Assembly (NCBI RefSeq): GCF_018406645.1
Contig: NZ_AP024546.1
Span: 682,001-746,000, forward strand
Source: Lysobacter helvus
GTDB lineage: Bacteria; Pseudomonadota; Gammaproteobacteria; Xanthomonadales; Xanthomonadaceae
Direction: 5' to 3'
DNA: 64,000 bases
Below, piece after piece: positions 1 to 64,000 of the stretch; the stretch's first letter is position 1, and each line of letters starts with the position of its first letter. Under the pieces are notes generated by a model. That model was not told the DNA's origin, did no database searches, and saw nothing but the letters and a program-made list of their open reading frames with translations. A program made the translations under genes and the position numbers.

Positions 1-1058
1 TCCCAGTCGCGCTGGGTGGCGAAGTTGCGCTGCGCCAACGCCAACGCGCCGGCGGGATCATGCTGCGCCAGCTTGAACTCGGCCTCGTCGCGCAATTCCG
101 GCTGCACCCCGATCGCATGCGCACGCGCGAAGCGATCCGCGAGCATGCGCGTCATCGCGGCCGCGCGTGGATCGTTCGACGCCGTCGCGGACAGGGCTTG
201 CTGCAAGGCCAGCGTTTCGGTGGCCGGCGCGGTGCCGACGAGTGCAACGACTTCGCGATGCCGCCCCGATGCCCGCAGGTAGCGCGCGTACGCCGAGCGT
301 GTTCGTACATCCCCGGGCGACAGGACCAGCGCCTTGCGGAACCAGGCATCCGCGGCCGGATCGCGTGCCCGCGCCGCGATCTCGCCGCGCATGACCAGCA
401 CGTAGCGCAACGTGCCCGCATCGGTGGAAGGCTGCGCCAGCCATTGATCGGCCGCGTTGGCGGCCTGCGCAAGATCGCCGCGTCGCAACGCGACCGACGC
501 GATGCACAACATCCCGTCCTGCGCATCGATGCCGAGCACCAGCGTCGCGCAATCGCGGCGGGCGAGATCCAGCCGACCCTGGACGAGATGGAGTTGCGCG
601 AGCGCCAGGCGTGTCTCGCCGTCGCGTGGCGCACGTGCCGCAACGGCATCGAGCATGCGCGCGGCGTCGGAAAAGGCATGTCGGTGTTGCGCGGCGAAGG
701 CCCGCAAGCGCAGCACGTCGAGATGGTTGGCGTCGGCCCGCGTGGTGGGGAGCAGCGATTCGGCACGCGTCGCAAGCCGCGCATCCCCCGTCGCCGCCGC
801 CGCGGACAACAACGCGGCCGCCTGCACGACGGGCGGTTGCTGCTTCGCGGATTCGAGCGCCGCATAGCCACGCGGCAGGCGCTCGACGATGGTGGCCGCC
901 GCGTTCGGCCGTTCCAGTGGCGGGCGCTGCGCGAACGCGTTGGACGCGAACGCGCAGCACAGGACGACGACCACCGGTTGCAGCCCCCGCTGCACCAGGG
1001 CCCGCCACGGCCGGCGGACTGCACGCACCCCGCCGGCCATGTCGTCTTCCCGGAGCAT
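1..1058 (-). CDS. exported TPR-repeat protein, 3' end cut by window edge
   Basis: A reading frame open from the ATG at 1058 to the left edge (at least 352 codons) with no stop; the C-terminus is outside the window. The N-terminus carries a cleavable signal peptide (hydrophobic stretch at about residues 26-42 ending AFA-Q). The rest is alanine- and leucine-rich paired helices typical of tetratricopeptide repeats, for example the segments around residues 110-140 and 215-260. It starts 2 nt after the stop of the upstream DUF4331 gene, so the two are one operon. DUF4331 proteins are often followed by such TPR proteins; the role is probably protein-protein contact in the periplasm, but no reaction can be assigned. 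A second in-frame ATG at 1040 is an alternative start. Confidence 0.8.
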   Translation of the reverse strand, partial: MLREDDMAGGVRAVRRPWRALVQRGLQPVVVVLCCAFASNAFAQRPPLERPNAAATIVERLPRGYAALESAKQQPPVVQAAALLSAAAATGDARLATRAESLLPTTRADANHLDVLRLRAFAAQHRHAFSDAARMLDAVAARAPRDGETRLALAQLHLVQGRLDLARRDCATLVLGIDAQDGMLCIASVALRRGDLAQAANAADQWLAQPSTDAGTLRYVLVMRGEIAARARDPAADAWFRKALVLSPGDVRTRSAYARYLRASGRHREVVALVGTAPATETLALQQALSATASNDPRAAAMTRMLADRFARAHAIGVQPELRDEAEFKLAQHDPAGALALAQRNFATQRDW

Positions 1059-1060
1059 CG

Positions 1061-2425
1061 TCAGTCCGTCGCGCCGGGCAGCGGCGTGTTGAGGTACGGG
1101 AACGTGTTGCGGAATTCCACCGCGCTCACCGCCGCGCCATCGGTGTACGGCAAGGTGCGCGACGGCGCCTGCGCATCGGTGAGCAGCACGCCCATCGCCA
1201 CGCGCAGTTCGATGTCCACCACGTCGTCGCCGGGGCGGCGGCCGTTCGGGAACCCGGCCGTGTCGCCGGCGAGCACCGCCAGCGACTTCTGCATGCTCGC
1301 GGTCTTCGGTGCGATCGAGGTGTTGAGTCGCATCATTTCCGCCGGACGCACGCCCGCGGGCTGGTTGAGGCCGTCGACGCCGGTGAGGAACGCCGCGACC
1401 AGGTCCGTGCGCGGGAACAGCGTCGGTGCCTTCACTCCGGGGAACAGCACTTCGATCAACGCAGGCAGCGTCGGATTGGTCACGTACTTCGCGAACTGGC
1501 CGTCGTCGCGCGGATTGGAGGCGTTGAAGCGATCCTTGTCCGGCAAGCCGATGACGACTTCGTTGACCAGCGGCGCGGACAGGCGCGACACCTGCTTCCA
1601 CGCGCTGCCGTCGGGCGTGCTCGCCGTCGTCCATGCGCCGATGATCGGATTGCCGGCGGTGAGGCAGGCGATCGGGACTTCGATGGCGATGGAGGTGACG
1701 TTCTTCTTCGCGAGCGTGTTCTGTTCGCCGTGCGTGTCGCCGACCGGGTTGGTGTGGATCAGGTCGAACACCTCGCCCAGGTTCACCGAGAAGCCTTCGC
1801 GGCGCTGGCCGACGAACACCTTCGACTGGCTCGCGCAGCCGGCGAAATCGAGCTTGCTGATGTACTTGTTGGCGTAGGCCGCGTAATCGGGAATGGACTT
1901 CGTGCCGATGTTGTCGTGCGGCTTGACGAAGGTGCTCGCGCCCGTCGCGGCGTTGGTGGCCTTGATCGTCGGCTTGCCCGGGCGGATGACTTCGACCGTG
2001 TAGCTCTCGACCAGGTTGAGCGTCGGATCCTTGCTGGAGGAGAACGCGCCGACGTTGTTGAGCGGCACGGCGACCTGTTCGCCGCCGACCGGGATCTTGA
2101 TGTTGCGGTAGGTATTGGTGAAGCGGAACCGGAACGTCACGTCCGGCAGTGCGTCGCCGTTGTTGTCGATCTTGATGTCGTAGGCGGCGGCGGGGTCGAG
2201 GCTGAAGTAGTTGGGACCGCCGTACGAATCCTGCAGCGGGTCGTAGTTGGCGACCAGCGTGACGTAGCCGGCGCGGCCGGTTTCGTAGCTGCGGAACAGG
2301 TAGAAGTCGGTGCCGTCGACCTTCGGCGTCTTGGTGAGCAAGGGTGCTTCGCGATGGCTCGAGGCCTGCACGGCGCCGCCTGCGAGCAGGGCCAGGCAGG
2401 CGACGGTGAGCGTGATGCGTTTCAT
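1061..2425 (-). CDS. DUF4331 family exported protein
   Basis: 454 aa with a signal peptide (MKRITL to about residue 21, cleavage after VQA) followed at once by the ASSHREAP segment that marks DUF4331. Further family features are the DFYLFRSYE segment near residue 40 and conserved aspartates around DIKIDNNGDALPDVTF. The family is exported and of unknown biochemical function; it is common in bacteria next to TPR and HupE/UreJ-like genes. The start at 2425 was chosen because the signal peptide begins there; upstream in-frame residues look non-coding. It is the first gene of an operon with the TPR protein downstream. Confidence 0.88.
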   Translation of the reverse strand: MKRITLTVACLALLAGGAVQASSHREAPLLTKTPKVDGTDFYLFRSYETGRAGYVTLVANYDPLQDSYGGPNYFSLDPAAAYDIKIDNNGDALPDVTFRFRFTNTYRNIKIPVGGEQVAVPLNNVGAFSSSKDPTLNLVESYTVEVIRPGKPTIKATNAATGASTFVKPHDNIGTKSIPDYAAYANKYISKLDFAGCASQSKVFVGQRREGFSVNLGEVFDLIHTNPVGDTHGEQNTLAKKNVTSIAIEVPIACLTAGNPIIGAWTTASTPDGSAWKQVSRLSAPLVNEVVIGLPDKDRFNASNPRDDGQFAKYVTNPTLPALIEVLFPGVKAPTLFPRTDLVAAFLTGVDGLNQPAGVRPAEMMRLNTSIAPKTASMQKSLAVLAGDTAGFPNGRRPGDDVVDIELRVAMGVLLTDAQAPSRTLPYTDGAAVSAVEFRNTFPYLNTPLPGATD

Positions 2426-2602
2426 GGGTGGGCTTCCAATGGCGGACGGGCCGGGGGACAACGTCGGAAGCAGTCGCTCGTCGTTGGCTGCTTCGCGGGC
2501 TCGCATCAGGTGCGATGCAAGAGGCGTTGTCGGCTTTACGCGGCGATGTCGGTGGCGGATGCAGTTGCGGCGACGAACGCGCGTTGCGCGCGTTGCGCAA
2601 GC

Positions 2603-3451
2603 TCAGCCGTGGGCGCGGGGATGCGCGATGAATGCGAGGAGCGCTGGCATGACCTGCGGCGCGCGGCGCGGGTCGTAGAACGCCGCGAGCGGCGTGGTGT
2701 GCGTGCCGTCCGGGAGCATCGTGAGTTGCACGGCATCACCGTGCGCACGCAATCGCGCCGCCAGCAATTCGCTGTCCACCGCTTCGACGGTGCGGTCCTT
2801 GCGCCCGTGGACCAGCAGGAATGGCGGCTCGTCGCCGTCGACGAACGCGATCGGTTGCGCATCGGCACCGCGCGTGCCGAACACGGGTTGCAGGTTGGGG
2901 CCGATGTTGAAGTCGTACGGCCCCGACAACCCGATCACGCCGGCGAGATCGCGCGGCTGCATGCCGACGTGTTGCAGGTAACGCGCATCGGTGCCGAGCA
3001 ACGCGGCGATCTGCGCGCCGGCCGAATGCCCGGCGACGAACAGGCGCGCCGGATCGCCGCCGAAGCGTGTGGCATTCGCGCGCGCCCACGCGACCGCGTG
3101 CGCGCCGTCTTCGATGAAGCCGGGGAACGTAGTGCGCGGATACGTGCGGTAGTCGGCGACGATCGCGACCACGCCGGCCTGCGCCAGGCGTTGCCCGACG
3201 AAGCGATAGTCCGCGCGCGCGCCGCGCTTCCATTCACCGCCGTAGAAGAAGACGACCACGGGCGCCGCCGTCGCGGACACGGCCGGCCGGTACACATCGA
3301 GTGAGAGGTCGTGGGCGGCGTCGAACACCACGCTCGTCGCCGGCGGCGCCGCGTTGCGATTGACCACCGCGAACAGCGCACGCTCGCACCCCGAAGCGAA
3401 CAGCGCGGCGATGGCGATCGCCCACGCCCAGCGGCGCGTCGGGTGGGGCAT
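2603..3451 (-). CDS. alpha/beta hydrolase (carboxylesterase-type) lipoprotein
   Basis: 282 aa. The N-terminus has a lipobox, LFASGC, so it is probably a membrane-anchored lipoprotein. The body is an alpha/beta hydrolase of the BD-FAE/esterase-lipase type: an oxyanion segment FFYGGEW near residue 75, the nucleophile elbow GHSAG near residue 147, and a C-terminal DGTH supplying the catalytic histidine. Substrate unknown; short-chain ester hydrolysis is the family norm. The start at 3451 puts the signal sequence at the N-terminus; an upstream in-frame extension would read through low-complexity intergenic DNA. It is divergent from the flippase-like gene. Confidence 0.85.
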   Translation of the reverse strand: MPHPTRRWAWAIAIAALFASGCERALFAVVNRNAAPPATSVVFDAAHDLSLDVYRPAVSATAAPVVVFFYGGEWKRGARADYRFVGQRLAQAGVVAIVADYRTYPRTTFPGFIEDGAHAVAWARANATRFGGDPARLFVAGHSAGAQIAALLGTDARYLQHVGMQPRDLAGVIGLSGPYDFNIGPNLQPVFGTRGADAQPIAFVDGDEPPFLLVHGRKDRTVEAVDSELLAARLRAHGDAVQLTMLPDGTHTTPLAAFYDPRRAPQVMPALLAFIAHPRAHG

Positions 3452-3516
3452 GTGCGTCCTTTCGATGGATGTGCGTTGGATACGGTGGTGTTGCGAATGT
3501 GGATGCAGTGCGATTC

Positions 3517-3544
3517 GGGACCAGGGACCGGGGACCGGGGACCT
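3517..3544. repeat. four tandem 7-bp GGGACC(N) repeats in a divergent promoter region
   Basis: The units GGGACCA, GGGACCG, GGGACCG and GGGACCT follow one another without spacing. A small inverted repeat, GGGGA-TG-TCCCC (3545-3556), comes immediately after. They sit between the divergent esterase and flippase-like genes. I see no coding potential; it may be a slippage-prone intergenic tract. Confidence 0.8.
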
Positions 3545-3624
3545 GGGGATGTCCCCAAACGGCCTGCCTCCCGCCGCTTTCACGTTGGAGGGTTGAACCT
3601 ACTCGATCCCCGGATGGATACCCC

Positions 3625-3661
3625 TACCATGGACGGCATGACATCCCGGATGCCTGCTTGA
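3625..3661 (+). promoter_or_regulatory. -10-like hexamer and 7-codon mini-ORF coupled to the flippase start
   Basis: TACCAT at 3625-3630 fits a -10 element (TANNNT) and lies exactly 7 nt before ATG 3638. That ATG opens a 7-codon frame (MTSRMPA) whose TGA (3659-3661) overlaps the TTG at 3658-3660, the most upstream plausible start of the membrane protein. The arrangement suggests a leaderless mini-ORF handing ribosomes to a TTG start. Inference from sequence only. Confidence 0.4.
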
Positions 3662-4872
3662 ACGTGCGCGCCTTCCGGCTGGCGGGCTGGCCGTGGCTGT
3701 CCGCCGCGCTGCAGGCGGCCACCTTGCTGCTCATCGTCCGGTTGCTGGGGCTCGACGACTACGGGCGCTACGCCACGGCCTACGCCATCGCCTCGATGCT
3801 CGCGCCGCTGCTGGTGGCCGGCCCCGCCTTCGTCTATCTGAACAGCCATCCGGCCTTCGGCTGTTCCCGCGAGGGCCTGGGCAACGTGTGGCAGCGCGCC
3901 TTGCTGGTCATGGGCACGGGCTGCGCGGCGCTGGTGCCGGTGTGCATGGGCGCGTTCGCGGGCGAGTGGGAGCACGCGGCGCTGTGGTTCGTGGTGGGCC
4001 TGACGGAGATCGTGCTCGCCGGCTTCATTGAGATGGTCGTGCGGCATTTCCAGGCGATCGGCCACGGCAAGGCGATGGCGGCCTGGCGCGTGGGTCCGCA
4101 TGCGGTGCGCCTGCTCGTGGCGATCGTGGCGCTGGTGGCCGCGATCGAGCTGACACTGCCGATGTGGGTCGGCGTGTCGTTCGTGATCGCGCTCGTCGCG
4201 GCGGTCGTCGGGATGCGCAGCGTGCCGCGCCGCAATGCGCCGCGTGCGTTCGATGCGTTGTTCCGCCTGCTACGTACGGGGTTCCGCTACGACAGCGGCG
4301 GCGCGGCCAACCGCGTGATCAACGATGCGGACAAGCCGTTCGCGATGCGGATGATCGCGCCGGGCGGCGCGGGGTCGTTGTTCCTCGCGCAACGCCTGGT
4401 GGATTTGTTGTGCGTGCCCCTGCATGCGACCGTCGCCGACGCCCTGCCCCAGCTGCTGCACGCCGACCCGCAGGTCCGTCGCGCGTTGTGGCGGAAGGAG
4501 ACGCTTACCTCGGGCCTGTATGCCGTGCTCGTGGGCGGCGTGTTGCTGGCCGCGGCGCCGCTGCTGCGCGCGTTGGGGCCCGACTATGGGATGGCCGCAT
4601 CCGTGACGACGTGGTTGTGCTGGCTGCCGTTGCTCGGATTCGCGCGCGGCATGCTGGGCAATGCGGCGATCGTGTCGGGGCACGGCAACGTGTATTCGCG
4701 CGGGCACTGGTTGGGCGCGTTCCTGCGCATCGCCGGCGCGGTGGTCGGCATCGGCCTGTTCGGCTGGCGCGGCGCGGTCGGCAGCCTGTTCGTCGCCGAA
4801 CTGGTGCCGATCGTGTACTTCCTGCTCGCGACGAAAGCGATGCCGACGACGCGGCACCGCTCGCTCGTCTAG
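3658..4872 (+). CDS. polysaccharide flippase-like membrane protein (MATE/Wzx type)
   Basis: 404 aa from a TTG start, with about 12 hydrophobic membrane segments and short loops, matching the oligosaccharide flippase (Wzx/MOP) layout: an N-terminal half up to about residue 190, then a second half beginning with FRYDSGGAANRVI. No ATG exists in frame near the first membrane helix; TTG 3658 overlaps the stop of an upstream mini-ORF, and GTG 3664 is the alternative. The likely role is flipping a lipid-linked sugar across the inner membrane, but no glycosyltransferase genes flank it, so the substrate is unknown. Its TAG stop shares the CTAG at 4869-4872 with the convergent GST gene. Confidence 0.72.
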   Translation: MNVRAFRLAGWPWLSAALQAATLLLIVRLLGLDDYGRYATAYAIASMLAPLLVAGPAFVYLNSHPAFGCSREGLGNVWQRALLVMGTGCAALVPVCMGAFAGEWEHAALWFVVGLTEIVLAGFIEMVVRHFQAIGHGKAMAAWRVGPHAVRLLVAIVALVAAIELTLPMWVGVSFVIALVAAVVGMRSVPRRNAPRAFDALFRLLRTGFRYDSGGAANRVINDADKPFAMRMIAPGGAGSLFLAQRLVDLLCVPLHATVADALPQLLHADPQVRRALWRKETLTSGLYAVLVGGVLLAAAPLLRALGPDYGMAASVTTWLCWLPLLGFARGMLGNAAIVSGHGNVYSRGHWLGAFLRIAGAVVGIGLFGWRGAVGSLFVAELVPIVYFLLATKAMPTTRHRSLV

Positions 4873-5510
4873 GGCAACTCCTCCGCCGAGTGCGGATCGA
4901 TCGAATACGGATGCATCTCGTGCAGGAAGCCGGGTTGCGCTTCGACGCGCGCGATCCAGGCGCGCACGGCGGGGAACGTGGCGAGCGGGACGTTCGCCTC
5001 CTCCGCACGGCTGGCGTACGCGAACACCGCCATGTCGGCGATCGTGTAGTCCTCGCCCGCCAGGAAGGGCGTGCGTGACAGCGCGTCGTCGAGCCGCTGC
5101 AAACTGCGCGCGGCGCCGGCGCGCTTCGCCGCGACGATGTCGGGCGCGCGGCGCGCCAGCTTGCCCGTCAACGTCCAGTGCCGCAGCGCACCGATCACGG
5201 ACTCCACGTTTTCCTGCTCGAACGACAACCACTGGTGCACCTTCGCGCGCGTGAAGCGATCGCTCGGCAGATACGGCGTGCCGTCGGCGAGGTAGGCGAG
5301 GATCGCGTTCGATTCGGCGAGCGTGCGGCCGTCTTCGAGTTGCAGCGCGGGCACCTTGCCGGTCGGGTTGATCGCGAGGAACCACGGCGCCTGGCCTTCG
5401 CCCTCGAAGATCGAGACGGGCACCGTGCGATACGGCGTGCCCAGGTGATGGAGCAGCAGGCGGACTTTCCAGGCGTTCTGGGAAGGCAGGTAGTCGTAGA
5501 GCGTGAGCAT
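4869..5510 (-). CDS. glutathione S-transferase family protein
   Basis: 213 aa, full length for a cytosolic GST. The N-terminal thioredoxin-like domain (1-80) has a YLPSQNAWKVRLLL active-site helix with a serine in the catalytic position, the cis-proline region GKVPALQ, and the glutathione-contacting ESNAIL. The all-helical C-terminal domain spans about 90-205 and includes the AGEDYTIADMAVFAY capping motif. It is expected to conjugate or reduce with glutathione in the cytoplasm; the substrate is unknown. It ends tail-to-tail with the flippase-like gene, the two stops sharing a CTAG. Confidence 0.9.
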   Translation of the reverse strand: MLTLYDYLPSQNAWKVRLLLHHLGTPYRTVPVSIFEGEGQAPWFLAINPTGKVPALQLEDGRTLAESNAILAYLADGTPYLPSDRFTRAKVHQWLSFEQENVESVIGALRHWTLTGKLARRAPDIVAAKRAGAARSLQRLDDALSRTPFLAGEDYTIADMAVFAYASRAEEANVPLATFPAVRAWIARVEAQPGFLHEMHPYSIDPHSAEELP

Positions 5511-5580
5511 CGGCGGACCGTGGCGTGAGCGATGCGCCAGTGTCGCGGGCGCCCGCCCGGGCCGCTATCCGGATCTTGCG

Positions 5581-5952
5581 CTATTCGGTTTCCGGATTGA
5601 TCCGGACGCCCTGCACGCTGTTCTCGACGATGGTGACGATGAAGTCGCGTTCGCCGCGGCGCTTCTTGACCAGCACGTCTTCGCCGTCGTCGGTTTCCAC
5701 GTGGTAGCGCTTGCCGACCTGCGCGCGCAACGCATCGCGCACGTCGCGGGCCACCGCGTTCTCGCCGCGGCCCTTCCTGATCTCCGCCGTCGCGCGCATC
5801 GGCTCGCCTTCGGCGGGCGTGATTTCCAGGACGATGCGGCCGTCGGAGTCCGCGCCGCCGCTGAACTGCAGGCGCCATTTGTTGCTCGTGCCCGCGGCGA
5901 GCGCGACGGTGGCGACCAGGGCCAGGCCCAGGCCTGCGAGGAAGGTGCGCAT
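5581..5952 (-). CDS. small exported protein of unknown function
   Basis: 123 aa with a clear signal peptide (MRTFLAGLGLALVATVALA, cleaved before AGTSNKW). The mature part is about 100 residues of charged, beta-rich sequence with no cysteines and no motif I recognise. The codon usage matches its neighbours and the frame has a signal peptide, so I take it as real. It stands alone between the GST gene and a divergent AraC-type regulator. Confidence 0.7.
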   Translation of the reverse strand: MRTFLAGLGLALVATVALAAGTSNKWRLQFSGGADSDGRIVLEITPAEGEPMRATAEIRKGRGENAVARDVRDALRAQVGKRYHVETDDGEDVLVKKRRGERDFIVTIVENSVQGVRINPETE

Positions 5953-6050
5953 GGCGGTTGCCTCCAGCGGTGCGATGCCGCCATTGAACGCCGCTGCGGT
6001 GATGGCCCGGTGATGGCAAGCTGTCGGCCGCGCTTCCCCCGAGCCGCCCC

Positions 6051-6881
6051 GTGTCCGGATTCTCCGTCGACGTGCTGCTGCAGACCCCGACCGTCACCGT
6101 CAGCGATGTCGTGTGCGCGGGCGAGTCGACGCATCGCAGCGATGTCGAGACGTCGGCGCGCACGCACCTGGTGTTCCCATACCGCGGCACCTACGTGCGG
6201 CACGTGGGCGAGGACGAAGTGGTCGCCGACGCGAGCCAGGTGTTGTTCTTCAACGCGGGCGATCCCTACCAGGTCAGTCATCCGATCCCCGGCGGCGATG
6301 CCAGCCTCGTCGTGCACGTCGCCGACGCGATGCTGCGCGAGATGGCGCCGAAGGACCTGCTACGCCACGGCGACGCCCTCGCCTTCCGCATGCCACGCCT
6401 GCGCATCGATCCGCGCGCGCAGGCACTGGTGGCGTTGTTGCGGCACAGCCTGCGCGAAGGCATCGCCGAACCGCTGGAAGCCGAAAGCCTCGCGTTGACG
6501 CTGGTGCAACGCGCGCTCGGGCCGCGCACCACGCACGCAGCGGGCGCGAGCGTGGCGCGGCAACGGTTGGTGGATCGCGCGAAGCTGGTGCTCACCAGCG
6601 ACCTCGCGCGTCGCTGGACACTGGCGGAAGTCGCTGCCGAAGTCGGCGTGTCGCCCGTGTATCTCACGCAGAGTTTCGCGCAGGTGGAAGGCGTGCCGTT
6701 GTATCGCTACCAGCTGCGCCTGCGCCTGGCGCGCGCGCTCGCCTTGCTCGCCGACTACGACGATCTCAGTGCACTGGCACTCGACCTCGGCTTCTCGAGC
6801 CACAGCCATTTCAGCGCCGCGTTCCAGCAGGCGTACGGGCGCTCGCCGTCGGAATTCCGCCAGTCGGCGCTGCACCGCTAG
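6051..6881 (+). CDS. AraC family transcriptional regulator
   Basis: 276 aa from a GTG start. The N-terminal half (about 10-150) is a cupin-like sensor domain. The C-terminal 100 residues hold the double helix-turn-helix of AraC/XylS proteins: the first in RRWTLAEVAAEVGVSPVYLT, the second around DLGFSSHSHFSAAF with the family's closing RSPSEFR. It should bind DNA as a monomer or dimer; effector and targets are unknown. A small cysteine-rich protein gene lies 87 nt downstream in the same direction, and another AraC gene follows that. Confidence 0.88.
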   Translation: MSGFSVDVLLQTPTVTVSDVVCAGESTHRSDVETSARTHLVFPYRGTYVRHVGEDEVVADASQVLFFNAGDPYQVSHPIPGGDASLVVHVADAMLREMAPKDLLRHGDALAFRMPRLRIDPRAQALVALLRHSLREGIAEPLEAESLALTLVQRALGPRTTHAAGASVARQRLVDRAKLVLTSDLARRWTLAEVAAEVGVSPVYLTQSFAQVEGVPLYRYQLRLRLARALALLADYDDLSALALDLGFSSHSHFSAAFQQAYGRSPSEFRQSALHR

Positions 6882-6968
6882 CGATCGCTAAAGATTGTGA
6901 TAGTCGCGCCGGACGCATGGCGGTCCAATGGCGTCGCCCAATCGCGGGCGACCAACGAAGCCACTGCC

Positions 6969-7127
6969 ATGACCAACACGAAGACCTGTGCGGCCTGCGA
7001 CTACCCGCTCGACGAGAACGCGATCCAGGTGCGCATCGGCGGCCAGACCGTCGAGGTGTGCTGCGAGGACTGCGCGAAGAAGTTGAACGAAGCCTACGCC
7101 TCCGCCAACGCCACCACGACCGGCTGA
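6969..7127 (+). CDS. small CxxC/CCxxC metal-binding protein
   Basis: 52 aa. It contains two cysteine clusters, CAAC (7, 10) and CCEDC (31, 32, 35), separated by a short beta hairpin, and ends in a short helix. The spacing resembles small treble-clef/TRASH-like zinc or heavy-metal-binding domains. I do not recognise a named family. No signal peptide, so cytoplasmic. It lies between two AraC-family genes, which may regulate it. Confidence 0.7.
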   Translation: MTNTKTCAACDYPLDENAIQVRIGGQTVEVCCEDCAKKLNEAYASANATTTG

Positions 7128-7188
7128 TGCCGTCGCCTGCACTGGACGGCCTGCGCGCGCAGGCCGCCGGTGCGGTCCCGGGCGGCGC

Positions 7189-7194
7189 TATGCT
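7189..7194 (+). promoter_or_regulatory. -10-like TATGCT placed for a leaderless transcript
   Basis: TATGCT ends 6 nt before the ATG at 7201 of the second AraC-type regulator, and no Shine-Dalgarno is visible. The spacing fits transcription starting at or next to the start codon. Confidence 0.4.
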
Positions 7195-7200
7195 GCGCGC

Positions 7201-8058
7201 ATGCCGCCCCCGCCCTCGCCTGCAGCGCAACTCGGTGTCCGCGGTTTCGCCCTGCGCCAGCAGGCCACCAGCGAGCTGGCGATCGCGCACCTGCGCCCCA
7301 CGATCCCCGAACACGACATCCACCGCCACCAGCACACCGACATGCACCTGGTGTTGTTGCTGGCCGGCGACTACGTGAGCGACGCCGCGGGCATGCCGGC
7401 GGTGTGCGCGGAACCTGCGCTGCTGTTCAATCCGCCGGGCACGGAACATCGCGACCGGTTCCGGTCGCGCGATGGCCTGTTCCTGACATTGACGATGCCG
7501 CAGGCGGCATTCGCGCGGCTGAGCGATGGCGTGCCGGTCAGCGACCAGGCAGTGCGCCTGCCGCGCCCCTCGCTGTCGCGCGCGATGCAGTTGCTGCGCG
7601 AGGTGTGGGACTGGGACGACGCCTCGCCGCTGGCGATCGAATCGGTCTTCAGCGAACTGGTCATCGATGCGCAGCGCAAGCCCGCCGCGCCCGGTGCGGA
7701 GGACAAGCTGCAACGCGTGCTGGATCGCCTCGAAAGCGATCTCGCACCGCCCACGCTCGCCGAACTCGCCGCGATCGCCGACCTGCATCCGGTGTACCTC
7801 GCGCGCGCATTCCGCAAGCGCTTCGGCCTGGCGCCCAGCGAGTACGTGCGCAAGCGTCGCCTGCATCGCGCGGTGTCGGAGATCGCGCGCGGCCGCACGC
7901 TCGCCCGCACGGCGGCGGCGTTGGGCTTCGTCGACGAAAGCCACCTGCATCGCTGCTTCGTCGCCGAGTTCGGCATGACGCCGGGCGCGTTCCGTCGCCT
8001 GGCGCTGGGGCGCACCGAGGTTGCGCGGATACAAGATGCGGGGCTGGCGAAGCGATAG
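7201..8058 (+). CDS. AraC family transcriptional regulator with cupin sensor domain
   Basis: 285 aa. The N-terminal cupin half carries the HRHQHTDMHLVLLL segment and the following FNPPGTEHRD, typical of sugar- or metal-sensing AraC proteins. The C-terminal HTH pair is visible in PTLAELAAIADLHPVYLARA and AAALGFVDESHLHRCF, ending MTPGAFRR. It precedes an exported serine hydrolase gene by 27 nt in the same direction, so it may control that gene. The start has a -10-like hexamer 6 nt upstream. Confidence 0.9.
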   Translation: MPPPPSPAAQLGVRGFALRQQATSELAIAHLRPTIPEHDIHRHQHTDMHLVLLLAGDYVSDAAGMPAVCAEPALLFNPPGTEHRDRFRSRDGLFLTLTMPQAAFARLSDGVPVSDQAVRLPRPSLSRAMQLLREVWDWDDASPLAIESVFSELVIDAQRKPAAPGAEDKLQRVLDRLESDLAPPTLAELAAIADLHPVYLARAFRKRFGLAPSEYVRKRRLHRAVSEIARGRTLARTAAALGFVDESHLHRCFVAEFGMTPGAFRRLALGRTEVARIQDAGLAKR

Positions 8059-8085
8059 AGTCCCGCCATCGCCAAGGAGGCTCCC

Positions 8086-9135
8086 ATGCATCGCGCTTTG
8101 CTGTGTCTTTGTCTTGCAACGGTCACGTTCAACGCATCCGCCGCCGATCCCGCGCGTTTCGGGGCTGCGCAGAAGGCCATCGAGGCCGGCGAATTCAAGG
8201 CGATCACCAGCGTGCTGGTGGCGCAGGACGGCAAGGTCGTCTACGAGCACTACTTCGACAAGGATGGCGCGGAAGGCCGCCGCAACACGCGGTCGGCGAC
8301 GAAGACGGTGGCCGGCATGCTCGCGGGCCTGGCGATCGCCGACGGACGCCTGCCGGGCAAGTCCGCGCGCATCTTCGATGTGCTGCCGCCGGCGCGCCGC
8401 GCACGCATGGCCAATCCGGATCCGCGCAAGGATGCGATCACGGTGGAGGACCTGCTCACGATGTCGTCCATCGTGGAGTGCGACGACGAAACCGAGTTCT
8501 CGCGCGGCAACGAAGAGCGCATGTATCTCATCGAGGACTGGGTGCAGTTCTACGCGGACCTGCCGGTGCAGGGCTTCCCCGCGTGGATGCCGAAGCCCGC
8601 CGATTCGCCGCACGGCCGCAGCTTCCGCTATTGCACCGCGGGCGTGACCACGCTGGGCGAAGTGGTGCAGACCGCCGTGGGCGAACCGCTGCAGGCGTAC
8701 GCGCAGCGCAGGTTGTTCGATCCGTTGGGCATCGAAAAGCCGGAGTGGCAGTTCTCGCCGCTGGGCCTGGCACAGGCGGGCGGCGGCCTGGGATTGCGCA
8801 CGCGCGATCTGTGGAAGCTCGGCCAGTTGTATCTCGACGGCGGCCGCGCCAACGGCAAGCAGGTGATGCCCGAAGCGTGGGTGCGCGCGTCGTTGTCGCC
8901 GCAGGCGACCAAGGGCGAGGAAGCGGACTACGGATACCTGTGGTGGCTGATGAAGGTGCCCGTTGGCGACAAGGTGATGACGCTGCCGGCGATGGCGGGT
9001 ACGGGCGGCAACACGGTGTTCCTGTTGCCGGAGCAGCATGCCGTCGTCGTGATCACCACCACCAACTACAACGAACGCCAGCCGCACCTGCTCACGTTCA
9101 AGCTGCTCACGCGCGATCTCATCCCCGCGCTGTAA
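8086..9135 (+). CDS. exported serine hydrolase (beta-lactamase/class C-like fold)
   Basis: 349 aa, signal peptide at 1-19. It belongs to the beta-lactamase-related serine hydrolases: the catalytic SxxK is SATK at residues 70-73. The second motif, usually YxN, reads YCT in the segment FRYCTAGV, and the third (KTG/HxG-like) is probably AGTGGN near the C-terminus. Family members are esterases, D-aminopeptidases or peptidases of the periplasm; the substrate is unknown. A strong ribosome site, AAGGAGG, lies 7 nt before the ATG. The stop is immediately followed by the stop of the convergent VOC gene. Confidence 0.88.
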
Positions 9136-9516
9136 TCACGCCCAGGTGGTCGCGCCTTCGGGCCACCCGGGGCGTTGCACGCGCACGATGCAGAAGCGCT
9201 GGCCCGTCGGCGCCTGCATCACCACCCAGCGTTCGAGGCGTTGCACGACGGACGCGCCGAGCGCTTCCAGGCGTGCCACTTCCGCGGGGATGTCGTCGGT
9301 TTCGATATCGAGGTGCACGCGGCTTTCGTGCGCCACGCGCTGCAGCTGCACGATCGGTTCTTCGGGCCGCGTGGCGAGCATGACGTAGTTGCCGCGCGTG
9401 CCGGGATGGTCGCGGTCGATCTCGCGGCCGAGGGCGTGGGACCAGAAGCGGGCGGCGGCGTCGATGTCGTCGGTGCGGCAATCGATCAGCAGGGCGCAGA
9501 GGCGGGACCGGTGCAT
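9136..9516 (-). CDS. VOC superfamily (glyoxalase-like) protein
   Basis: 126 aa, the size of a single vicinal-oxygen-chelate domain with two beta-alpha-beta-beta-beta modules. The first module starts LIDCRTDDIDAAARFWSHAL, a pattern of the glyoxalase-like family; the second has HLDIETDDIPAEVARLEALGA and closes with GQRFCIV. The function is unknown; members include dioxygenases, isomerases and antibiotic-binding proteins. ATG 9528, four codons upstream, is an alternative start. Confidence 0.82.
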   Translation of the reverse strand: MHRSRLCALLIDCRTDDIDAAARFWSHALGREIDRDHPGTRGNYVMLATRPEEPIVQLQRVAHESRVHLDIETDDIPAEVARLEALGASVVQRLERWVVMQAPTGQRFCIVRVQRPGWPEGATTWA

Positions 9517-9603
9517 GCGGGGCACCATACCGGCGCGCGACGTCGCCTTCAATCCGCTGCGGTAAGGTAACGCCCAGGTTCGCCACGCAAGGCGGTCGAT
9601 CGC

Positions 9604-10536
9604 ATGCCGGGCACGCTGTACGCCGCGCTGAAGCATTTCGCCATCACCGCCTGCTTGCTGGCGGCCTGCCTGGCGGCGAAGACGGCGCGCGCACAGGACA
9701 TCGAGCCGCGCGCGTATTCCAACGCGCCGGTCGGGGTCAATTTCTTCATCGCCGGCGGCGTCGCGACGCGCGGCGGACTGTCGCTCGATTCCCTGCCCAT
9801 CACCAATGCGGACCTCCGCACGACGTCGACCGTCGTGGCCTATGCGCGGGTGTTCGACCTGCGCGGCCGCTCCGGCAAGTTCGACATGATCGTGCCGTAC
9901 ACGCACCTGCGCGGCACGGCGGACTACCAGGGCCAGTCGGTGGAACGCGACATCAGCGGATTCGGCAAACCGGCGTTCCGGGTTTCGGTGAATTTCTTCG
10001 GTGCGCCTGCGTTGGGCTTGCGCGAGTTCCGCGCGTGGAAACAGGACCTGATCGTCGGCGCGAGCCTGCAGGTGTCGCCGCCCTGGAGCCAGTACGACCC
10101 CGGCCGCATCGTCAACATCGGCAGCAACCGGTGGTCGTTCAAACCCGAGGTCGGAGTGTCGAAGGCGCTCGGATCCTGGACGCTCGAAGCACAGGCGGCG
10201 GCGGTCTTCTTCACCGACAACCGCGACTTCTACCGCGGCAGGACGCGATCGCAGGATCCGCTCTATTCGCTGCAGGGCCACGTGATCTACGGGTTCGCCT
10301 CGGGCGTGTGGACGTCCTTCGATGTCACGTACTTCGCCGGCGGCCGCTCGGAGATCGACGGCGTGGTGGGCAACGACCTGCAGCAGAACTGGCGCGTGGG
10401 CGCCACGCTGGCGATGCCGCTGGGCCGGCTGGACTCGATCAAGTTCTCCGCCAGCAGTGGCGTCTCGGCGCGCACCGGCAACAACTTCGATGCGATCGGC
10501 ATGGCCTGGCAACACCGTTGGGGCGCGGGACTGTGA
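9604..10536 (+). CDS. outer-membrane transporter of the phenol MetA-pathway type
   Basis: 310 aa with a signal peptide cleaved after ARA. The body is a predicted beta-barrel: alternating polar and hydrophobic strands, aromatic girdles, and a C-terminal strand ending WQHRWGAGL. Segments such as GVNFFIAGGVATRGG and the following ADLRTTSTVVAYARVF match the family first described in a phenol meta-cleavage operon. Proteins of this group are thought to bring hydrophobic compounds across the outer membrane. There are no aromatic-degradation genes nearby, so the substrate is open. Confidence 0.82.
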   Translation: MPGTLYAALKHFAITACLLAACLAAKTARAQDIEPRAYSNAPVGVNFFIAGGVATRGGLSLDSLPITNADLRTTSTVVAYARVFDLRGRSGKFDMIVPYTHLRGTADYQGQSVERDISGFGKPAFRVSVNFFGAPALGLREFRAWKQDLIVGASLQVSPPWSQYDPGRIVNIGSNRWSFKPEVGVSKALGSWTLEAQAAAVFFTDNRDFYRGRTRSQDPLYSLQGHVIYGFASGVWTSFDVTYFAGGRSEIDGVVGNDLQQNWRVGATLAMPLGRLDSIKFSASSGVSARTGNNFDAIGMAWQHRWGAGL

Positions 10537-10552
10537 AAGCGGGCCCGTCGCC

Positions 10553-10558
10553 TATCAT
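10553..10558 (+). promoter_or_regulatory. -10-like TATCAT close to the dbpA start
   Basis: TATCAT ends 6 nt before the dbpA ATG with no ribosome-binding site visible between, the spacing expected of a leaderless mRNA. Confidence 0.4.
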
Positions 10559-10564
10559 GGCGCC

Positions 10565-11950
10565 ATGACCGAAGCCCTCGAATTCACCGATCTCCCGCTC
10601 GACCCCGCGTTGCTGCAGGGCCTGGAGGCGCTGGGGCACGTCCGCATGACGCCCATCCAGGCGCGCAGCCTGCCTTCGCTGCTCGCGGGCCTGGACGTCA
10701 TCGCGCAGGCGCCCACCGGCAGCGGCAAGACCGCGGCGTTCGGGCTGGCGTTGCTGTCGCGCATCGACCTGTCGCAGTTCCGCGCGCAGGCGCTGGTGCT
10801 GTGCCCCACGCGCGAACTCGCCGACCAGGTGGCCAAGCAGGTGCGCAAGCTCGGCAGCGGCATGCCGAACCTGAAACTGCTGACGTTGACGGGCGGTGTC
10901 GCACTCGGGCCGCAACTCGCGTCGCTCGATGTGCATGCACCACACGTGGTGGTCGGTACGCCCGGCCGCGTGCAGGAGTTGCTGCGCAAGAAGGCGCTGG
11001 ACCTGCGCGGCATCCAGGTGCTCGTGCTGGACGAAGCCGATCGCCTGCTCGACATGGGCTTCGAAGAGCCGATCCGCGAGATCGTGAAGGCGACGCCGAA
11101 GACGCGCCAGACGCTGTTGCTGTCCGCGACGTTCCCCGACGCCGTGCGCGAAGTGGCGCGCACCACGATGCGCGAACCGGTGGAAGTCACGGTGGAGGGC
11201 GCGGCCGAGGCGGCGCCGATCGAACAGCGCTTCTATGAAGTCGAACCGGCGATGAAACCCGCCGCCCTCGCCGGCCTGCTGCTGGAGCACGGCGCCAACA
11301 ACACCGTCGTGTTCTGCAACATGCGCCGCGATACGGAAGAAGTGGTCGCATCGCTGTCGCACCTCGGCTTCTCCGCGCTCGCGCTGCACGGCGACATGGA
11401 GAAACGCGATCGCGAGGAAGTGCTGGTGTGCTTCGCCAATCGCAGCTGCACGGTGCTGGTGGCCAGCGACGTCGCGGCACGTGGCCTCGACATCGCGGAC
11501 CTCGGCGCGGTCGTCAACTACGACGTGCCGCACGACGCCGACACCTACACGCATCGCATCGGCCGCACCGGCCGCGCCGGGCGCGATGGCCTGGCGCTCA
11601 CGCTGTGCACGCCGCGCGAGCAACCGCGCCTGCGCGTGATCGAAGAAGCCCTGCACATGCGCGTCCAGCCGCAGCGCCCGCCGATGGCCGCGTTGCGCGC
11701 CAACGTCGGGCCGCGTGCGCCGATGGCAACGCTGCGCATCGACGGCGGACGCACCGACAAGCTGCGCCCGGGCGACATCGTCGGCGCGCTCACTGGCGAA
11801 GGCGGGCTCAAGGGCGACGTGATCGGCAAGATCGACGTGTTCGCCACGCGCAGTTACGTCGCGATCCAGCACGCGCACGCGGAGCGCGCGTTGAAGCGGT
11901 TGCAGGACGGGAAGATCAAGGCGAAGAAGTTCCGGGTGCGACGCGTGTGA
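10565..11950 (+). CDS. dbpA: ATP-dependent RNA helicase DbpA
   Basis: 461 aa, the usual length of DbpA. All DEAD-box motifs are present: Q motif with MTPIQARSLP, Walker A APTGSGKT, PTRELA, GTPGR, DEAD, SAT, then in the second RecA domain ASDVAARGLDI and HRIGRTGR. The C-terminal 75 residues (from about 385) form the DbpA RNA-binding domain that recognises hairpin 92 of 23S rRNA; the segment KLRPGDIVGALTGEGGLKG is characteristic. It acts in 50S ribosomal subunit assembly. A GNAT gene overlaps its stop. Confidence 0.95.
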   Translation: MTEALEFTDLPLDPALLQGLEALGHVRMTPIQARSLPSLLAGLDVIAQAPTGSGKTAAFGLALLSRIDLSQFRAQALVLCPTRELADQVAKQVRKLGSGMPNLKLLTLTGGVALGPQLASLDVHAPHVVVGTPGRVQELLRKKALDLRGIQVLVLDEADRLLDMGFEEPIREIVKATPKTRQTLLLSATFPDAVREVARTTMREPVEVTVEGAAEAAPIEQRFYEVEPAMKPAALAGLLLEHGANNTVVFCNMRRDTEEVVASLSHLGFSALALHGDMEKRDREEVLVCFANRSCTVLVASDVAARGLDIADLGAVVNYDVPHDADTYTHRIGRTGRAGRDGLALTLCTPREQPRLRVIEEALHMRVQPQRPPMAALRANVGPRAPMATLRIDGGRTDKLRPGDIVGALTGEGGLKGDVIGKIDVFATRSYVAIQHAHAERALKRLQDGKIKAKKFRVRRV

Positions 11951-12468
11951 GAGGTGTGGCGCTGGTCCCGGTCCAAGCAGATCAAGCGCCCGCGCTGTCG
12001 GCGCTGTGCTACGAGATCTATCCGCAGACGTTCACGTACCTGTGGGACGACGCCGGCGCCTGGTACATGGACGCGATGTACAGCGTCGCGAAGATGCAGG
12101 AAGAGTTGCGCGATCCGAACGCGCGCTTCGATTTCCTCGCGCTCGACGGCCGCCGCGTCGGGTATCTGAAACTGAAACTCGACAGCGACCTGGCCGGCGA
12201 ACCCGGCGGACTGGAAGTCGAACGCATCTACCTGTCGCAGGACTGCGCGGGCCAGGGCCTCGGCGGATTCATGTTGGCCGCGGCGATCGACGTCGCGCAG
12301 CAACGCCACAAGCGCTACGCCTGGCTGCACGTGATGGACAGCAGCCTCGACGCGATCCGCTTCTACGAGAAGCATGGGTTTTCCATCGTCGGCGAAACGA
12401 TGCTGCCCTTCTCGCACATGCTGCCGCACTACCGGCGGATGTGGCGGATGCGGAAGCCATTGGCCTAA
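11947..12468 (+). CDS. GNAT family N-acetyltransferase
   Basis: 173 aa from a GTG start whose codon overlaps the dbpA stop (GTGA), so it is translationally coupled to dbpA. The GNAT fold is visible: motif A LEVERIYLSQDCAGQGLGG with the acetyl-CoA-binding Q-x-x-G-x-G/A-like loop, and motif B SLDAIRFYEKHGFSIVGE. The substrate may be a small amine, polyamine or protein N-terminus; it cannot be told from sequence. GTG 11956 is an alternative start. Confidence 0.85.
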   Translation: MRGVALVPVQADQAPALSALCYEIYPQTFTYLWDDAGAWYMDAMYSVAKMQEELRDPNARFDFLALDGRRVGYLKLKLDSDLAGEPGGLEVERIYLSQDCAGQGLGGFMLAAAIDVAQQRHKRYAWLHVMDSSLDAIRFYEKHGFSIVGETMLPFSHMLPHYRRMWRMRKPLA

Positions 12469-12535
12469 AGATTCCGACAGCGGGGCCGCGGCGGCGCGGC
12501 TATCGTGGCTGCCTGATCACACAGGACGCACGCCC

Positions 12536-13306
12536 ATGCAAGCCGACCTCGCCCTACGCCTTCAGACCCTCCACGCACAGGCCGCCCCGCTCGTCGTCTA
12601 CAACGCGTGGGATGCCGGCAGCGCGGGCGCGATCCGCGAGGCCGGGTCGCCGCTCGTCGCAACGAGCAGCTGGGCGATCGCTGCGGCGCAGGGCTACGAG
12701 GATGGGGAAGCGTTGCCGCTCGACGTGCTCGCGCAAATCGTGCCGCGGATCGTCGCGAAGGTGCCCGATGTGCCGGTCACGGTGGACTTCGAAGGCGGCT
12801 ACGCCGAGGACGGCGCGACCGTCGCGAACAACGTCGCGCGGCTGCTGGACCTGGGCGTCGTCGGCATCAACTTCGAAGACCGCGTCGTCAAGGGCAAGGG
12901 CCTGTATTCCATCGAGGCGCAGAGCGCGCGCATCGCGGCGATCCGCGCGATGGCCGAAGTGCGCGGGATCCCGATGTTCATCAATGCGCGCAGCGATGTG
13001 TACTTCGACGATGGCTTCGCGCCGGAGCAACGACTCGAGGCGGCGAAGGCGCGTGCGGCCGCTTACGCATCCGCGGGGGCGTCCGGCTTCTTCGCGCCGG
13101 GGCTCGCCAACATCGACGAGATCCGCGCGCTCTGCGCATCGACGCCATTGCCGGTGAACGTGATGATGTGGCCGGGATTGCCCGACCTCGCCGCGCTCAC
13201 GCAGGCCGGCGTCAAGCGCATCAGCCATGGCCCCGGCCCGTATCGCGCGGCGATGCAGGGCGTGCAGGCCGCGGCATCGGCCCTGTTCGGCACTGGACGG
13301 CGCTGA
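12536..13306 (+). CDS. isocitrate lyase/PEP mutase family protein
   Basis: 256 aa. It shows the family's TIM-barrel landmarks: VVYNAWDAGSA at the N-terminus, the SSWAIAAAQGYEDGE loop, the metal-binding VTVDFEGGYAE, then GINFEDRV and INARSDVYF. It lacks the KKCGH catalytic loop of true isocitrate lyase, so it belongs to the oxaloacetate hydrolase/carboxyphosphonoenolpyruvate mutase-like branch, which cleaves or forms C-C or C-P bonds on small keto acids. The true substrate is unknown. It has a separate start 67 nt after the GNAT gene and a TATCGT -10-like element about 35 nt upstream. Confidence 0.88.
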   Translation: MQADLALRLQTLHAQAAPLVVYNAWDAGSAGAIREAGSPLVATSSWAIAAAQGYEDGEALPLDVLAQIVPRIVAKVPDVPVTVDFEGGYAEDGATVANNVARLLDLGVVGINFEDRVVKGKGLYSIEAQSARIAAIRAMAEVRGIPMFINARSDVYFDDGFAPEQRLEAAKARAAAYASAGASGFFAPGLANIDEIRALCASTPLPVNVMMWPGLPDLAALTQAGVKRISHGPGPYRAAMQGVQAAASALFGTGRR

Positions 13307-13318
13307 CGCACAGACGCG

Positions 13319-14110
13319 TCACTTCCCGCTGACTTGCTCCGGCACCAGCATCGTCGGCGCCAATCCGAACACGCGACGACACGTGCGCGTCAGGTGCGCT
13401 GCATCGGCGAAGCCGGCTTCGTGCGCGGCGTCGGTCCACGATCGGCCCTGGAACGCGGACTCCACCGCGTGCTCCATCCGCGCCCACAACAACCACGCGC
13501 GCAGCGATGTGCCGGTTTGCGATGCGAACAGATGGCGGAAGCGGCTGGGCGACAGATGCACGGCGGCGGCGACGTCATCGAGGCGGATCGGCGTCGCAAG
13601 CCGTGCCTGCAGCCATTCGATCGCCGACGTGATGCGCGGATCGTCGACCGGCGCCGCGGGCGGATTGCCGGCCACGCTGCACACCGCGCCCTGCGCGGCC
13701 TGCAGCAACAATGCGTCGGGCGCCGCGGCTTCGTAATGCGCCTGCACGAATTGCACGGCGTCGCGCACTTCGTCGTCCGGCAACAGGCACAGATCGAAAC
13801 CGGCGAAGCGCGTGCGCAAGGCCGCACCGCGCTTTGAATTCGGCTCGACGAACAAGGTTGCGATCGTCGCACCGGCGCCATCGAAGCGATGCCGTCGATC
13901 CGGCATCACCACGACGCCCCGCGTTGCGCGCGGTTCGGGCCACCCGGCACCCTGGATGCGGAAGTCGCCCGCCATCGCCAGCGACACCTGGATCGCGTGG
14001 TGCGCGTGGTCCTGCACCTGCGCGACATGCCGCCCGATCCACAGGCTCCCGCCCGGCCAGCCGATGACGCGGCCGATGCCCGTGACGGGACGCTTGCGGG
14101 ACTCATCCAT
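13319..14110 (-). CDS. AraC family transcriptional regulator
   Basis: 263 aa. The N-terminal 130 residues are a small cupin-like domain (HVAQVQDHAHHAIQVSLAM). The C-terminal AraC DNA-binding domain has its two helix-turn-helices at IRLDDVAAAVHLSPSRFRHL and AAHEAGFADAAHLTRTCRR. It is divergent from the metallothionein-like gene with only 101 nt between the start codons, so it is a good candidate regulator of that gene. An alternative start lies 16 codons upstream. Confidence 0.88.
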   Translation of the reverse strand: MDESRKRPVTGIGRVIGWPGGSLWIGRHVAQVQDHAHHAIQVSLAMAGDFRIQGAGWPEPRATRGVVVMPDRRHRFDGAGATIATLFVEPNSKRGAALRTRFAGFDLCLLPDDEVRDAVQFVQAHYEAAAPDALLLQAAQGAVCSVAGNPPAAPVDDPRITSAIEWLQARLATPIRLDDVAAAVHLSPSRFRHLFASQTGTSLRAWLLWARMEHAVESAFQGRSWTDAAHEAGFADAAHLTRTCRRVFGLAPTMLVPEQVSGK

Positions 14111-14211
14111 ACGCGCGATGCGGTCAGCCGGTTTGTTCAAGATTACGACGGGGCCCATCGCCAGACTGCACCAAGGCCAAACGGGCCTGCCAGTCCTAAC
14201 GAGGATCTCCC

Positions 14212-14364
14212 ATGAACACCGACGCCAAGTCCTGCCCCTGCACCCCCGCCTGCATCGGCGCCGCCTGCACGTGTGGTTGCCAGGCCGCCCCGAAGATTGC
14301 GTCCGCCTGCACCTGCGGTTGCCAGCAAGGCAAGCCGTGCCAGTGCGGCACGCAACGCGACTGA
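14212..14364 (+). CDS. metallothionein-like Cys-rich protein
   Basis: 50 aa with 11 cysteines (8, 10, 14, 19, 21, 23, 33, 35, 37, 43, 45), arranged as CxC and CTCGC clusters, two of them near-repeats (CTCGCQ at 19-24 and 33-38). No aromatic residues except none needed for a fold, which is typical of metallothioneins. It should bind Zn, Cu or Cd in thiolate clusters in the cytoplasm. A ribosome site GAGGA lies 8 nt before the ATG. It is followed 6 nt later by a small membrane protein, and an AraC regulator is divergent. Confidence 0.78.
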   Translation: MNTDAKSCPCTPACIGAACTCGCQAAPKIASACTCGCQQGKPCQCGTQRD

Positions 14365-14370
14365 TCCGCC

Positions 14371-14898
14371 GTGGCCGCCCTGTACTTCGGCACGTTGCTG
14401 CTGGCCGCGATGATGGCCCCGGGCAACGCGCACGCGGGAACATTACTGGGCGGCATTGCAGGGTTGCTCGCGGCCATCGGCATGCATCGCGGGTTGCGAT
14501 CGGTCGGCACCGGCCACGTACTCGCGCTGCTGCTGGCCGTGGTGGTCGCGGCCAACGGCGTGGCGTTCCTGTTCGGCGGCTGGTTCCCGCTGCCGGACGC
14601 ACAGGCGGCATGCAACCTGGGACGGCTCGTGTTGCTGGGCGCGCCGTTGGCCGCCATCGCGTTGTGCAACGCACCGCGCGACCAGCGGTGGGTCGCGCTG
14701 ATCCTCGCGTTGAATGCCATCGCCGGCTTCGCGTTGCTCGCGGTGATGTTCGGCGCGGGCGACCTGGCGACGCGCGGGAATGTCGGGTGGTGGCAGCGCG
14801 GGTTCGCGCTGGCCGCGTATCCGTGGATGGCGGTAGTGGGGTGGGCGTTGCTGCGGTGGCGGGGCGTCGTCAGGACGCCAGCGGCAACCGCACCGTGA
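14371..14898 (+). CDS. small multi-pass membrane protein of unknown function
   Basis: 175 aa from a GTG start 6 nt after the metallothionein-like gene, so probably co-transcribed. Five hydrophobic segments span most of the length, with one cysteine pair in short loops. I do not recognise the family. The last 29 bases overlap the 3' end of the convergent histidine kinase gene. Its position suggests a link to metal handling, which is inference. Confidence 0.68.
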   Translation: MAALYFGTLLLAAMMAPGNAHAGTLLGGIAGLLAAIGMHRGLRSVGTGHVLALLLAVVVAANGVAFLFGGWFPLPDAQAACNLGRLVLLGAPLAAIALCNAPRDQRWVALILALNAIAGFALLAVMFGAGDLATRGNVGWWQRGFALAAYPWMAVVGWALLRWRGVVRTPAATAP

Positions 14899-16471
14899 AG
14901 CGACTGCCGCGCCCCAACCCTTCGCTCGCCACTTCGACTTCCCCGCCATGCGCCTCGACGAGGCGCTTGACGAGCGTCAGGCCGATGCCGAGGCCGCCGT
15001 GCTCGCGATCCGTGGCGCGGTGCGCCTGCACGAAGGGCTCGAAGAGTTCGGGCAGCAATTCCGGTGCGATGCCCTCGCCGTTGTCTTCGATGTCGATGCG
15101 CGCGCGGGCGTTGTCGCGTGACACGGTGATCCGGATGCTGCCGCCGACGGGCGTGTAACGGATGGCGTTGGACAGCAGGTTGGTCACGACCTGCGTCAGG
15201 CGCACGCCATCGCCATCCACCACCACGTCGCGATCGGCCAGGTGCGTGACCACGGCGTGGTCGCGCGCCGCGGCACTCGGGCGCAGTTGTTCGACCGCCC
15301 CCTCCACGATGGCGTTGAGGTCCACCGGCCTGCGGTCGAGCGCGATCAGGTTGTTGGTGATCCGCGCCATGTCCACCAGGTCTTCGACCAGCGCCGTCAT
15401 GTGCCGTGTCTGCCGCGCGATGACGTCGATGCATTGCGTGGCGCGCGGATCGCGCACGAGATGGCGCAGCAGTTCCGTCGCGGTGTGGATGGGCGCCAGC
15501 GGATTGCGCAGTTCGTGGCCCAGCACGGCGAGGAAGCGGTCCTTGTTGGCGTTGGCATCGCGCAGCGCCTGTTCGCTCCGGCGCAGCTCCGTCTCGGCAC
15601 GCACGCGCGCGGTGACGTCCGAGCCCTGGATGAAGATCCCGTCCATCGACCCGTTGCCATCGAGGATGGGCTGGTAGACGAAATCGAGGATGCGTTCCTC
15701 GGTCGTCGCATCGGGCCTGGCCAGGCGCACGGGCAGCGAACGGCCGACGAAGGGTTCGCGATAGCGGAAGACGTGGTCGAGCAAGGTGACGTAGCCCTGG
15801 TCGATGACTTCGGGCAACGCCTCGGCGACCGGCCGGCCGATCAGCGCATCGCGCGATTGTCCGACCAGGCGTTCGTACGCATCGTTGACGATCGTGATCA
15901 CGTGCGTCGGCCCGTACGTCACGCACGCAAAGCCCGGCGCCTGCTGCAGCAGCTCCTGCATGCGCCGCATCTGCGCGCGCTGGCGCGTCTCGGCTTCGAT
16001 CGCGTCGGTGCGCTCGTTGAGGACGCACATCAGGCCGGCGATGCGGCCTTCGTCGTCCTCGACCGGCGTGTACGAGAAGCTGAAATACGTCTGCTCATCG
16101 TGGCCATGACGCTGCAGCACGAACGGACGATCCTCGAAGAAGTGCGATGCCCCCTCGTCGATGGACGAAGACACCAGCGGTTCGATCTCGTGCCAGACCT
16201 CGGGCCAGACCTCCGACATCGGCTGGCCGAAGCCCTGCGGATGCTTGATGCCCATGACGGGCAGGAAGGCCGCGTTGTAGAAGAACCGGCGATCCGGCCC
16301 CCACACCAGGTACTGCGGGCGGTGGCTGCGCAGGATCAGCGCGAGCAAGGACTTGAGCGTGGCCGGCCACTGCGACCGGGCGCCGAGCGGCGTGCTGCGC
16401 CAATCGACCGCTTCCAGCAACGCAATCGGGTCGAACGCTGTCGTCGGGCCATTCACGTTTGGATCCCGCAC
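14870..16471 (-). CDS. PAS-domain sensor histidine kinase
   Basis: 533 aa. Two PAS-type sensor regions occupy about 45-160 and 170-295. The transmitter follows: H-box with the phospho-acceptor H319 in LGHELRNPLAP, N-box with N435 in NLLSNAIRYTP, G1 DNGEG at 463-467, and G2 near HGGLGIGLTLVK. There are no membrane segments, so it is a soluble kinase. No response regulator gene is adjacent, so it is an orphan here. The start is uncertain: GTG 16471 gives the listed length, GTG 16456 is an alternative. Confidence 0.88.
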   Translation of the reverse strand: MRDPNVNGPTTAFDPIALLEAVDWRSTPLGARSQWPATLKSLLALILRSHRPQYLVWGPDRRFFYNAAFLPVMGIKHPQGFGQPMSEVWPEVWHEIEPLVSSSIDEGASHFFEDRPFVLQRHGHDEQTYFSFSYTPVEDDEGRIAGLMCVLNERTDAIEAETRQRAQMRRMQELLQQAPGFACVTYGPTHVITIVNDAYERLVGQSRDALIGRPVAEALPEVIDQGYVTLLDHVFRYREPFVGRSLPVRLARPDATTEERILDFVYQPILDGNGSMDGIFIQGSDVTARVRAETELRRSEQALRDANANKDRFLAVLGHELRNPLAPIHTATELLRHLVRDPRATQCIDVIARQTRHMTALVEDLVDMARITNNLIALDRRPVDLNAIVEGAVEQLRPSAAARDHAVVTHLADRDVVVDGDGVRLTQVVTNLLSNAIRYTPVGGSIRITVSRDNARARIDIEDNGEGIAPELLPELFEPFVQAHRATDREHGGLGIGLTLVKRLVEAHGGEVEVASEGLGRGSRFTVRLPLAS

Positions 16472-16480
16472 TCCACCCCT

Positions 16481-16504
16481 GGGCCGCGCATGCTCTCACG
16501 GCCC
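16481..16504 (-). terminator. GGGCCG stem-loop after the cytochrome P460-family gene
   Basis: GGGCCG (16481-16486) and CGGCCC (16499-16504) can pair around a 12-nt loop just past the stop of the cytochrome gene. There is no T run, so it is at most a weak or Rho-assisted terminator. Confidence 0.35.
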
Positions 16505-16518
16505 GCGCCGTGCCTGCA

Positions 16519-17067
16519 TCAACGCTTCTGGTACGGGTGGAAGATGTAGTTCTTGTCCTTCACCTTGAGGTGGCAGGCCTGCCCGCAGTCGGCCTTGCTG
16601 GTGGCGTCGGGCGTGTACGTGTCGGTCTTCGCGTCGTAGTTGAAGACCGCGTAGCCCCAGCCACCGGTCTTCGGGAAGCGCTTGCTGTCCTTCTCCATCA
16701 GGAAGGCCTGCTTGAACTGGTCGGGCACGTCGACGACGAACTGCGCGTCGGTGCTCTTCTTCGGCGACCACTGCAGCTTGGCGATCTTGGACCCTTCCGG
16801 GAACGGCTTGCCGTTGCCGGGGATGCCGGACTTGTAGGCCTTGATCATCGTCGGGTTGGCGACGATCACCTTGAGTACCTCGTCGGTGCGCGCCGACGAC
16901 ACGAGCGACCAGTCTTCGTAGCCCTTGAAGTCGGCGAATGCGATATCGCTCGGCGACTTGAGCGAGTACTTGTCCGGGCCCTGTGCGGACAGCGCGTTGA
17001 ACGCGACGCCGAGTCCCAGGCCGAGGGCGCCGAGGACGGCGGTCTGCATCGCGATCGAAACCTTCAT
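16519..17067 (-). CDS. cytochrome P460 family protein
   Basis: 182 aa. An N-terminal signal sequence or anchor (about 5-28) exports it. The sequence fits the cytochrome P460/c'-beta family: YEDWSLVSSARTDEVLKVIV, the glycine-rich FPKTGGWGYAVF, and a C-terminal heme-binding site at 161-166. That site reads CGQACH, so there are three residues between the cysteines instead of the usual two. The family binds heme c and reacts with hydroxylamine or NO; whether this member is catalytic is unknown. It is 13 nt downstream of ohr on the same strand. Confidence 0.82.
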   Translation of the reverse strand: MKVSIAMQTAVLGALGLGLGVAFNALSAQGPDKYSLKSPSDIAFADFKGYEDWSLVSSARTDEVLKVIVANPTMIKAYKSGIPGNGKPFPEGSKIAKLQWSPKKSTDAQFVVDVPDQFKQAFLMEKDSKRFPKTGGWGYAVFNYDAKTDTYTPDATSKADCGQACHLKVKDKNYIFHPYQKR

Positions 17068-17080
17068 GTCGTTTCCTCGT

Positions 17081-17503
17081 TTACTTCACCTTGAATTCCA
17101 CTTCGATGTCGCCGCGCGTCGCGCGGGAATACGGGCAGGTCCGGTGGCCTGCCTCGGCGAGCGCTTTTTTCGTTTCGTCGTCCAGGCCGGGCAGGTCGAT
17201 GTGCATCGTGACGTGCAGCTGGTACTCGTCGCTGGCGGTCTTGCCGAGCGTGACGTCGGCGTCGACCGCCGCGTCCTTCGGCCACTTGATCTTCCGTTGC
17301 AACGCGGCGATGTGCATCGCGCTGAGGAAGCACGCCGAGTAGCCCAGCGCGAAGAGTTGTTCGGGATTGGTGCCGGGCTTGCCGCTGCCGGGCGTGGCGA
17401 ACTGCAGGTCGAGCGTGCCGTCGCTGGTCTTTCCTGCCCCTTCGCGACCTCCGACGGTGCGGACGTGGGCGGTGTAGAGCTCGGTGACCAGCGGGCTGGG
17501 CAT
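17081..17503 (-). CDS. ohr: organic hydroperoxide resistance protein, OsmC/Ohr family
   Basis: 140 aa, typical for Ohr. Both redox cysteines are present: the peroxidatic one in GYSACF and the resolving one in CPYSRATRG. The start at 17503 gives the standard Ohr N-terminus (LVTELYTAHVRTVGGREG). It reduces organic and fatty acid hydroperoxides to alcohols in the cytoplasm, usually with lipoyl proteins as the electron source. No ohrR gene is adjacent. A cytochrome P460-family gene follows by 13 nt. Confidence 0.92.
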   Translation of the reverse strand: MPSPLVTELYTAHVRTVGGREGAGKTSDGTLDLQFATPGSGKPGTNPEQLFALGYSACFLSAMHIAALQRKIKWPKDAAVDADVTLGKTASDEYQLHVTMHIDLPGLDDETKKALAEAGHRTCPYSRATRGDIEVEFKVK

Positions 17504-17641
17504 GGGCGTTCCCGATCGCGACGCGTAGTCACCCATCATGGTCGTCCACTCCCCGCCCGACCCTCCCCCGTTCGGGTCATTGCCTGACGCCGCGTGGCCC
17601 CGGGAACGTCGCAGGTTCCCTCCCCCGCAACGGTCATCGCC

Positions 17642-18361
17642 ATGTCGCCTGCAACGTCCACGCCTGCCGCTTCGAACGCCGCGAAGAATGTCGTCCTCGT
17701 GCACGGCGCCTTCGCCGACGGTTCCGGATGGCAGAAGGTCTACAACCTGCTGAAGAACGACGGCTTCAACGTCACGATCGCGCAGAACCCGACGACGACG
17801 CTCGCGGACGACGTGGCCGTGGTGAAGCGCGCCATCGCACAGCAGGATGGTCCCGTCGTTCTCGTCGGGCATTCGTATGGCGGCGTGGTCGTGTCGGAGG
17901 CCGGGACGGATCCGAAGGTCCAGAGCGTGGTCTACATCGCGGCCTTCGCCCCCGACCAGGGCGAGTCGGTGCAGACCTTGATCGCGAATCCACCACCGGG
18001 CGCAGCGGTGCCGCCGATCCTGCCGCCGCAGGATGGGTTCCTGTTCCTCGACCGCGACAAGTTCGCCGCATCCTTCGCCGGCGACATCCCCGCCGAGGAT
18101 GCGAAGTTCATGGCGGACTCGCAGGTGCCGTGGGGCGTGGAAGCGTTGGCGGGCGCGGTGACCACGCCCGCGTGGAAGTCGAAGCCGAGCTGGTATCTCG
18201 TGGCGACCGACGACCACATGATCCCGCCGCCCGCGCAGCAGATGATGGCCAAGCGCGCAGGCGCCACCGTCGTCGAAGTGCCCGGCAGCCATGCGATCTA
18301 CGTGTCTCAGCCGGCGGCGGTGGCCAGGCTCATCGCGCAGGCGGCGCAGGGCGTACATTGA
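17642..18361 (+). CDS. alpha/beta hydrolase (esterase-like)
   Basis: 239 aa. It has the HGAFADGSGW oxyanion segment, the nucleophile elbow GHSYGG, and a C-terminal GSHAIY holding the catalytic histidine. This is the pattern of the salicylate-esterase/MES-like hydrolases common in proteobacteria. The start at 17642 leaves a short linker and no signal peptide; a GTG 16 codons upstream is possible. The next gene, another hydrolase, starts 47 nt later in the same direction. Confidence 0.85.
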   Translation: MSPATSTPAASNAAKNVVLVHGAFADGSGWQKVYNLLKNDGFNVTIAQNPTTTLADDVAVVKRAIAQQDGPVVLVGHSYGGVVVSEAGTDPKVQSVVYIAAFAPDQGESVQTLIANPPPGAAVPPILPPQDGFLFLDRDKFAASFAGDIPAEDAKFMADSQVPWGVEALAGAVTTPAWKSKPSWYLVATDDHMIPPPAQQMMAKRAGATVVEVPGSHAIYVSQPAAVARLIAQAAQGVH

Positions 18362-18408
18362 GGCGACGCGCTCCTCGGCCCGAGGACGTCCTGGCCGAGG
18401 AGCCCTGC

Positions 18409-19362
18409 ATGAACCTGCTGAACGCGCATGTCCGCGACACCCTGGTGCGTGGCGCCCTGGCCGCATGCCTGGGCCTGTTCTCCCTGGTCGCACCCGCGCA
18501 TGCCGAAGTGCATCCGTATTCGGCCGCCTTCCACGGCACCGACATGGCAGTCACCGGCGGCACGCAATACGTGCGCGTCGGCGGGCACGGGCCGGCGGTG
18601 CTGTTGCTGCACGGCTTCGGCGACACGGGCGACATGTGGCAACCGCTGGCCGAGAAGCTGGTGAAGGACCACACCGTGATCGTGCCCGACCTCCGCGGCA
18701 TGGGCCTGTCGTCGCACCCGGAAACGGGTTACGAGAAGACCGCGCAGGCGCGCGACCTCATCGGGATCCTCGATGCGTTGAAGGTCGACCGCGTGCAACT
18801 GGTGACGCACGACATCGGCAACATGGTGGGTTACGCACTCGCGGCGCAGTTCCCTGCGCGCGTCACACGTTGGGTCGTGATCGATGCGCCGCTGCCGGGG
18901 CTCGGCAGCTGGGACAAGCAGATCACCAATCCGAAGACGTGGCACTTCAACTTCCGCGGGCCGGACGTGGAGCGCCTGGTCGCTGGGCGCGAACGCATCC
19001 TGCTCGATCGCTTCTACAACGAACTGTCGGCGAACCCGGCCGGCATCGACGAGGCGACGCGCAACCACTACGCCGCGCTGTATGCGCGCCCGGGTGCGAT
19101 CCACGATGCCTTCAGTGGCCAGTTCGGCGCATTCGCGCAGGACGCGAAGGACAACCAGGCATTGTTCGCGAAGGGCGGAAAACTGCCGATGCCGGTGCTG
19201 GCGATCGGCGGCGATCACTCGTACGGCGAGTCGATGCAGACGGAAGTCGCGACGGTGGCCACGCACGTGGACGGTGCGGTGATCAAGGATTCGGGGCACT
19301 GGATCATGGAAGAACAACCGGGCCAGCTGATCCCGGTGATCGAAGCGTATTTGCGCAAGTAA
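18409..19362 (+). CDS. exported alpha/beta hydrolase, epoxide hydrolase-like
   Basis: 317 aa, signal peptide ending AHA at about residue 32. The core is an alpha/beta hydrolase with LLLHGFGDTGDMW. The nucleophile position is aspartate (THDIGN), as in epoxide hydrolases and haloalkane dehalogenases, and the catalytic histidine is in SGHWIMEE. A GAGGAG ribosome site precedes the ATG. It is convergent, with a gap of 6 nt, to another Asp-nucleophile hydrolase, which may share an ancestor or pathway. Confidence 0.85.
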   Translation: MNLLNAHVRDTLVRGALAACLGLFSLVAPAHAEVHPYSAAFHGTDMAVTGGTQYVRVGGHGPAVLLLHGFGDTGDMWQPLAEKLVKDHTVIVPDLRGMGLSSHPETGYEKTAQARDLIGILDALKVDRVQLVTHDIGNMVGYALAAQFPARVTRWVVIDAPLPGLGSWDKQITNPKTWHFNFRGPDVERLVAGRERILLDRFYNELSANPAGIDEATRNHYAALYARPGAIHDAFSGQFGAFAQDAKDNQALFAKGGKLPMPVLAIGGDHSYGESMQTEVATVATHVDGAVIKDSGHWIMEEQPGQLIPVIEAYLRK

Positions 19363-19368
19363 CGCCGG

Positions 19369-20397
19369 TCAGAGGCGATCGGCCTCCACGATCGCCTGCG
19401 CGAACGCCGCGGGCGCTTCCTGCGGCGGGTTGTGCCCGATGCCACCCGTCAGCAAGCGATGTGCGTACTTGCCGGTGAAGCGCTTCGCGTAACTCTCGGG
19501 CGTGGGATGCGGCGCGCCGTTGGCGTCGCCTTCGAGCGTGATCGTCGGGACGGTGATCGGCGGGAAGGCGGCGAGCTTCGCTTCGATGGCGTCGTACTTC
19601 GCTTCGCCCTTCGCCAGGCCCAGCCGCCATCGATAGTTGTGGATCACGATATCGACGTGGTCGGGGTTGTCGAGCGATTGGGCGCTGCGATCGAACGTTG
19701 CGTCGTCGAACGCCCATTTCGGCGAAGCGAGTTTCCAGATCAGCTTCGCGAAGTCGTGGCGGTATTTTTCGTAGCCCGCACGACCGCGGTCGGTCGCGAA
19801 GTAGTACTGGTACCACCACTGCAGTTCGGCTTCGGGCGGCAGCGGCGCCTGCGCCGCCTGCTGGCTGCCGATCAGGTAGCCGCTCACCGCCACGAGCGCC
19901 TTGACGCGTTCGGGCCACAGCGCCGCGACGATGTCGGCCGAGCGCGCGCCCCAATCGAATCCGCCGAACACCGCCTGCTTGATGCCGAGCGCGTCCATGA
20001 AGGCGACCACGTCTTCGGCGAGCGCAGCAGGCTGTCCGTTGCGCAGCGTGTCGGGCGACAGGAACCGCGTGCTGCCGTAACCGCGCAGGTGCGGAACGAG
20101 TACGCGATAGCCGCGCGCGGCCAGTTGCGGTGCGACATCGACATAGCTGTGGATGTCGTACGGCCAGCCATGCAGCAGCACGACGGGCGGGCCCGTTTTC
20201 GGTCCGTCTTCGGCGTACGCGATGTCGAGGACGCCGGCGCGTACCTGTTGCATGTTCGCGAAAGTGCGCATCGAAGTCGGTGTGTCCGGTTGCGCCCTCG
20301 CCGCCTGCATGAAGCCGAACGGGGAAGCCGCGACGCCGAGCGCCGCCGTTTCCAGGAGCAGGCGACGGCCCGGGTCGATCGCGCGGAGCGGCTTCAT
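19369..20397 (-). CDS. exported alpha/beta hydrolase (epoxide hydrolase-like) with Tat-type signal
   Basis: 342 aa. The N-terminus has a twin-arginine signal, GRRLLLETAALGV, followed by AxA cleavage near residue 35. Fold features are LLHGWPYD, the nucleophile aspartate in GGFDWGAR, and the histidine in GGIGHNPPQE. Tat export suggests that it folds before export. Substrate unknown. A 71-aa gene lies 8 nt upstream on the same strand and could be part of the same transcript. Confidence 0.85.
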   Translation of the reverse strand: MKPLRAIDPGRRLLLETAALGVAASPFGFMQAARAQPDTPTSMRTFANMQQVRAGVLDIAYAEDGPKTGPPVVLLHGWPYDIHSYVDVAPQLAARGYRVLVPHLRGYGSTRFLSPDTLRNGQPAALAEDVVAFMDALGIKQAVFGGFDWGARSADIVAALWPERVKALVAVSGYLIGSQQAAQAPLPPEAELQWWYQYYFATDRGRAGYEKYRHDFAKLIWKLASPKWAFDDATFDRSAQSLDNPDHVDIVIHNYRWRLGLAKGEAKYDAIEAKLAAFPPITVPTITLEGDANGAPHPTPESYAKRFTGKYAHRLLTGGIGHNPPQEAPAAFAQAIVEADRL

Positions 20398-20405
20398 GCG
20401 CGGCG

Positions 20406-20621
20406 CTAGCTCGTCCGGCGCGCGTCGACCGCCGCCATCAGGTCGCTGGCCTGCGCGACGGCGTAATGCCGGTCGGTGGGCGCGACCTCCGACACGAGTT
20501 CCGCGAGCTTTTCGCCGTAATGGTCGAAGAGCGCGTCACCGGATTTCATCCCGCGCCACAGCGGCAGTGCGGCGTGCAGTTGGTACAGGGCGGCGTCGAG
20601 TTCCGAACGGCTGGCGGGCAT
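20406..20621 (-). CDS. small hypothetical protein
   Basis: 71 aa, soluble, mainly helical, acidic, without cysteine or any motif I know. The central FDHYGEKLAELVSE looks like an amphipathic helix. It sits just upstream of, and in line with, the Tat-exported hydrolase. It is included because the amino-acid composition is normal and the frame fits between neighbours without overlap. Confidence 0.55.
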   Translation of the reverse strand: MPASRSELDAALYQLHAALPLWRGMKSGDALFDHYGEKLAELVSEVAPTDRHYAVAQASDLMAAVDARRTS

Positions 20622-20734
20622 GCGGCATTCCCGGTGCGCGGGTGGGCGCACAGGATAGGAAGCCTTTCGCCCGCGCGGGTTAGGGAAATGTTGCGCGTCG
20701 CGCCGTTCGTCGGGCGCGACGCGAATCATGCGCG

Positions 20735-21298
20735 TTACTTCTTCGCAGCCTTCGCCGGTGCGAGCGCCTTCACCGCGTCCAGCGTTTCCTTCACGTGCTT
20801 GTTCGGGTTGAGGTCCGAATACACGTGCGCGATGTTGCCCGACGGCGCGATGACGTACGACGTGCGGTCCGACCATTCCGGCTTCTGCGCCAGGATCGCG
20901 TCGTACTGCTTGGCGATCTTCGCGCCCGGATCGGCGGCGACGGCGAACTTGCCGCCGCAGTGTTCGGTTTCCTTCGAGAAGTCGGCCAGCTGGTCCACGT
21001 TGCCGGCGGTCACGCCGATCACGGTGGCGTGCGCGGCCTTGAACTGGTCGATGGCCTCGGAGAACAAATGCGCCTCGAGGTTGCAGCCCGAGGTGTGCGC
21101 GGCCGGGAAGAAGTACACGACCACCGGGCCCTTCTTCAGCGCATCGGCGAGCTTGAAGTTGAACGGCTTGCCGGCGAGGTAGGCCTGCGCGCTGAAATCG
21201 GGCGCCTTGGTGTCGACCTTCAATGCCGCCAGCGAAGGCGCGGCGAACGCGACGAGGCCGACGGCGACGGTCGCGGCAAGCTTCAGGACGGGGTTCAT
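20735..21298 (-). CDS. exported peroxiredoxin, AhpC/TSA (BCP-like) family
   Basis: 187 aa with a signal peptide cleaved after SLA at about residue 24. The peroxidatic cysteine is in FFPAAHTSGC, a variant of the PxxxTxxC signature, and a second cysteine in TEHCGGKF could be the resolving one. It reduces hydrogen or organic peroxides in the periplasm. The gene stands alone; 20640-20734 upstream of the 71-aa gene holds nothing I recognise. Confidence 0.85.
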   Translation of the reverse strand: MNPVLKLAATVAVGLVAFAAPSLAALKVDTKAPDFSAQAYLAGKPFNFKLADALKKGPVVVYFFPAAHTSGCNLEAHLFSEAIDQFKAAHATVIGVTAGNVDQLADFSKETEHCGGKFAVAADPGAKIAKQYDAILAQKPEWSDRTSYVIAPSGNIAHVYSDLNPNKHVKETLDAVKALAPAKAAKK

Positions 21299-21411
21299 CG
21301 GGGTTCCTCTCCTCGGGGGCAGGTGCGGCGGAGGATAAGGCATGCGCAAAGGCGCCGCCCGGGGCCCCGTCATGAACCCCGCGCAGCGCCTCGACGTTCC
21401 ATCGTCCCGCG

Positions 21412-22665
21412 CTACTCCGTGAAGCCCACCACCGTCTGCGCCTGGCTCGCCATCGTCGTGACCGCTTGCGTCGTCGCCGAGCTCGCCGAACGCCAGATGA
21501 TGTTCGCGCCCGTGGTGGTGTTGCGCCACAGGATGTCCGCGCGGCCGTCGCCGTTGTAGTCGCCGGAGCCCACGACGCGCCATGCGGTCGCCATCGTCGT
21601 GACCGCCTGCGTCGTCGCCGAATTGGCCGAGCGCCAGATCAGGTTCGCGCCGCTGGTGCTGCGCCACAGGATGTCGCTGCGGCCATCGCCGTTGTAATCG
21701 CCGGAGCCCACGACGCTCCACGCCGTCGTGCGCGTGGTCACCGCCATCGTGGTCGCCGAATTGGCCGACAACCAGATCAGGTTCGCGCCGGTGCTGTTGT
21801 CGCGCCACAAAATGTCGGAACGCCCATCGCCGTTGTAGTCGCCGTTGCCGACGACGGTCCACGCGATGGTGCGCGTGGTGACGGCCTGCGTGGTGCTCGA
21901 CAACGCGGAGCGCCAGATCACGTTCGCGCCGGTGCTGGTGTTGCGCCACAGAATGTCGGCGCGCCCATCGCCGTTGTAGTCGCCCGAGCCCGCGACGATC
22001 CACGCCTGGCTCGCCATCGTGGTGACGGTCTGCGGCGTCGACGACAGGCCGGACCGCCAGATCGCGTTCGCGCCGGTGCTGGTGTTGCGCCACAGGATGT
22101 CGGAGCGGCCGCCGCCGTTGTAATCGCCCAGTCCCACCGCGCGCCACGCGACCGCCAGCGTCGTCACCGCCTGCGGCGAACCCGATGCCGCCGACAGCCA
22201 GATCACGTTCGCGCCCGTGCTCGTGTTGCGCCACAGGATGTCGGAGCGGCCGTTGCCGTTGAAGTCGCTCTTGCGCACCGCGGGCGTGACGGTGATGACG
22301 CCGGACATGCCGACGCCGCCGGCAGCGCCATGCCGTTCGCAGTGGTAACGGATGGTGCCGGCGGTCGGGAACGTCACGGTCGCATTCCATGCCGCACTGC
22401 TGAGGTTGCCGTTGCCGCCTGCGCCATCGCAGCCATTGGCGCACCGGAAGCCGGTGATCGCGCCCGGATCGGACGCGACGTTGTGGATGCCGCCGTTGTT
22501 GTGGAACGTGATCGTGTCGCCGGCCGCGATCGTGATCGTGGCCGGCGTGAATGTCATGTTCGTGTTCGCGTTGACGACGTGGTTGGCCGCGAACGCCGAC
22601 GTCGACAGCAGCAGCCCCGGCACGACCACGCACCAGGCGCGGAGTGTGTGTTGTTGAGTTCGCAT
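21412..22665 (-). CDS. exported cupredoxin domain fused to FG-GAP/VCBS-like repeats
   Basis: 417 aa, signal peptide to about residue 27. Residues 28-128 form a plastocyanin/azurin-like domain with probable type 1 copper ligands H61, C109, H112 and M120 (in IHNVAS and RYHCERHG...GM). From residue 133 six copies of a 47-residue unit follow, each with DYNGDGRSDILWRN and ending near IWRSA; the DxDxDG-like loops should bind calcium and stack into a beta-propeller-like array. Probably a secreted or surface electron-carrier or adhesin; no partner gene is evident. Confidence 0.85.
   Translation of the reverse strand: MRTQQHTLRAWCVVVPGLLLSTSAFAANHVVNANTNMTFTPATITIAAGDTITFHNNGGIHNVASDPGAITGFRCANGCDGAGGNGNLSSAAWNATVTFPTAGTIRYHCERHGAAGGVGMSGVITVTPAVRKSDFNGNGRSDILWRNTSTGANVIWLSAASGSPQAVTTLAVAWRAVGLGDYNGGGRSDILWRNTSTGANAIWRSGLSSTPQTVTTMASQAWIVAGSGDYNGDGRADILWRNTSTGANVIWRSALSSTTQAVTTRTIAWTVVGNGDYNGDGRSDILWRDNSTGANLIWLSANSATTMAVTTRTTAWSVVGSGDYNGDGRSDILWRSTSGANLIWRSANSATTQAVTTMATAWRVVGSGDYNGDGRADILWRNTTTGANIIWRSASSATTQAVTTMASQAQTVVGFTE
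21415..22269 (-). repeat. six 141-bp in-frame coding repeats
   Basis: The FG-GAP-like part of the gene consists of six units of about 47 codons that remain very similar at DNA level (recurrent GACTACAACGGCGAC and ATCCTGTGGCGC stretches on the coding strand). Copy number may change by recombination between units. Confidence 0.8.
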
Positions 22666-22769
22666 GGCGCACCTCGCCGACTCGACCACAGTGGCCCCGA
22701 TCTACGCAGATACCGCCCCGGGCGGCATCGGTTCATCGCGGACTGTAGGCCGGTCGGACGCGGCGTGCT

Positions 22770-22784
22770 TCCGTAGAACTACTG
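22770..22784. promoter_or_regulatory. TCCGTAG-AA-CTACTG motif, copy A
   Basis: A short imperfect palindrome (GTAG..CTAC) just past the stop of the VOC/PhnB-like gene. The same 15-mer with TT at the centre occurs at 31287-31301 in the other orientation, also past a gene end. Confidence 0.3.
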
Positions 22785-22789
22785 GCGCG

Positions 22790-23266
22790 TCAGCCCTTCA
22801 CCGCGGCATCGAGCGCGGCGATGTCGATCTTGCGCATCGTCATCATCGCCTTGAAGGCGCGCGCGGCCGTGTCGCCGCCCTGCTTCATGTACTCGGTGAG
22901 GCGCTTCGGCGTGATCTGCCACGACAGGCCCCAGCGATCCTTGCACCAGCCGCACATGCTTTCCTGCCCACCGTTGCCGGTGATCGCATTCCAGTAGCGA
23001 TCGGTTTCCGCCTGGTCGTCGGTGGCGACCTGGAAGCTCACCGCTTCGTCGAACTTGAATTCGGGTCCGCCGTTCAACAGCAGGAACGGTTGGCCGAGGA
23101 TCGTCATCTCCACCGTCAGCACGTTGCCTTGCTTGCCGGCGGGGTAGTCGCCGGGGGCGCGCATGATGTCGCCGACGTGGCTGTCGGGGAACGTGGCGGC
23201 GTAGAAACGCGCGGCGTCTTCGGCGGTGCCGTCGTACCACAGGCAGGGCTGGAGCTTCGGGATCAT
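22790..23266 (-). CDS. PhnB-like VOC family protein
   Basis: 158 aa. It is of the PhnB/3-demethylubiquinone-methyltransferase-like type: it begins PKLQPCLWYDGTAEDAARFY, has the FLLLNGGPEFKFDEAVSFQV middle segment and WGLSWQITPKRL near residue 115. Such proteins share the VOC fold and are of mostly unknown function. The gene stands alone between the cupredoxin gene downstream and a divergent M28 peptidase. Confidence 0.88.
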   Translation of the reverse strand: MIPKLQPCLWYDGTAEDAARFYAATFPDSHVGDIMRAPGDYPAGKQGNVLTVEMTILGQPFLLLNGGPEFKFDEAVSFQVATDDQAETDRYWNAITGNGGQESMCGWCKDRWGLSWQITPKRLTEYMKQGGDTAARAFKAMMTMRKIDIAALDAAVKG

Positions 23267-23367
23267 GCGCGGCCTCCTGGCGTTCGGTTGAGCGGCGGAG
23301 CCTACCGCAGGCCCGTTAAGCCTCCGCGTAGAGGACCTGGGTCACGCCCGCCCATGACTGATGGGCC

Positions 23368-23383
23368 AGCGGCCGCGGCCGCT
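23368..23383. repeat. perfect 16-bp palindrome upstream of the M28 peptidase gene
   Basis: AGCGGCCG-CGGCCGCT reads the same on both strands and sits 45 nt before the peptidase start codon. Next to it is GCCCAT-GACTG-ATGGGC. It could be an operator or a chance GC palindrome. Confidence 0.35.
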
Positions 23384-23428
23384 TGCGATGGCAGACTCGC
23401 TGCTTTGCCGTTCCCTCGGGGGGAATCC

Positions 23429-25024
23429 ATGAAGCGCATGTTGTTGGCGGCCGCGGCCGTCATGCTGGTCGGCGGGCTGCACGCCGAAGAACGCGTCGAC
23501 CTGGCCATGACCAGCAAGATCCGCCAGGAAGCTTTCAACCATTCGCAGGCCATGGCGCTGCTGGATCACCTGACGGAGCAGGTCGGGCCCCGCCTCACCA
23601 ATTCACCGGCGATGGTGCAGGCCAACGCGTGGACGCGTTCGAAGTTCGACGAGTGGGGCCTGGCCAACGTGCACGACGAGGCCATGGCCGAGCCCTTCGG
23701 CCGCGGCTGGGAATTCCATTCGGCCGACGTGGAGATGCTCACGCCGCGCGCGTTCCCGCTGCATGCGTTGCCGAAGGCGTGGACGCCAGGCACCAACGGT
23801 CCGATCGAAGGCGACGTGGTCGCCGCGAAGATCGAGAAGAAGGAAGACTTCGAGAAGTTCCGCGGCAAGCTGAAGGGCAAGATCGTCTTCCTCGGCGAAG
23901 CGCGCGCGTACAAGCCGGGCGAAAAGCCCGACTGGGATCGCGAGACCGACGCCACGCTCGACGCGATGAAGGCGCTCGCCGTCCCGGCCGACCAGAAGCC
24001 GGGCGCGCGCGAAGAAGCGCGCGAACGCCGTCGCCAGCGCCTTGAGTTCGCGCCGCAGCTCAACAAGTTCCTCGTCGACGAAGGCGCGATCGCGTCGGTC
24101 ACGCAGAGCGGCTGGGACAACGGGATCATCCTGTTGTCCGGTGGCGGCTCGCGCAAGGCCGGCGAATCCGTCGGCGTGCCGTCGCTGTCGATGGCCGCCG
24201 AACACTTCAACGCCGTGATGCGCGCGCTCGACCGCAAGGCGCCGGTGCGCCTGCGCATGAACGTCGATGCGCGCTTCACCACCGACACCGACCAGCCCGC
24301 CTACAACACCATCGCCGAAATCCCCGGCACCGGCCCGCACCGCAACGAAGTGGTGATGATCGGTGCGCACATGGATTCGTGGCATGCCGGCACGGGCGCG
24401 GCCGACAACGGCGCGGGCGTGGCGGTGATGATGGAAGCGATGCGCATCCTGAAGGCCGTCGGCGCCAAGCCCGACCGCACGATCCGCGTCGCGCTGTGGA
24501 CCGGTGAAGAGCAGGGCCTGCTGGGCTCGGCCGACTACGTGTCGCGCCACTTCGGCAAGTTCGCCGACCCGGCCGATCCGAAGGAAAAGGCGATGCCGGT
24601 GATGCTGCGCAACCCGCGCGGCAAGTTCGAGCCGGGCAGCGACTACGGCAAGCTCGCCGCGTACTTCAACCTCGACAACGGCGGCGGCAAGATCCGTGGC
24701 GTGTACGCGCAGGAAAACATGGAAGTCGCGCCGATCTTCGAAACCTGGCTCAAGCCCTTCAACGACGTGGGCGCCACCATCGTCACCCAGCGCAACACGG
24801 GCAGCACGGACCACGTGTCGTTCGACACGATCGGCCTGCCGGGCTTCCAGTTCGTGCAGGACGGCCTGGACTACTTCACCAACGTCCACCACAGCGACCT
24901 GGACGTGCTCGACCACATCGTCGCCGAAGACCTGAAGCAGGCGTCCGCGATCGTTGCTTCGTTCGCATACAACGCGGCGACGCGTCCGGAAAAGCTGCCG
25001 CGCAAGGCCGTGTCGGCCGAGTAA
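23429..25024 (+). CDS. exported M28 family zinc peptidase
   Basis: 531 aa, signal peptide at 1-19. A protease-associated (PA)-like insert lies around 130-240. The M28 active site is complete: H and D in GAHMDSWHAGTGAADNGAG, the catalytic/ligand glutamates in TGEEQGLLGS, an aspartate in YFNLDNGGG, and the last zinc histidine in NVHHSDLD. It is expected to be an aminopeptidase or carboxypeptidase in the periplasm or medium. A perfect 11-bp stem-loop follows the stop. Confidence 0.92.
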   Translation: MKRMLLAAAAVMLVGGLHAEERVDLAMTSKIRQEAFNHSQAMALLDHLTEQVGPRLTNSPAMVQANAWTRSKFDEWGLANVHDEAMAEPFGRGWEFHSADVEMLTPRAFPLHALPKAWTPGTNGPIEGDVVAAKIEKKEDFEKFRGKLKGKIVFLGEARAYKPGEKPDWDRETDATLDAMKALAVPADQKPGAREEARERRRQRLEFAPQLNKFLVDEGAIASVTQSGWDNGIILLSGGGSRKAGESVGVPSLSMAAEHFNAVMRALDRKAPVRLRMNVDARFTTDTDQPAYNTIAEIPGTGPHRNEVVMIGAHMDSWHAGTGAADNGAGVAVMMEAMRILKAVGAKPDRTIRVALWTGEEQGLLGSADYVSRHFGKFADPADPKEKAMPVMLRNPRGKFEPGSDYGKLAAYFNLDNGGGKIRGVYAQENMEVAPIFETWLKPFNDVGATIVTQRNTGSTDHVSFDTIGLPGFQFVQDGLDYFTNVHHSDLDVLDHIVAEDLKQASAIVASFAYNAATRPEKLPRKAVSAE

Positions 25025-25035
25025 GCGCCACACCG

Positions 25036-25068
25036 CCGGGCGGCTCGTCGAATGGATGAGCCGCCCGG
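25036..25068 (+). terminator. 11-bp stem-loop after the M28 peptidase gene
   Basis: CCGGGCGGCTC (25036-25046) pairs perfectly with GAGCCGCCCGG (25058-25068) around an 11-nt loop, 12 nt after the stop. No long T run follows. Confidence 0.65.
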
Positions 25069-25180
25069 TCTGCGTTCCGCGATGAACCGATCCGCGGATC
25101 GCCGCTACTGACACCTTGGCACTTCGCCCGCGCCCTGCCTCCCTCGCAGGGCCGGGTCGATGCCGCAAAGGAGAGGTGTC

Positions 25181-26668
25181 ATGAAGCAACTCAACACCAT
25201 CGCGGTCGCCCTCGCGATCGCTGTTGCAGGCTTGTGCCCGGCCGGCACGCGCGCACAGGACGCATCCCCCGCGATCTCGGTGAAGCTGGTGCCCGTCGTC
25301 GACAGGCTCCACCTGGTCACCGACATCAACGTCGTCGGCAACTGGGTCTTCATCTGCACGCAGCCCGGCGTGCTGATGCGGAAGAACCTGGCGTCGCTCA
25401 GCACGCACGATGCGTCGGTGTTCCTCGACATCCGGCCGAAGGTCGGCATGCTCGGTGCGCGCATCCCGGCCCTCGCCGGGTTGGGTTACCCCACCCCGGG
25501 CACGTACGACGAGCGTGGCTTGCTCGGCTTCGTCGCCGATCCCGCCTTCGCGACGAATGGCCGGTTCTGGATCTGGTATTCGAACATCGGCCAGTTCAGC
25601 AATCCGCCGAACTTCTTCCAGTGGACGGTCTCCACCACGCAGCCCTGGAACATGGCGCGCTACGACCACGTCGATTACCTCGACGAATACAAGGTGGTGG
25701 ACGGCGTGCCGAAGTTCATGCGCACGCTGCTCAAGCTCAAGCGGCCCTACTTCAACCACACGGGCTTCCAGTCGCTGGTGTGGTCGCCGGAGCACAAGAC
25801 GCTGGTGCTCGGCCTCGGCGACGGCGGCAGCGAGTACGACCCGAACAACATCGCGCAGGACGACCGCCAGTTGTCGGGCAAGCTGATCAAGATCGACCTG
25901 GCGAAGCTGGCGGGCATGGACTTCCGCAACACCGCGCCCGTTGCGACCTTCGCCGACCTCGCCGCGCGCGGCGTGCCGGCCGATGCGTTCAAGACGCTGG
26001 TGAAGGGCCTGCGCAATCCGAGCAAGGTGCACTACGAGCAGACCAGCGAGCCCGCGGGCGACGGCTTCCGCTGGATCAAGTACCTCGCCAACACCGGGCA
26101 GGACACGATCGAATTCCTGCATGGCTTCGATCACTACGGCATCAACTTCGGGTTCCGCGCGTGGGAGGGCAACTTCCCGACGTCGCTCGCGGCCACGTCG
26201 GACGATCCCGCGCGCACGATCATGTACGCCGTGGAAGCGACGCACCTGCCGAACTACTACCGGCCGCTCGTCGTGTACTCGCACCTGGATGCGGCCACCA
26301 ACCATCCGCACGCCAACACGGGGTCGGCGTTGTACCTCGGCGACAGGATCCCCGGCCTGAAGGGCGACCTGGTCTTCATCGACTGGATCACCTTCGACAA
26401 GTCGCCGCCGCAAGGGCAGCTGATGTACGCCAGCGTCAATCGCGCGAAGCTGCAACGCGCCAATGCGGTGCACGTGTTCAACGTCGACCTGTCGGCTGCG
26501 GGCCTGACGTCGACGCAGCCGTTGTTCTTCACGTCGATCAACACCGATCCGGCCGGCAAGCGGCTCTTCGTCGGTGGGTTCAAGGACTTCCAGTTCGTCG
26601 TGAACCAGCGCCAGGCGGTGGGCAGCACGGGCCTGGGCGGTGCGTTGTACGAAGTCGTTCCGAAGTGA
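25181..26668 (+). CDS. exported soluble glucose/sorbosone dehydrogenase-like beta-propeller protein
   Basis: 495 aa, signal peptide cleaved after TRA near residue 24. The sequence fits the six-bladed PQQ sugar dehydrogenase family: ERGLLGFVADPAF, HTGFQSLVWSP, LVLGLGDGGSEYDP, the active-site-like KGLRNPSKVHYE, and HGFDHYGINFGFRAWEGN. It may oxidise sugars or other alcohols in the periplasm; PQQ binding is inferred from family only. An AAAGGAGAGG ribosome site precedes the ATG, which is preferred over one seven codons upstream. Confidence 0.85.
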   Translation: MKQLNTIAVALAIAVAGLCPAGTRAQDASPAISVKLVPVVDRLHLVTDINVVGNWVFICTQPGVLMRKNLASLSTHDASVFLDIRPKVGMLGARIPALAGLGYPTPGTYDERGLLGFVADPAFATNGRFWIWYSNIGQFSNPPNFFQWTVSTTQPWNMARYDHVDYLDEYKVVDGVPKFMRTLLKLKRPYFNHTGFQSLVWSPEHKTLVLGLGDGGSEYDPNNIAQDDRQLSGKLIKIDLAKLAGMDFRNTAPVATFADLAARGVPADAFKTLVKGLRNPSKVHYEQTSEPAGDGFRWIKYLANTGQDTIEFLHGFDHYGINFGFRAWEGNFPTSLAATSDDPARTIMYAVEATHLPNYYRPLVVYSHLDAATNHPHANTGSALYLGDRIPGLKGDLVFIDWITFDKSPPQGQLMYASVNRAKLQRANAVHVFNVDLSAAGLTSTQPLFFTSINTDPAGKRLFVGGFKDFQFVVNQRQAVGSTGLGGALYEVVPK

Positions 26669-26686
26669 GCGACGGTGCGTGACGCA

Positions 26687-26719
26687 GGATGGCGATCATC
26701 GACGCGATGATCGCCATCC
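26687..26719. terminator. perfect 14-bp stem-loop between convergent genes
   Basis: GGATGGCGATCATC (26687-26700) and GATGATCGCCATCC (26706-26719) pair completely around a 5-nt loop. It lies between the ends of the propeller gene and the metal-permease gene and can serve both strands. Confidence 0.8.
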
Positions 26720-26725
26720 GAACAC

Positions 26726-27502
26726 TCATCGCGCGGGATGCATTTTCCGCACCGCGGGCACGAGTTGCGCCAGCAAGCCGCAGGCCGCGAGCAACCACAC
26801 GATCAACGCGCCGCTGGGCAGGTCGAACACCGCCGACAACGCCAGGCCGAGCACGTAACCCGCGATGCCGATGATGTAGGCCGTGATCAGTTGCTTGCGG
26901 CTGCCGTTGCCGCCCACGGTCGCGAGCGCCGGGATGATCAGGCTGGCGAACACGAGGTACACGCCGACCAGCTGCACCGACACGGTGATCGCGATCGCGA
27001 ACGCGCCGTAGAACGCCAGGCCCGTCAACGTGTTGCGACGCCACCATACGAACGCGAGCAGCAACGCCGACAGGAGCGCGGCAGGCCACAACTGGTCGTA
27101 GCTCACCCACAGGATCTGGCCGACGAGGAGGTCCTTCAGGTGTTCGCCGCCTTGCGGGTTGTTGGCGAGCAGCAACAGGCCGCCGGTGGCCGCGAGCACG
27201 AACAACGTGCCGATCAGCGGTTCCTGCAGTTTCGGCCAGCGCTTGTCCGTCCATGCCAGCAATCCCGCACCGGCGAGCGCCGCCACGGCGGCGGCGATCT
27301 CCACGCCGTAGCCGTGTTCGTCGACGCCGAGGTACTGCGCGAGGATCACGCCGAGCGCGGCGACCTGCGCGATCGCCAGGTCGATGAAGATGATGCCGCG
27401 CGACAACACCTGCCGCCCGAGCGGCACGTGCGTGGACAACACGATGAGCCCCGCGACGCACGCAGGTCCGAGGATGCTGGCATCCAGGCCGTCGAGGTTC
27501 AT
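26726..27502 (-). CDS. metal ABC transporter permease (ZnuB/TroC type)
   Basis: 258 aa with seven to eight membrane helices. It belongs to the ABC-3 permease family of zinc/manganese importers: SRGIIFIDLAIAQVAALGV near the N-terminus and SVQLVGVYLVFASLIIPAL near residue 190 are conserved. Its ATG overlaps the stop of the upstream binding-protein gene (ATGA), so the two are translated together. No ABC ATPase gene is present in the operon or in the window, so the energy-coupling subunit must come from elsewhere. Confidence 0.88.
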   Translation of the reverse strand: MNLDGLDASILGPACVAGLIVLSTHVPLGRQVLSRGIIFIDLAIAQVAALGVILAQYLGVDEHGYGVEIAAAVAALAGAGLLAWTDKRWPKLQEPLIGTLFVLAATGGLLLLANNPQGGEHLKDLLVGQILWVSYDQLWPAALLSALLLAFVWWRRNTLTGLAFYGAFAIAITVSVQLVGVYLVFASLIIPALATVGGNGSRKQLITAYIIGIAGYVLGLALSAVFDLPSGALIVWLLAACGLLAQLVPAVRKMHPAR

Positions 27503-28395
27503 TTGGCGGCACCCAGCAGCTTGTCGATCGTGGAGTCGTACATGCCGAACAGGTCCTTCGACTGCGCATCGCCGCCGACGGAGAACGGCAGCACGACGAC
27601 GGGCACGCCCGTGCGATCGGACAACCAGTGCGCCGGCTTCGGATCCTGGTAGGCGGCGGCGATGATCGCGTACGTGCCCGCGGCCTTCGTCGTCGCGATC
27701 AGGCTCGACAGGTGGCCGCTGGTCGGCGGCACGCCGGGCTTCGGCTCGAGTGCGCCGATCTGCTGCAGACCGAGCCACGTGTTGAGGTACACCCAGCTGA
27801 TGTGGTGCACGACGACCTTCTTGCCCTTCAGCGGCGCGGCCTTCGCTTCCCAGCGCTTGATGGCGGCCTGCCAGCGCGTCGAGAAATCCGCGAGGCGCTG
27901 CTGGTACACCGCTGTGTTCGCCGGATCGAGCACGATCAATCGTGCATCGAGCGCCTTCGCGATCTTCAGCATGCGATACGGATCGAGCTGCACGTGCGGA
28001 TTGCCGCGCGGATGGATGTCGCCGTTGGCGCGGTCGAGCGCGGTGGGGCGTTCGAGCGTCTGCACCTGCTCGCTCGCCATGAAGTACCCGTTGCCGCTGG
28101 CCACGCGCGAGTTGCCGGATTGCTTGAGCAGCTGCGGCAGCCAGCCCACTTCGAGGTCGCTGCCGGTGCAGGCGATGAGGTCGGCCTGGCGCACCTTCGC
28201 GATCAGGCTGGGCTTGGCTTCGATCTGGTGGACGTCCTGCAGCGCGGTGGTGCCGACGCTGAGGTCGACCTTGTCGCCCGCAAGTTCGGTGACCATCGCG
28301 CCCCATTCGGGTTCGCAGGCGAAGACCTTCGGCTTGGCGAAGGCGGGCACGGCCGCGAGGCCGAGGAGGAGGAAGCAGATGAGTTGGCGTTTCAT
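27499..28395 (-). CDS. metal ABC transporter substrate-binding protein (ZnuA/TroA type)
   Basis: 298 aa, signal peptide ending AFA at residue 20. It is a cluster A-I binding protein: FACEPEWGAMVTELAGD, a histidine in QDVHQIEAKPS, the metal-site histidine in RGNPHVQLDP, and VVVHHISWVYL. It lacks the long His-rich loop of many ZnuA proteins. It captures Zn2+ or Mn2+ in the periplasm for the permease encoded next. The upstream porin gene ends 17 nt before it. Confidence 0.87.
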   Translation of the reverse strand: MKRQLICFLLLGLAAVPAFAKPKVFACEPEWGAMVTELAGDKVDLSVGTTALQDVHQIEAKPSLIAKVRQADLIACTGSDLEVGWLPQLLKQSGNSRVASGNGYFMASEQVQTLERPTALDRANGDIHPRGNPHVQLDPYRMLKIAKALDARLIVLDPANTAVYQQRLADFSTRWQAAIKRWEAKAAPLKGKKVVVHHISWVYLNTWLGLQQIGALEPKPGVPPTSGHLSSLIATTKAAGTYAIIAAAYQDPKPAHWLSDRTGVPVVVLPFSVGGDAQSKDLFGMYDSTIDKLLGAAK

Positions 28396-28412
28396 GTCGG
28401 TTGACCTCGCGA

Positions 28413-29825
28413 TCAGAATTTGTGGGCGCCGTGGGCGCCGAACGTGGCCTGGTATTGCAGGCTGATGATGTTGTCGGTGTCGGCCGCGTTCGGGTAATCG
28501 CGGCCGAGTTGCAGGCGCAGCAGGCTGAACTCGCTGTTGCGCCACGTGAGCATCACGCTGTGGCGGAACGGATCGAACGGGCTGGCGAACGGCCCGCCTT
28601 CGTCGGCCCACAGGCGGTCGTAGCGATAGCCGGTTTCCCACGTGCGGTTGATGCGCCAGATGCCTTCGACGTACGCGCCCTGGCGTTGGCCGTTCCACGG
28701 CTGGTCGAGCGTGGCATCCACCGGATCGTGGTAAGCGCCGTCGCGGTCTTCGTGGAAGTACTCGCTGCGCACGGTGACGCCGCCGTCCTTCGTGTTGCCG
28801 CCCGGCGCCCACTTCCAGGTGAAGTCGGCCAGGTACAGGTTTTCGTCGCCGCGGAAGCCATCCTCCGCGCCATCGGTCTGCGAGCGCAGCATCGACACGC
28901 CGGCGAGCCATTCGTTGTCGGTGCCGACATCGCCGCCCGCGTGCGCGAACAGCGTCTTGACGCCCGCGCCCGCGTGCCCTGCCCCGCCGCTGGGGAACGC
29001 ATCGCCGCGCAGGATTTCGCCGCCGACTTCGAAGAACACATCGGTCGGCGCCACCCAGCGCAACTGCACGCCATCGTCGCCGTACTGGTTGCCGAGGAAC
29101 GCCTGGTACGCCAGCGGACGATCGGAGAACGCGTCGGTGTGCGCGTGGTGGCTGTTGAGGTACCCGATGTTGGAGAAGAACCGGCCGGCGCGCAGCGAGA
29201 AGCCCGCGGGCATCGCGGTGGTGTCGATGTACGCCTCTTCGACGCCGAGCTTGTCTTGCCCGTCTTCGTTCTCCACCGACAGCGTCACCTGCCCGTAGAA
29301 CTTGTCGTCGATGTTGGAGGAGAACGCGAACTCGCTTTCGCCCAGCGAGAATCCCTGCGGACCGGGACCGGCGCCGCCGGCGAGCGGGAAGCCCGCGCGC
29401 AGGTAGTTGTCCGGGTTGAGCGAGTGGTACGCGTAGCTGCCGTTGAGGATCACGCTGATCGCGGGGTTGAACGCGTTCGGATTCGAGGCCGCGTTGTCGA
29501 TGGGCGGCGCGGCTTCTTCCGCAGGCGCTTCGGCTTGCGCCACCGGCTGCGACGCGTTGGCCTTCATCGCTTCGATTTCGGCGCGCGCGTCCTGCAAGGC
29601 CTGCGCGGTGGCGGCCTGGGCGTCTTCGAGGGCCTTGATCTTCGCTTCGAGCGCGGAGACCCGATCGGTGGGCGCCGCGTCCTGCGCGAAGGCGAGTGCG
29701 GGCGAAAGCGCGGCGACGACGGCGCACGCAAGGAGGGAACGACGCCATCGCGACGTCGTTGGCGATGGACTGGAGCACGACACGTCGGCGGCGCGCGCGC
29801 GCACCGACAGGCAAGACGGATTCAC
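28413..29825 (-). CDS. outer-membrane porin-like protein with N-terminal coiled coil
   Basis: 470 aa from GTG 29825, chosen because GGAGG sits 8 nt upstream. A long signal sequence ends AFA-Q; next comes a coiled coil (about 50-85, VSALEAKIKALEDAQAAT) as in OprO/P-like porins, then a beta-barrel with many aromatic strands. The segment FFSNIGYLNSHHAHTDAF is rich in histidine. It probably lets the metal, or a metal complex, through the outer membrane to the binding protein that follows. Third position in a four-gene unit beginning with a short His-rich protein. Confidence 0.82.
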   Translation of the reverse strand: MNPSCLSVRARAADVSCSSPSPTTSRWRRSLLACAVVAALSPALAFAQDAAPTDRVSALEAKIKALEDAQAATAQALQDARAEIEAMKANASQPVAQAEAPAEEAAPPIDNAASNPNAFNPAISVILNGSYAYHSLNPDNYLRAGFPLAGGAGPGPQGFSLGESEFAFSSNIDDKFYGQVTLSVENEDGQDKLGVEEAYIDTTAMPAGFSLRAGRFFSNIGYLNSHHAHTDAFSDRPLAYQAFLGNQYGDDGVQLRWVAPTDVFFEVGGEILRGDAFPSGGAGHAGAGVKTLFAHAGGDVGTDNEWLAGVSMLRSQTDGAEDGFRGDENLYLADFTWKWAPGGNTKDGGVTVRSEYFHEDRDGAYHDPVDATLDQPWNGQRQGAYVEGIWRINRTWETGYRYDRLWADEGGPFASPFDPFRHSVMLTWRNSEFSLLRLQLGRDYPNAADTDNIISLQYQATFGAHGAHKF

Positions 29826-29860
29826 GGGGAAAACCTCCGGAGCGGATGGATGACGGGATG

Positions 29861-29878
29861 GGCTGCGCAAGGGCAGCC
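29861..29878 (-). promoter_or_regulatory. 6-bp GC stem-loop between the leader gene and the porin
   Basis: On the coding strand GGCTGC and GCAGCC pair around CCTTGC. It begins 10 nt after the stop of the short leader-type gene and ends about 35 nt before the porin start, so it may act in attenuation or mRNA processing. A matching arrangement occurs at 42495-42511. Confidence 0.5.
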
Positions 29879-29888
29879 GGAACGCGCG

Positions 29889-30266
29889 TCAGGCGATCGG
29901 AGGCCGGAACGGTGAAGTCGAGGCGTGGGGCTCGATGGCGAACGCTTCCATCGGCGGCAACGCGATGCGCGGCGGATGGATGAGCGTGAAGGCGAGGACC
30001 GGCACGACCGGCGTGAACGACGGGCTGCCGCCTTCGTACCAGTTGGCGCCGTGCGTGTGCTTGCTGCCGGACTGCCCCTGGTCACCCGGATCGTCGCGGT
30101 CGCCTTCGAAGTGCACGGTGTGCGTGCGATCCACCGACGCCAGCAGCGCGTGTTCGATCGAATGCACTTCGCACATGAAATGCATGACCGGGGTGATCAG
30201 CAGCCCCAGCACCAGCAGCGCCAGCAAGCTGGCGCGCAGGGAGCGCTGGAGGCGGCGGAAGATCAT
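29889..30266 (-). CDS. short His-rich exported leader-type protein ending RPPIA
   Basis: 125 aa. A hydrophobic segment (about 10-32) acts as signal or anchor. The middle is rich in histidine and acidic residues (CEVHSIEH, RTHTVHFEGD, SKHTHGANW) and could bind metal. It ends FRPPIA, the same last five residues as the CopL-like protein at 42531-42899. It heads the porin-binding protein-permease operon. TACCCT stands exactly 7 nt before its ATG and no ribosome site is visible, so the mRNA may be leaderless. By analogy with CopL a regulatory role is proposed; this is inference. Confidence 0.72.
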   Translation of the reverse strand: MIFRRLQRSLRASLLALLVLGLLITPVMHFMCEVHSIEHALLASVDRTHTVHFEGDRDDPGDQGQSGSKHTHGANWYEGGSPSFTPVVPVLAFTLIHPPRIALPPMEAFAIEPHASTSPFRPPIA

Positions 30267-30273
30267 CTGCCCG

Positions 30274-30279
30274 AGGGTA
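30274..30279 (-). promoter_or_regulatory. -10-like TACCCT 7 nt before the metal-leader ATG
   Basis: TACCCT fits TANNNT; a -35-like TTGTCA lies 18 nt further upstream inside the inverted repeat 30289-30312. The spacing to the ATG leaves no room for a 5' untranslated region. Confidence 0.4.
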
Positions 30280-30288
30280 ACGGACCCG

Positions 30289-30312
30289 CTCCGGGCGTGA
30301 CAACGCCCGGAG
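30289..30312 (-). terminator. perfect 10-bp stem-loop after the PhoN-like gene
   Basis: CTCCGGGCGT and ACGCCCGGAG pair around a 4-nt loop. It follows the stop of the phosphatase gene by 33 nt and overlaps the expected promoter of the next operon, so it could be a terminator, an operator, or both. Confidence 0.6.
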
Positions 30313-30345
30313 GTCATCGCGGGGATGCGGGGTGCGTGAATGTGG

Positions 30346-31212
30346 CTACAGCGTCCCGGTGATGGGCGCCAGGCGCGCCGCTTCGGCCGTGCACTTCGCG
30401 GGATCCGGGGCGGGGGCGGCGGCCAGTTCCTTGCGCGCGGCTTCGACATCGGCGACGAACGCGGGATCCGATTGCAGGCGCGCGAAGGTCCCGGCGGCGA
30501 CCGTGCGGCCCGCGAGGATGTCGCTCTGCCAGTGCGCGTTGCAGACCAGGCGGCTTTCGCCGAACGCGCGTGCACGGGCCAGCAACGCATCGGTGCGCGC
30601 GGGTGCGACCTGCACGAGGATCAGGCCCCACGTCCAGCCGATCGCGGTATGCCCCGACGGATACGAGCCATCGTTGCGCAACTGCGCTTCATCGCCGGGC
30701 GTGCACGTGGATTCCTTGTAATGCACGAACGGCCGCTCGTGCTGGTAGTGGTCCTTCGCGCGATACGTCGAAAGGCCGGCATCGACCAGCGTGCGTTGCA
30801 TGAGCAGGTAGAGGCGCGGCGTGGCGGCCGGCGTGATCGTTTTTCCCAGGGCGCAGTCGAACGCGGTGGGCGCGTGGGGGAAATGGAGGTCGGCGTCGGC
30901 GGTCGCGAGTGCGCCGCGCGGTGTGCTGCGCAACGTTTGTGCAGTCGCGTGGATCGCTTCGTCCTGCGCGAACGCGGGCGATTTCGGATCGGGTGGCGGC
31001 GGCACGAGCGCAAGGCTGTCGGGCAATGCGCGACCGAGGTAACCGGCCGGCACGCCGGGTTTCAACTCGGGCACCGGCGCGACGGCGGCGGGCGGCGGCG
31101 TGCGTTCGACGGCACTACCCGCGCACGCCGCGAGCGCGCCGAGCAGCGTGCACGACAGCAGGGCGTGCACCGGACGCACCTGGATGCATGTCTCGACGTG
31201 TGTCGTCGCCAT
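30346..31212 (-). CDS. class A acid phosphatase/PAP2 family lipoprotein (PhoN-like)
   Basis: 288 aa. The lipobox ALAAC near residue 30 marks a lipoprotein. The vanadate-type phosphatase signature is complete: K and R in YRAKDHYQHERPF, GSYPSGHT, and SRLVCNAHWQSDILAG, matching class A bacterial non-specific acid phosphatases. It should release phosphate from organic esters in the periplasm. ATG 31212 was chosen because AAGGAGA lies just upstream; a GTG six codons earlier is possible but would overlap that ribosome site. Confidence 0.9.
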   Translation of the reverse strand: MATTHVETCIQVRPVHALLSCTLLGALAACAGSAVERTPPPAAVAPVPELKPGVPAGYLGRALPDSLALVPPPPDPKSPAFAQDEAIHATAQTLRSTPRGALATADADLHFPHAPTAFDCALGKTITPAATPRLYLLMQRTLVDAGLSTYRAKDHYQHERPFVHYKESTCTPGDEAQLRNDGSYPSGHTAIGWTWGLILVQVAPARTDALLARARAFGESRLVCNAHWQSDILAGRTVAAGTFARLQSDPAFVADVEAARKELAAAPAPDPAKCTAEAARLAPITGTL

Positions 31213-31260
31213 GGCGCGGTCTCCTTGCACCCGGCACTGTCCGCCAGGCGCAAGGTCCGC

Positions 31261-31284
31261 GCGTCCGCAATATTTCGCGGACGC
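31261..31284 (-). terminator. 8-bp stem-loop after the DUF885 gene
   Basis: GCGTCCGC and GCGGACGC pair around AATATTTC, about 30 nt after the stop of the DUF885 gene and 49 nt before the phosphatase start. Confidence 0.55.
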
Positions 31285-31286
31285 GC

Positions 31287-31301
31287 TCAGTAGAACTACG
31301 G
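31287..31301. promoter_or_regulatory. TCCGTAG-TT-CTACTG motif, copy B
   Basis: Read on the minus strand this matches the copy at 22770-22784 except for the two central bases. It lies between the end of the DUF885 gene and its terminator stem. Confidence 0.3.
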
Positions 31302-31312
31302 AGCGCCGATGC

Positions 31313-33115
31313 TCAGCGCTTCGCGCGCTGCTGCTTCACGAACGTCTCGCGCACCGCCTTGTTCAGCAGCGCCGGCGGCAGCAGGCCCTGGTCGAGCAGG
31401 AAGTCGTTGAAGGCCTTGCGGTTGAAGTCGTCGCCGAGCGCCACCTCGGTTTCCGCGCGCATCTGCATGATGCGCGAGTAGCCGTAGAAGTAGCTGCCGG
31501 CCTGGCCGGGCGAGTTCACCGAGTAGCGATCGATTTCCTGCCGCGCCATCGCCTTCGAGAATCCGACCTGTTCGGTGAGCACCTTGAACGCGGTGTCGCG
31601 GTCGGTGAGGCCGAGGTTGATCATCGGATCGAGCATCGCGCGCGCGGCGCGCAGCAGGCGGAACTGCAGCGCGATCAGCTGCCCCTCCAACGGCTCGTAC
31701 GGCACCATCTCGGCTTCGGCATACAGCGCCCAGCCTTCGACGTTCACCGAATTGAAGGCATACAGCGTGCGCGCCAGCGAGACGCCGCGCTCGATCATCG
31801 CGGTGAACTGCAACTCGTGACCGGGGCGGCCTTCGTGCGCGCTCAGCGTCCATGCGCCGGCGTGAAAGTTGAAGTCGTCGTACGGACCATCGGCGCCGGC
31901 GTTGGGATTGCCCAGCGGCAGGACGAACGTGCCCTGCTGCCCCGTGTTGCCCACCAGCGGCGCCGGCAGGAAATGCGGCGCGGGCTGCGCGGCGTTCTCG
32001 GCCTGCGAACCCAGGCGCATCTGCATCGGGCGGTTGGGCAGCGTCACCACGTCGTGCTGCGCGATCAGGCGGTCGAGTCCCGGCATCACGGTGTTGCGGT
32101 AATACGGCTCGACTTCGTTGTCCTTCAGCTGCGTGCGCTTGAGCGCGCGGATCACGCCGATGTAATCGGTGGCCGCGATGCCCTTTTCCTTCGCCACCAG
32201 CGGCGCGAGTTGCTGCATCGCGTTGCGGGTTTCCATGTACTCCAGCTGCGCGCGTTCGATCAGCACGCGCGGATCGATGTCGATGCCGTAGTTCTTCAGC
32301 GCCAGCGCATACAGCGCATCGGGCAGCTTGTAGTCGGTGCGCGCGGTGGGCAGCACGGCGGCCTTCGACCACGCGGCGTACTCGTCGAGTTGCTTGTCCA
32401 GCGCGGCGAGCGCCGAGGCGGCCTGCGCGTCCAGCTTGTACTTCACGAACAGGTCGCGGATGCCTGCGCGGTAGGTCTGCACGTTGTCGATCGACTGCTG
32501 CACTTCGATCTGCGTCGGCTGCACCAGGCCTTTCTCGCTGCGCTCGTCGTAGCGCTGGCGCGCGAGCGTCACGAGCGGCGTGGTACCCGGCGCGACGCCG
32601 ACGTAACGCTGCAGGCGCAGCACGGCGCTCGCGCGGCGATCGGCCGGCGTCTGTTCCGACAGCAGCGACTGGATGCCCGAGAAGATCGTCTGGCCCGCGT
32701 CGAACCACGGACGCGTCATGCGCTGGTTGATCTCGCTGGCCTGAATCTGGTCGTCCGCGGCCTGCACGAGGATCGCGATGTCCTGCTTCACGTTCGGGTC
32801 GGTTTCGGTCGCGGCCTTCGCGAGCAGGTCGGCCTTCGCCTTCGCGGTGGCTTCGCGGAAGCGCTGCGGATAGCCCGGGCCAATGTCGGCCACCTTGTCG
32901 TCGTAGCCCGGGATGCCGAAGAACGACACCGTCTCCGGCTGGAACGGCGCCTGCGCGAGGATGAGGATGTTCGTGTATTCGTTGCTGCGCGCGACCCACG
33001 CCGGCGGGGCCTTGGCCGGGGCGGCGCTGGCGGGTTTCGCCTGTGCCTGCGCGAGGACGGGCGCCGGCAAGGCGAGAAACAGGGCAACGGCAACCGCCAG
33101 CGTGAGCGTCTTCAT
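31313..33115 (-). CDS. DUF885 family exported protein (probable metallopeptidase)
   Basis: 600 aa, signal peptide ending LAQA near residue 24. DUF885 proteins are helical and carry an HExxxxH-like metal site; here it is HEGRPGHELQ, with a further glutamate in VEGWALYAEAEM. Other family segments are DYIGVIRALKR and FYGYSRIMQMR near the C-terminus. Members are thought to be periplasmic zinc carboxypeptidases or dipeptidases, which is not proven for this one. A GAGGGGAG ribosome site supports the start. Confidence 0.9.
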   Translation of the reverse strand: MKTLTLAVAVALFLALPAPVLAQAQAKPASAAPAKAPPAWVARSNEYTNILILAQAPFQPETVSFFGIPGYDDKVADIGPGYPQRFREATAKAKADLLAKAATETDPNVKQDIAILVQAADDQIQASEINQRMTRPWFDAGQTIFSGIQSLLSEQTPADRRASAVLRLQRYVGVAPGTTPLVTLARQRYDERSEKGLVQPTQIEVQQSIDNVQTYRAGIRDLFVKYKLDAQAASALAALDKQLDEYAAWSKAAVLPTARTDYKLPDALYALALKNYGIDIDPRVLIERAQLEYMETRNAMQQLAPLVAKEKGIAATDYIGVIRALKRTQLKDNEVEPYYRNTVMPGLDRLIAQHDVVTLPNRPMQMRLGSQAENAAQPAPHFLPAPLVGNTGQQGTFVLPLGNPNAGADGPYDDFNFHAGAWTLSAHEGRPGHELQFTAMIERGVSLARTLYAFNSVNVEGWALYAEAEMVPYEPLEGQLIALQFRLLRAARAMLDPMINLGLTDRDTAFKVLTEQVGFSKAMARQEIDRYSVNSPGQAGSYFYGYSRIMQMRAETEVALGDDFNRKAFNDFLLDQGLLPPALLNKAVRETFVKQQRAKR

Positions 33116-33224
33116 TCGGATCTCCCCTCGGGTGAGGCGCCACCCTAGCCGGCCGGCGTGATGACAATCCATGCCCCACAAGTCACGTGGCCGTGCGCCC
33201 GGGGTTGGCGCGTTTGCCTGCGGC

Positions 33225-34001
33225 ATGCCCCAGCGAATCGCCCGGCGCCTGCGCAACCACGACTGGATCGGCGCGCTCATCGAGCTGGCGATCGTGGTGG
33301 CCGGCATCCTGATCGCGCTGCAGGTGAGCAACTGGAACCAGGACCGCAGCGACACCCGGCGCAAGCACGCTTACCTCTCGCGCATCGTCGCCGACCTGGA
33401 CACCGACCTGCAGGTCAACGGCAACCGCGATCGCTTCCTCGCGCAGGTGCGCGCGTACGGCGAACAGGCGCTCGCGCATGCGGAGACCGGCGCATTGGTG
33501 GAAGGTTCGGCGTGGAAGACCGTGCTTGCCTATTTCCAGGCGGGCCAGTTCTACGCGTATTCGCGGGAAAGCAACACGTTCGCCGAAATGCGCGACGCCG
33601 GCGACCTGGGCCTCATCGCCGAACCGCGCGTGCGCAGCCAGCTCGCGTTCTATTACGAATCCAACACCAACCTGCTCGCGGACAGCATGATCATGAACCT
33701 CGTCCCGCAATACCGGCAGGACATCCGCAGCGTCACGCCGATCCCGGTGCAGGACTACATCTGGACGCATTGCTTCCAGCTGTTGCCGGGCAGCGCGCGC
33801 GACCAGCGCATGGTCGACTGCCCCGCGCCCATCGACGAGGCGCACGCACGCGCCATCCTGGCGAGCTACGCGCAATTCCCCGAACTCGCGCGCGAACTGC
33901 GCTTCTGGCTCTCGAGCCAGCGCATCTCGTCGCTGACGACGCCGGAAGACCGGCGCGATGCGACGCAGCTCAAGGCGCGGCTGGAAGCGGAGTTGCGCTG
34001 A
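33225..34001 (+). CDS. DUF6090-like membrane-anchored protein
   Basis: 258 aa. One membrane helix near the N-terminus is in the context IVVAGILIALQVSNWNQDR, the recognisable mark of this family. A predicted periplasmic domain of about 210 residues follows, with SNTFAEMRDAGDLGLI and two cysteines that may pair. Function unknown. ATG 33225 places the helix near the N-terminus; ATG 33171 is an alternative. Confidence 0.72.
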   Translation: MPQRIARRLRNHDWIGALIELAIVVAGILIALQVSNWNQDRSDTRRKHAYLSRIVADLDTDLQVNGNRDRFLAQVRAYGEQALAHAETGALVEGSAWKTVLAYFQAGQFYAYSRESNTFAEMRDAGDLGLIAEPRVRSQLAFYYESNTNLLADSMIMNLVPQYRQDIRSVTPIPVQDYIWTHCFQLLPGSARDQRMVDCPAPIDEAHARAILASYAQFPELARELRFWLSSQRISSLTTPEDRRDATQLKARLEAELR

Positions 34002-34050
34002 GGCTACCCTGCGCACGGGCGCCGGTCGGGGGACCGCGCAGGGGATCACG

Positions 34051-35883
34051 ATGATGCGACTCGTACGCGCGACGCGACTCTGGTGTGTGCTTGCCTGTGC
34101 GTTTGCCGCCGCGCCTTGCGCTGCGTGGACGCCGCCGGCGACGCCGCCGGGGGAAACCTGCGAATCACTGGACGCGTGCGTCGCGACGATGCGCGTGTTC
34201 GTGCGCGACAAGGACCCGGCCGAAGTGCAGCACTGGAATGCCGCCGGGGTGCTGGCCAAACGCGTCCTCACGTTCGCGGGCGCGCAAGCGCGATTGGTCG
34301 AGCTGCTGGCGGATCCCGACAAGCGCATGGCGGACCTGGCGTCGACGGCACTCGTCGCCGGACCCGCCGTCGACCCGCGCTTCCTGCCGCAACTCGTCGC
34401 GGCCCTCGACCGCGATCTCCGCAACCTGCCGATCGCGCTCGGCTCGATCCATACCGACGAAGCCGCGCGTCACCTCGTGCGCCACTACATGGCGAGCAAT
34501 GCCTATCCGGGGGGCGCCGCCGCGGAAGGCGTGAAGCGCGAGGGCGCGCTCGCCGTCCCGCATCTGGTCGAAGCGACGCGCAACGCGCGATGCTGCGACC
34601 ACGCCGACGCCGCGCGCCTGGCCGGACTGCTGCACGAGATGCAGGACAAGGCCGCGGGTGCAGCGCCCGGCCTGATGGCGATCGCGAACGATGCCGCGAG
34701 CTCCGACGCGTTGGCGGGCGACGCAGTCTCGGTGCTGTCGGCGCTGGGAGTCCACGCGAACGCGATGGCGCCCCAACTTGTCGCGTTGCGTGCACGACGT
34801 CCGGCCATCACGGACGCGATCGACTCGGCCCTGGTCGCGATCGGCGCGCCCAGCGGCGAGATCCTTTCCAGCCGGCTGGGCAAGGCCAACGCGGAGGAAC
34901 GCGAATGGATCCTGCGCGACATCGCGCGCGCCGGTCCGGCGGCGCGCGGCGTCGGGCCGGATCTCGTGCGGATGCTCGCCGACGCCGATCCGGCCGTGCG
35001 CCTGCAGGCGGTGGATGCGATCGGCCGCATCGGTTACACGCAGGGCGTCGATGCACTGGTGCCGCTACTCGACGATCCGCGCGATGTGAAGTTGAACTGG
35101 ACGGCCGCGGAGGCGCTCGGACGATTGCAGGCGCCGCAAGCGATCCCGGCGCTCGAACACACCGCGGCATCGCACTGGTATCCCGACGTTCGCGACGAGG
35201 CCCGGCGCGCCATCGACGCGATCCGGACAGGCACTGCGGTGGAACAGGACGAGTTCGCATGGACTGTCGACCAGCTCGGCGCCGACGCGGCCTGCGATGT
35301 CGTGGACGTGCGCGTGGCCGAACCGGGACGCCGCGACAAGCTGCGCAGCGAGCGCGACGACGCCGCGTTGAAGAAGCTCGCCTACGCATCGACCGTGGTG
35401 GGTTATGGCGCGGCGGAAGGCACCGCGCCGGTCGACGGCATCATCCACGTGACCGAGCAGAACATGGTGCGCAACGAAGAACACATCGAGCAGGTGCCGT
35501 CGGTCGGGCTACGTGTCGACGGTGGCTGGCTGGTCGGCGGCGATCGCGGCGAATGGGGTGGCGAGCTCGTCTTCTTCGGCGACGACGGCCTGCGACAGAC
35601 GATCCGCGACGGCAACATCCAGGGCCTCGGACGCATCGGCGACCGCATCGTCGCGGCCGGCGGCATCGCGCACATGACGCTCAACGACGGCATGTTGCTC
35701 GACGTGCGTCGCGGGGACGATGGGCGATGGCAGGCCACGGCCTGGCGGGGGCTTCCGGGTGCGCCCCGGGACCTGTTGCGCGTGGATGACGACACGTCGC
35801 TCGTGCGCACGCAGAGCGGCGACATCCTCGTGGACGCGGACGGCACGCTGCGCCTGGCGCGTTGCAAGACTAAGCGCCGCTGA
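34051..35883 (+). CDS. exported HEAT-repeat protein
   Basis: 610 aa, signal peptide ending CAA-W near residue 25. Residues about 70-400 are paired helices of the HEAT/PBS-lyase type; the clearest are LLADPDKRMADLASTALV, MLADADPAVRLQAVDAIG and the following LVPLLDDPRDVKLNW. The C-terminal 180 residues are beta-rich with WGGELVFFGDDGLRQTI, possibly a small propeller or WD-like domain. Likely a scaffold in the periplasm; no partner is evident. It begins 49 nt after the DUF6090-like gene and may be co-transcribed. Confidence 0.8.
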   Translation: MMRLVRATRLWCVLACAFAAAPCAAWTPPATPPGETCESLDACVATMRVFVRDKDPAEVQHWNAAGVLAKRVLTFAGAQARLVELLADPDKRMADLASTALVAGPAVDPRFLPQLVAALDRDLRNLPIALGSIHTDEAARHLVRHYMASNAYPGGAAAEGVKREGALAVPHLVEATRNARCCDHADAARLAGLLHEMQDKAAGAAPGLMAIANDAASSDALAGDAVSVLSALGVHANAMAPQLVALRARRPAITDAIDSALVAIGAPSGEILSSRLGKANAEEREWILRDIARAGPAARGVGPDLVRMLADADPAVRLQAVDAIGRIGYTQGVDALVPLLDDPRDVKLNWTAAEALGRLQAPQAIPALEHTAASHWYPDVRDEARRAIDAIRTGTAVEQDEFAWTVDQLGADAACDVVDVRVAEPGRRDKLRSERDDAALKKLAYASTVVGYGAAEGTAPVDGIIHVTEQNMVRNEEHIEQVPSVGLRVDGGWLVGGDRGEWGGELVFFGDDGLRQTIRDGNIQGLGRIGDRIVAAGGIAHMTLNDGMLLDVRRGDDGRWQATAWRGLPGAPRDLLRVDDDTSLVRTQSGDILVDADGTLRLARCKTKRR

Positions 35884-35906
35884 CGGGCCTGCGCGCGTCC
35901 AGCGCC

Positions 35907-36485
35907 TCAGGCATCCCGCGGCAATACGGTCAGCACGCGCGCGATGAACAGGTGGTACTCGCGCAGGAAGTTGCGCAGGAATTCCTCGGTCGAGGCCTCC
36001 GTGACTTCACCGCTGTCCGTGATCAGGCCCGGCTTGAACTGGAGGTAGGCCTCCACGGTGTTCATCAGCGGCGAGTTGCAGAAGCACAGCACGCTGCGCA
36101 GGTGTTGTTGCGCCACCGCGGTGCCGATCGCGCCCGGCGAGGTGCCGATCAACGCCGTCGGCTTGCGCGCGAACGAGTTGGTGCCCCACGGGCGGCTCGC
36201 CCAATCGATGGCGTTCTTCAGCGCGCCCGGGATCGAGCGGTTGTATTCCGGCGTGACGAACAGGATCCCGTCGACCTCGGCGATCGCCTGCTTGAAGGCT
36301 TTCGCGACCGGCGGATAGTCCGCGTCGTAGTCGTAGCTGTAGAGCGGCAACTCGCGGATCGGGATTTCCTTGAGCACGAGTTTCGCGTCCGGGGCGAGCT
36401 TGGTCAGCGCCTGCGCGAGCAGACGGTTGATCGAGGCCTTCGCCAGGCTCCCCACCAGGACACCCACGGTGTACGTCGACATCAT
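35907..36485 (-). CDS. NADPH-dependent FMN reductase family protein (ChrR/Azo-type)
   Basis: 192 aa, flavodoxin-like fold. FMN-phosphate binding loop GSLAKASINRLLAQ at the N-terminus and the family motif PEYNRSIPGALKNAIDW near residue 80 are complete. It should reduce quinones, chromate or azo compounds with NAD(P)H in the cytoplasm. Its ATG overlaps the stop of the sorbosone-dehydrogenase gene (ATGA), making it the last gene of a three-gene operon. Confidence 0.9.
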   Translation of the reverse strand: MMSTYTVGVLVGSLAKASINRLLAQALTKLAPDAKLVLKEIPIRELPLYSYDYDADYPPVAKAFKQAIAEVDGILFVTPEYNRSIPGALKNAIDWASRPWGTNSFARKPTALIGTSPGAIGTAVAQQHLRSVLCFCNSPLMNTVEAYLQFKPGLITDSGEVTEASTEEFLRNFLREYHLFIARVLTVLPRDA

Positions 36486-37792
36486 CCACCTCCTGCGGGC
36501 GCTTGCGGCGCCACGCGCCAGATCGTGTTCGAAAGATCGTCCGCCACGATGAGCGCACCGCGCGGATCGACGGTCACGCCGACCGGCCGGCCGCGCGTCA
36601 TGCCATCCGTGCCGCGGAAGCCGGTGACGAAGTCGACCGGCGGGCCCGCGGGCCGTCCATCGCGGAACGGCACGAAGACGACCTTGTAGCCGACGGGGTT
36701 GTGCCGATTCCAGCTGCCGTGTTCACCGACGAACACGCCGTCGGCGAACCGCGCGCCCATGGACGGCATCGAGAACGCCACGCCGAGTGCCGCGACGTGC
36801 GAGCCGAGGCCGTAATCCGGACGGATCGCCGAGGCGACTTTTTCCGGATTACCGGGCTGCACGCGCGGGTCGACGTTCTGGCCCCAGTAACTGAAGGGCC
36901 AGCCGTAGAAGCCGCCTTCGCGCACCGACGTCAGGTAATCGGGCACGAGGTTCGGGCCGAGTTCGTCGCGTTCGTTCACCACGGCCCACAAGCGGCCCGT
37001 GCCCGGCTGGATCGCCAGTGCGGTGGGATTGCGCAGGCCGGTAGCGTAATTGCGGTGCGCGCCCGTCGTCGCATCCACTTCCCACACGCGCGCGCGATCG
37101 AGCTCGGCGTCCATGCCGCGCTCGGTGATGTTGCTGTTGGAGCCGATGCCGACGTACAGCAAGCGCCCATCCGCGCTGGCGGCGAGCGACTTGGTCCAGT
37201 GGTGGTTGATCGCCGACGGCAACTCGGTGACCTGCACGGGCTTGCCGCTCGCGTGCGTTTGCCCGTCGCGGTAGTCGAACTTCAGCAACGCATCCTGGTC
37301 GGCGACATACAAGCGTCCCTCGACCAGCGCCAGGCCGTACGGTGCGTTGAGGTGATCGGCGAAGACGGTCTTCAGTTCGTACTTGCCGTCGCTGTCCGCG
37401 TCGCGCAGCAGCGTGAGGCGGTTGCCGCCTTTTACGGGGCTGGTGCCTTTCGCCTTGATGCGCCCGGCGACGAAATCCTTCGGGCGCAACTTCGGTTCGT
37501 CGGCACCGCCGCGGCCTTCGGCAACGAGGATGTCGCCGTTGGGCAGGATCAGGGTTTGCCGCGGGATCGCGAGATCGATGGCGATGGCGGTGATCGTGTA
37601 TCCGGCTGGGACCGCGGGACGCGCGTTGCCCCAGGCCGCGGGACTCGCGATCGCCATGTCGGGCAACAGGCCACTTTGCTGTTCCGGGAGCTTCGGGTTG
37701 GCGCCGACCTGCGGCACGTCGGGATCGGTGCCGCCGCACGCACCCAGCAGCGTTGCGGAAACGAGAATGGCGAGAGGCTTCATGCGGTTCAT
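36482..37792 (-). CDS. PQQ-dependent sugar (sorbosone) dehydrogenase-like lipoprotein
   Basis: 436 aa. Lipobox LLGACGG near residue 19. The propeller family signatures are present: NGDILVAEGRGG, LNAPYGLALVEGRLYVAD, AINHHWTKSLAASADGRLLY, YATGLRNPTALA, FYGWPFSYWGQNVDP and VFVGEHGSWNRHNPVGYKV. This is the L-sorbosone dehydrogenase branch, predicted to oxidise an aldose or aldehyde in the periplasm. GGAGGAG precedes the ATG, which overlaps the stop of the upstream membrane-protein gene; that membrane protein could be its electron partner. Confidence 0.9.
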   Translation of the reverse strand: MNRMKPLAILVSATLLGACGGTDPDVPQVGANPKLPEQQSGLLPDMAIASPAAWGNARPAVPAGYTITAIAIDLAIPRQTLILPNGDILVAEGRGGADEPKLRPKDFVAGRIKAKGTSPVKGGNRLTLLRDADSDGKYELKTVFADHLNAPYGLALVEGRLYVADQDALLKFDYRDGQTHASGKPVQVTELPSAINHHWTKSLAASADGRLLYVGIGSNSNITERGMDAELDRARVWEVDATTGAHRNYATGLRNPTALAIQPGTGRLWAVVNERDELGPNLVPDYLTSVREGGFYGWPFSYWGQNVDPRVQPGNPEKVASAIRPDYGLGSHVAALGVAFSMPSMGARFADGVFVGEHGSWNRHNPVGYKVVFVPFRDGRPAGPPVDFVTGFRGTDGMTRGRPVGVTVDPRGALIVADDLSNTIWRVAPQAPAGGG

Positions 37793-38220
37793 GGCGTGCT
37801 CCTCCAGCGATAGCTGGTGAAGCCGAGCCACGTCGCGATGCAGGCCAGCACGAACACCACGATGGACAACACGAATCCCGTCGGCATCGTGGCAAACGCA
37901 TCGCGCGAGTGCACGAAGGCGTCGATCAAGCCGAGCACCCACAGCACCAGCACGACGAGCAAGGCGATGGGACGAAGCCCGCGACGCCGGTCGGCGCGCA
38001 GGAATTTCGCCACCTCGCACAGCAGCGCGAAGCCCGCGAACACGAGGCCCCCGGCGATCAGCCAGATGGCGAAGTTGACCCACTGCACCTGGTAGCTCGT
38101 GGTGTAGGCGTAGTCGCTCAGCACCGCGCCCAGGAACAGCGGCACCATCGCGGACAGGAAGAAGGCGTGCGCCGGGTGCAGGGGCGCGGCGTGCGTCGGC
38201 TCGGCCGTTGCGGTGACCAT
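37789..38220 (-). CDS. DUF2231-like four-helix membrane protein
   Basis: 143 aa, four predicted membrane helices. The first helix has HPAHAFFLSAMVPLFLGAVLSDYAY, as two segments either side of LSDY; the others are leucine/valine-rich. This matches the DUF2231 layout, often found beside PQQ or cytochrome-linked dehydrogenases. AAGGA precedes the ATG. First gene of the operon with the sorbosone dehydrogenase and FMN reductase; adjacent genes overlap by ATGA. Confidence 0.78.
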   Translation of the reverse strand: MVTATAEPTHAAPLHPAHAFFLSAMVPLFLGAVLSDYAYTTSYQVQWVNFAIWLIAGGLVFAGFALLCEVAKFLRADRRRGLRPIALLVVLVLWVLGLIDAFVHSRDAFATMPTGFVLSIVVFVLACIATWLGFTSYRWRSTP

Positions 38221-38405
38221 GACAGGATTCCTTCGAAACGCGAGGTCGCTTCGCGCTGCCACACCTTCGGAGCGACGGCGTGTACGAGGTGTGTTGGCAC
38301 GCGCATCCCAACGGATGAGCTGACGGCGCGGCGCGCAGGCCAGCGGACGATCAGCGGACGCACGATCCTTACCTTCGCGGCTCCTTCCGGAACCTGGAGT
38401 CCGCC

Positions 38406-39314
38406 ATGGCGATCTTCGAATCCATCACGTCCTTCTTCACCGACGACGATGCGGCGACGACCGTCGCCCTCTTCAACCATTCACGACCGCACGCGCGCAC
38501 GCCGGTGTTCGTGTGCCTGCCGGCGATGGGTGTCGCCGCAAGCTTCTACACGCCGTTCGCCGAAGCGCTTGCAAAGGCGACCGCGGGCGTGGCGGTGCTC
38601 GCCGACCTGCGCGGACAAGGCAGCAGTCCGGCGCTTGCACGGCGCGGTGCACAGTTCGGATACCACGAGATCGTGGCGCAGGACATTCCGGCGTTGCTCG
38701 ATGCGATCGCCGCGCAGTTTCCCGGGAGGCCGCTGTACCTCGTCGGCCATAGCCTCGGTGGCCAGCTCGGCAGTCTTGCGGCCGTGCACGCAGCGCGCCG
38801 GTTGTCGGGCTTGATCCTGGTGGCGAGCGGCACCGCGCACTATCGCGCGTGGCCACAAGCGCTGCGGTGGCGCGCGCGCATGACGGTGCAGGCCGTGCGG
38901 TTCGTGTCCGCGTTGTTGCCGTGGTATCCGGGCCGATTGCTGGGCTTCGGCGGCGACCAGCCGCGTCGCTTCATGGCCGACTGGCGTCACAACGCCAGCA
39001 CCGGCCGGTATCGCATCGCCGGCAGTAGAATCGATTACGAGGAGGCGCTGCATGACGTCGCGTTGCCCGTGCTGTCGGTCGAACTGCGCGACGATCCCGT
39101 GGCGCCGACGGGCGCGACGCGCGAACTGCTCGCGAAGCTTGCGTCCGCTACGATCACGCGGCGCCGGATCGACGGCGTCACCACCGACGCACCGTGGCGC
39201 CGCCACTTCTCGTGGGCCCGGCATCCGGATGCGGTGGTCGCCGAGATCGTCGCCTGGACGTGCGCACGATCGCGCCGGGTCGCCAACGCGTGTGTCGAGC
39301 GGGACGCGGCATGA
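38406..39314 (+). CDS. alpha/beta hydrolase
   Basis: 302 aa. Nucleophile elbow GHSLGG near residue 117, an oxyanion segment CLPAMGVAASFY, and a late histidine in WRRHFSWARHPD. No signal peptide, so cytoplasmic. Similar proteins are serine aminopeptidase/lysophospholipase-like. The stop overlaps the start of the next gene (ATGA), a BTAD-hydrolase fusion, so they are translated as a pair. GGAG lies 8 nt upstream of the ATG. Confidence 0.85.
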   Translation: MAIFESITSFFTDDDAATTVALFNHSRPHARTPVFVCLPAMGVAASFYTPFAEALAKATAGVAVLADLRGQGSSPALARRGAQFGYHEIVAQDIPALLDAIAAQFPGRPLYLVGHSLGGQLGSLAAVHAARRLSGLILVASGTAHYRAWPQALRWRARMTVQAVRFVSALLPWYPGRLLGFGGDQPRRFMADWRHNASTGRYRIAGSRIDYEEALHDVALPVLSVELRDDPVAPTGATRELLAKLASATITRRRIDGVTTDAPWRRHFSWARHPDAVVAEIVAWTCARSRRVANACVERDAA

Positions 39315-40954
39315 GCGTTGAGGCCGCGGCGCATTCCGCGCTTCGCGTGCTCGGCCCGGTGCGGCTGGAGCACGCAGCGGGTGCGTTCGAGCCCGGCGCG
39401 CGCCGCGAGCAGGCGGTCCTCGCGCTGCTCGCTGCCGAAGCGCGTCCGATGAGTCGTACGCGCCTTGCGGCCATGCTGTGGCCGGACGCAGATGACGTCG
39501 ACGCGCGCGGGCGACTGCGGCGGTTGTTGCATGCGTTGTCGCGCCACGTGAGGCACGACGCGTTGGTGGTCGATCGGCAGACCGTTGCGCTTGCAGGCGA
39601 CGTGAGTGCCGACACCGATCTGTCGGCGCTGCGTCGCGCGCTGGCAGATGGCCTGTATCGCACGAACGAGGACACGGGCGAGGCGCGGCTAGCAGCCCTC
39701 GAGGAATCGGCGCGACTGGCCGCTGCGGAGTTCGCGGAAGGCCTGGTGCTCGACGAATGCGACGAACTGTCGGCATGGCTCGACCGGCAACGCGAATCGC
39801 TGCGCCAGGCGCGCGCGCAGGCGCTCTCGCAACTCGCCACGCGGCTCGAAGGCGCGGGACAGCACGCGCGCGCGCTCCACCATGCGCAGGACCTGGTCGC
39901 GATCGATGCGTTGAACGAAATCGCGCAACGCCAGGTCATCCGGTTGCTGGCCGCCGTCGGACCGCCGCACGCAGCCTTGCAACAGGTCGCGCGCTTGCGG
40001 CAGGTGCTGCACGACGAGCTCGGCGTCGAACCGGAAACCGAGACGCAGCAGCTCGCCGACGAAATCCACGCGCGCGAAGCCGGCGCGACGCCGCGCGCAG
40101 AGACGCCAACGCCCGTCGCGGTGCGCTACACGCGCAGCGGCGATGTGCACCTCGCCTACCAGGTGGTCGGCGATGGGCCGCTCGATGTGCTGCTCGTGAG
40201 CGGCTTCGTTTCGAACCTGGAGCAAGCGTGGGAGCCCGGCGGGCCGGCGGACTTCCTGCACGCAATCGCGCGGGACTTCCGGCTCATCCTGTACGACCGG
40301 CGTGGGGTCGGGCTTTCGGATCGCACCGTCGATCCCGCCGACACGTCGGTGAGCAGCGCGGATTCGCTGGCGATCCTCGACGCGGCGGGCAGTCGCCGTG
40401 CACTCGTGTTCGGCGTGTCTGAAGGCGGGCCGATCGCGATCCGCCTGGCCGTCGAGCATCCGGAACGCGTGGCGGGCCTGGCGTTGTGGGGCACGCTCGC
40501 GCGCGGCACGTCCACGCACGATTACCCGTGGGCGCTGACGGCCGCGCAATACGACCGTTGGCTCGATGCGCTCGTCGCGCAATGGGGACGGCCGGTGGCG
40601 CTCGACACCTTCGCGCCGGACGACGCCAACGATCCGGTGCTGCAACGCTGGTGGGCGCGGATGCTGCGCCTGGGATCCAGTCCGCGCTGCATGCAGGCCG
40701 TGCTGCGCACGCTCGCGCTGAGCGATGTGCGCGCGTTGCTGCCGCAAGTGCGCGTGCCCACGCTGGTCATGCATCGCACGGGCGACCGCGCGGTGCGCGT
40801 CGGCGCCGGCCGCCAACTCGCAACCGCCATTCCCGGCGCACAGTGGCGCGAATGGCCCGGCACCGCGCATTGGTGGTGGCTGGGCGAGACGGCGCCGATC
40901 CTCGAGGCGATCGCGGAGTTCGCGAGAAGATTGTCGAACCACGTCGCGCGCTAG
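39311..40954 (+). CDS. winged-helix/BTAD regulator fused to an alpha/beta hydrolase
   Basis: 547 aa in three parts. Residues 1-95 resemble the OmpR/SARP-type winged helix (LRVLGPVRLEH, RREQAVLALLAAEARPMSRTRLA cut at AMLWPDAD). Residues about 96-255 are a bacterial transcriptional activator domain of TPR-like helices, with the closing DELGVEPETETQQLADEI. From about 268 an alpha/beta hydrolase begins at VRYTRSGDVHLAYQVVGDGP, with the elbow GVSEGG (serine) and HRTGDRAVRVGAG near the end. Such fusions suggest that a ligand bound or hydrolysed by the hydrolase part controls DNA binding. It is translationally coupled to the upstream hydrolase. Confidence 0.85.
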   Translation: MSVEAAAHSALRVLGPVRLEHAAGAFEPGARREQAVLALLAAEARPMSRTRLAAMLWPDADDVDARGRLRRLLHALSRHVRHDALVVDRQTVALAGDVSADTDLSALRRALADGLYRTNEDTGEARLAALEESARLAAAEFAEGLVLDECDELSAWLDRQRESLRQARAQALSQLATRLEGAGQHARALHHAQDLVAIDALNEIAQRQVIRLLAAVGPPHAALQQVARLRQVLHDELGVEPETETQQLADEIHAREAGATPRAETPTPVAVRYTRSGDVHLAYQVVGDGPLDVLLVSGFVSNLEQAWEPGGPADFLHAIARDFRLILYDRRGVGLSDRTVDPADTSVSSADSLAILDAAGSRRALVFGVSEGGPIAIRLAVEHPERVAGLALWGTLARGTSTHDYPWALTAAQYDRWLDALVAQWGRPVALDTFAPDDANDPVLQRWWARMLRLGSSPRCMQAVLRTLALSDVRALLPQVRVPTLVMHRTGDRAVRVGAGRQLATAIPGAQWREWPGTAHWWWLGETAPILEAIAEFARRLSNHVAR

Positions 40955-40986
40955 GGGAAGCGATTCTCCTCCCCTGCGCCGTTGGA

Positions 40987-41385
40987 TCAGGCCATCAATT
41001 TCGGCAGCACGAACGCGAAGGCCGCGCCCGTGGCGACCGCGACGAGCGCGAACCACCACAGCACCGCACTGACCGCGCGCAGGCGACGGCACGCCGCCGC
41101 GGCCGCCGGATCGGCGGGACACGGCAACGATCGCGCGCGCCACGTCATCGCACCGGACAGGGCGAGCATCACCGTTGCGGTGCCGAACACGAGCGCCTTG
41201 TGCTCCGACAACCAGATGAGTTGCGGCACCGCGGTGACAAGCCCCGCCAGCGCCGCACCCGCGCCCAGCGCCACCATGACGGCGGGCAGCACGCAGCACA
41301 CGAGCGTGCCGGTGCTGGCGAGCAACGCCAGCGCGGCGACACCGACGTTGCGCTTGAGCGGTGCGTTCGCGACGACGTCACTCAT
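40987..41385 (-). CDS. MerT-like small metal transport membrane protein
   Basis: 132 aa, three to four membrane helices. A vicinal cysteine pair (C30, C31 in GTLVCCVLP) lies in the first helix and two more cysteines (C89, C99) in a loop before the last helix, the pattern of MerT mercuric transporters. No merR or merA is nearby. It overlaps the upstream MerP-like gene by 8 nt. The likely role is moving Hg, Cu or a related soft metal across the inner membrane; the ion is not settled. Confidence 0.72.
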   Translation of the reverse strand: MSDVVANAPLKRNVGVAALALLASTGTLVCCVLPAVMVALGAGAALAGLVTAVPQLIWLSEHKALVFGTATVMLALSGAMTWRARSLPCPADPAAAAACRRLRAVSAVLWWFALVAVATGAAFAFVLPKLMA

Positions 41386-41785
41386 GCGTGCCCATGCCCG
41401 GCATGTCCTGCATGGCGCCGTCGTGGTGGTGCTTCGCCGGATCGGCCTTCGGCTGCGCCTTCTCGTTCGACACGCGCGCGCGGATCGCCGAGATCGGTTC
41501 GTCGGTGCGGCGGATCGTGACGAGCTTGTAGCCGGCATCGGTGATCGCCTTCTTCAACGCGGCGTCGTCGATGTCCTGCCCGCCCTTGAGTTCGACGGCG
41601 ACGATGCGGTGCTCGAGGCTGACGAACACGTGCGACGTGGCCGGGAATTCCTTCAGCGTCTTCTCGATCCCCTGCGCGCAGAACGCGCACACCAGGCCGT
41701 TGACGTCCATCTCGATCGTCTTCGCGAACACGCCCGGCGCAATGCCGATGAGCGCGGCGAAGAACAGGGCTTTGAAAATCTTCAT
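41378..41785 (-). CDS. exported HMA-domain metal-binding protein (MerP-like)
   Basis: 135 aa, signal peptide ending VFA at residue 21. The mature part is a ferredoxin-like heavy-metal-associated domain with CAFC at 33-36 (consensus GxxCxxC) and ITDAGYKL. A C-terminal extension is rich in His and Met (AKHHHDGAMQDMPGMG) and may hold extra Cu+. It probably delivers metal in the periplasm to the MerT-like protein encoded by the overlapping next gene. Confidence 0.82.
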   Translation of the reverse strand: MKIFKALFFAALIGIAPGVFAKTIEMDVNGLVCAFCAQGIEKTLKEFPATSHVFVSLEHRIVAVELKGGQDIDDAALKKAITDAGYKLVTIRRTDEPISAIRARVSNEKAQPKADPAKHHHDGAMQDMPGMGTHE

Positions 41786-41805
41786 GTGTGCTTTGTCCTT
41801 GGAAA

Positions 41806-42459
41806 TCAGAAATTGAACATGGCCATGGCTTGCACCTTGCCGTCGGTCGTGGCGCCGAATTCCACCCACGTGCCGCCCTTGAAGAAGCGGACGAGCAAGG
41901 CGGTTTCGGTGCCTTCGGAGATGCCGCCGGTATAGCGGCGCCCCTGGACGACGAACCACGTGGCCAGCTTGTCGTAATCGTGCGCGTACGGCGCCCACCC
42001 GAGTTGCACGGTGTCGATGCGGTGGGAAAACCGGTCGCTATCGTGCAGGTCGGACCGGAACGACGAATACACGCGCCGCGTTTCGTAGTCGGCCTGGACG
42101 CCGACGTTGCGCGACAGCTCGGGTCCTTCGAAATCGTTGCCCGTCGCGCGCCCGAGGCCGCCCCACACGAAGACGTTGGCCTGCGCGTCCGGCAGGTTCC
42201 ATCGCTTCGCGAGCAGGTTGGCGCGCAGGTAGCTGATGTTGCGTCGCTTCGCCCCGTCTTCGCTGTCGAGTTCCAGCCACCCGCCACCGACCGAATACCA
42301 GTAGCGCGGCGCGTAGAACATCTGCGCCTCATACATCGTGCCCGCGCCCCACTCCAGCATCAGCGTCTTGCCTTTCGCGAACGCGATCGGCTTCGCCGTC
42401 GCCGCCAGCGGCAACAGCCCGAGCAGCAAGCAAGCTGCCCAGCGTTCCAACAGGTTCAT
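41806..42459 (-). CDS. exported protein of unknown function in a metal operon
   Basis: 217 aa, signal peptide ending ATA near residue 23. The mature part is beta-rich with aromatic strands (MFYAPRYWYSVGGGWLEL, TALLVRFFKGGTWVEFGA), suggesting a small outer-membrane barrel or periplasmic beta protein. I do not recognise the family. It lies between the CopL-like leader (71 nt upstream) and the MerP-like gene (20 nt downstream), so a role in metal passage is plausible. Confidence 0.72.
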   Translation of the reverse strand: MNLLERWAACLLLGLLPLAATAKPIAFAKGKTLMLEWGAGTMYEAQMFYAPRYWYSVGGGWLELDSEDGAKRRNISYLRANLLAKRWNLPDAQANVFVWGGLGRATGNDFEGPELSRNVGVQADYETRRVYSSFRSDLHDSDRFSHRIDTVQLGWAPYAHDYDKLATWFVVQGRRYTGGISEGTETALLVRFFKGGTWVEFGATTDGKVQAMAMFNF

Positions 42460-42494
42460 GCCATCGCTCCATGGAAGCCGCACGCGGCGGCGTC

Positions 42495-42511
42495 GGGCGC
42501 ACGCAGCGCCC
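42495..42511 (-). promoter_or_regulatory. 6-bp GC stem-loop between CopL-like leader and the next gene
   Basis: On the coding strand GGGCGC and GCGCCC pair around TGCGT. It sits 19 nt after the leader stop and 35 nt before the next start, the same arrangement as at 29861-29878. Confidence 0.5.
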
Positions 42512-42530
42512 GCGGATCACTTCGGAGGGA

Positions 42531-42899
42531 TCAGGCGATGGGCGGCCGGAGTGGCGTCTCGAGGACGCGCGAGGGCACGAACAGCACATCGATGGTGACG
42601 AAGCGATCCGGCACCGGAACGTGTGCGGAGACGCGCGCCATCGCCGGCAAGCACGCCGCGGCGCCCAGGCATGCCGCGAGGCTGCAATGCGCCTTCGCGC
42701 AAGGATCCGTGGCGGGCGCCTGCTGCATCGCGTCCATGTGGTCGCACGGCATGTCCATCGCCACCGCCGGCACGGCCGGCGCAGGGAGGCTGGCGATCGC
42801 CTCCTGCGCCGCGACCACGGGCGCCACGACCCCGGCCAGGCTCATCGAAGCGACGAGGACCAGGTGCAGCGCGAGGCGGGCGAGGTTGCGGAGCGGCAT
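42531..42899 (-). CDS. CopL-like metal-responsive leader protein ending RPPIA
   Basis: 122 aa, signal sequence (about 8-31). The centre carries a metal-binding cluster of Cys, His and Met (VAMDMPCDHMDAMQ, then DPCAKAHCSLAAC). It ends LRPPIA. Size, exported Cys/His/Met-rich centre and position at the head of a metal operon resemble CopL of Xanthomonas copper operons, which is needed for copper induction. TAGAAT stands 7 nt before the ATG and no ribosome site is visible. Downstream genes encode an envelope protein and MerP-/MerT-like proteins. Confidence 0.72.
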   Translation of the reverse strand: MPLRNLARLALHLVLVASMSLAGVVAPVVAAQEAIASLPAPAVPAVAMDMPCDHMDAMQQAPATDPCAKAHCSLAACLGAAACLPAMARVSAHVPVPDRFVTIDVLFVPSRVLETPLRPPIA

Positions 42900-42906
42900 G
42901 GGCGGG

Positions 42907-42912
42907 ATTCTA
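42907..42912 (-). promoter_or_regulatory. -10-like TAGAAT 7 nt before the CopL-like ATG
   Basis: TAGAAT matches the -10 consensus at 5 of 6 positions and lies in the loop of GGCGGG...CCCGCC (42901-42920). The distance to the ATG implies a leaderless transcript. No good -35 was found. Confidence 0.5.
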
Positions 42913-42969
42913 CGCCCGCCAGCGAACCCGCAATGTGCGGCGGATCCAAAGCCTGCATCGGATGCTGCC

Positions 42970-43869
42970 TCACTGCTTCGGATTCAGACACGCCCCCAAC
43001 AGCTCGAACTCCCCCACGACATGATCCACCAGGGCGCGAATGCGTGGGGTGTCGCGCATGTCGGAATGGAAGCCCACGCGCACCCATCGCACCGGCGCCG
43101 GATGTGGCAATGCCACGCGACGCAGCCGTGGCTCCCGGTCCGCAAGCAGGCAGGGCAACACCGCCATTGCCACGCCATCGCGCACGGCCGCCATGTGTGC
43201 GCGCAACCCATTCGAACGCAGCACGATGCGCGCGTGACGCGCCAGCGCCGGCAACCAGGCTTCGTGCGGCACTTCACCCGCGGCGCGATCGAGATAGACG
43301 AGGCGGTGACCTTCAAAGCCGTCGCCGACATCCGGCGTTCCATGCTGTTGCAGGTATTCCGTGGATGCGTAGAGCGCATAGGCGACTTCGCCCACGCGAC
43401 GCTCGATGAGGTTTTCCTGTTCGAACGATCCGAAACGAAAGGCAAGATCCGCCTCGCCGCGGGCCAGGTTGAACACACGCGTCCCGTTGATCAACTCGAT
43501 CTGCACGCCCGGATGTGCAGCGCCGAACCGCGCCAGCATCGGCGCGATTACGTCGTCCCCCAGCCAGTCGAGGCTGGTCACGAGGATCTCGCCGCTGAGC
43601 CCGGTGTCGCGCGCCGCCACCTGCCGCTGGATCGAAAACGCGCCCGCGTCCATCTGTTCCAGGCCGCCGACCAGTGCGAGCACCAGCGCCGTGGGCCGCA
43701 ACCCGCCAGCCTCGCGATCGAACAGCTTCGCCTGCAGGCTGCGTTCCAGTGCGTCGAGCCGGCGACTCACCGTTGGCTGTGTCGTGCCCAATGCGCGCGC
43801 GGCGGCGCTCAGCGTTCCGTGGCGGACGATGGCAAGCGCGACTTTCAGGTCATCCCAATTGATCGACAT
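42970..43869 (-). CDS. LysR family transcriptional regulator
   Basis: 299 aa. N-terminal winged helix (1-60) with LSAAARALGTTQPTVSRRLD, then a LysR substrate-binding domain of two lobes (about 90-290) including LVTSLDWLGDDVIAPML and FRFGSFEQENLIERRV. It is divergent from the VOC-SDR cluster with 130 nt between, so it probably controls that cluster and itself; ATGACGGGCAT and neighbouring sequences in the gap could be its operator. Confidence 0.92.
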   Translation of the reverse strand: MSINWDDLKVALAIVRHGTLSAAARALGTTQPTVSRRLDALERSLQAKLFDREAGGLRPTALVLALVGGLEQMDAGAFSIQRQVAARDTGLSGEILVTSLDWLGDDVIAPMLARFGAAHPGVQIELINGTRVFNLARGEADLAFRFGSFEQENLIERRVGEVAYALYASTEYLQQHGTPDVGDGFEGHRLVYLDRAAGEVPHEAWLPALARHARIVLRSNGLRAHMAAVRDGVAMAVLPCLLADREPRLRRVALPHPAPVRWVRVGFHSDMRDTPRIRALVDHVVGEFELLGACLNPKQ

Positions 43870-43999
43870 CGCATCTGTCCATACGGTTTTGAATGACGGG
43901 CATACCGCATCGTTGACTGCGTTCGCGATGGGCGCTGCCTAGACTATCCAGCATTCCCTGGCGATCCCACCTGCCGTTGCGCACCTTGACGAGAAGCCC

Positions 44000-44374
44000 A
44001 TGCTGCAGATGGACCATCTGATCCTGCGCGTCGCCGATCCTGCAGCCTCCGTGCGCTTCTATCGGCAAATCCTGGCCCTGGAACACGAGCGCGCACCACC
44101 CTTCGAGGTGCTGCGCATCAACGACGATTGCGTGATCGATCTGCTGGCCGAAGCGCCGAAGGACACGATGCACCTCGCCTTCAGCCTCGGCCGGCAGGCG
44201 TTCGACACCGTGCGCGAACGGCTGCAGGCGTCCGGCGTTGCCTTTGGCAGTTCCGCCTTCGTCCGCGACGGTCGCGTGGCACGCCAATACGGCGCACGCG
44301 GCTGGGGAGACGCGTTGTACTTCCACGACCTGGACCACCACAACATTGAAGCAAGGACCTATGACAAATCCTGA
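44000..44374 (+). CDS. VOC family protein (glyoxalase/dioxygenase-like)
   Basis: 124 aa, single VOC domain. It begins MDHLILRVADPAASVRFYRQ, typical of this family, and has the second-module histidine in HLAFSLG and an acidic ligand in DLDHHNIEARTY. It could be a lyase, isomerase or antibiotic-binding protein. The last 14 bases overlap the start of the SDR gene. Confidence 0.87.
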   Translation: MLQMDHLILRVADPAASVRFYRQILALEHERAPPFEVLRINDDCVIDLLAEAPKDTMHLAFSLGRQAFDTVRERLQASGVAFGSSAFVRDGRVARQYGARGWGDALYFHDLDHHNIEARTYDKS

Positions 44375-45164
44375 CGCTGTTGCCGGGCCCGAGAGCGTGG
44401 CCCCTGTTTTCCCCGATTTGCGGGGCAAGGTGGCGGTCGTGACCGGTGGCTCCCGCGGGATCGGCGCCGCCACCTGTCTCGCGCTGGCGCGCAACGGCGT
44501 GCGCCTGGCGATCAACGGGCGTGATGTCGCGGCCTTGCAGGCCAGTCTCGCCGCCGTCCAGGCACTGGGCGTGGAAGCGATCGCCGTTCCGGCCGACTGC
44601 TCGGACCTGGCGCAGGTCGAGCGCATGCGCGACGCGGTCCACGCGCAATTCGGTGCACCCGACTTCGTCCTGGCCTTCGCCGGTGGCGGTACCGGCAAAC
44701 CGGTGCCGGTACAGGACGTCAGCGAGGAAGATTGGCGCTCCAGCATCGACAACAACCTGACGTCCACGTTCTTCACCATCAAGTGCTTCCTGCCCGGCAT
44801 GCTGGCGCGCGGCAGCGGCGGCATCCTGACGATGGCGTCCGCGGGCGGCCGCATGGCGTCGGGTGCACCTGCGGGCTATGGGGCGGCGAAGGCCGGCGTC
44901 ATCATGCTCACGCGCCATCTGGCGCAGGAGACCGGCCCCGGAGGCTTGCGGGTGAACTGCATTTCCCCGTCCGCAGTGCTGACGGAGCGCACGCAAGCGA
45001 CGCTTCAACCGGAACGGCGGGCGCAGATGTTGCGCGCATTTCCCCTGGGTCGCCTGGGTACGCCGGACGACATCGCCGAGGCATCACTGTTCCTGCTCAG
45101 CGATGCCTCGTCCTGGATCACCGGCATCGTGCTCGACGTCGCCGGCGGACGGGTGATGGTGTGA
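44361..45164 (+). CDS. short-chain dehydrogenase/reductase
   Basis: 267 aa. Rossmann dinucleotide motif TGGSRGIG near residue 30, substrate-side NNLTSTFF, catalytic serine in MASAGG and the YxxxK pair in YGAAK. It ends with the family's WITGIVLDVAGGRVM. Oxidises or reduces a hydroxy/keto group with NAD(P)H; the C-terminal segment resembles FabG-type reductases. Overlaps the VOC gene, so the pair is translated together. Confidence 0.92.
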   Translation: MTNPDAVAGPESVAPVFPDLRGKVAVVTGGSRGIGAATCLALARNGVRLAINGRDVAALQASLAAVQALGVEAIAVPADCSDLAQVERMRDAVHAQFGAPDFVLAFAGGGTGKPVPVQDVSEEDWRSSIDNNLTSTFFTIKCFLPGMLARGSGGILTMASAGGRMASGAPAGYGAAKAGVIMLTRHLAQETGPGGLRVNCISPSAVLTERTQATLQPERRAQMLRAFPLGRLGTPDDIAEASLFLLSDASSWITGIVLDVAGGRVMV

Positions 45165-45169
45165 CACCG

Positions 45170-45892
45170 ATGGGTCAACGAGAGGGCAGCGCACACGTCA
45201 TGGGCGATATTGCGACCTACCTTGAACGCAACTTCCGCACTGCCCCGCAGTTGGCAGCGGACTGTTCAATCGCACCTGATGCGCTGTACCGGCTTGTCGA
45301 CGAACGACTCGTCCCTGCGCCCTCGTACTCGGTCTCCGCGGAGGGACGCCTGCTGTCCAAGGCATTCGGCGAATTCCCGGCGGGCGCGGCAACACCGGGC
45401 GATTACTTCCATCCCGCGAATGCAACCTGGGTTGCACGCGCGCTGGAGGCCCGCGAACGACTCGGTGCCCGCGAAGCGCATCACGCGCTGAAGGCGCGAT
45501 TCCAGCACAACTTCGCATTGGCCTTGCGCGAATGCGATCGCACCATTTTCCGCCTGGCCGACAGTTTCACCGACGCAGGCCAGCTGCGCGCGGAAGGCAT
45601 CGGGGCGCGGACCGCGGAAGCCTGGGAGGCGTTCCTGGACGGGATCTACAGTCTTTGTGTCGCAGACCCGTCGTCCGAAATGTCGATCGCGCGGAAGGAA
45701 GTCCTGCAGGAGGCACTCAACACGTTGAGCAACGACGAAGGCGAATGGTCTTCGGCAGAGGGCAAGGCGCGCGTGGGCCTGCTCATCGACCAGTATGCGC
45801 AGGCAGCGATGCCGTTCTCGCCGCTGGAATATGCACGCAGCAGTCGAAAGCGCCTGGTCGATGACCTGCGCGAGAAACTCGGCGCGCAGTAG
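45170..45892 (+). CDS. DUF6058 family (natural-product-associated) protein
   Basis: 240 aa, soluble. The N-terminus YLERNFRTAPQLAADCSIA and the following ALYRLVDERLVPAPSYSV match the DUF6058 family, often found in biosynthetic clusters and of unknown activity; that segment looks like a helix-turn-helix. The rest is helical. Start: ATG 45170, or ATG 45200. It lies 5 nt after the SDR gene. Confidence 0.75.
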   Translation: MGQREGSAHVMGDIATYLERNFRTAPQLAADCSIAPDALYRLVDERLVPAPSYSVSAEGRLLSKAFGEFPAGAATPGDYFHPANATWVARALEARERLGAREAHHALKARFQHNFALALRECDRTIFRLADSFTDAGQLRAEGIGARTAEAWEAFLDGIYSLCVADPSSEMSIARKEVLQEALNTLSNDEGEWSSAEGKARVGLLIDQYAQAAMPFSPLEYARSSRKRLVDDLREKLGAQ

Positions 45893-45894
45893 CC

Positions 45895-47202
45895 ATGGCC
45901 TCGACGTCGCCGCCGATGGACACCATGCAACGCAAACTGCTGATCGCCATCGTCATCGCGACGCTGGTGGCAATGGCGCTTTCGGTCGTCGTCCTGGCGA
46001 TCGGCGGCCGTCCCGACCCGGTCGCGCTACGCGCGGCGGCCACCCTACTGGATGGTGCGTGGCGATTCCACACCGGTGACGATCCCCGCTGGGCGGATGC
46101 CGACATGGACGACGCCGGATGGCAGGTGATCGACATGACACCGTTGCCAGGCAGCCATGACGGCGACGTGGGACTGCCCGACTACGTGGGCGGCTGGATG
46201 GCGCACGGCCATCCCGGGTATCACGGCTACGCCTGGTACCGACGCGCGGTGACGGTGCCCGCCGCGCCGGCCACGTGGGAGATCCTCGGCCCCACCCTGG
46301 TCGAGGATGGCTACGAACTGTATTGGAACGGCGAGCGGCTTGGCGGATCGGGCAGGCTCGGTCTCCATCCACGCGTCGTGGGAACCCGTCCGCTGCGGTT
46401 CGTGCTTCCCGCAGGTGCGGCGGGAACCCGCGGCATGCTGGCCATCCGGACTTACATGCTGCCCGGCACCGCAGCCAGCCCGGACGGCGGCGGCATGCAC
46501 AGCGCGCCAATCCTTGCGCCGCAGGCAACGGGCGTCGCGCTTCACCGGGCGCAATGGGAAAGGACCATTGCGGGTTACGTCGTCGACGTGATCGAGCCGA
46601 TCGGCATGCTGGCGCTCATTGGCCTGGCGCTCGGCTGCTGGCCGCGCAGTCGCCGCAAGGGGTTCCTGGTGTTTGCGTGCATTGCCCTCGCACTCACCGC
46701 AGCGAGGCGACTGAACAATGCGATCGTCGCGTCGACCGACCTGCAGGCCCTGACGACCTATGCGCGCCTCGCGTCGGTCATGTGGGCGCCGACGATGGTG
46801 GCTTGGGCGCTGGCGTGGAACCGCTGGTGCGTCCCTTCGCGGCGAAGCATCGATGTGCTGGCCGTCGTGCTGGGGGTTGTCGGACTCGTCGGCGTCCTGA
46901 TCGATTCACCCCATTGGACAAGCGTCGCCCGGTTCGGCGCGATCGTGCTGTTCGTCGTCATCGCCGTGCGAGTGATCCGCGAAGGCCCGACACGCGTCCT
47001 GGCGCTTTTCGCACTCGCTTCGGTCGTGGCCGGGCTGTTCGGCGGCGAACTGCTGGATCCCATCGGCGTGCCGGGCATCTGGTTCCCCTTCGGCATCGGC
47101 GTGTCGCGAACGCAATACATCTACGCCATCGGCATCCCGCTGCTGGGCTTGCTGATCGTGCGCAGCATGCAGCCAATGGCTAATGCGTCGATGACGCCTT
47201 AG
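45895..47202 (+). CDS. membrane protein with extracytoplasmic beta-sandwich domain
   Basis: 435 aa. One N-terminal membrane helix (about 15-37), then an extracytoplasmic domain of about 170 residues resembling a galactose-binding jelly roll (LLDGAWRFHTGDDPRWADAD, YHGYAWYRRAV, DGYELYWNGERLG), then six to seven membrane helices to the end. The layout is that of 7TM-DISM-like sensory receptors lacking an output domain. It starts 2 nt after the DUF6058 gene and closes the operon. Ligand unknown. Confidence 0.75.
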   Translation: MASTSPPMDTMQRKLLIAIVIATLVAMALSVVVLAIGGRPDPVALRAAATLLDGAWRFHTGDDPRWADADMDDAGWQVIDMTPLPGSHDGDVGLPDYVGGWMAHGHPGYHGYAWYRRAVTVPAAPATWEILGPTLVEDGYELYWNGERLGGSGRLGLHPRVVGTRPLRFVLPAGAAGTRGMLAIRTYMLPGTAASPDGGGMHSAPILAPQATGVALHRAQWERTIAGYVVDVIEPIGMLALIGLALGCWPRSRRKGFLVFACIALALTAARRLNNAIVASTDLQALTTYARLASVMWAPTMVAWALAWNRWCVPSRRSIDVLAVVLGVVGLVGVLIDSPHWTSVARFGAIVLFVVIAVRVIREGPTRVLALFALASVVAGLFGGELLDPIGVPGIWFPFGIGVSRTQYIYAIGIPLLGLLIVRSMQPMANASMTP

Positions 47203-47300
47203 CCGCGATCGTGTTACGGAATCGGGGCTGTGGAACCGGCCCGAAGCGGACGCCGGGTTGCGCTGCCTCGCACCATCACGGCAACGCGCCGCCGCGCCAT

Positions 47301-48023
47301 TCACTCGCGCGCGCGCTGCCCGCGTTTCCCCTCGTTTCCTTCCGCAGTCTCGCGAGCGTGCACGAACTCCGGGAATGTCTCCGCCAGCGACGCCGTGTCC
47401 GGCAGGATGTAGAACACGCCACCCCGCTCAAACGTGGGACGGATGACCTGCTCGTAGAACTCGGGCGAGACGTTGATGCAGCCATGCGTGACGCGGTTGT
47501 CGCCCGGCGAAGGCGATGCCAGGCGTTCCACGCGTCGCTCGGCCGGGACACCCGTCGCCGTCGGGTGGATAGAGATCGCCGAATCGTAGTCCACCCACAG
47601 CACGCGTCCGGCGTCGACCGATGGCCCGAAACCGCCCACGAAGCGCCCCGCGGGCGTCGTGCGATCACGGCCGGGAATCTCGCGAAGCGCAAGACCGGCG
47701 ATGCCGGGGGCCACGTGATCGCCGATCGCCGAGCCGAAGAGACCCGGTGCCGCGCCGCGAAGCCGGCCGTCGCCGCCGAACACCAGGATCTGTGCGGAGG
47801 CCTTGTCGATGACCGCGAACGGATAGCCCTGACTGTCCTTGGACGCGACGACCCAGCCCGCGAGCTCGATCACCGTTCGGGAGACCTCCTGGCCACGCGG
47901 AAGCTGGTCGACTGCCGCGACCGGTTGCGCGACGACCTCCTGCGCGCTGGCGACGCCCAAGCTCGCGATCGCGAGCGTGAGCGCACCAGCAGCGGCCAGA
48001 ACCGTTCGTCGCCCGTTGGTCAA
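47301..48023 (-). CDS. exported L,D-transpeptidase family protein (YkuD)
   Basis: 240 aa from a TTG start 4 nt after the lipoprotein gene's stop; no ATG or GTG lies before the signal peptide. The signal peptide has RR (NGRRTVLAAAGALTL) and ends ASA. The YkuD catalytic set is visible: H153 in SIHPTATG and the HGC motif at 180-182 in THGCINV, with C182 as nucleophile. It should form 3-3 peptidoglycan cross-links or attach a lipoprotein to peptidoglycan. The operon partner, an Lpp-like lipoprotein, makes the second role attractive. Confidence 0.85.
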   Translation of the reverse strand: MTNGRRTVLAAAGALTLAIASLGVASAQEVVAQPVAAVDQLPRGQEVSRTVIELAGWVVASKDSQGYPFAVIDKASAQILVFGGDGRLRGAAPGLFGSAIGDHVAPGIAGLALREIPGRDRTTPAGRFVGGFGPSVDAGRVLWVDYDSAISIHPTATGVPAERRVERLASPSPGDNRVTHGCINVSPEFYEQVIRPTFERGGVFYILPDTASLAETFPEFVHARETAEGNEGKRGQRARE

Positions 48024-48027
48024 GCGA

Positions 48028-48297
48028 TCAACCGCGCGGCTTGCGTTTCGGCGCCGTTTCGAGCGCCTGGACACGGCTCTCAATGGTATCCAGCCGTTGG
48101 TTGGCCTGCTGAGCCGATTGATTGGCCGCTTCGGCGCTCTGGGCGGCGCCCTGCACCTTCGTGTCGAGTTGATCCAGGCGCGAATTGATCGTCGCGAACT
48201 CATCGTCGTAGGTGGCGCAGCTGGCAAGACCCACGGTGGCGACGATGGCCAGGCCGAGCGTACGCACCATCGCGAGAGGTTGCTTGGTCGTCAACAT
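48028..48297 (-). CDS. small Lpp/OprI-like outer-membrane lipoprotein
   Basis: 89 aa. Signal peptide with lipobox GLASC (C27), then a heptad-repeat coiled coil with an alanine zipper (AAQSAEAANQSAQQANQ, 51-67), the design of Braun/OprI lipoproteins. The C-terminus is KRKPRG, so there is no terminal lysine as in Lpp; a lysine inside the tail or another linkage would be needed for peptidoglycan attachment. AAGGAGG just before the ATG and a short leader suggest strong translation. Upstream of an L,D-transpeptidase in one operon. Confidence 0.85.
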   Translation of the reverse strand: MLTTKQPLAMVRTLGLAIVATVGLASCATYDDEFATINSRLDQLDTKVQGAAQSAEAANQSAQQANQRLDTIESRVQALETAPKRKPRG

Positions 48298-48325
48298 GTC
48301 CAATCCTCCTTGTTCGGGGAATTGG

Positions 48326-48331
48326 AATATA
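48326..48331 (-). promoter_or_regulatory. -10 element TATATT of the lipoprotein operon
   Basis: TATATT lies 28 nt before the lipoprotein ATG, next to GCGGC-GAAAAG-GCCGC, a small hairpin. The -35 is not clear. The rest of 48298-48514 shows nothing else I recognise. Confidence 0.5.
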
Positions 48332-48514
48332 GCGGCCTTTTCGCCGCAGCCATGGCACGCATTTAGAGAACGTTGGATTACGTGGATGGCGTGTGAAGGT
48401 GTGGCCGCTGATGTGTTGCCGAGCGCGACTCCCGCGACACTCGCACCCAATCGATCGGTATCGAGAGTTGCGAGGTGGTTACGGACCTCGCCGCGACTAC
48501 ACCGCGGGAGGACG

Positions 48515-49099
48515 CTACTTCGCCAGCTGCGCGCGCACGGCCGACAGGAAAGCCGCATCGGGCTCCGGCCCCACCTGCTCGGTGCGCGCGACGATGCGCC
48601 CTTTCGCGTCCAGCAGGACCAGCGCGCTGGTGTGGTTGAAGTTGCCGTCGGCCAGTCGGCGATAACGCACATCGAGGACGCCGGCGATCTTGCGCACGTC
48701 GGCTGGCGCAGGCGCGGCGACGAGCCAGCGCGTCGTGTCGATATTGCGCTTGGTCGCCGTGTCACGCAGCACGGCCGGCGTGTCGCGCGCCGGGTCGAGG
48801 CTGATCAGCACCACGCCCACGCGTTCGCGTTCGGCGGCCGGCAGCGCGTGGACGACGGCCTTGGCCGACTCCACGATCAGCGGGCACATGTACGGGCAGG
48901 AGGTGTAGAACATCGCGACGATGCGCGGCTTGCCCTCCAGCGCGCGCCAGTCCTGCGTCTTGCCGCGTGCGTCGGTGAGCGGCACCGATAACTGGTACAC
49001 CGAATCGGCCGGCCGCGCTGCAGGCGTGCCGGCCTGGGCTGCGCCGATCGATGCAAACAGCAGCGCGACGCAGGTCGCCATCGCCCGCAGGTGTTTCAT
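48515..49099 (-). CDS. SCO1/SenC family copper chaperone
   Basis: 194 aa, signal peptide ending AQA at residue 23. Thioredoxin fold with the copper-binding CPYMC (C68, C72) and the third ligand H156 in NFNHTS. Here it is the last gene of the nirK operon, overlapping nirV (ATGA). It most likely helps load copper into the NirK centres, rather than into cytochrome oxidase CuA as in classical Sco; this is inference from position. Confidence 0.9.
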   Translation of the reverse strand: MKHLRAMATCVALLFASIGAAQAGTPAARPADSVYQLSVPLTDARGKTQDWRALEGKPRIVAMFYTSCPYMCPLIVESAKAVVHALPAAERERVGVVLISLDPARDTPAVLRDTATKRNIDTTRWLVAAPAPADVRKIAGVLDVRYRRLADGNFNHTSALVLLDAKGRIVARTEQVGPEPDAAFLSAVRAQLAK

Positions 49100-49881
49100 C
49101 GAACACTCCTTGCACACCTGAATCCGAGGTTGGCCGTGGCATCGCGTGCCTCCAGCGACGAAAGCATCGCAACGCGCATCAGCACCACGTAGTTGTCGCG
49201 GTCGTCCGTCGACAGCGCCCCCGCGCCGCAGAACTTGTTCCGATCGGCATCGCCCTGGTTGCGGTCGTCGCCGGAGACGAGCAGCGACGCGAAGTCGTCC
49301 GTCCATTCCCACACCAGGCCATGCATGTCCTGGAGCCCGTAAGCATTCGGTGCCTGCAATCCTGCACGCGGAAGCGCGGCGTCGGACGGGCGCGATTGCC
49401 ACGCGAGGATGCGTTCCCGCCACGCGGGATCGTTGCGCGCATCACGGCGCGTTTCGTCGGCAGCCGCCGCGTATTCCCATTCGTTCCAGCTCGGCAACCG
49501 CGCGCCGACCGACGCGCAGTAGGCGTCGGCGGCGAACCAGCTGACCCAGGTCACCGGTTGCTCCGGCAGTGCGCGATCGCCGAGCGTGGTCGGTCCCTGC
49601 CAGTGTTCGAGGTACCGGCCCTCGGCAAAGATCTTCGGTGCGCGACCACGCTGCCACTCCGGGTGCGCGCGCACGAACGCGAGGAACTCGCCGTTGGTGA
49701 CCGGCTTGCGCATGAGCGAAAACGGCGCGATCCGGACGCCCTGCTTCGCATCCTCGTACGCGAGCGCAGACTTGAACGTGCCACCGGGCAGTCCTGCGTA
49801 GCCCGGCGCGGCGTTGCCAGCCGCCACCGCGAACGTGGCAAGACAGGTCAACGCCCACGCGCCGGCGACCACTGCACGCAT
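49096..49881 (-). CDS. nirV: NirV-like SUMF1/formylglycine-generating enzyme family protein
   Basis: 261 aa, signal peptide ending AVA-A near residue 20. SUMF1-fold landmarks: PVTNGEFLAFVRAHPEW, PVTWVSWFAADAYCASVGARLP, SWNEWEYAAA, GLVWEWTDDF and ANLGFRC. NirV proteins are encoded next to nirK in several denitrifiers and are thought to assist nitrite reductase maturation; the mechanism is unknown. It starts 1 nt after the nirK stop and overlaps the SCO gene. Confidence 0.87.
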   Translation of the reverse strand: MRAVVAGAWALTCLATFAVAAGNAAPGYAGLPGGTFKSALAYEDAKQGVRIAPFSLMRKPVTNGEFLAFVRAHPEWQRGRAPKIFAEGRYLEHWQGPTTLGDRALPEQPVTWVSWFAADAYCASVGARLPSWNEWEYAAAADETRRDARNDPAWRERILAWQSRPSDAALPRAGLQAPNAYGLQDMHGLVWEWTDDFASLLVSGDDRNQGDADRNKFCGAGALSTDDRDNYVVLMRVAMLSSLEARDATANLGFRCARSVR

Positions 49882-49882
49882 C

Positions 49883-51397
49883 TCAATGTCCTTCGGACGC
49901 CGTGGCGGGCTTGGCGGCGCGCAAGGCGGTTGCTTCTTCCTTGGTCACGCGCCCACCCGGATTGCCCCAGCTGTTGAGGACGTACGTGGCGATGTTCGCC
50001 ACTTCGTCGTCGGTGAGCTGGCTCATCGGCGGCATGTTGGAGTTGTACTCCTTGCCGTTGACGGTGACCTTGCCGACCAGGCCATGCAGGATGATCGAAG
50101 GCACGCGCTTCGGGTCCGCTGCGATGAAGTCCGAACCCGCCAGCGGCGGGAACACGCCCGGCATGCCCTGCCCGTTCGCCTGGTGGCAGGTCGAACACGT
50201 GCCGGCAAAGAGGGCTTCACCTGCCTTGACCTGGTCCTCGGCCGTCAGCGCGCCGGTCTTCGCGGCCGTCGTGGCCTGGCTCACGGCCGAAAGGTTCGCA
50301 CTGGCGCGGTCGCCGATGTACATCGCATCGACTTCCTTGCCGGAGTAGATGTCCTTCCGCTCGGGGCCTTCGGCTTTCAGGATCGCGAGTGCGCCCTTGT
50401 TGAACGCGCGGAAGATCGAATGATCGACGAGCACGTAACTGCCCGGGACCTCGATGTGGAAGTCCATGATCGCCGCGCCGCCCGCGGGGATCAGCGTGGT
50501 CTGCACGTTCTCCTGGAACCGCGTGCCGCCCTCGAACCACACCTTGTCGAAGATCTCGCCGATCACGTGGAAGCTCGAGACGAGATTGGGACCGCCGTTG
50601 CCGACGTACAACCGCACGGTTTCGCCGGTCTTCGCCGTGAGCGCCTTGTCGCCGGTGAGTGCGCCTTCCATGCCATTGAACAAAACGTACGTCGGACGCT
50701 CGTCGATCGCCTTCTCCATGTCGAAGGGCTGGAGGCCTTTCTCGCGGTACTTGCCCGTCGTGTAGAAGTCGCCCTGCATCACGTAGTACTCGCGGTCGAC
50801 CTTCGGCATGCCTTCCGGCGGTTCGACCAGGATCAGGCCGTACATCCCGTTGGCGATGTGCATGCCCACCGGCGCGGTCGCGCAGTGATAGACGAACAGC
50901 CCCGCATTGAGCGCCTTGAACGTGAAGCGCGAGACGTGGCCCGGCGCGGTGAAGCTCGATGCAGCACCGCCGCCCGGTCCGGTCACGCCATGCAGGTCGA
51001 TGTTGTGCGGCATCTTGCTGTGCGGCATGTTGCGCAGGTGCAACACCACCGTGTCGCCTTGCCGCACGCGGATGAAGCTGCCCGGCACCGTTCCGCCGAA
51101 CGTCCAGAACGTGTAGGTCACGCCTTCGGAAATCGGCATTTCCTTTTCGATGACATCCAGTTCGACGATGACCCGCGCGGGCGTCTTGCGGCCCGTGGCG
51201 GGCGGCACCATCGGCGGCGTCGTCAGCACCGCACGGACATCGGGGCCCTGGGGTGGGCCGAGGTCGCCCTTGAGCGAGCCACCGGATTCGGTGGCGACGG
51301 GCTTTTCACCATCGACCGCCTTCTCCTTGCCGCCGCAACCTGCAGCGGCTGCAACGCAGGCAGCCACCACGAAAACGCGTGCGAAGCGCTTGATCAT
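49883..51397 (-). CDS. nirK: copper nitrite reductase NirK with C-terminal cytochrome c domain
   Basis: 504 aa. Lipobox AAAGC (C21) suggests a membrane-anchored periplasmic lipoprotein. Two cupredoxin domains follow (about 60-200 and 205-345). Type 1 copper ligands: H131, C172, H180, M185; type 2: H136, H171, H326. A linker leads to a cytochrome c domain with CSTCH (401-405) and a methionine ligand in SNMPPMS. It reduces nitrite to NO; the fused cytochrome probably delivers electrons internally. AAGGAG precedes the ATG. Second gene of its operon, after a 54-aa membrane protein. Confidence 0.95.
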
Positions 51398-51425
51398 CTC
51401 CCGACTCCTTGTTTGCTGGCGGTCG

Positions 51426-51590
51426 TCAGAACGGAACAGACATCGCGTGCGGCGCCGGAATCTCGTCCGCGGCTGGCGCACTCGCGGATCGCGGAACGGA
51501 TGCCTCTGCAGTAGCCACCAGTCCGGCCACGGCAAGCGCGGCGGCGAGCAGCAAAGCAGAGACAAGCGCATAGAGGGTTACGTCTTTCAT
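51426..51590 (-). CDS. small single-pass membrane protein leading the nirK operon
   Basis: 54 aa: one hydrophobic helix (about 6-27) and a short proline/alanine-rich tail ([12 protein letters not shown]). I know no family. It sits 28 nt before nirK and directly behind an FNR-type box (centre 78 nt upstream of its ATG). Inclusion rests on position, a membrane helix and a GGGGA ribosome-site-like stretch upstream. Confidence 0.62.
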
Positions 51591-51660
51591 GGTGTTTCCC
51601 CGGTCATCCGTTGGAAGGAGATTTGCGGGCGTAGTCTCTGCCCGGTGCGCCGGGGTGGCC

Positions 51661-51674
51661 CTGACCTGGATCAA
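51661..51674. promoter_or_regulatory. FNR/DNR-like box for the nirK operon
   Basis: CTGAC-CTGG-ATCAA; the other strand reads TTGAT-CCAG-GTCAG, close to TTGAT-N4-ATCAA. Its centre is about 78 nt upstream of the 54-aa gene start, within the divergent nirK/porin region. Confidence 0.65.
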
Positions 51675-51708
51675 GCGCAAGCGGCTTTGCAGGGCGGCAC
51701 GATGTCCC

Positions 51709-51722
51709 TTGACCTGGGTCAT
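51709..51722. promoter_or_regulatory. FNR/DNR-like box for the divergent porin gene
   Basis: TTGAC-CTGG-GTCAT, with its centre about 65 nt before the porin ATG. Same core (CTGG/CCAG) as the other three boxes of the island. Confidence 0.6.
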
Positions 51723-51779
51723 GGCCGAGGCCAGGGGGAACGGCGAGATTGCCGCCAACTCCCTGTCCGGACGGCCTGG

Positions 51780-52946
51780 ATGAACATGTTCCGCGGTGGC
51801 TGTGCACTCCTCCTCGCCGTACCGACCCTCGCGTGCGCGCAGGTGTCGGCCGAGTGGAACGTGCGCCTGCGCAACGAGCACGTGGAGGACCACGCCTTCC
51901 TCCACGACGCCGACGCCACGACGTTGCGTCTGCGCCTCGGCGCGAAGTTCGTGTGGTCCGACGAATGGTCCGCGCTCATCGAGGGCGAAGGCATCGTGGC
52001 CGGTGGCGCGCACGACGATGGCGCCAACGGGCGCCGCACCTTGCCTGCGATCGTCGATCCCGAGGGCGCCGAGTGGAACCAGGCCTGGGTGGCGTGGAAG
52101 CGCGGCGGCAAGCAGGCAACGCTGGGTCGCCAGCGCGTGACCTTCGGCAACCAGCGCTGGGTCGGCAACAGCGGTTGGCGACAGAACGAGCAGACCTTCG
52201 ATGCGCTGTCGCTGCAGTGGCACGTGCGCGACCAGCTCGACGTGCGTTACGCCTGGTTCGATCGCGTCCATCGCGTCGCCGGCGATCGCGCGATCGATCC
52301 GCTGGCGCGCGAACGCAACCTGTCGACGCATGCGTTCTGGCTGCAATGGGCGAGCGGTGCGACGTGGCAGTGGCAGGCCTTTGCGTTGTTGCACGACGAC
52401 CTGGACGTGCGCACCGCCTCCACCGCCACCTCGGGCCTGCGGGTCTCGACGACGCGCAAGCCGCAGACGACGGGTCCGTCGATCGCGGCGGAATACGCCC
52501 TGCAACGCGACTACGCCGACAACCCGTTGCACTTCGCGCATTCGTACTGGAGGATCGAGCCGGCGTGGACGTTCGCGCAGGCCACCGGGCGACTGGGGTG
52601 GGAACACCTGGGTGGCAACGGGGCCCATGCATTGCAGACGCCGCTCGCCAGCCTGCACGCCTTCAACGGTTGGGCCGACAAGTTCAACGCGACGCCGCCG
52701 GGCGGCCTCGACGATCGCTGGCTCGCGCTCGAAGGCGCGGCGCGCGCCGGCACGCTCGAATGGCAAGTCGCCTGGCATCGCTACGACGCGGACATCGGCG
52801 GCGATTACGGCTCGGAGTGGAATGCGTCGCTCGGCTTCCCCGTTGGCAAGCGCGTCAAGGGGCTCGTCAAGTACGCGGACTACGCGGCGGACGGCTTCGC
52901 GCAGGATACGACGAAATTGTGGTTCCAGCTCGAGTGGTCGCGCTGA
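51780..52946 (+). CDS. outer-membrane porin, alginate-export (AlgE) family-like
   Basis: 388 aa, signal peptide ending ACA near residue 20. The remainder is a beta-barrel of amphipathic strands: WNVRLRNEHVEDHAF at the start, AWVAWKRGGKQATLGRQRVTFGNQRWVG, GPSIAAEYALQRDYAD, and a last strand TTKLWFQLEWSR ending in arginine. It matches the alginate_exp-type barrels found in denitrification regions. Under FNR-like control it could pass nitrite, or small anions, through the outer membrane. Its last 80 bases overlap the 3' end of the convergent PLP-enzyme gene. ATG 51786 is an alternative start. Confidence 0.8.
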   Translation: MNMFRGGCALLLAVPTLACAQVSAEWNVRLRNEHVEDHAFLHDADATTLRLRLGAKFVWSDEWSALIEGEGIVAGGAHDDGANGRRTLPAIVDPEGAEWNQAWVAWKRGGKQATLGRQRVTFGNQRWVGNSGWRQNEQTFDALSLQWHVRDQLDVRYAWFDRVHRVAGDRAIDPLARERNLSTHAFWLQWASGATWQWQAFALLHDDLDVRTASTATSGLRVSTTRKPQTTGPSIAAEYALQRDYADNPLHFAHSYWRIEPAWTFAQATGRLGWEHLGGNGAHALQTPLASLHAFNGWADKFNATPPGGLDDRWLALEGAARAGTLEWQVAWHRYDADIGGDYGSEWNASLGFPVGKRVKGLVKYADYAADGFAQDTTKLWFQLEWSR

Positions 52947-53988
52947 GCGCGTCGTCCAGCTCGGCCGGCAGCACCGGCGGCGCGATGCCGCGCTCGCGCA
53001 ACCATGCGGTCGAGTACAACGTTTCGTCGTAGCGCTCGCCGCGGTCGCACAGCAAGCCGACGATGCTGCCGTGCACGCGGCGCGCGCGCATCCGCGCGGC
53101 CAGGCGCAGGCACGCGATGAAGTTCGTGCCGGACGAACCGCCGTAGCGACGCCCGAGCAAGCCTTCCAGCGCGTGCATGCCCGCGATGGAGTCCGCGTCC
53201 TCGACTTCGATGACGTGGTCCACGACCTCGAACACGAACCCCGGTTCGACGCGCGGCCGTCCGATCCCTTCGATGACGGTGCTGCGCGAGGCAGTCGCCT
53301 TCCGATCGCGCGTGCGCCATCCTTCGGCGAAGGCGCTGCCTGCAGGCTCGGCGACGCACAGGCGCGTCTGCAATCCGCGATAGCGCAGGTAGCGGCCGAT
53401 CGTCGCCGACGTGCCGCCCGTTCCGGCGCCGCACACCACCCACGCCGGCTCGGCGTCGGGCTCGTGCGCCATCTGCGCCAACAGCGACTCCGCGATGTTG
53501 TTGTTGCCGCGCCAGTCGGTGGCGCGCTCGGCCAATCCGAATTGATCCAGGTGGCAGGCACCGCGTTGTTCGTGCCAGCGCGCGCGGTCGTGGACCGCGG
53601 CGGGATCGTCGACCAGGTCGCACGTGCCTCCCAGCGCGCGCACGTCGGCGATCTTGCGCGGCGCGGTGCACGCCGGCATCACCGCGACGAACGGCAGGCC
53701 CAACAGGCGCGCGAACCACGCCTCGGAGATCGCCGTGCTGCCGGACGATGCATCGACGACGGTCTGGCCCCGGTGCAGGCGGCCATTGCACAACGCATAC
53801 AGGAACAACGAACGCGCGAGGCGGTGCTTCAGGCTGCCGGTCGGATGCGAGGCCTCGTCCTTCAAGTAGAACGCGATCCCCGGGAACGCGGGCAAGTCCA
53901 GCCGGAGCAAGTGCGTGTCGGCCGAGCGCGCCTGTTCCTGGCGCAGCGCCGCCATCGCGCTGCCGATCCACGCGCGCTCGGTCGTCAT
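52867..53988 (-). CDS. cysteine synthase-like PLP-dependent enzyme
   Basis: 373 aa. Fold type II PLP enzyme: the lysine for the Schiff base is in HPTGSLKHRLA near residue 53, the phosphate loop is GAGTGGTSATIG near residue 190, and EGIGRPRVEPGF is present. It resembles cysteine/cystathionine synthases but has no serine acetyltransferase nearby. It is last in the norB operon and overlaps the SirB2-like gene (ATGA). The last 25 residues (rich in Ser, Arg, Pro) run antisense to the porin gene and may be dispensable. A role in Fe-S or thiol repair under nitrosative stress is speculation. Confidence 0.85.
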   Translation of the reverse strand: MTTERAWIGSAMAALRQEQARSADTHLLRLDLPAFPGIAFYLKDEASHPTGSLKHRLARSLFLYALCNGRLHRGQTVVDASSGSTAISEAWFARLLGLPFVAVMPACTAPRKIADVRALGGTCDLVDDPAAVHDRARWHEQRGACHLDQFGLAERATDWRGNNNIAESLLAQMAHEPDAEPAWVVCGAGTGGTSATIGRYLRYRGLQTRLCVAEPAGSAFAEGWRTRDRKATASRSTVIEGIGRPRVEPGFVFEVVDHVIEVEDADSIAGMHALEGLLGRRYGGSSGTNFIACLRLAARMRARRVHGSIVGLLCDRGERYDETLYSTAWLRERGIAPPVLPAELDDALSATTRAGTTISSYPARSRPPRSPRT

Positions 53989-54389
53989 GACAGCCACCAG
54001 CGCACCATGCCGAGCGGATCGTGCGCGCGCGCCGTGGCGTAGATCGCGCCGAACGCGAGCAATGCCGCGACGTAACCGATCGCGCCGCGCCTCCGGTGGA
54101 GGCGCGCCTGCTTCAATGCGATGGTGCCCAGCGCGATGTAGGTGACGATCAGCACGAGCTTGACCGCAAGCCAGCCGTTGCCGAACACCGAGCGCGGCAA
54201 CACGGTGAGCAACATCAGTGCAGCCGTGAGCAAGGCCGTATCAATGGCCCAACTCGTCCAGCGCACCGGCCCCGCGTACGGCCAGCGCGCACCGCCCAAT
54301 GCGAAGCCGCCGCGCAACGCGAACAACGTGCCACTGAGCAGCGCGATGAACACGTGGAAGGCCTTGATCTGCGGATAGAACGCGATCAT
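53985..54389 (-). CDS. SirB2-like membrane protein
   Basis: 134 aa, four membrane helices; starts YPQIKAFHVFIALLSGTLFALRG, which fits the SirB/SirB2 family. Function unknown; in this group it is repeatedly found beside nnrS. Its ATG overlaps the nnrS stop, and its stop overlaps the PLP-enzyme start, so it is translationally coupled on both sides. Confidence 0.87.
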   Translation of the reverse strand: MIAFYPQIKAFHVFIALLSGTLFALRGGFALGGARWPYAGPVRWTSWAIDTALLTAALMLLTVLPRSVFGNGWLAVKLVLIVTYIALGTIALKQARLHRRRGAIGYVAALLAFGAIYATARAHDPLGMVRWWLS

Positions 54390-55621
54390 CCGGGCTTCCC
54401 GTCAATACGCGCGGTGACATAGATGCGGCCCAGGCGCGCGATCCACGGGACCAGCGCCACGATCCAGCCGATGGCCGCCACCACGTGCCAGCGCATCGGA
54501 TCCGCATCGAGTTCCGAATACACGCGAACGATCGCCACGAGCTGCAACGTGCCGTAGGCGAACCACGCCGCCGCAGGCATCTGCAACGGGCGGCCCGAAT
54601 GCCCTTGCGTCACGCGCGTCACCATCGCGACCAGCACGCTGCCGAAGAAGCCGATGAACAACGCGTGCGCCGGCGCGCGACCCAGCGTGAACTCGCCCGT
54701 CGTCGCATACACGAGGCTCTGCGCCGAATAGAGGATGAAGGTGATCGGCAACCACGCCAGCCCGATGAACAGCACGCGCAGCAACGCCGGTTGCGGGCCG
54801 ATCGGCCACCACCGCACGCACATGACCACGGCGCAGGCCAGCAGGGGCAGGTCCGCGATCCACAGCCATGCGTAGGCGTGGAGGAGTTCGAGCCCCAGGT
54901 GCAAGGCAACGAACATCCACGCCGTCGCGAGCAACCAAAGCGGACGCCAGGGCACGTAACCGGCGACGGCATTGCTTGCGAAAAACGGAAACATGCGATG
55001 GGCGACGGTGAGGTACATCGGCAGCAGGAATCCGAACGTCCCGATCTTGATCGCGACGAACGCCCAGATCGGCGATGCACCCAGGACGAACGCCGTCCAC
55101 GCGCCGAGCCCGACCGCACCCAGCGTGAGCGCGGCGAGGCAGGAACGCGCGTGCCACGTGGTGCCGCGTTCCCGTTTGACGAGCCAAGCGAGATTCGCAA
55201 GCGCCCACGTCCAGCCCGCGAGGGTCAGCGCCGCGCCGACCACGATCCCCGGGGACCATCCGCAGGCCCCGAGGAGCGTTGCGAACTGGCCGCCGAACAC
55301 GCCGACGCCCACCGGGATGTAACGCGCGCGCCGCAAGTCGGGCAAGCCCATCCAGCGCGGGAACACCGTGAGCAGGAAGCCGAAGACGAAGCTCGCCAGC
55401 ACCTGGTATTGCATGACGATCGCATGCAGCCAGCCGGCGTAGGGCGTGGGCTGCGGCATTCGCAGCCATTCGGACCAACGCGCGGAAACCAGCCACGCGG
55501 CCCACCACGCCATCGCCAGCAACAGGTTGCCCGCACCGATGAAGAACATCATCCGATGCGGGGCCTGGAGCAACAGGCGCGGCGAGAGGTTCGCGCGCGC
55601 CTGCGATGCGGCTTCGCCCAT
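54386..55621 (-). CDS. nnrS: NnrS family heme-copper membrane protein
   Basis: 411 aa, about twelve membrane helices. The family sequence features are FFIGAGNLLLAMAWW, HAIVMQYQVLASFVFGFLLTVFPRW, AHRMFPFFASNAVAGY and AHALFIGFFGSVLVAMVTRV. NnrS protects the cell from NO and nitrosative stress and prevents dinitrosyl iron formation; it binds heme and copper. It begins 3 nt after the norB stop. Confidence 0.93.
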   Translation of the reverse strand: MGEAASQARANLSPRLLLQAPHRMMFFIGAGNLLLAMAWWAAWLVSARWSEWLRMPQPTPYAGWLHAIVMQYQVLASFVFGFLLTVFPRWMGLPDLRRARYIPVGVGVFGGQFATLLGACGWSPGIVVGAALTLAGWTWALANLAWLVKRERGTTWHARSCLAALTLGAVGLGAWTAFVLGASPIWAFVAIKIGTFGFLLPMYLTVAHRMFPFFASNAVAGYVPWRPLWLLATAWMFVALHLGLELLHAYAWLWIADLPLLACAVVMCVRWWPIGPQPALLRVLFIGLAWLPITFILYSAQSLVYATTGEFTLGRAPAHALFIGFFGSVLVAMVTRVTQGHSGRPLQMPAAAWFAYGTLQLVAIVRVYSELDADPMRWHVVAAIGWIVALVPWIARLGRIYVTARIDGKPG

Positions 55622-55624
55622 GCT

Positions 55625-57940
55625 TCAGCCCTCCCTGTCCGTCACGCCTTCCGCCACCGGCAGGCGCTTCGGCGCGACCCACAGGCGGAACATGAACCAC
55701 GCCAGCGCCAGGGCGCCGACGCTGAAGATCGTGTCACCCGGGACGCGCATCCACACCAGCATGTCGACGATCGGCCGCTGCATGAACTCCGCCGAGCGCG
55801 CATACGCGTAGCCATGTTCGATGGCCGCGAGCAATTGCATGATGCCGAGGGGCAGCAAGGTGAGCAGCGCCATCAGGGACAGGCCGATGTTGAAGCACCA
55901 GAAGGCCACCTTCAACGCACGCGTGTCCCACGCCATCTGCCCCCGCAGCCCGCGCATGCAGAAGAGCATCAACGCGATGCCGAGCATGCCGTAGACACCG
56001 AACAACGCGGTGTGGCCGTGCAGCGGTGTCAGGTTGAGACCCTGCATGTAGTACAGCGACAGCGGCGGATTGATCAGGAAGCCGAACAGCCCCGCGCCGA
56101 CCAGGTTCCAGAACGACACCGCGACGAAGAACAGGATCGGCCAGCGATAGCGCGCCATCCACGGCACGGCCTTGCCCAGCTTGAAGGTGTGGTACGCCTC
56201 GAAGCCGATGTAGGCCAGCGGCACGACTTCCAGCGCGCTGAAGCTCGCGCCCAGTGCCACGACGGCGGTGGGCGTGCCGACGAAGTACAGGTGGTGCAAC
56301 GTGCCCAGCACGCCGCCGGTCATGAAGATGATCGTGGCGAACAGCACGGCCGTCGTCGCGGATTTCGCCTCGACCAGGCCCAGGCGCGTGAAGATCAACG
56401 CCATCACCGCGGTGGCGAAGACTTCGAAGAACCCCTCCACCCACAGGTGCACCAACCACCACCGCCAGTATTCGACTTCGGAGATGTGCGTGTGCTCGCC
56501 CCACATCAGCGCGGCGCCGAAGAACAGGCCGATGCACACGGTGGAGAGGAACAACAACGCGACGATCGCCTTGGTGTCGGTGCGTGGACCGCGCAACACC
56601 GGCCACAACGCGCGACCAACGAGGGTCAGCCACAGCAGCAGGCCGACGAACAGGAACCACTGCCAGAAGCGGCCCATGTCCGCGTATTCCCAGCCCTGGT
56701 GGCCCCACCAGAAATTCAGGTCGAGCCCGAGCTTCTGCATCACCGCCAGCCATTGGCCCGCGAACGCGCCGACCACGATGACCAGCAGGCAGACCCATAG
56801 CGCGTTCACGCCGAAGCGCTGGAACCGCGGCTCGTGGCCGGACATCGCCGGTGCGATGTACAGGCCCGTGCCCAGCCACGCAACGGCGATCCAAAACACC
56901 GCCAACTGCGTGTGCCAGGTGCGCGTGATCGAGTACGGCAGGATGTCCGAGAGTGCGAAGCCGTAGGCCTGCTGGCCTTCCACCTGGTAGTGCGCCGTCA
57001 TCGCGCCGAGCAGGATCTGCACGAGGAACAGCGCGAGCACGACCCAGAAGTACTTCGCCGTGGCGCGCATCGACGGCGTCACGCGCAGCGCGGCCATCGG
57101 ATCGCTCGCAGGAATCGCGTGCGGCTTCTCGCCACGTGCATGCGTCCGCGCGTGGTGCCAGCCGAGCAAGCCGATGCCCGCGATCAGGAACAGCACGCTG
57201 AAGGCCGACCAGACCCACATCGACGGCGGAGGCGTATTGCCCAGCAAGGGTTCGCTGGGCCAGTTGTTGGTGTAGGTGACTTGCTTCGACGCGGTGCCTG
57301 CTTCGGTCGCGACATTTCCGGCGCCCGGGCGCTCGGTGCCCGCGGCCCACGCCGTCCACCAGAAGAAGGCCGTCAGCGAACGCCGGTTCGCCGCATCGGG
57401 CACCGTGCCCTCCTTCATTGCGTAGGCTTCGCGCAATTTCGCGGTGGCCGGATCGTTGCCGAAGAGACTCTCGTAGTGCGCGGCCACGTTGGACAGCGCG
57501 ACGACGCGCTCGCGCGTCAACGTGATCACGCCGTTGGACGCGTCGTAGGTATTCCGGCGAAATTGCGCCTGCAATCTTCCGCGCAGCGCGGCCTGCCGTT
57601 CGGCGGACAATCGTTCGTATCCGGCGCTGCCCTCGGCGCGCGCCCACTGGTCCAGCATCGCAACCGCTTCGCGATGCAGCCAGTCGGCGCTCCAGTCCGG
57701 TGCAACGTAGCCCCCGTGGCCCCAGATCGAGCCCAGCTGCATGCCGCCCATCGATTGCCAGACCTGGCGGCCGCGTTCGATGTCGTGGCGCGTGTACACC
57801 GTCGCGCCCGTGGCATCGACGACGCGCTCCGGTATCGGCGGCGCCGCACGGAAGATTTCCCCACCCGCCCACAGCAACACCGCGAACGACGCGATCAACA
57901 GCGCCGCCAAGCCCAACCACAGCTTCCGCGTGTTCTCCAT
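55625..57940 (-). CDS. norB: quinol-dependent nitric oxide reductase (qNor)
   Basis: 771 aa, the length of the single-subunit quinol enzyme. The N-terminal extension (1-220) is the cytochrome c-like part of qNor, without heme motif; fourteen membrane helices follow, with the heme/iron histidines in ITRTWHTQLAVFWIAVAW, LMWGEHTHISEVEYW and GVLGTLHHLYFVG, plus PLHGHTALFGVYGML. It reduces two NO to N2O with quinol electrons at the inner membrane. GGGAGG precedes ATG 57940; an upstream ATG at 57967 would bury that site. An FNR-type box lies 60 nt before the start. Confidence 0.95.
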   Translation of the reverse strand: MENTRKLWLGLAALLIASFAVLLWAGGEIFRAAPPIPERVVDATGATVYTRHDIERGRQVWQSMGGMQLGSIWGHGGYVAPDWSADWLHREAVAMLDQWARAEGSAGYERLSAERQAALRGRLQAQFRRNTYDASNGVITLTRERVVALSNVAAHYESLFGNDPATAKLREAYAMKEGTVPDAANRRSLTAFFWWTAWAAGTERPGAGNVATEAGTASKQVTYTNNWPSEPLLGNTPPPSMWVWSAFSVLFLIAGIGLLGWHHARTHARGEKPHAIPASDPMAALRVTPSMRATAKYFWVVLALFLVQILLGAMTAHYQVEGQQAYGFALSDILPYSITRTWHTQLAVFWIAVAWLGTGLYIAPAMSGHEPRFQRFGVNALWVCLLVIVVGAFAGQWLAVMQKLGLDLNFWWGHQGWEYADMGRFWQWFLFVGLLLWLTLVGRALWPVLRGPRTDTKAIVALLFLSTVCIGLFFGAALMWGEHTHISEVEYWRWWLVHLWVEGFFEVFATAVMALIFTRLGLVEAKSATTAVLFATIIFMTGGVLGTLHHLYFVGTPTAVVALGASFSALEVVPLAYIGFEAYHTFKLGKAVPWMARYRWPILFFVAVSFWNLVGAGLFGFLINPPLSLYYMQGLNLTPLHGHTALFGVYGMLGIALMLFCMRGLRGQMAWDTRALKVAFWCFNIGLSLMALLTLLPLGIMQLLAAIEHGYAYARSAEFMQRPIVDMLVWMRVPGDTIFSVGALALAWFMFRLWVAPKRLPVAEGVTDREG

Positions 57941-57993
57941 AACGCCTCCCTTGAGTTTGGGAGACATGCTGGTCGCGGGCGCTCACGGCCGCC

Positions 57994-58007
57994 TTGACCC
58001 AGGTCAA
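57994..58007. promoter_or_regulatory. FNR/DNR box between norB and the FNR-type gene
   Basis: TTGAC-CCAG-GTCAA, a perfect palindrome, centred about 60 nt before the norB ATG. It is the best of the four boxes in the island. Confidence 0.75.
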
Positions 58008-58028
58008 GCCGCCGCGCCGCGGGACAGG

Positions 58029-58781
58029 TCAATTCCTGAGGACGGGCGCGGCCAGGGCGTGCAGGGCGTCGGCGTCGAGCAGTTCGAGTTCGCGGCCATC
58101 CACGCGCACCAGCTGCTCCTGGTGGAACCGGCGCAACACGCGGCTCACGGTCTCCGGTGCGAGGCGCAGGTAGTTGCCGATGTCGGTGCGCGGCATCGAG
58201 AGTTGGAAGCGGCGGGCGGAAAATCCCCGGGACTGCAGGCGTTGCGACAGCCCCACCAGGAACGCGGCCATCCGCTGGTCCGCCGACCAATCGGCCGCCA
58301 ACAACTCCGCGCGGCCGATGTCGCGGCTGAGCAGGCGGAACAACTGGCGCTGCAGCCCGGGCATCCGCGCGGCGAGGACCGCCATCTTCGGGAACGAGAA
58401 GCGGCACAGCATGACGGTGTCGAGGGCGACGGCATTGCACGGGTAGTGTTCGCCGTCGATGCCGTTGAGGCCGATGATCTCGCCGGGAAGATGGAACCCG
58501 AGGACGTGTTCCTGCCCGTCCGGATCGACCACGTAGGTCTTCACCGTGCCCGCGCGCACGGCCGCGATGGCATCGAAACGATCGCCCTCGCGGAAAATGT
58601 GGTCTCCCGGGGCCAGCGGACCGTAATGCTCGACCAGCACATGGAGGTCGCCCAACGCACTCTTGTCCATGCCCTGGTCCATGCAGGCCTGGGAGAAAGC
58701 GCAGGTCGAACAGAAGTGCAACGCGTCGCCGTCGTCGGACAGCGTGCGTGCGTCGTTGTTCGGAAAGACGGCCGGCCTCAT
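58029..58781 (-). CDS. Crp/Fnr family regulator with [4Fe-4S] cysteine set (FNR/ANR type)
   Basis: 250 aa. The N-terminal cysteines C24, C27, C33 (in CSTCAFSQAC) together with C115 form the FNR iron-sulfur cluster ligands, so oxygen sensing is expected. A cyclic-nucleotide-binding-like beta roll covers about 40-140, then the dimer helix. The recognition helix reads APETVSRVLRRF, with the E..SR contact residues of FNR for TTGAT half-sites. Its gene sits between norB and hemN, and the boxes near those genes are likely targets. Confidence 0.93.
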   Translation of the reverse strand: MRPAVFPNNDARTLSDDGDALHFCSTCAFSQACMDQGMDKSALGDLHVLVEHYGPLAPGDHIFREGDRFDAIAAVRAGTVKTYVVDPDGQEHVLGFHLPGEIIGLNGIDGEHYPCNAVALDTVMLCRFSFPKMAVLAARMPGLQRQLFRLLSRDIGRAELLAADWSADQRMAAFLVGLSQRLQSRGFSARRFQLSMPRTDIGNYLRLAPETVSRVLRRFHQEQLVRVDGRELELLDADALHALAAPVLRN

Positions 58782-58809
58782 CGGGGAGCCATGGTACGCC
58801 GGGGGACGG

Positions 58810-60207
58810 TCAGATGGCGCGGGAGAAGCGCGGCTTCTCCGTATCGGCGGTCGCATCGAGGTAGTGGTCGAAGCACATGGCGATGTTGCGCAGGAACAGG
58901 CGACCGCGACCCGTCACTTCGATGCGGTGCGCTTCGACACGCACCAGTCCATCCGCGACCAACGGCGCGAGTCGCTCGAGACCTTCGCTGAAGTACGCGC
59001 GGAAGTCGATGCCGGCACGATCCTCGATCGCGTCGATCGCGACTTCGCCCTGGCACATGAGCGACTGGATGAGGCTCGCGCGCAGTTGGTCGTCCTCGCT
59101 CAGTTGCATGCCGCGGAACACGGGCAGGTGGCCCGAATCGAGCATCGCTTCCCAGGTCGGGAGATCGCGCGCGTTCTGGCTGAACGTATCGGCGACGTGG
59201 CTGATCGCGCTCACGCCGACGCCGACGAGATCGCTGTCGGCATGCGTCGTGTACCCCATGAAGTTGCGATGCAACCCCCCCTGCCCCTGCGCGACGGCGA
59301 GGTCGTCGCCCGGCAGCGCGAAGTGGTCCATGCCGATGTAGCGATAGCCTGCCTGCGTGAGGCGTGCGATCGCCTGCTGCAACAGGACCAGGCGCGCTTC
59401 CGGATCGGGCAGCGTGAATGCGTCGATCCTGCGTTGCGGCTTGAACAAGGCCGGCATGTGCGCGTAGCCGTAGGCGGCGACGCGGTCCGGCCGCATGTCG
59501 ACCACCGTGTCCAGGGTTCGGTTGAAGCCGGCCACGGTCTGCTTCGGCAACCCGTAGATCAGGTCGATGTTGACGGAGCGGAATCCCTGCGCGCGGCACG
59601 CATCGACGACCGCGCGCGTTTCGTCGACGCCCTGGACGCGATTGACGGCCACCTGGACGTCGTGGTCGAAATCCTGCACGCCGAGGCTGGCCCGATTGAA
59701 GCCGCACGCGGCGAGTTGCGCGATGTCGTGCGTGTCGACGTGGCGCGGGTCGAGTTCGATCGAGATGTCGCGATCTGCACCCTGTGCGATACGGAAGTGC
59801 GTTCCGATCGTGTCGACCGTTTCGCACAATTGCGCCGGAGACAGGAAGTTCGGCGTGCCGCCGCCGAAGTGCACCTGGATCAGCTCGCGGTCGCGATCGA
59901 ACAGGTCCGCCGCGAGGGCGATCTCCCGGTACAGCCGTGCGAGGTACGCGTCCGCGCGTGTCTTGTCGCGCGTGATCACGCGGTTGCAGCCGCAATAGAA
60001 GCAAGGGCTCTCGCAGAACGGGACGTGCACGTAGAGCGACAGGCGCCTGGGGATCAGGTCCCCGTTGCTCGACGCGGCGGCCTGGCGGAGTTCCCGCTCG
60101 CCGAAGCCGGCATGGAATTGCGGGGCCGTCGGGTACGAGGTGTAGCGCGGGCCGGGACGGTCGTAGCGGCGCAGCAGGTCGGCATCGAAAGCGAGCGTGG
60201 CGTCCAT
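58810..60207 (-). CDS. hemN: oxygen-independent coproporphyrinogen III oxidase
   Basis: 465 aa, usual length. Radical SAM motif CESPCFYC (C65, C69, C72) plus C74, as in HemN; HFGGGTPNFLS holds the SAM-binding glycines; then IELDPRHVD and LIYGLPKQT. It converts coproporphyrinogen III to protoporphyrinogen IX without oxygen in heme synthesis. Eight nt upstream ends a 78-aa Cys-tail protein, and an FNR-type box precedes that, so the operon should be switched on under low oxygen. It ends 28 nt before the FNR-type gene. Confidence 0.95.
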   Translation of the reverse strand: MDATLAFDADLLRRYDRPGPRYTSYPTAPQFHAGFGERELRQAAASSNGDLIPRRLSLYVHVPFCESPCFYCGCNRVITRDKTRADAYLARLYREIALAADLFDRDRELIQVHFGGGTPNFLSPAQLCETVDTIGTHFRIAQGADRDISIELDPRHVDTHDIAQLAACGFNRASLGVQDFDHDVQVAVNRVQGVDETRAVVDACRAQGFRSVNIDLIYGLPKQTVAGFNRTLDTVVDMRPDRVAAYGYAHMPALFKPQRRIDAFTLPDPEARLVLLQQAIARLTQAGYRYIGMDHFALPGDDLAVAQGQGGLHRNFMGYTTHADSDLVGVGVSAISHVADTFSQNARDLPTWEAMLDSGHLPVFRGMQLSEDDQLRASLIQSLMCQGEVAIDAIEDRAGIDFRAYFSEGLERLAPLVADGLVRVEAHRIEVTGRGRLFLRNIAMCFDHYLDATADTEKPRFSRAI

Positions 60208-60215
60208 GGAAGGAT

Positions 60216-60452
60216 TCAGCCCCCGCAACCGCCACAGCATTCCGACGGCAGTTGCTCCACGTCGCACGGCGCGACGAGCAGGCCGGCCATGCCGAGGGCG
60301 AGCAGGAGTTCCGCGTCGGGGAGCAGCGTTGAAACGCGCAGGCGCCCCGCGGCGTCGACGTCGATGAGCGCGGAGGGATCCAGGTCGTTGAGACGGTCTG
60401 CGATCCGGTCGAGGCTGGCGACGTGGCTCGAGGGCGAGATCAGGTACTGCAT
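60216..60452 (-). CDS. small protein with C-terminal CCGGCGG tail, upstream of hemN
   Basis: 78 aa. The first 60 residues are regular alpha/beta-like sequence (LISPSSHVASLDRIADRLND); the end is SECCGGCGG, three cysteines in a flexible glycine tail, which could bind metal or a cluster. I know no named family. It is the first gene of the hemN operon and follows an FNR-type box by about 57 nt. Confidence 0.7.
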   Translation of the reverse strand: MQYLISPSSHVASLDRIADRLNDLDPSALIDVDAAGRLRVSTLLPDAELLLALGMAGLLVAPCDVEQLPSECCGGCGG

Positions 60453-60508
60453 GGCGGCGGGTCTCGTTGAGGATGCGAGGATCCTCGGCGATGCCGCGCA
60501 GGTCGGCC

Positions 60509-60522
60509 CTGATCCAGGTCAA
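60509..60522. promoter_or_regulatory. FNR/DNR-like box of the hemN operon
   Basis: CTGAT-CCAG-GTCAA, centred about 63 nt before the 78-aa gene start. Apart from this box nothing recognisable was seen between 60453 and 60625. Confidence 0.65.
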
Positions 60523-60625
60523 GGCCCCGACCGATGGCGGGCTCGGAGTCCGCGCCCAACCTGCTTGAACCGCTACGACAAGCGCGCGCCGCACGTGAAA
60601 CCGTCGGCGTGATTGATGAAGGTAT

Positions 60626-60637
60626 TTACGTAGCGCG
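60626..60637 (+). repeat. 12-bp direct repeat beside tRNA-Lys, copy 1
   Basis: TTACGTAGCGCG; a perfect second copy lies at 60783-60794 within the end of queC. The tRNA gene lies between the copies. Confidence 0.5.
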
Positions 60638-60666
60638 GACGACGCACGCGCAAGTCATTGAATCGA

Positions 60667-60742
60667 TGGTGGGCCGTGATGGATTCGAACCATCGACCAG
60701 CGGATTAAAAGTCCGATGCTCTACCGACTGAGCTAACGGCCC
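60667..60742 (-). tRNA. tRNA-Lys (anticodon TTT)
   Basis: 76 nt on the minus strand with an encoded CCA end. The acceptor stem pairs GGGCCGT with ACGGCCC; the D arm has AGCTCAGTCGGTAGAGC, the anticodon loop CTTTTAA with TTT, and the T arm GGTTCGAATCC. It reads AAA and AAG. Located 35 nt after queC. Confidence 0.95.
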
Positions 60743-60777
60743 ACAGGGGGTGACGCGGGTTGTAACGGGGCGGGATT

Positions 60778-61455
60778 CTAACTTACGTAGCGCGTGGGAT
60801 CGGCGATGCCGGCGGCCGTGAAGCCATCCGCACGCAATCGGCAGGCGTCGCAATGGCCGCAGGCGCGGCCGTCGGCGTCGGCGCGGTAGCACGACACGGT
60901 CTGCGCGAAATCCACGCCCAGGCGCATGCCTTCACGCACGATGTCGGCCTTCGACATGCGCAGCAGCGGGGCGTGGACGCGGATGCCGGCGCCTTCCACG
61001 CCCGCCTTGGTGGCGACGTTCGCCAGGCGCTCGAAGGCTTCGATGAATTCGGGACGGCAATCGGGATAGCCGGAGTAATCGACGGCATTCACGCCGCAGA
61101 ACAGGTCCGCCGCGCCCAGCACTTCGGCCCAGCCCAGCGCGACCGACAACATGATCGTGTTGCGCGCCGGCACGTACGTGACCGGGATGCCGGGGCCGCC
61201 CGCATCGGGCACGTCGATGCCGGCATCGGTGAGCGCGGACCCGCCGATCAGGCGCAGGTCGACCACGACGGTCTTGTGCGTGGCGCCCATCGCATCGGAG
61301 ACGCGATCGGCGGCGTCGAGTTCGGACGTGTGGCGCTGCCCATACTTCACGCTCAATGCGTAAGGCTCGAAGCCCTGTTCGCGCGCGATCGCGAGCACGA
61401 CCGCCGAATCCATGCCGCCCGACACGAGGACGACCGCCCGTTTCACCTGCGTCAT
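60778..61455 (-). CDS. queC: 7-cyano-7-deazaguanine synthase QueC
   Basis: 225 aa. PP-loop ATPase motif LVSGGMDSA at the N-terminus, [18 protein letters not shown] and [17 protein letters not shown]; the C-terminal zinc site is [17 protein letters not shown]. It converts 7-carboxy-7-deazaguanine to preQ0 in queuosine synthesis. The start shares one base with the queE stop (TGATG), so both are co-translated. Confidence 0.96.
60783..60794 (+). repeat. 12-bp direct repeat beside tRNA-Lys, copy 2
   Basis: TTACGTAGCGCG again, inside the last codons of queC (opposite strand). Confidence 0.5.
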
Positions 61456-62138
61456 CAGCGCCCCGGCTCGTCGCCCCACAGGGCCTTGTGCAATTGCATC
61501 TGGAAGCGGACCGGGAGGTGTTCTTCCACGATCCAGTCGGCGAGCGCGCGCGGCGAGACCTGCGCATGGCTCGGCGAGAACAGCACGTCGCACTTGTCGG
61601 CGAGCGCGTGTTCGCGCAGCACGTCGACGGCCCAGTCGAAATCGGCGCGGCTGCAGACGACGAACTTCACCTGGTCGTGCGGCGTGAGCAGCGGGAGGTT
61701 GCTCCACAGGTTGCGCGCGACTTCGCCGGAGCCCGGCGTCTTGATGTCGACGATGCGCGACACGCGCGTGTCGACGTCGCCGATGTCGATGGCGCCGGAA
61801 GTTTCGAGCGAGACGATGTAGCCGGCGTCGCAAAGTTTCGACAGCAAACCGATCACGCGCTTCTGCGCGAGCGGTTCGCCGCCGGTGACGCACACGTGGC
61901 GCGCGCCGTGGCGTGCGACTTCGGACAGGATCGCGTCGATGTCCCACCAGTCGCCGCCGTGGAAGGCGTACGCGGTGTCGCAGTACTGGCAGCGCAACGG
62001 GCAGCCGGTGAGGCGCACGAACACGGTGGGCCAGCCCGCATCGCGGGCTTCGCCCTGCAGGGACAGGAAGATTTCGGTGAGCTTGAGGCGATCCGCGGCG
62101 AGCGCGGAGGCCGCCTGCGCGGGCTGGACAACGGACAT
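61455..62138 (-). CDS. queE: 7-carboxy-7-deazaguanine synthase QueE
   Basis: 227 aa. A radical SAM protein with the iron-sulfur motif CPLRCQYC, preceded by [20 protein letters not shown] as in other QueE; the GGEPL loop follows near residue 90. It makes 7-carboxy-7-deazaguanine from carboxytetrahydropterin, the step before QueC. ATG 62138 was chosen; 62147 is possible. It lies 39 nt after cpoB. Confidence 0.94.
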
Positions 62139-62177
62139 GGCGCGCATTTTACGCGCCCTGCCCGCCTGGCCGCGAAC

Positions 62178-63005
62178 TCAGCGGACGCGGCCCAGCTGGA
62201 TCGCGCGGAGGCGATCCTCGGCGGTGCGGGCGGCGTCGGTGCCGGGATAGCGCTGCGAGACCTGGGCCAGGGTGGCCTCGGCGGCTTCCATGCGCTTCAG
62301 GCCGTACTCGGCCAGGCCCACCTTCAGCAGGGCGCCGGGGGCCTTGTCGTGCGTGGGGTAGCGGTCGAGCAGCGCCTGGAATTGCGTGAGGGCGAGCTCG
62401 TAGTTCTGGGTGACGTAGTAGCTCTCGCCGAGCCAGTACAGGGCGTTGGGCGCGTAGGTGCCCGCCGGGTAGTCGGTGAGGAAGGCCTGGAATTTCTGGG
62501 CCGACTGCACGTAGTCGCCGCCGCGGAGGATGGCGAAGGCGGCTTCGTACGCGGTGCGTTCGTCGGCGCCCTGGGCGACCCGGCCGGCGTCGCCGCGGAC
62601 GGTGGGCGCGCGGTCGGGCGTGACGGTGGTAGTGGGCGTGCTGCGCGGCGGCGTGGATGCGCGCGGCGGCGCCGCGGTGCTGGCCGCCGGCGCGGGTGCG
62701 GCGGAAGCCCCGCCTTCGAGGCGGTTGAGGCGCCCGTCGACGTCCAGGTACTGGCTGCGCGCGGCTTGCTTGAGTTGTTCGTTCTGCTGCTGCAGGTCTT
62801 CGAGCTGCGCCCGCAGGGCCTGCACTTCCGAGCGCAACTGTTGCACCTGGTTGAGCAGGTCGACGTTGCCCTGGTTGTTGGCGGCCTGTTGTTCGAGCGC
62901 GGCCACGCGGTCGGCGAGGCTGGCGCGCTGCGCGAACGCGGGCGCGGCAGCCACGAGGGCTGCCGCGAGCGTCGCAAGGACGAAAGTCTTGCGCATGCGT
63001 TGCAT
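62178..63005 (-). CDS. cpoB: cell division coordinator CpoB (YbgF), Tol-Pal system
   Basis: 275 aa. Signal peptide ending AFA, a coiled coil (about 28-85), a Pro/Thr/Ala linker, then three TPR-like repeats (AYEAAFAILRGGDYVQSAQK and following). This is the YbgF/CpoB layout; it couples the Tol-Pal system with peptidoglycan synthesis at the septum. The start overlaps the pal stop (TGATG); a GTG one codon earlier is possible. Confidence 0.94.
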   Translation of the reverse strand: MQRMRKTFVLATLAAALVAAAPAFAQRASLADRVAALEQQAANNQGNVDLLNQVQQLRSEVQALRAQLEDLQQQNEQLKQAARSQYLDVDGRLNRLEGGASAAPAPAASTAAPPRASTPPRSTPTTTVTPDRAPTVRGDAGRVAQGADERTAYEAAFAILRGGDYVQSAQKFQAFLTDYPAGTYAPNALYWLGESYYVTQNYELALTQFQALLDRYPTHDKAPGALLKVGLAEYGLKRMEAAEATLAQVSQRYPGTDAARTAEDRLRAIQLGRVR

Positions 63006-63550
63006 CACTTGGCGGTGTAGACGATCTCGACGCGACGATTCTTGGCCCAGCAGTCTTCGCTGGAATCGTTGCAGGTCGGACGCTCTTCGCCGTAGCTCAC
63101 CACGGTGATCTGGCTGCCGGAACCGCCGTTGGCCTGCAGCGCGGAGGACACCGCGTTGCCACGGCGCTCGCCGAGGCCGAGGTTGTATTCGCGGCTGCCG
63201 CGTTCATCGGCGTTGCCTTCCAGCGACATGCGCGCGGACGGACGATCGCGCAGGTACTTGGCGTGGCAGGCCATCGCGGCCTGGAATTCCGGACGCAGCG
63301 CGTCCTGGTCGAAATCGAAGTACACGATGCGCGTGCGGAGGCAGGCATCGGTGTCCAGGTCTTCCGGACCGTAGGCGCCCGGCGTGGTGGCCGGTGCTTC
63401 GGTGACGGGGGCCTGCGTGGTCGGCTCGGCCGGCGGCGGGACTTCCTTGACCTTCTTGCTGCAGGCCACGGCGGCGGTGCACATGACGGCCACCAGCAGC
63501 GCCTTGCCGAAGCGGTTCTTGCCGATAGCGTCCAGGGAGATTGCGTTCAT
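63005..63550 (-). CDS. pal: peptidoglycan-associated lipoprotein Pal
   Basis: 181 aa. Lipobox AAVACS near residue 30, a Pro/Thr linker, and an OmpA-like domain with YFDFDQDAL, the peptidoglycan-binding GNADERGSREYNLGLGERR, and NRRVEIVY at the end. It anchors the outer membrane to peptidoglycan and works with TolB. Two extra cysteine pairs are present in the domain (C70/C95, C159/C166 roughly). Between tolB and pal lie 86 nt. Confidence 0.96.
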   Translation of the reverse strand: MNAISLDAIGKNRFGKALLVAVMCTAAVACSKKVKEVPPPAEPTTQAPVTEAPATTPGAYGPEDLDTDACLRTRIVYFDFDQDALRPEFQAAMACHAKYLRDRPSARMSLEGNADERGSREYNLGLGERRGNAVSSALQANGGSGSQITVVSYGEERPTCNDSSEDCWAKNRRVEIVYTAK

Positions 63551-63636
63551 CGTCGTTCCTCGTCTTCTCGCAGGGGGATGGCCGGGATGGTCCGCGGCCA
63601 GGTTGGTTCGTGTCGCGGGAGTCTACGCCCGCCTGT

Positions 63637-64000
63637 TCAGCGGCGCTGTCGGAACGGGCCCCACGACGGTTCCTGCACATTCGCGCCATCGACCGGAAGG
63701 CGCGCACGCGCGCGACCATCGGCGGACACGGTGTACAGGACGCTGCGGCCGCCTTCCTTCGCTGCGTACAGCAGCATGGCGGCGTTCGGGGCGAAGGTCG
63801 GCGATTCGTCGAGCGAACCCGGCGAGAGCGGCGTCCAGCGTCCGCCGCCGAGGCTCGAATCGAACAACGCGATGCGATACGTGTTGCCGTTGCCCTGCGC
63901 GGTGGCGATTTTCTTGCCATCGGGGGACACGGTGGCGCGCGCGTTGTAGCTGCCCTGGAAGGTCAGTCGCGTGGCGCCGCCGCCCGCGGCCGAGGCCTTG
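63637..64000 (-). CDS. tolB: Tol-Pal translocation protein TolB, C-terminal part
   Basis: The C-terminal 120 residues of TolB; the 5' end lies beyond the right edge. Two beta-propeller blades are visible, including FQGSYNARATVSPDGKKIA, SLDESPTFAPNAAMLLYA and LPVDGANVQEPSWGPF at the end. TolB is the periplasmic link between Pal and TolA. Next gene downstream is pal. Confidence 0.93.
   Translation of the reverse strand, partial: KASAAGGGATRLTFQGSYNARATVSPDGKKIATAQGNGNTYRIALFDSSLGGGRWTPLSPGSLDESPTFAPNAAMLLYAAKEGGRSVLYTVSADGRARARLPVDGANVQEPSWGPFRQRR

Follow-up and report, generated by a model that had tools for sequence, protein, structure and literature searches.

The window (the whole 64,000-nucleotide stretch of Lysobacter helvus DNA analyzed here) carries a short gene, leader 1, whose last codons are, in the predicted mRNA fold, the anti-Shine-Dalgarno arm of a hairpin over the ribosome site of the following porin-like gene. 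This feature is absent from the earlier note on the same DNA. That the leader cassette acts as a cis regulatory element is well supported; that it is a zinc-responsive nascent-chain switch is moderately supported. The locus suggests a zinc uptake operon under CruR-type control, in a position where a Zur-like box is found at related operons; this would be a natural and testable swap of transcriptional for translational metal control. It also links a fixed protein C-terminus to a concrete RNA function, in which the tail codons would lock the next gene, and for many operons of the Xanthomonadaceae a protein motif thereby becomes a prediction that is quantitative and open to mutation.

Table 1. 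Features of the two leader loci, with positions in the window.
Feature	Position	Strand	Remarks
Leader 1	29889..30266	(-)	125-aa apparently exported His-rich protein, end SPFRPPIA; family profile matches in 255/395 family genomes
-10 TACCCT of leader 1	30274..30279	(-)	7 nt before ATG; predicted leaderless start
-35-like TTGTCA of leader 1	30298..30303	(-)	18 nt from -10
GGCCTCCG, 5' arm of hairpin	29898..29905	(-)	Arg codon (its last two bases) and the two Pro codons; pairs with Shine-Dalgarno, P = 0.97
Inner GC stem-loop GGCTGC/GCAGCC	29861..29878	(-)	29878-29873 with 29866-29861; the 6-bp stem of the earlier note
CGGAGGTT, porin Shine-Dalgarno, 3' arm	29832..29839	(-)	From RNA fold
Porin-like protein	28413..29825	(-)	GTG start; first codons resemble OEP genes behind sister leaders
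ZnuA-like metal-binding protein	27499..28395	(-)	PF01297, E 1.8e-42 with slightly longer frame
ABC-3 permease	26726..27502	(-)	PF00950
Leader 2, CopL-like	42531..42899	(-)	122 aa, end LRPPIA
-10 TAGAAT of leader 2	42907..42912	(-)	7 nt before ATG
GGAG, Shine-Dalgarno of gene after leader 2	42467..42470	(-)	Start ATG 42459; only partly paired with tail

The two leaders and the operon behind leader 1

Leader 1 contains many His residues and a single Cys. Judged by eye, its N-terminus has a basic n-region and a hydrophobic core, and the AxA site is not clear. By the size and position rules used for CutF-like proteins, leader 1 is shorter than 150 aa, carries PP within 15 residues of the C-terminus, and has a same-strand next gene less than 1000 nt away. 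CxxC is absent from the protein, and neither RAPP nor RGPP occurs near the C-terminus, where the tail reads FRPPIA with two residues after the PP. Neither the Pfam model of DUF2946 (PF11162) nor the CopL family model NF033807 matches leader 1. An HCC(G) motif, found by pattern in 59/70 leaders, is also missing. The same motif is missing in several leaders that head OEP genes, including sisters of leader 1, and thus its loss is not tied to uptake. A perfect 9-bp inverted repeat, CTCCGGGCG-TTGTCA-CGCCCGGAG (window 30289-30312, minus strand), surrounds the leader 1 -35; its right half is absent in the congener G002 (L004). The repeat could be a regulator site or the hairpin of the upstream gene. 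A gene for a PAP2/PhoC-like acid phosphatase (30346-31230, minus strand) ends just upstream of the leader 1 promoter.

The earlier note had called the genes that follow a metal ABC/porin operon, for zinc or manganese. Genes of the families PF01297 and PF00950 are present, the latter encoding the only such permease found in a whole-genome search, but an ATPase gene is not in the operon. The porin-like protein has no meaningful sequence match in Pfam, NCBIfam, or PDB; the name porin is a reading from the place of the gene, a signal peptide seen by eye, and the interpretation in the earlier note. The binding protein by itself did not distinguish zinc from manganese. Because Zur-like boxes occur at orthologous operons (see below), the operon, with its PF01297 and PF00950 genes, is most likely one for zinc uptake, and it is the zinc half of the proposal that we retain.

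Leader 2 had been described as sharing the architecture of leader 1, and most of that description is borne out. Both proteins end in RPPIA, preceded by SPF in leader 1 and by L in leader 2. Both genes have a TANNNT hexamer exactly 7 nt before the ATG (TACCCT, 30279-30274; TAGAAT, 42912-42907) and no ribosome site before it, and both are followed by short spacers, of 63 nt to the porin GTG at 29825 and 71 nt to the ATG at 42459. Leader 2 scores 24.5 bits against NF033807 (CopL), below the curated cut-off of 40. Clear homologues of leader 2 occur in 6/149 genomes including this one (16/149 at E up to 0.01), and their tails are RPPIA in five and RPPNA in one. The Shine-Dalgarno (SD) behind leader 2 is weakly paired to the leader's own tail (0.30); in several of the homologues an anti-SD is seen by eye just after the stop codon instead. 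The two leaders share start, tail, and layout, but a clear lock is seen at leader 1 alone. Behind leader 2 (40987-42459, minus strand) lie genes for a 217-aa protein with no family assignment, an HMA-domain protein of periplasmic type (MerP-like), and a membrane protein resembling MerT.

A family of leaders in the Xanthomonadaceae

A single-sequence search with leader 1 matched 28/149 relatives (E up to 0.01), including a few chance hits (L025, L026, L029, and L032; L025, L029, and L032 were excluded from later sets). The true matches align through the last residues of the leader. Among 23 aligned leaders, which are 22-45% identical to leader 1, P26 and the tail PPI are invariant. A profile of these 23 leaders matches in 255/395 Xanthomonadaceae genomes and, across the class, in only 5/274 genomes, three of which are again Xanthomonadaceae. 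DUF2946 (PF11162) matches 15/23 of the aligned members at E up to 0.1 (best 8.9e-5), and NF033807 (CopL) gives a weak match in 10/23 as well as in leader 2. Loci were hand-picked for genus spread among the profile matches listed, and the counts below are therefore those of a non-random sample. The examined loci held 118 profile hits, which became 106 after removal of 11 duplicates and of L013, whose next ORF was unreadable; the statistics set comprises 69 less redundant leaders out of the 106. The start positions of L024, L028, and L051 were reset by hand.

The earlier note had proposed that RPP-ending ORFs be collected across the Xanthomonadaceae. An [R/K]PP tail is present in 106/106 non-duplicate homologues with a readable next gene (Arg in 94, Lys in 12), a count to be read with the fact that the profile was built from tail-bearing leaders and could miss tail-less homologues. 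Ile directly follows the PP in 103/106, and the usual tail across most family members is [F/L]RPPI or FKPPI. In the tails examined the PP/Ile stands one or two codons from the stop.

In 60/68 leaders TANNNT is found 4-9 nt upstream of the start, compared with 12/1020 background positions, and an SD-like 4-mer precedes 0/68 (68 of the 69 less redundant leaders, with the start near the model's first position). Judged from these sequences, the mRNAs of the family probably start leaderless; for czcI2 of Cupriavidus a leaderless mRNA has been mapped (PMC7563307). In the 55 nt upstream of the start, ATTGTGTA is found in 33/68 leaders and ATTG[TC][GC]TA in 41/68. The second element, upstream of leaders in L007-L143, often appears as ATTGTGTAAC at the -35 place. 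It is longer than a plain -35 and is possibly the signature of a sigma factor or an activator.

By BLAST, the gene after the leader is efflux OEP-like in 104/106 cases and the porin in 2/106, and PF02321 was found in 20/20 of the OEP-like genes tested with Pfam. The OEP gene is short or split in L021 (214 aa) and L013 (no 180-aa ORF), possibly by frameshifts. The two leaders that head the porin are those of this genome and of G002; in three other congeners searched, neither the leader profile nor the porin matched. A pattern scan of the genome contigs for relatives confirmed none, and plasmids searched by protein and DNA held no such leaders. A genome-wide pattern of RPP near a stop was dropped as too loose (252 + 264 sites vs. 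178 + 182 in the control). The earlier note's idea of a family of probably leaderless, apparently exported leader proteins with a fixed tail, in front of metal-type operons, is thus upheld by the profile, the 106/106 tails, and the 60/68 TANNNT hexamers. Its general kind, though, is already published (CruR, PMC9426467; CutF, PMC9973294).

Tail codons as the predicted anti-Shine-Dalgarno arm

The tail codons CCTCCG of leader 1 are complementary to the SD of the next gene, CGGAGG. In the predicted fold there is one hairpin, with GGCCTCCG and CGGAGGTT as the outer stem and the GC stem-loop inside. The single 6-bp GC stem-loop per spacer that the earlier note had reported does exist (GGCTGC/GCAGCC at leader 1, GGGCGC/GCGCCC at leader 2), but at leader 1 it forms just the inside of a larger predicted hairpin, in which the tail codons and the SD make the outer stem. 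We computed P(SD:tail), the ensemble probability that the SD pairs with the last nine codons (stop included). The predicted value is 0.97 for leader 1; it exceeds 0.5 in 58/68 relatives and is 0.5 or less in 10/68. (This analysis and that of the leader starts each lost one of the 69 leaders.)

The pairing goes beyond what the encoded peptide demands. Over 30 leaders the mean P(SD:tail) is 0.80 for real tails vs. 0.32 for synonymously recoded ones; the corresponding values are 0.97 vs. 0.36 for leader 1 and 1.00 vs. 0.65 for that of G002. For 6/30 leaders (L019, L027, L041, L102, L122, and L123), the SD was hidden equally well or better by a majority of the recoded tails. Unrelated downstream gene pairs gave a mean of 0.13 with 0/4 above 0.5, and since only these four pairs were usable, synonymous recoding served as the control. 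The tail:SD duplex, compared with synonymous recodings of the same tail (n = 69), has a median z of -2.3. It ranks below 0.05 in 43 leaders and is better than the recoded median in 67/69. Swapping SD partners among leaders weakens the duplex from -13.8 to -11.8 kcal/mol (sd 0.22, 0/2000). With one leader per genus (n = 29) the values are -13.9 for own vs. -11.7 for swapped partners (0/5000), and the own pair beats the average foreign pair in 21/29.

Codon choice in the tail points the same way. The first Pro codon of the tail is CCT in 70, CCC in 25, CCG in 9, and CCA in 2 of the 106 leaders, and CCT makes up just 6.6% of the 1799 Pro codons in the next genes. The dominance of a rare codon at this position argues against selection on the peptide alone. 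Conversely, third bases vary and the Pro and Ile residues stay (Ile is spelled by three codons), which argues that the peptide is selected as well as the RNA. Both the protein and the RNA of the tail thus seem to be under selection. CCT and CGT/CGA are rare codons in these genes and might also act by delaying the ribosome; judging by the swap test, pairing explains their use at least in part.

Comparative folding counts against the pairing. RNAalifold, run on a MAFFT alignment of 64 of the 69 sequences (L017, L020, L114, L135, and L140 were left out), gave no consensus structure; the pairwise energy and ensemble tests were used next. A site-by-site covariation test, from which five leaders were dropped (four without GGAG and one with KRPPRA), found no clear compensatory signal in the core CUCC:GGAG, because the core hardly varies, and several flanking positions of the tail:SD pair do no better than independence. 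A search of Rfam returned a single chance-level match, far below its gathering score.

Zur-like boxes and leaders at orthologous porin operons

The porin gene was found in 21/149 relatives, and 9/21 of these loci have a leader in front, two in this genus (RPPIA) and seven in other families (CxxC). The seven CxxC leaders (L075, L076, L077, L078, L079, L080, and L082) comprise six with RAPP or RGPP, which in L079 lies short of the C-terminal end; the seventh, L080, has RASP. Pairing of SD and tail at five of these loci is 1.00 in L077, 0.73 in L082, and 0.40 in L075. The SD of L078 is paired just after the stop (0.92), and pairing is absent in L076.

Zur boxes listed for Caulobacter (PMC4176598) were the source of the motif, which we scored as TGTTATNNNATAACA with a cut-off of at least 10/12 positions, set after the scores had been seen. 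Sites at this cut-off are present at 8/12 loci without a leader and at 0/9 with one (Fisher p = 0.0046, uncorrected for kinship, with which the contrast is confounded as the leader loci are mostly from other families). The first scan covered little of the sequence that precedes the leaders of this genus. The repeat covered 900 nt upstream (318 nt for L081), which left the counts unchanged, and 350 nt before each leader, where no site reached 10/12 (best 9/12, in L079). In the 350 nt before leader 1 the best site, scored with the relatives' motif type only, is 7/12, no better than shuffles. No Zur-like box with at most one mismatch was found anywhere in the genome, and sites with two mismatches number three vs. 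one in the control. Leader and Zur-type control therefore seem, from these scans, to alternate at the porin operon. A Fur/Zur-like gene lies just upstream of the operon in G006, and this genome retains a Zur homologue (G000:C1:450911-451270) that is 67% identical to it. The retained homologue counts against the leader-based switch proposed below.

Origin of the leader 1 cassette

A tree of 70 leaders (128 columns), in which many forks are unresolved, places leader 1 together with L005, L099, and the leader of G002 (99/94). Both L005 and L099 stand before OEP genes, and they have the PPIA stop, GTG start, and GGAGG site in common with others of the type. The start regions of the next genes are alike in this sister group even at the porin (GTGAATCCG..TTGCCTG vs. 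GTGAATTTGCGTTGTCTG). The first 20-odd residues of the porin are unmatched in most other porins, with the match starting at residue 23 or later in 13/14 loci outside the genus. The simplest story suggested by these alignments is that leader and start were captured together from an efflux operon. A fuller version, in which promoter, His-rich leader, RPPI anti-SD, hairpin, and first codons moved as one cassette from OEP operons to zinc uptake and replaced Zur, with the RPPI codons serving as both arrest signal and RNA lock, is tentative, and we give it somewhat less than an even chance. If true, it would make the locus a zinc-responsive counterpart of CruR and CutF.

Proposed mechanism and alternatives

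We favor, with moderate confidence, the reading that leader 1 is a cis-acting nascent-chain uORF switch of the CutF/CruR kind, placed on zinc uptake. The mRNA would begin at or beside the leader ATG. After synthesis of leader 1, the RPPI codons, the stop, the GC stem, and the porin SD would form the hairpin that hides the SD. A ribosome halted at or close to the RPPIA end would cover the 5' arm and leave the SD free, so that the porin, the ZnuA-like protein, and the permease could be made; a ribosome that finishes and leaves would allow the hairpin to shut. The dwell time of the ribosome is probably set by the exported His-rich part according to metal, most likely zinc, and uptake would be on when zinc is scarce. 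In the arrest systems SecM, MifM, VemP, and the RAPP peptides, the ribosome opens a hairpin over the next SD, and such a hairpin is shared with the model for leader 1. This reading is supported at the level of sequence by the conserved tail, the near-leaderless promoter, tail:SD pairing stronger than the encoded peptide requires, an operon of zinc type, and the alternation of Zur-like boxes and leaders; ribosome arrest, zinc binding, and polarity at leader 1 are what we infer. If the presence of a ribosome means "on" in both efflux and uptake operons, the polarity must differ between them.

Ribosomes of E. coli were not stalled by the tripeptide RPP on its own, and strong stalling was seen with Arg before three prolines (PMC4176338). 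The FRPPI of leader 1 is neither RAPP nor RGPP, and this, like the missing HCC(G) motif, weighs against the switch. Coupling without arrest is therefore a serious rival: a ribosome ending at the leader stop would melt the hairpin and pass to the porin start without any metal sensing, and the leader would be a passive or separate periplasmic metal binder. The hairpin and the spacing would suffice for this. Against plain coupling stand a Pro pair that is invariant and an Ile that is nearly so despite frequent synonymous changes, and the published relatives need both tail and metal site (CruR, PMC9426467; CutF, PMC9973294); we regard it as unlikely, though worth taking seriously. Translation or arrest on the leader might instead decide transcription into the porin by Rho-dependent attenuation, with SD masking secondary. 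This is the mode of CruR (PMC9426467), but the spacer here is 63 nt compared with 162 nt for CruR (PMC9973294), and tail:SD pairing is the feature with detectable selection, which makes attenuation improbable at this locus. The smallest chance, a slim one, goes to a leader protein that works in trans, as a zinc chaperone or sensor in the periplasm, and whose conserved tail serves protein function. A His-rich, apparently exported protein with a tail conserved at the protein level would fit such a role, but the synonymous bias and the tail:SD complementarity indicate a cis role of the RNA, and according to PMC9973294 neither CutF nor CopL works in trans.

Comparison with known systems

PMC9426467 points out that riboswitches for copper or zinc have not been described and puts forward a copper uORF in their place. 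The literature matches listed (titles and abstract openings) include the CutF, CruR, and RAPP papers, and none of the matches listed concerns a zinc uptake operon under such a leader or presents tail codons of metal leaders as the anti-SD. SecM, MifM, VemP, and the RAPP arrest peptides resemble leader 1 in having a C-terminal stalling sequence in an upstream ORF, but they sense protein export and not metal, and the motif of leader 1, where arrest is presumed, differs from theirs (PMC12992588). CzcI and CzcI2 of Cupriavidus lie upstream of czcCBA, much as the leaders of the family precede OEP genes (PMC9973294, PMC7563307), but they are said to lack a C-terminal proline motif (PMC9973294). CopL of Xanthomonas is described as required for copper-regulated expression, and not in trans (PMC9973294).

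CruR of Bordetella pertussis (DUF2946) is a metal-responsive uORF, as leader 1 is proposed to be; it too is the first gene, with PP three residues from its end and an outer-membrane transporter next (PMC9426467). Metal relieves its arrest at the PP motif, CruR requires RAPP (PMC9426467), and it was reported to arrest translation in the E. coli PURE system (PMC12992588). It differs from leader 1 in its CxxC and RAPP motifs, its response to copper, Rho-dependent termination, a long intergenic region, and a dispensable signal peptide (PMC9426467). The nearest worked example is CutF of Rhodobacter capsulatus, since it acts in cis, is translated and exported, has a stem-loop over the SD, and requires its Pro-rich tail (PMC9973294). 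CutF is a short exported protein with a metal motif, first in its operon and with PP near the C-terminus (PMC9973294, PMC8456105), and leader 1 is likewise short, apparently exported, His-rich, first in its operon, and equipped with PP near its end; a short spacer, a stem-loop predicted here to hide the SD, and the proposed cis action are further likenesses (PMC9973294). CutF, in contrast, responds to copper, precedes a multicopper oxidase, and ends in EGPPPRL (PMC9973294). The neighbors of CutF-like genes include efflux OEP and HupE/UreJ genes, and no zinc uptake operon was seen among the neighbors covered (PMC9973294). Finally, the stem-loop of CutF is described as intergenic (PMC9973294), whereas at leader 1 the tail codons themselves are predicted to be the anti-SD arm.
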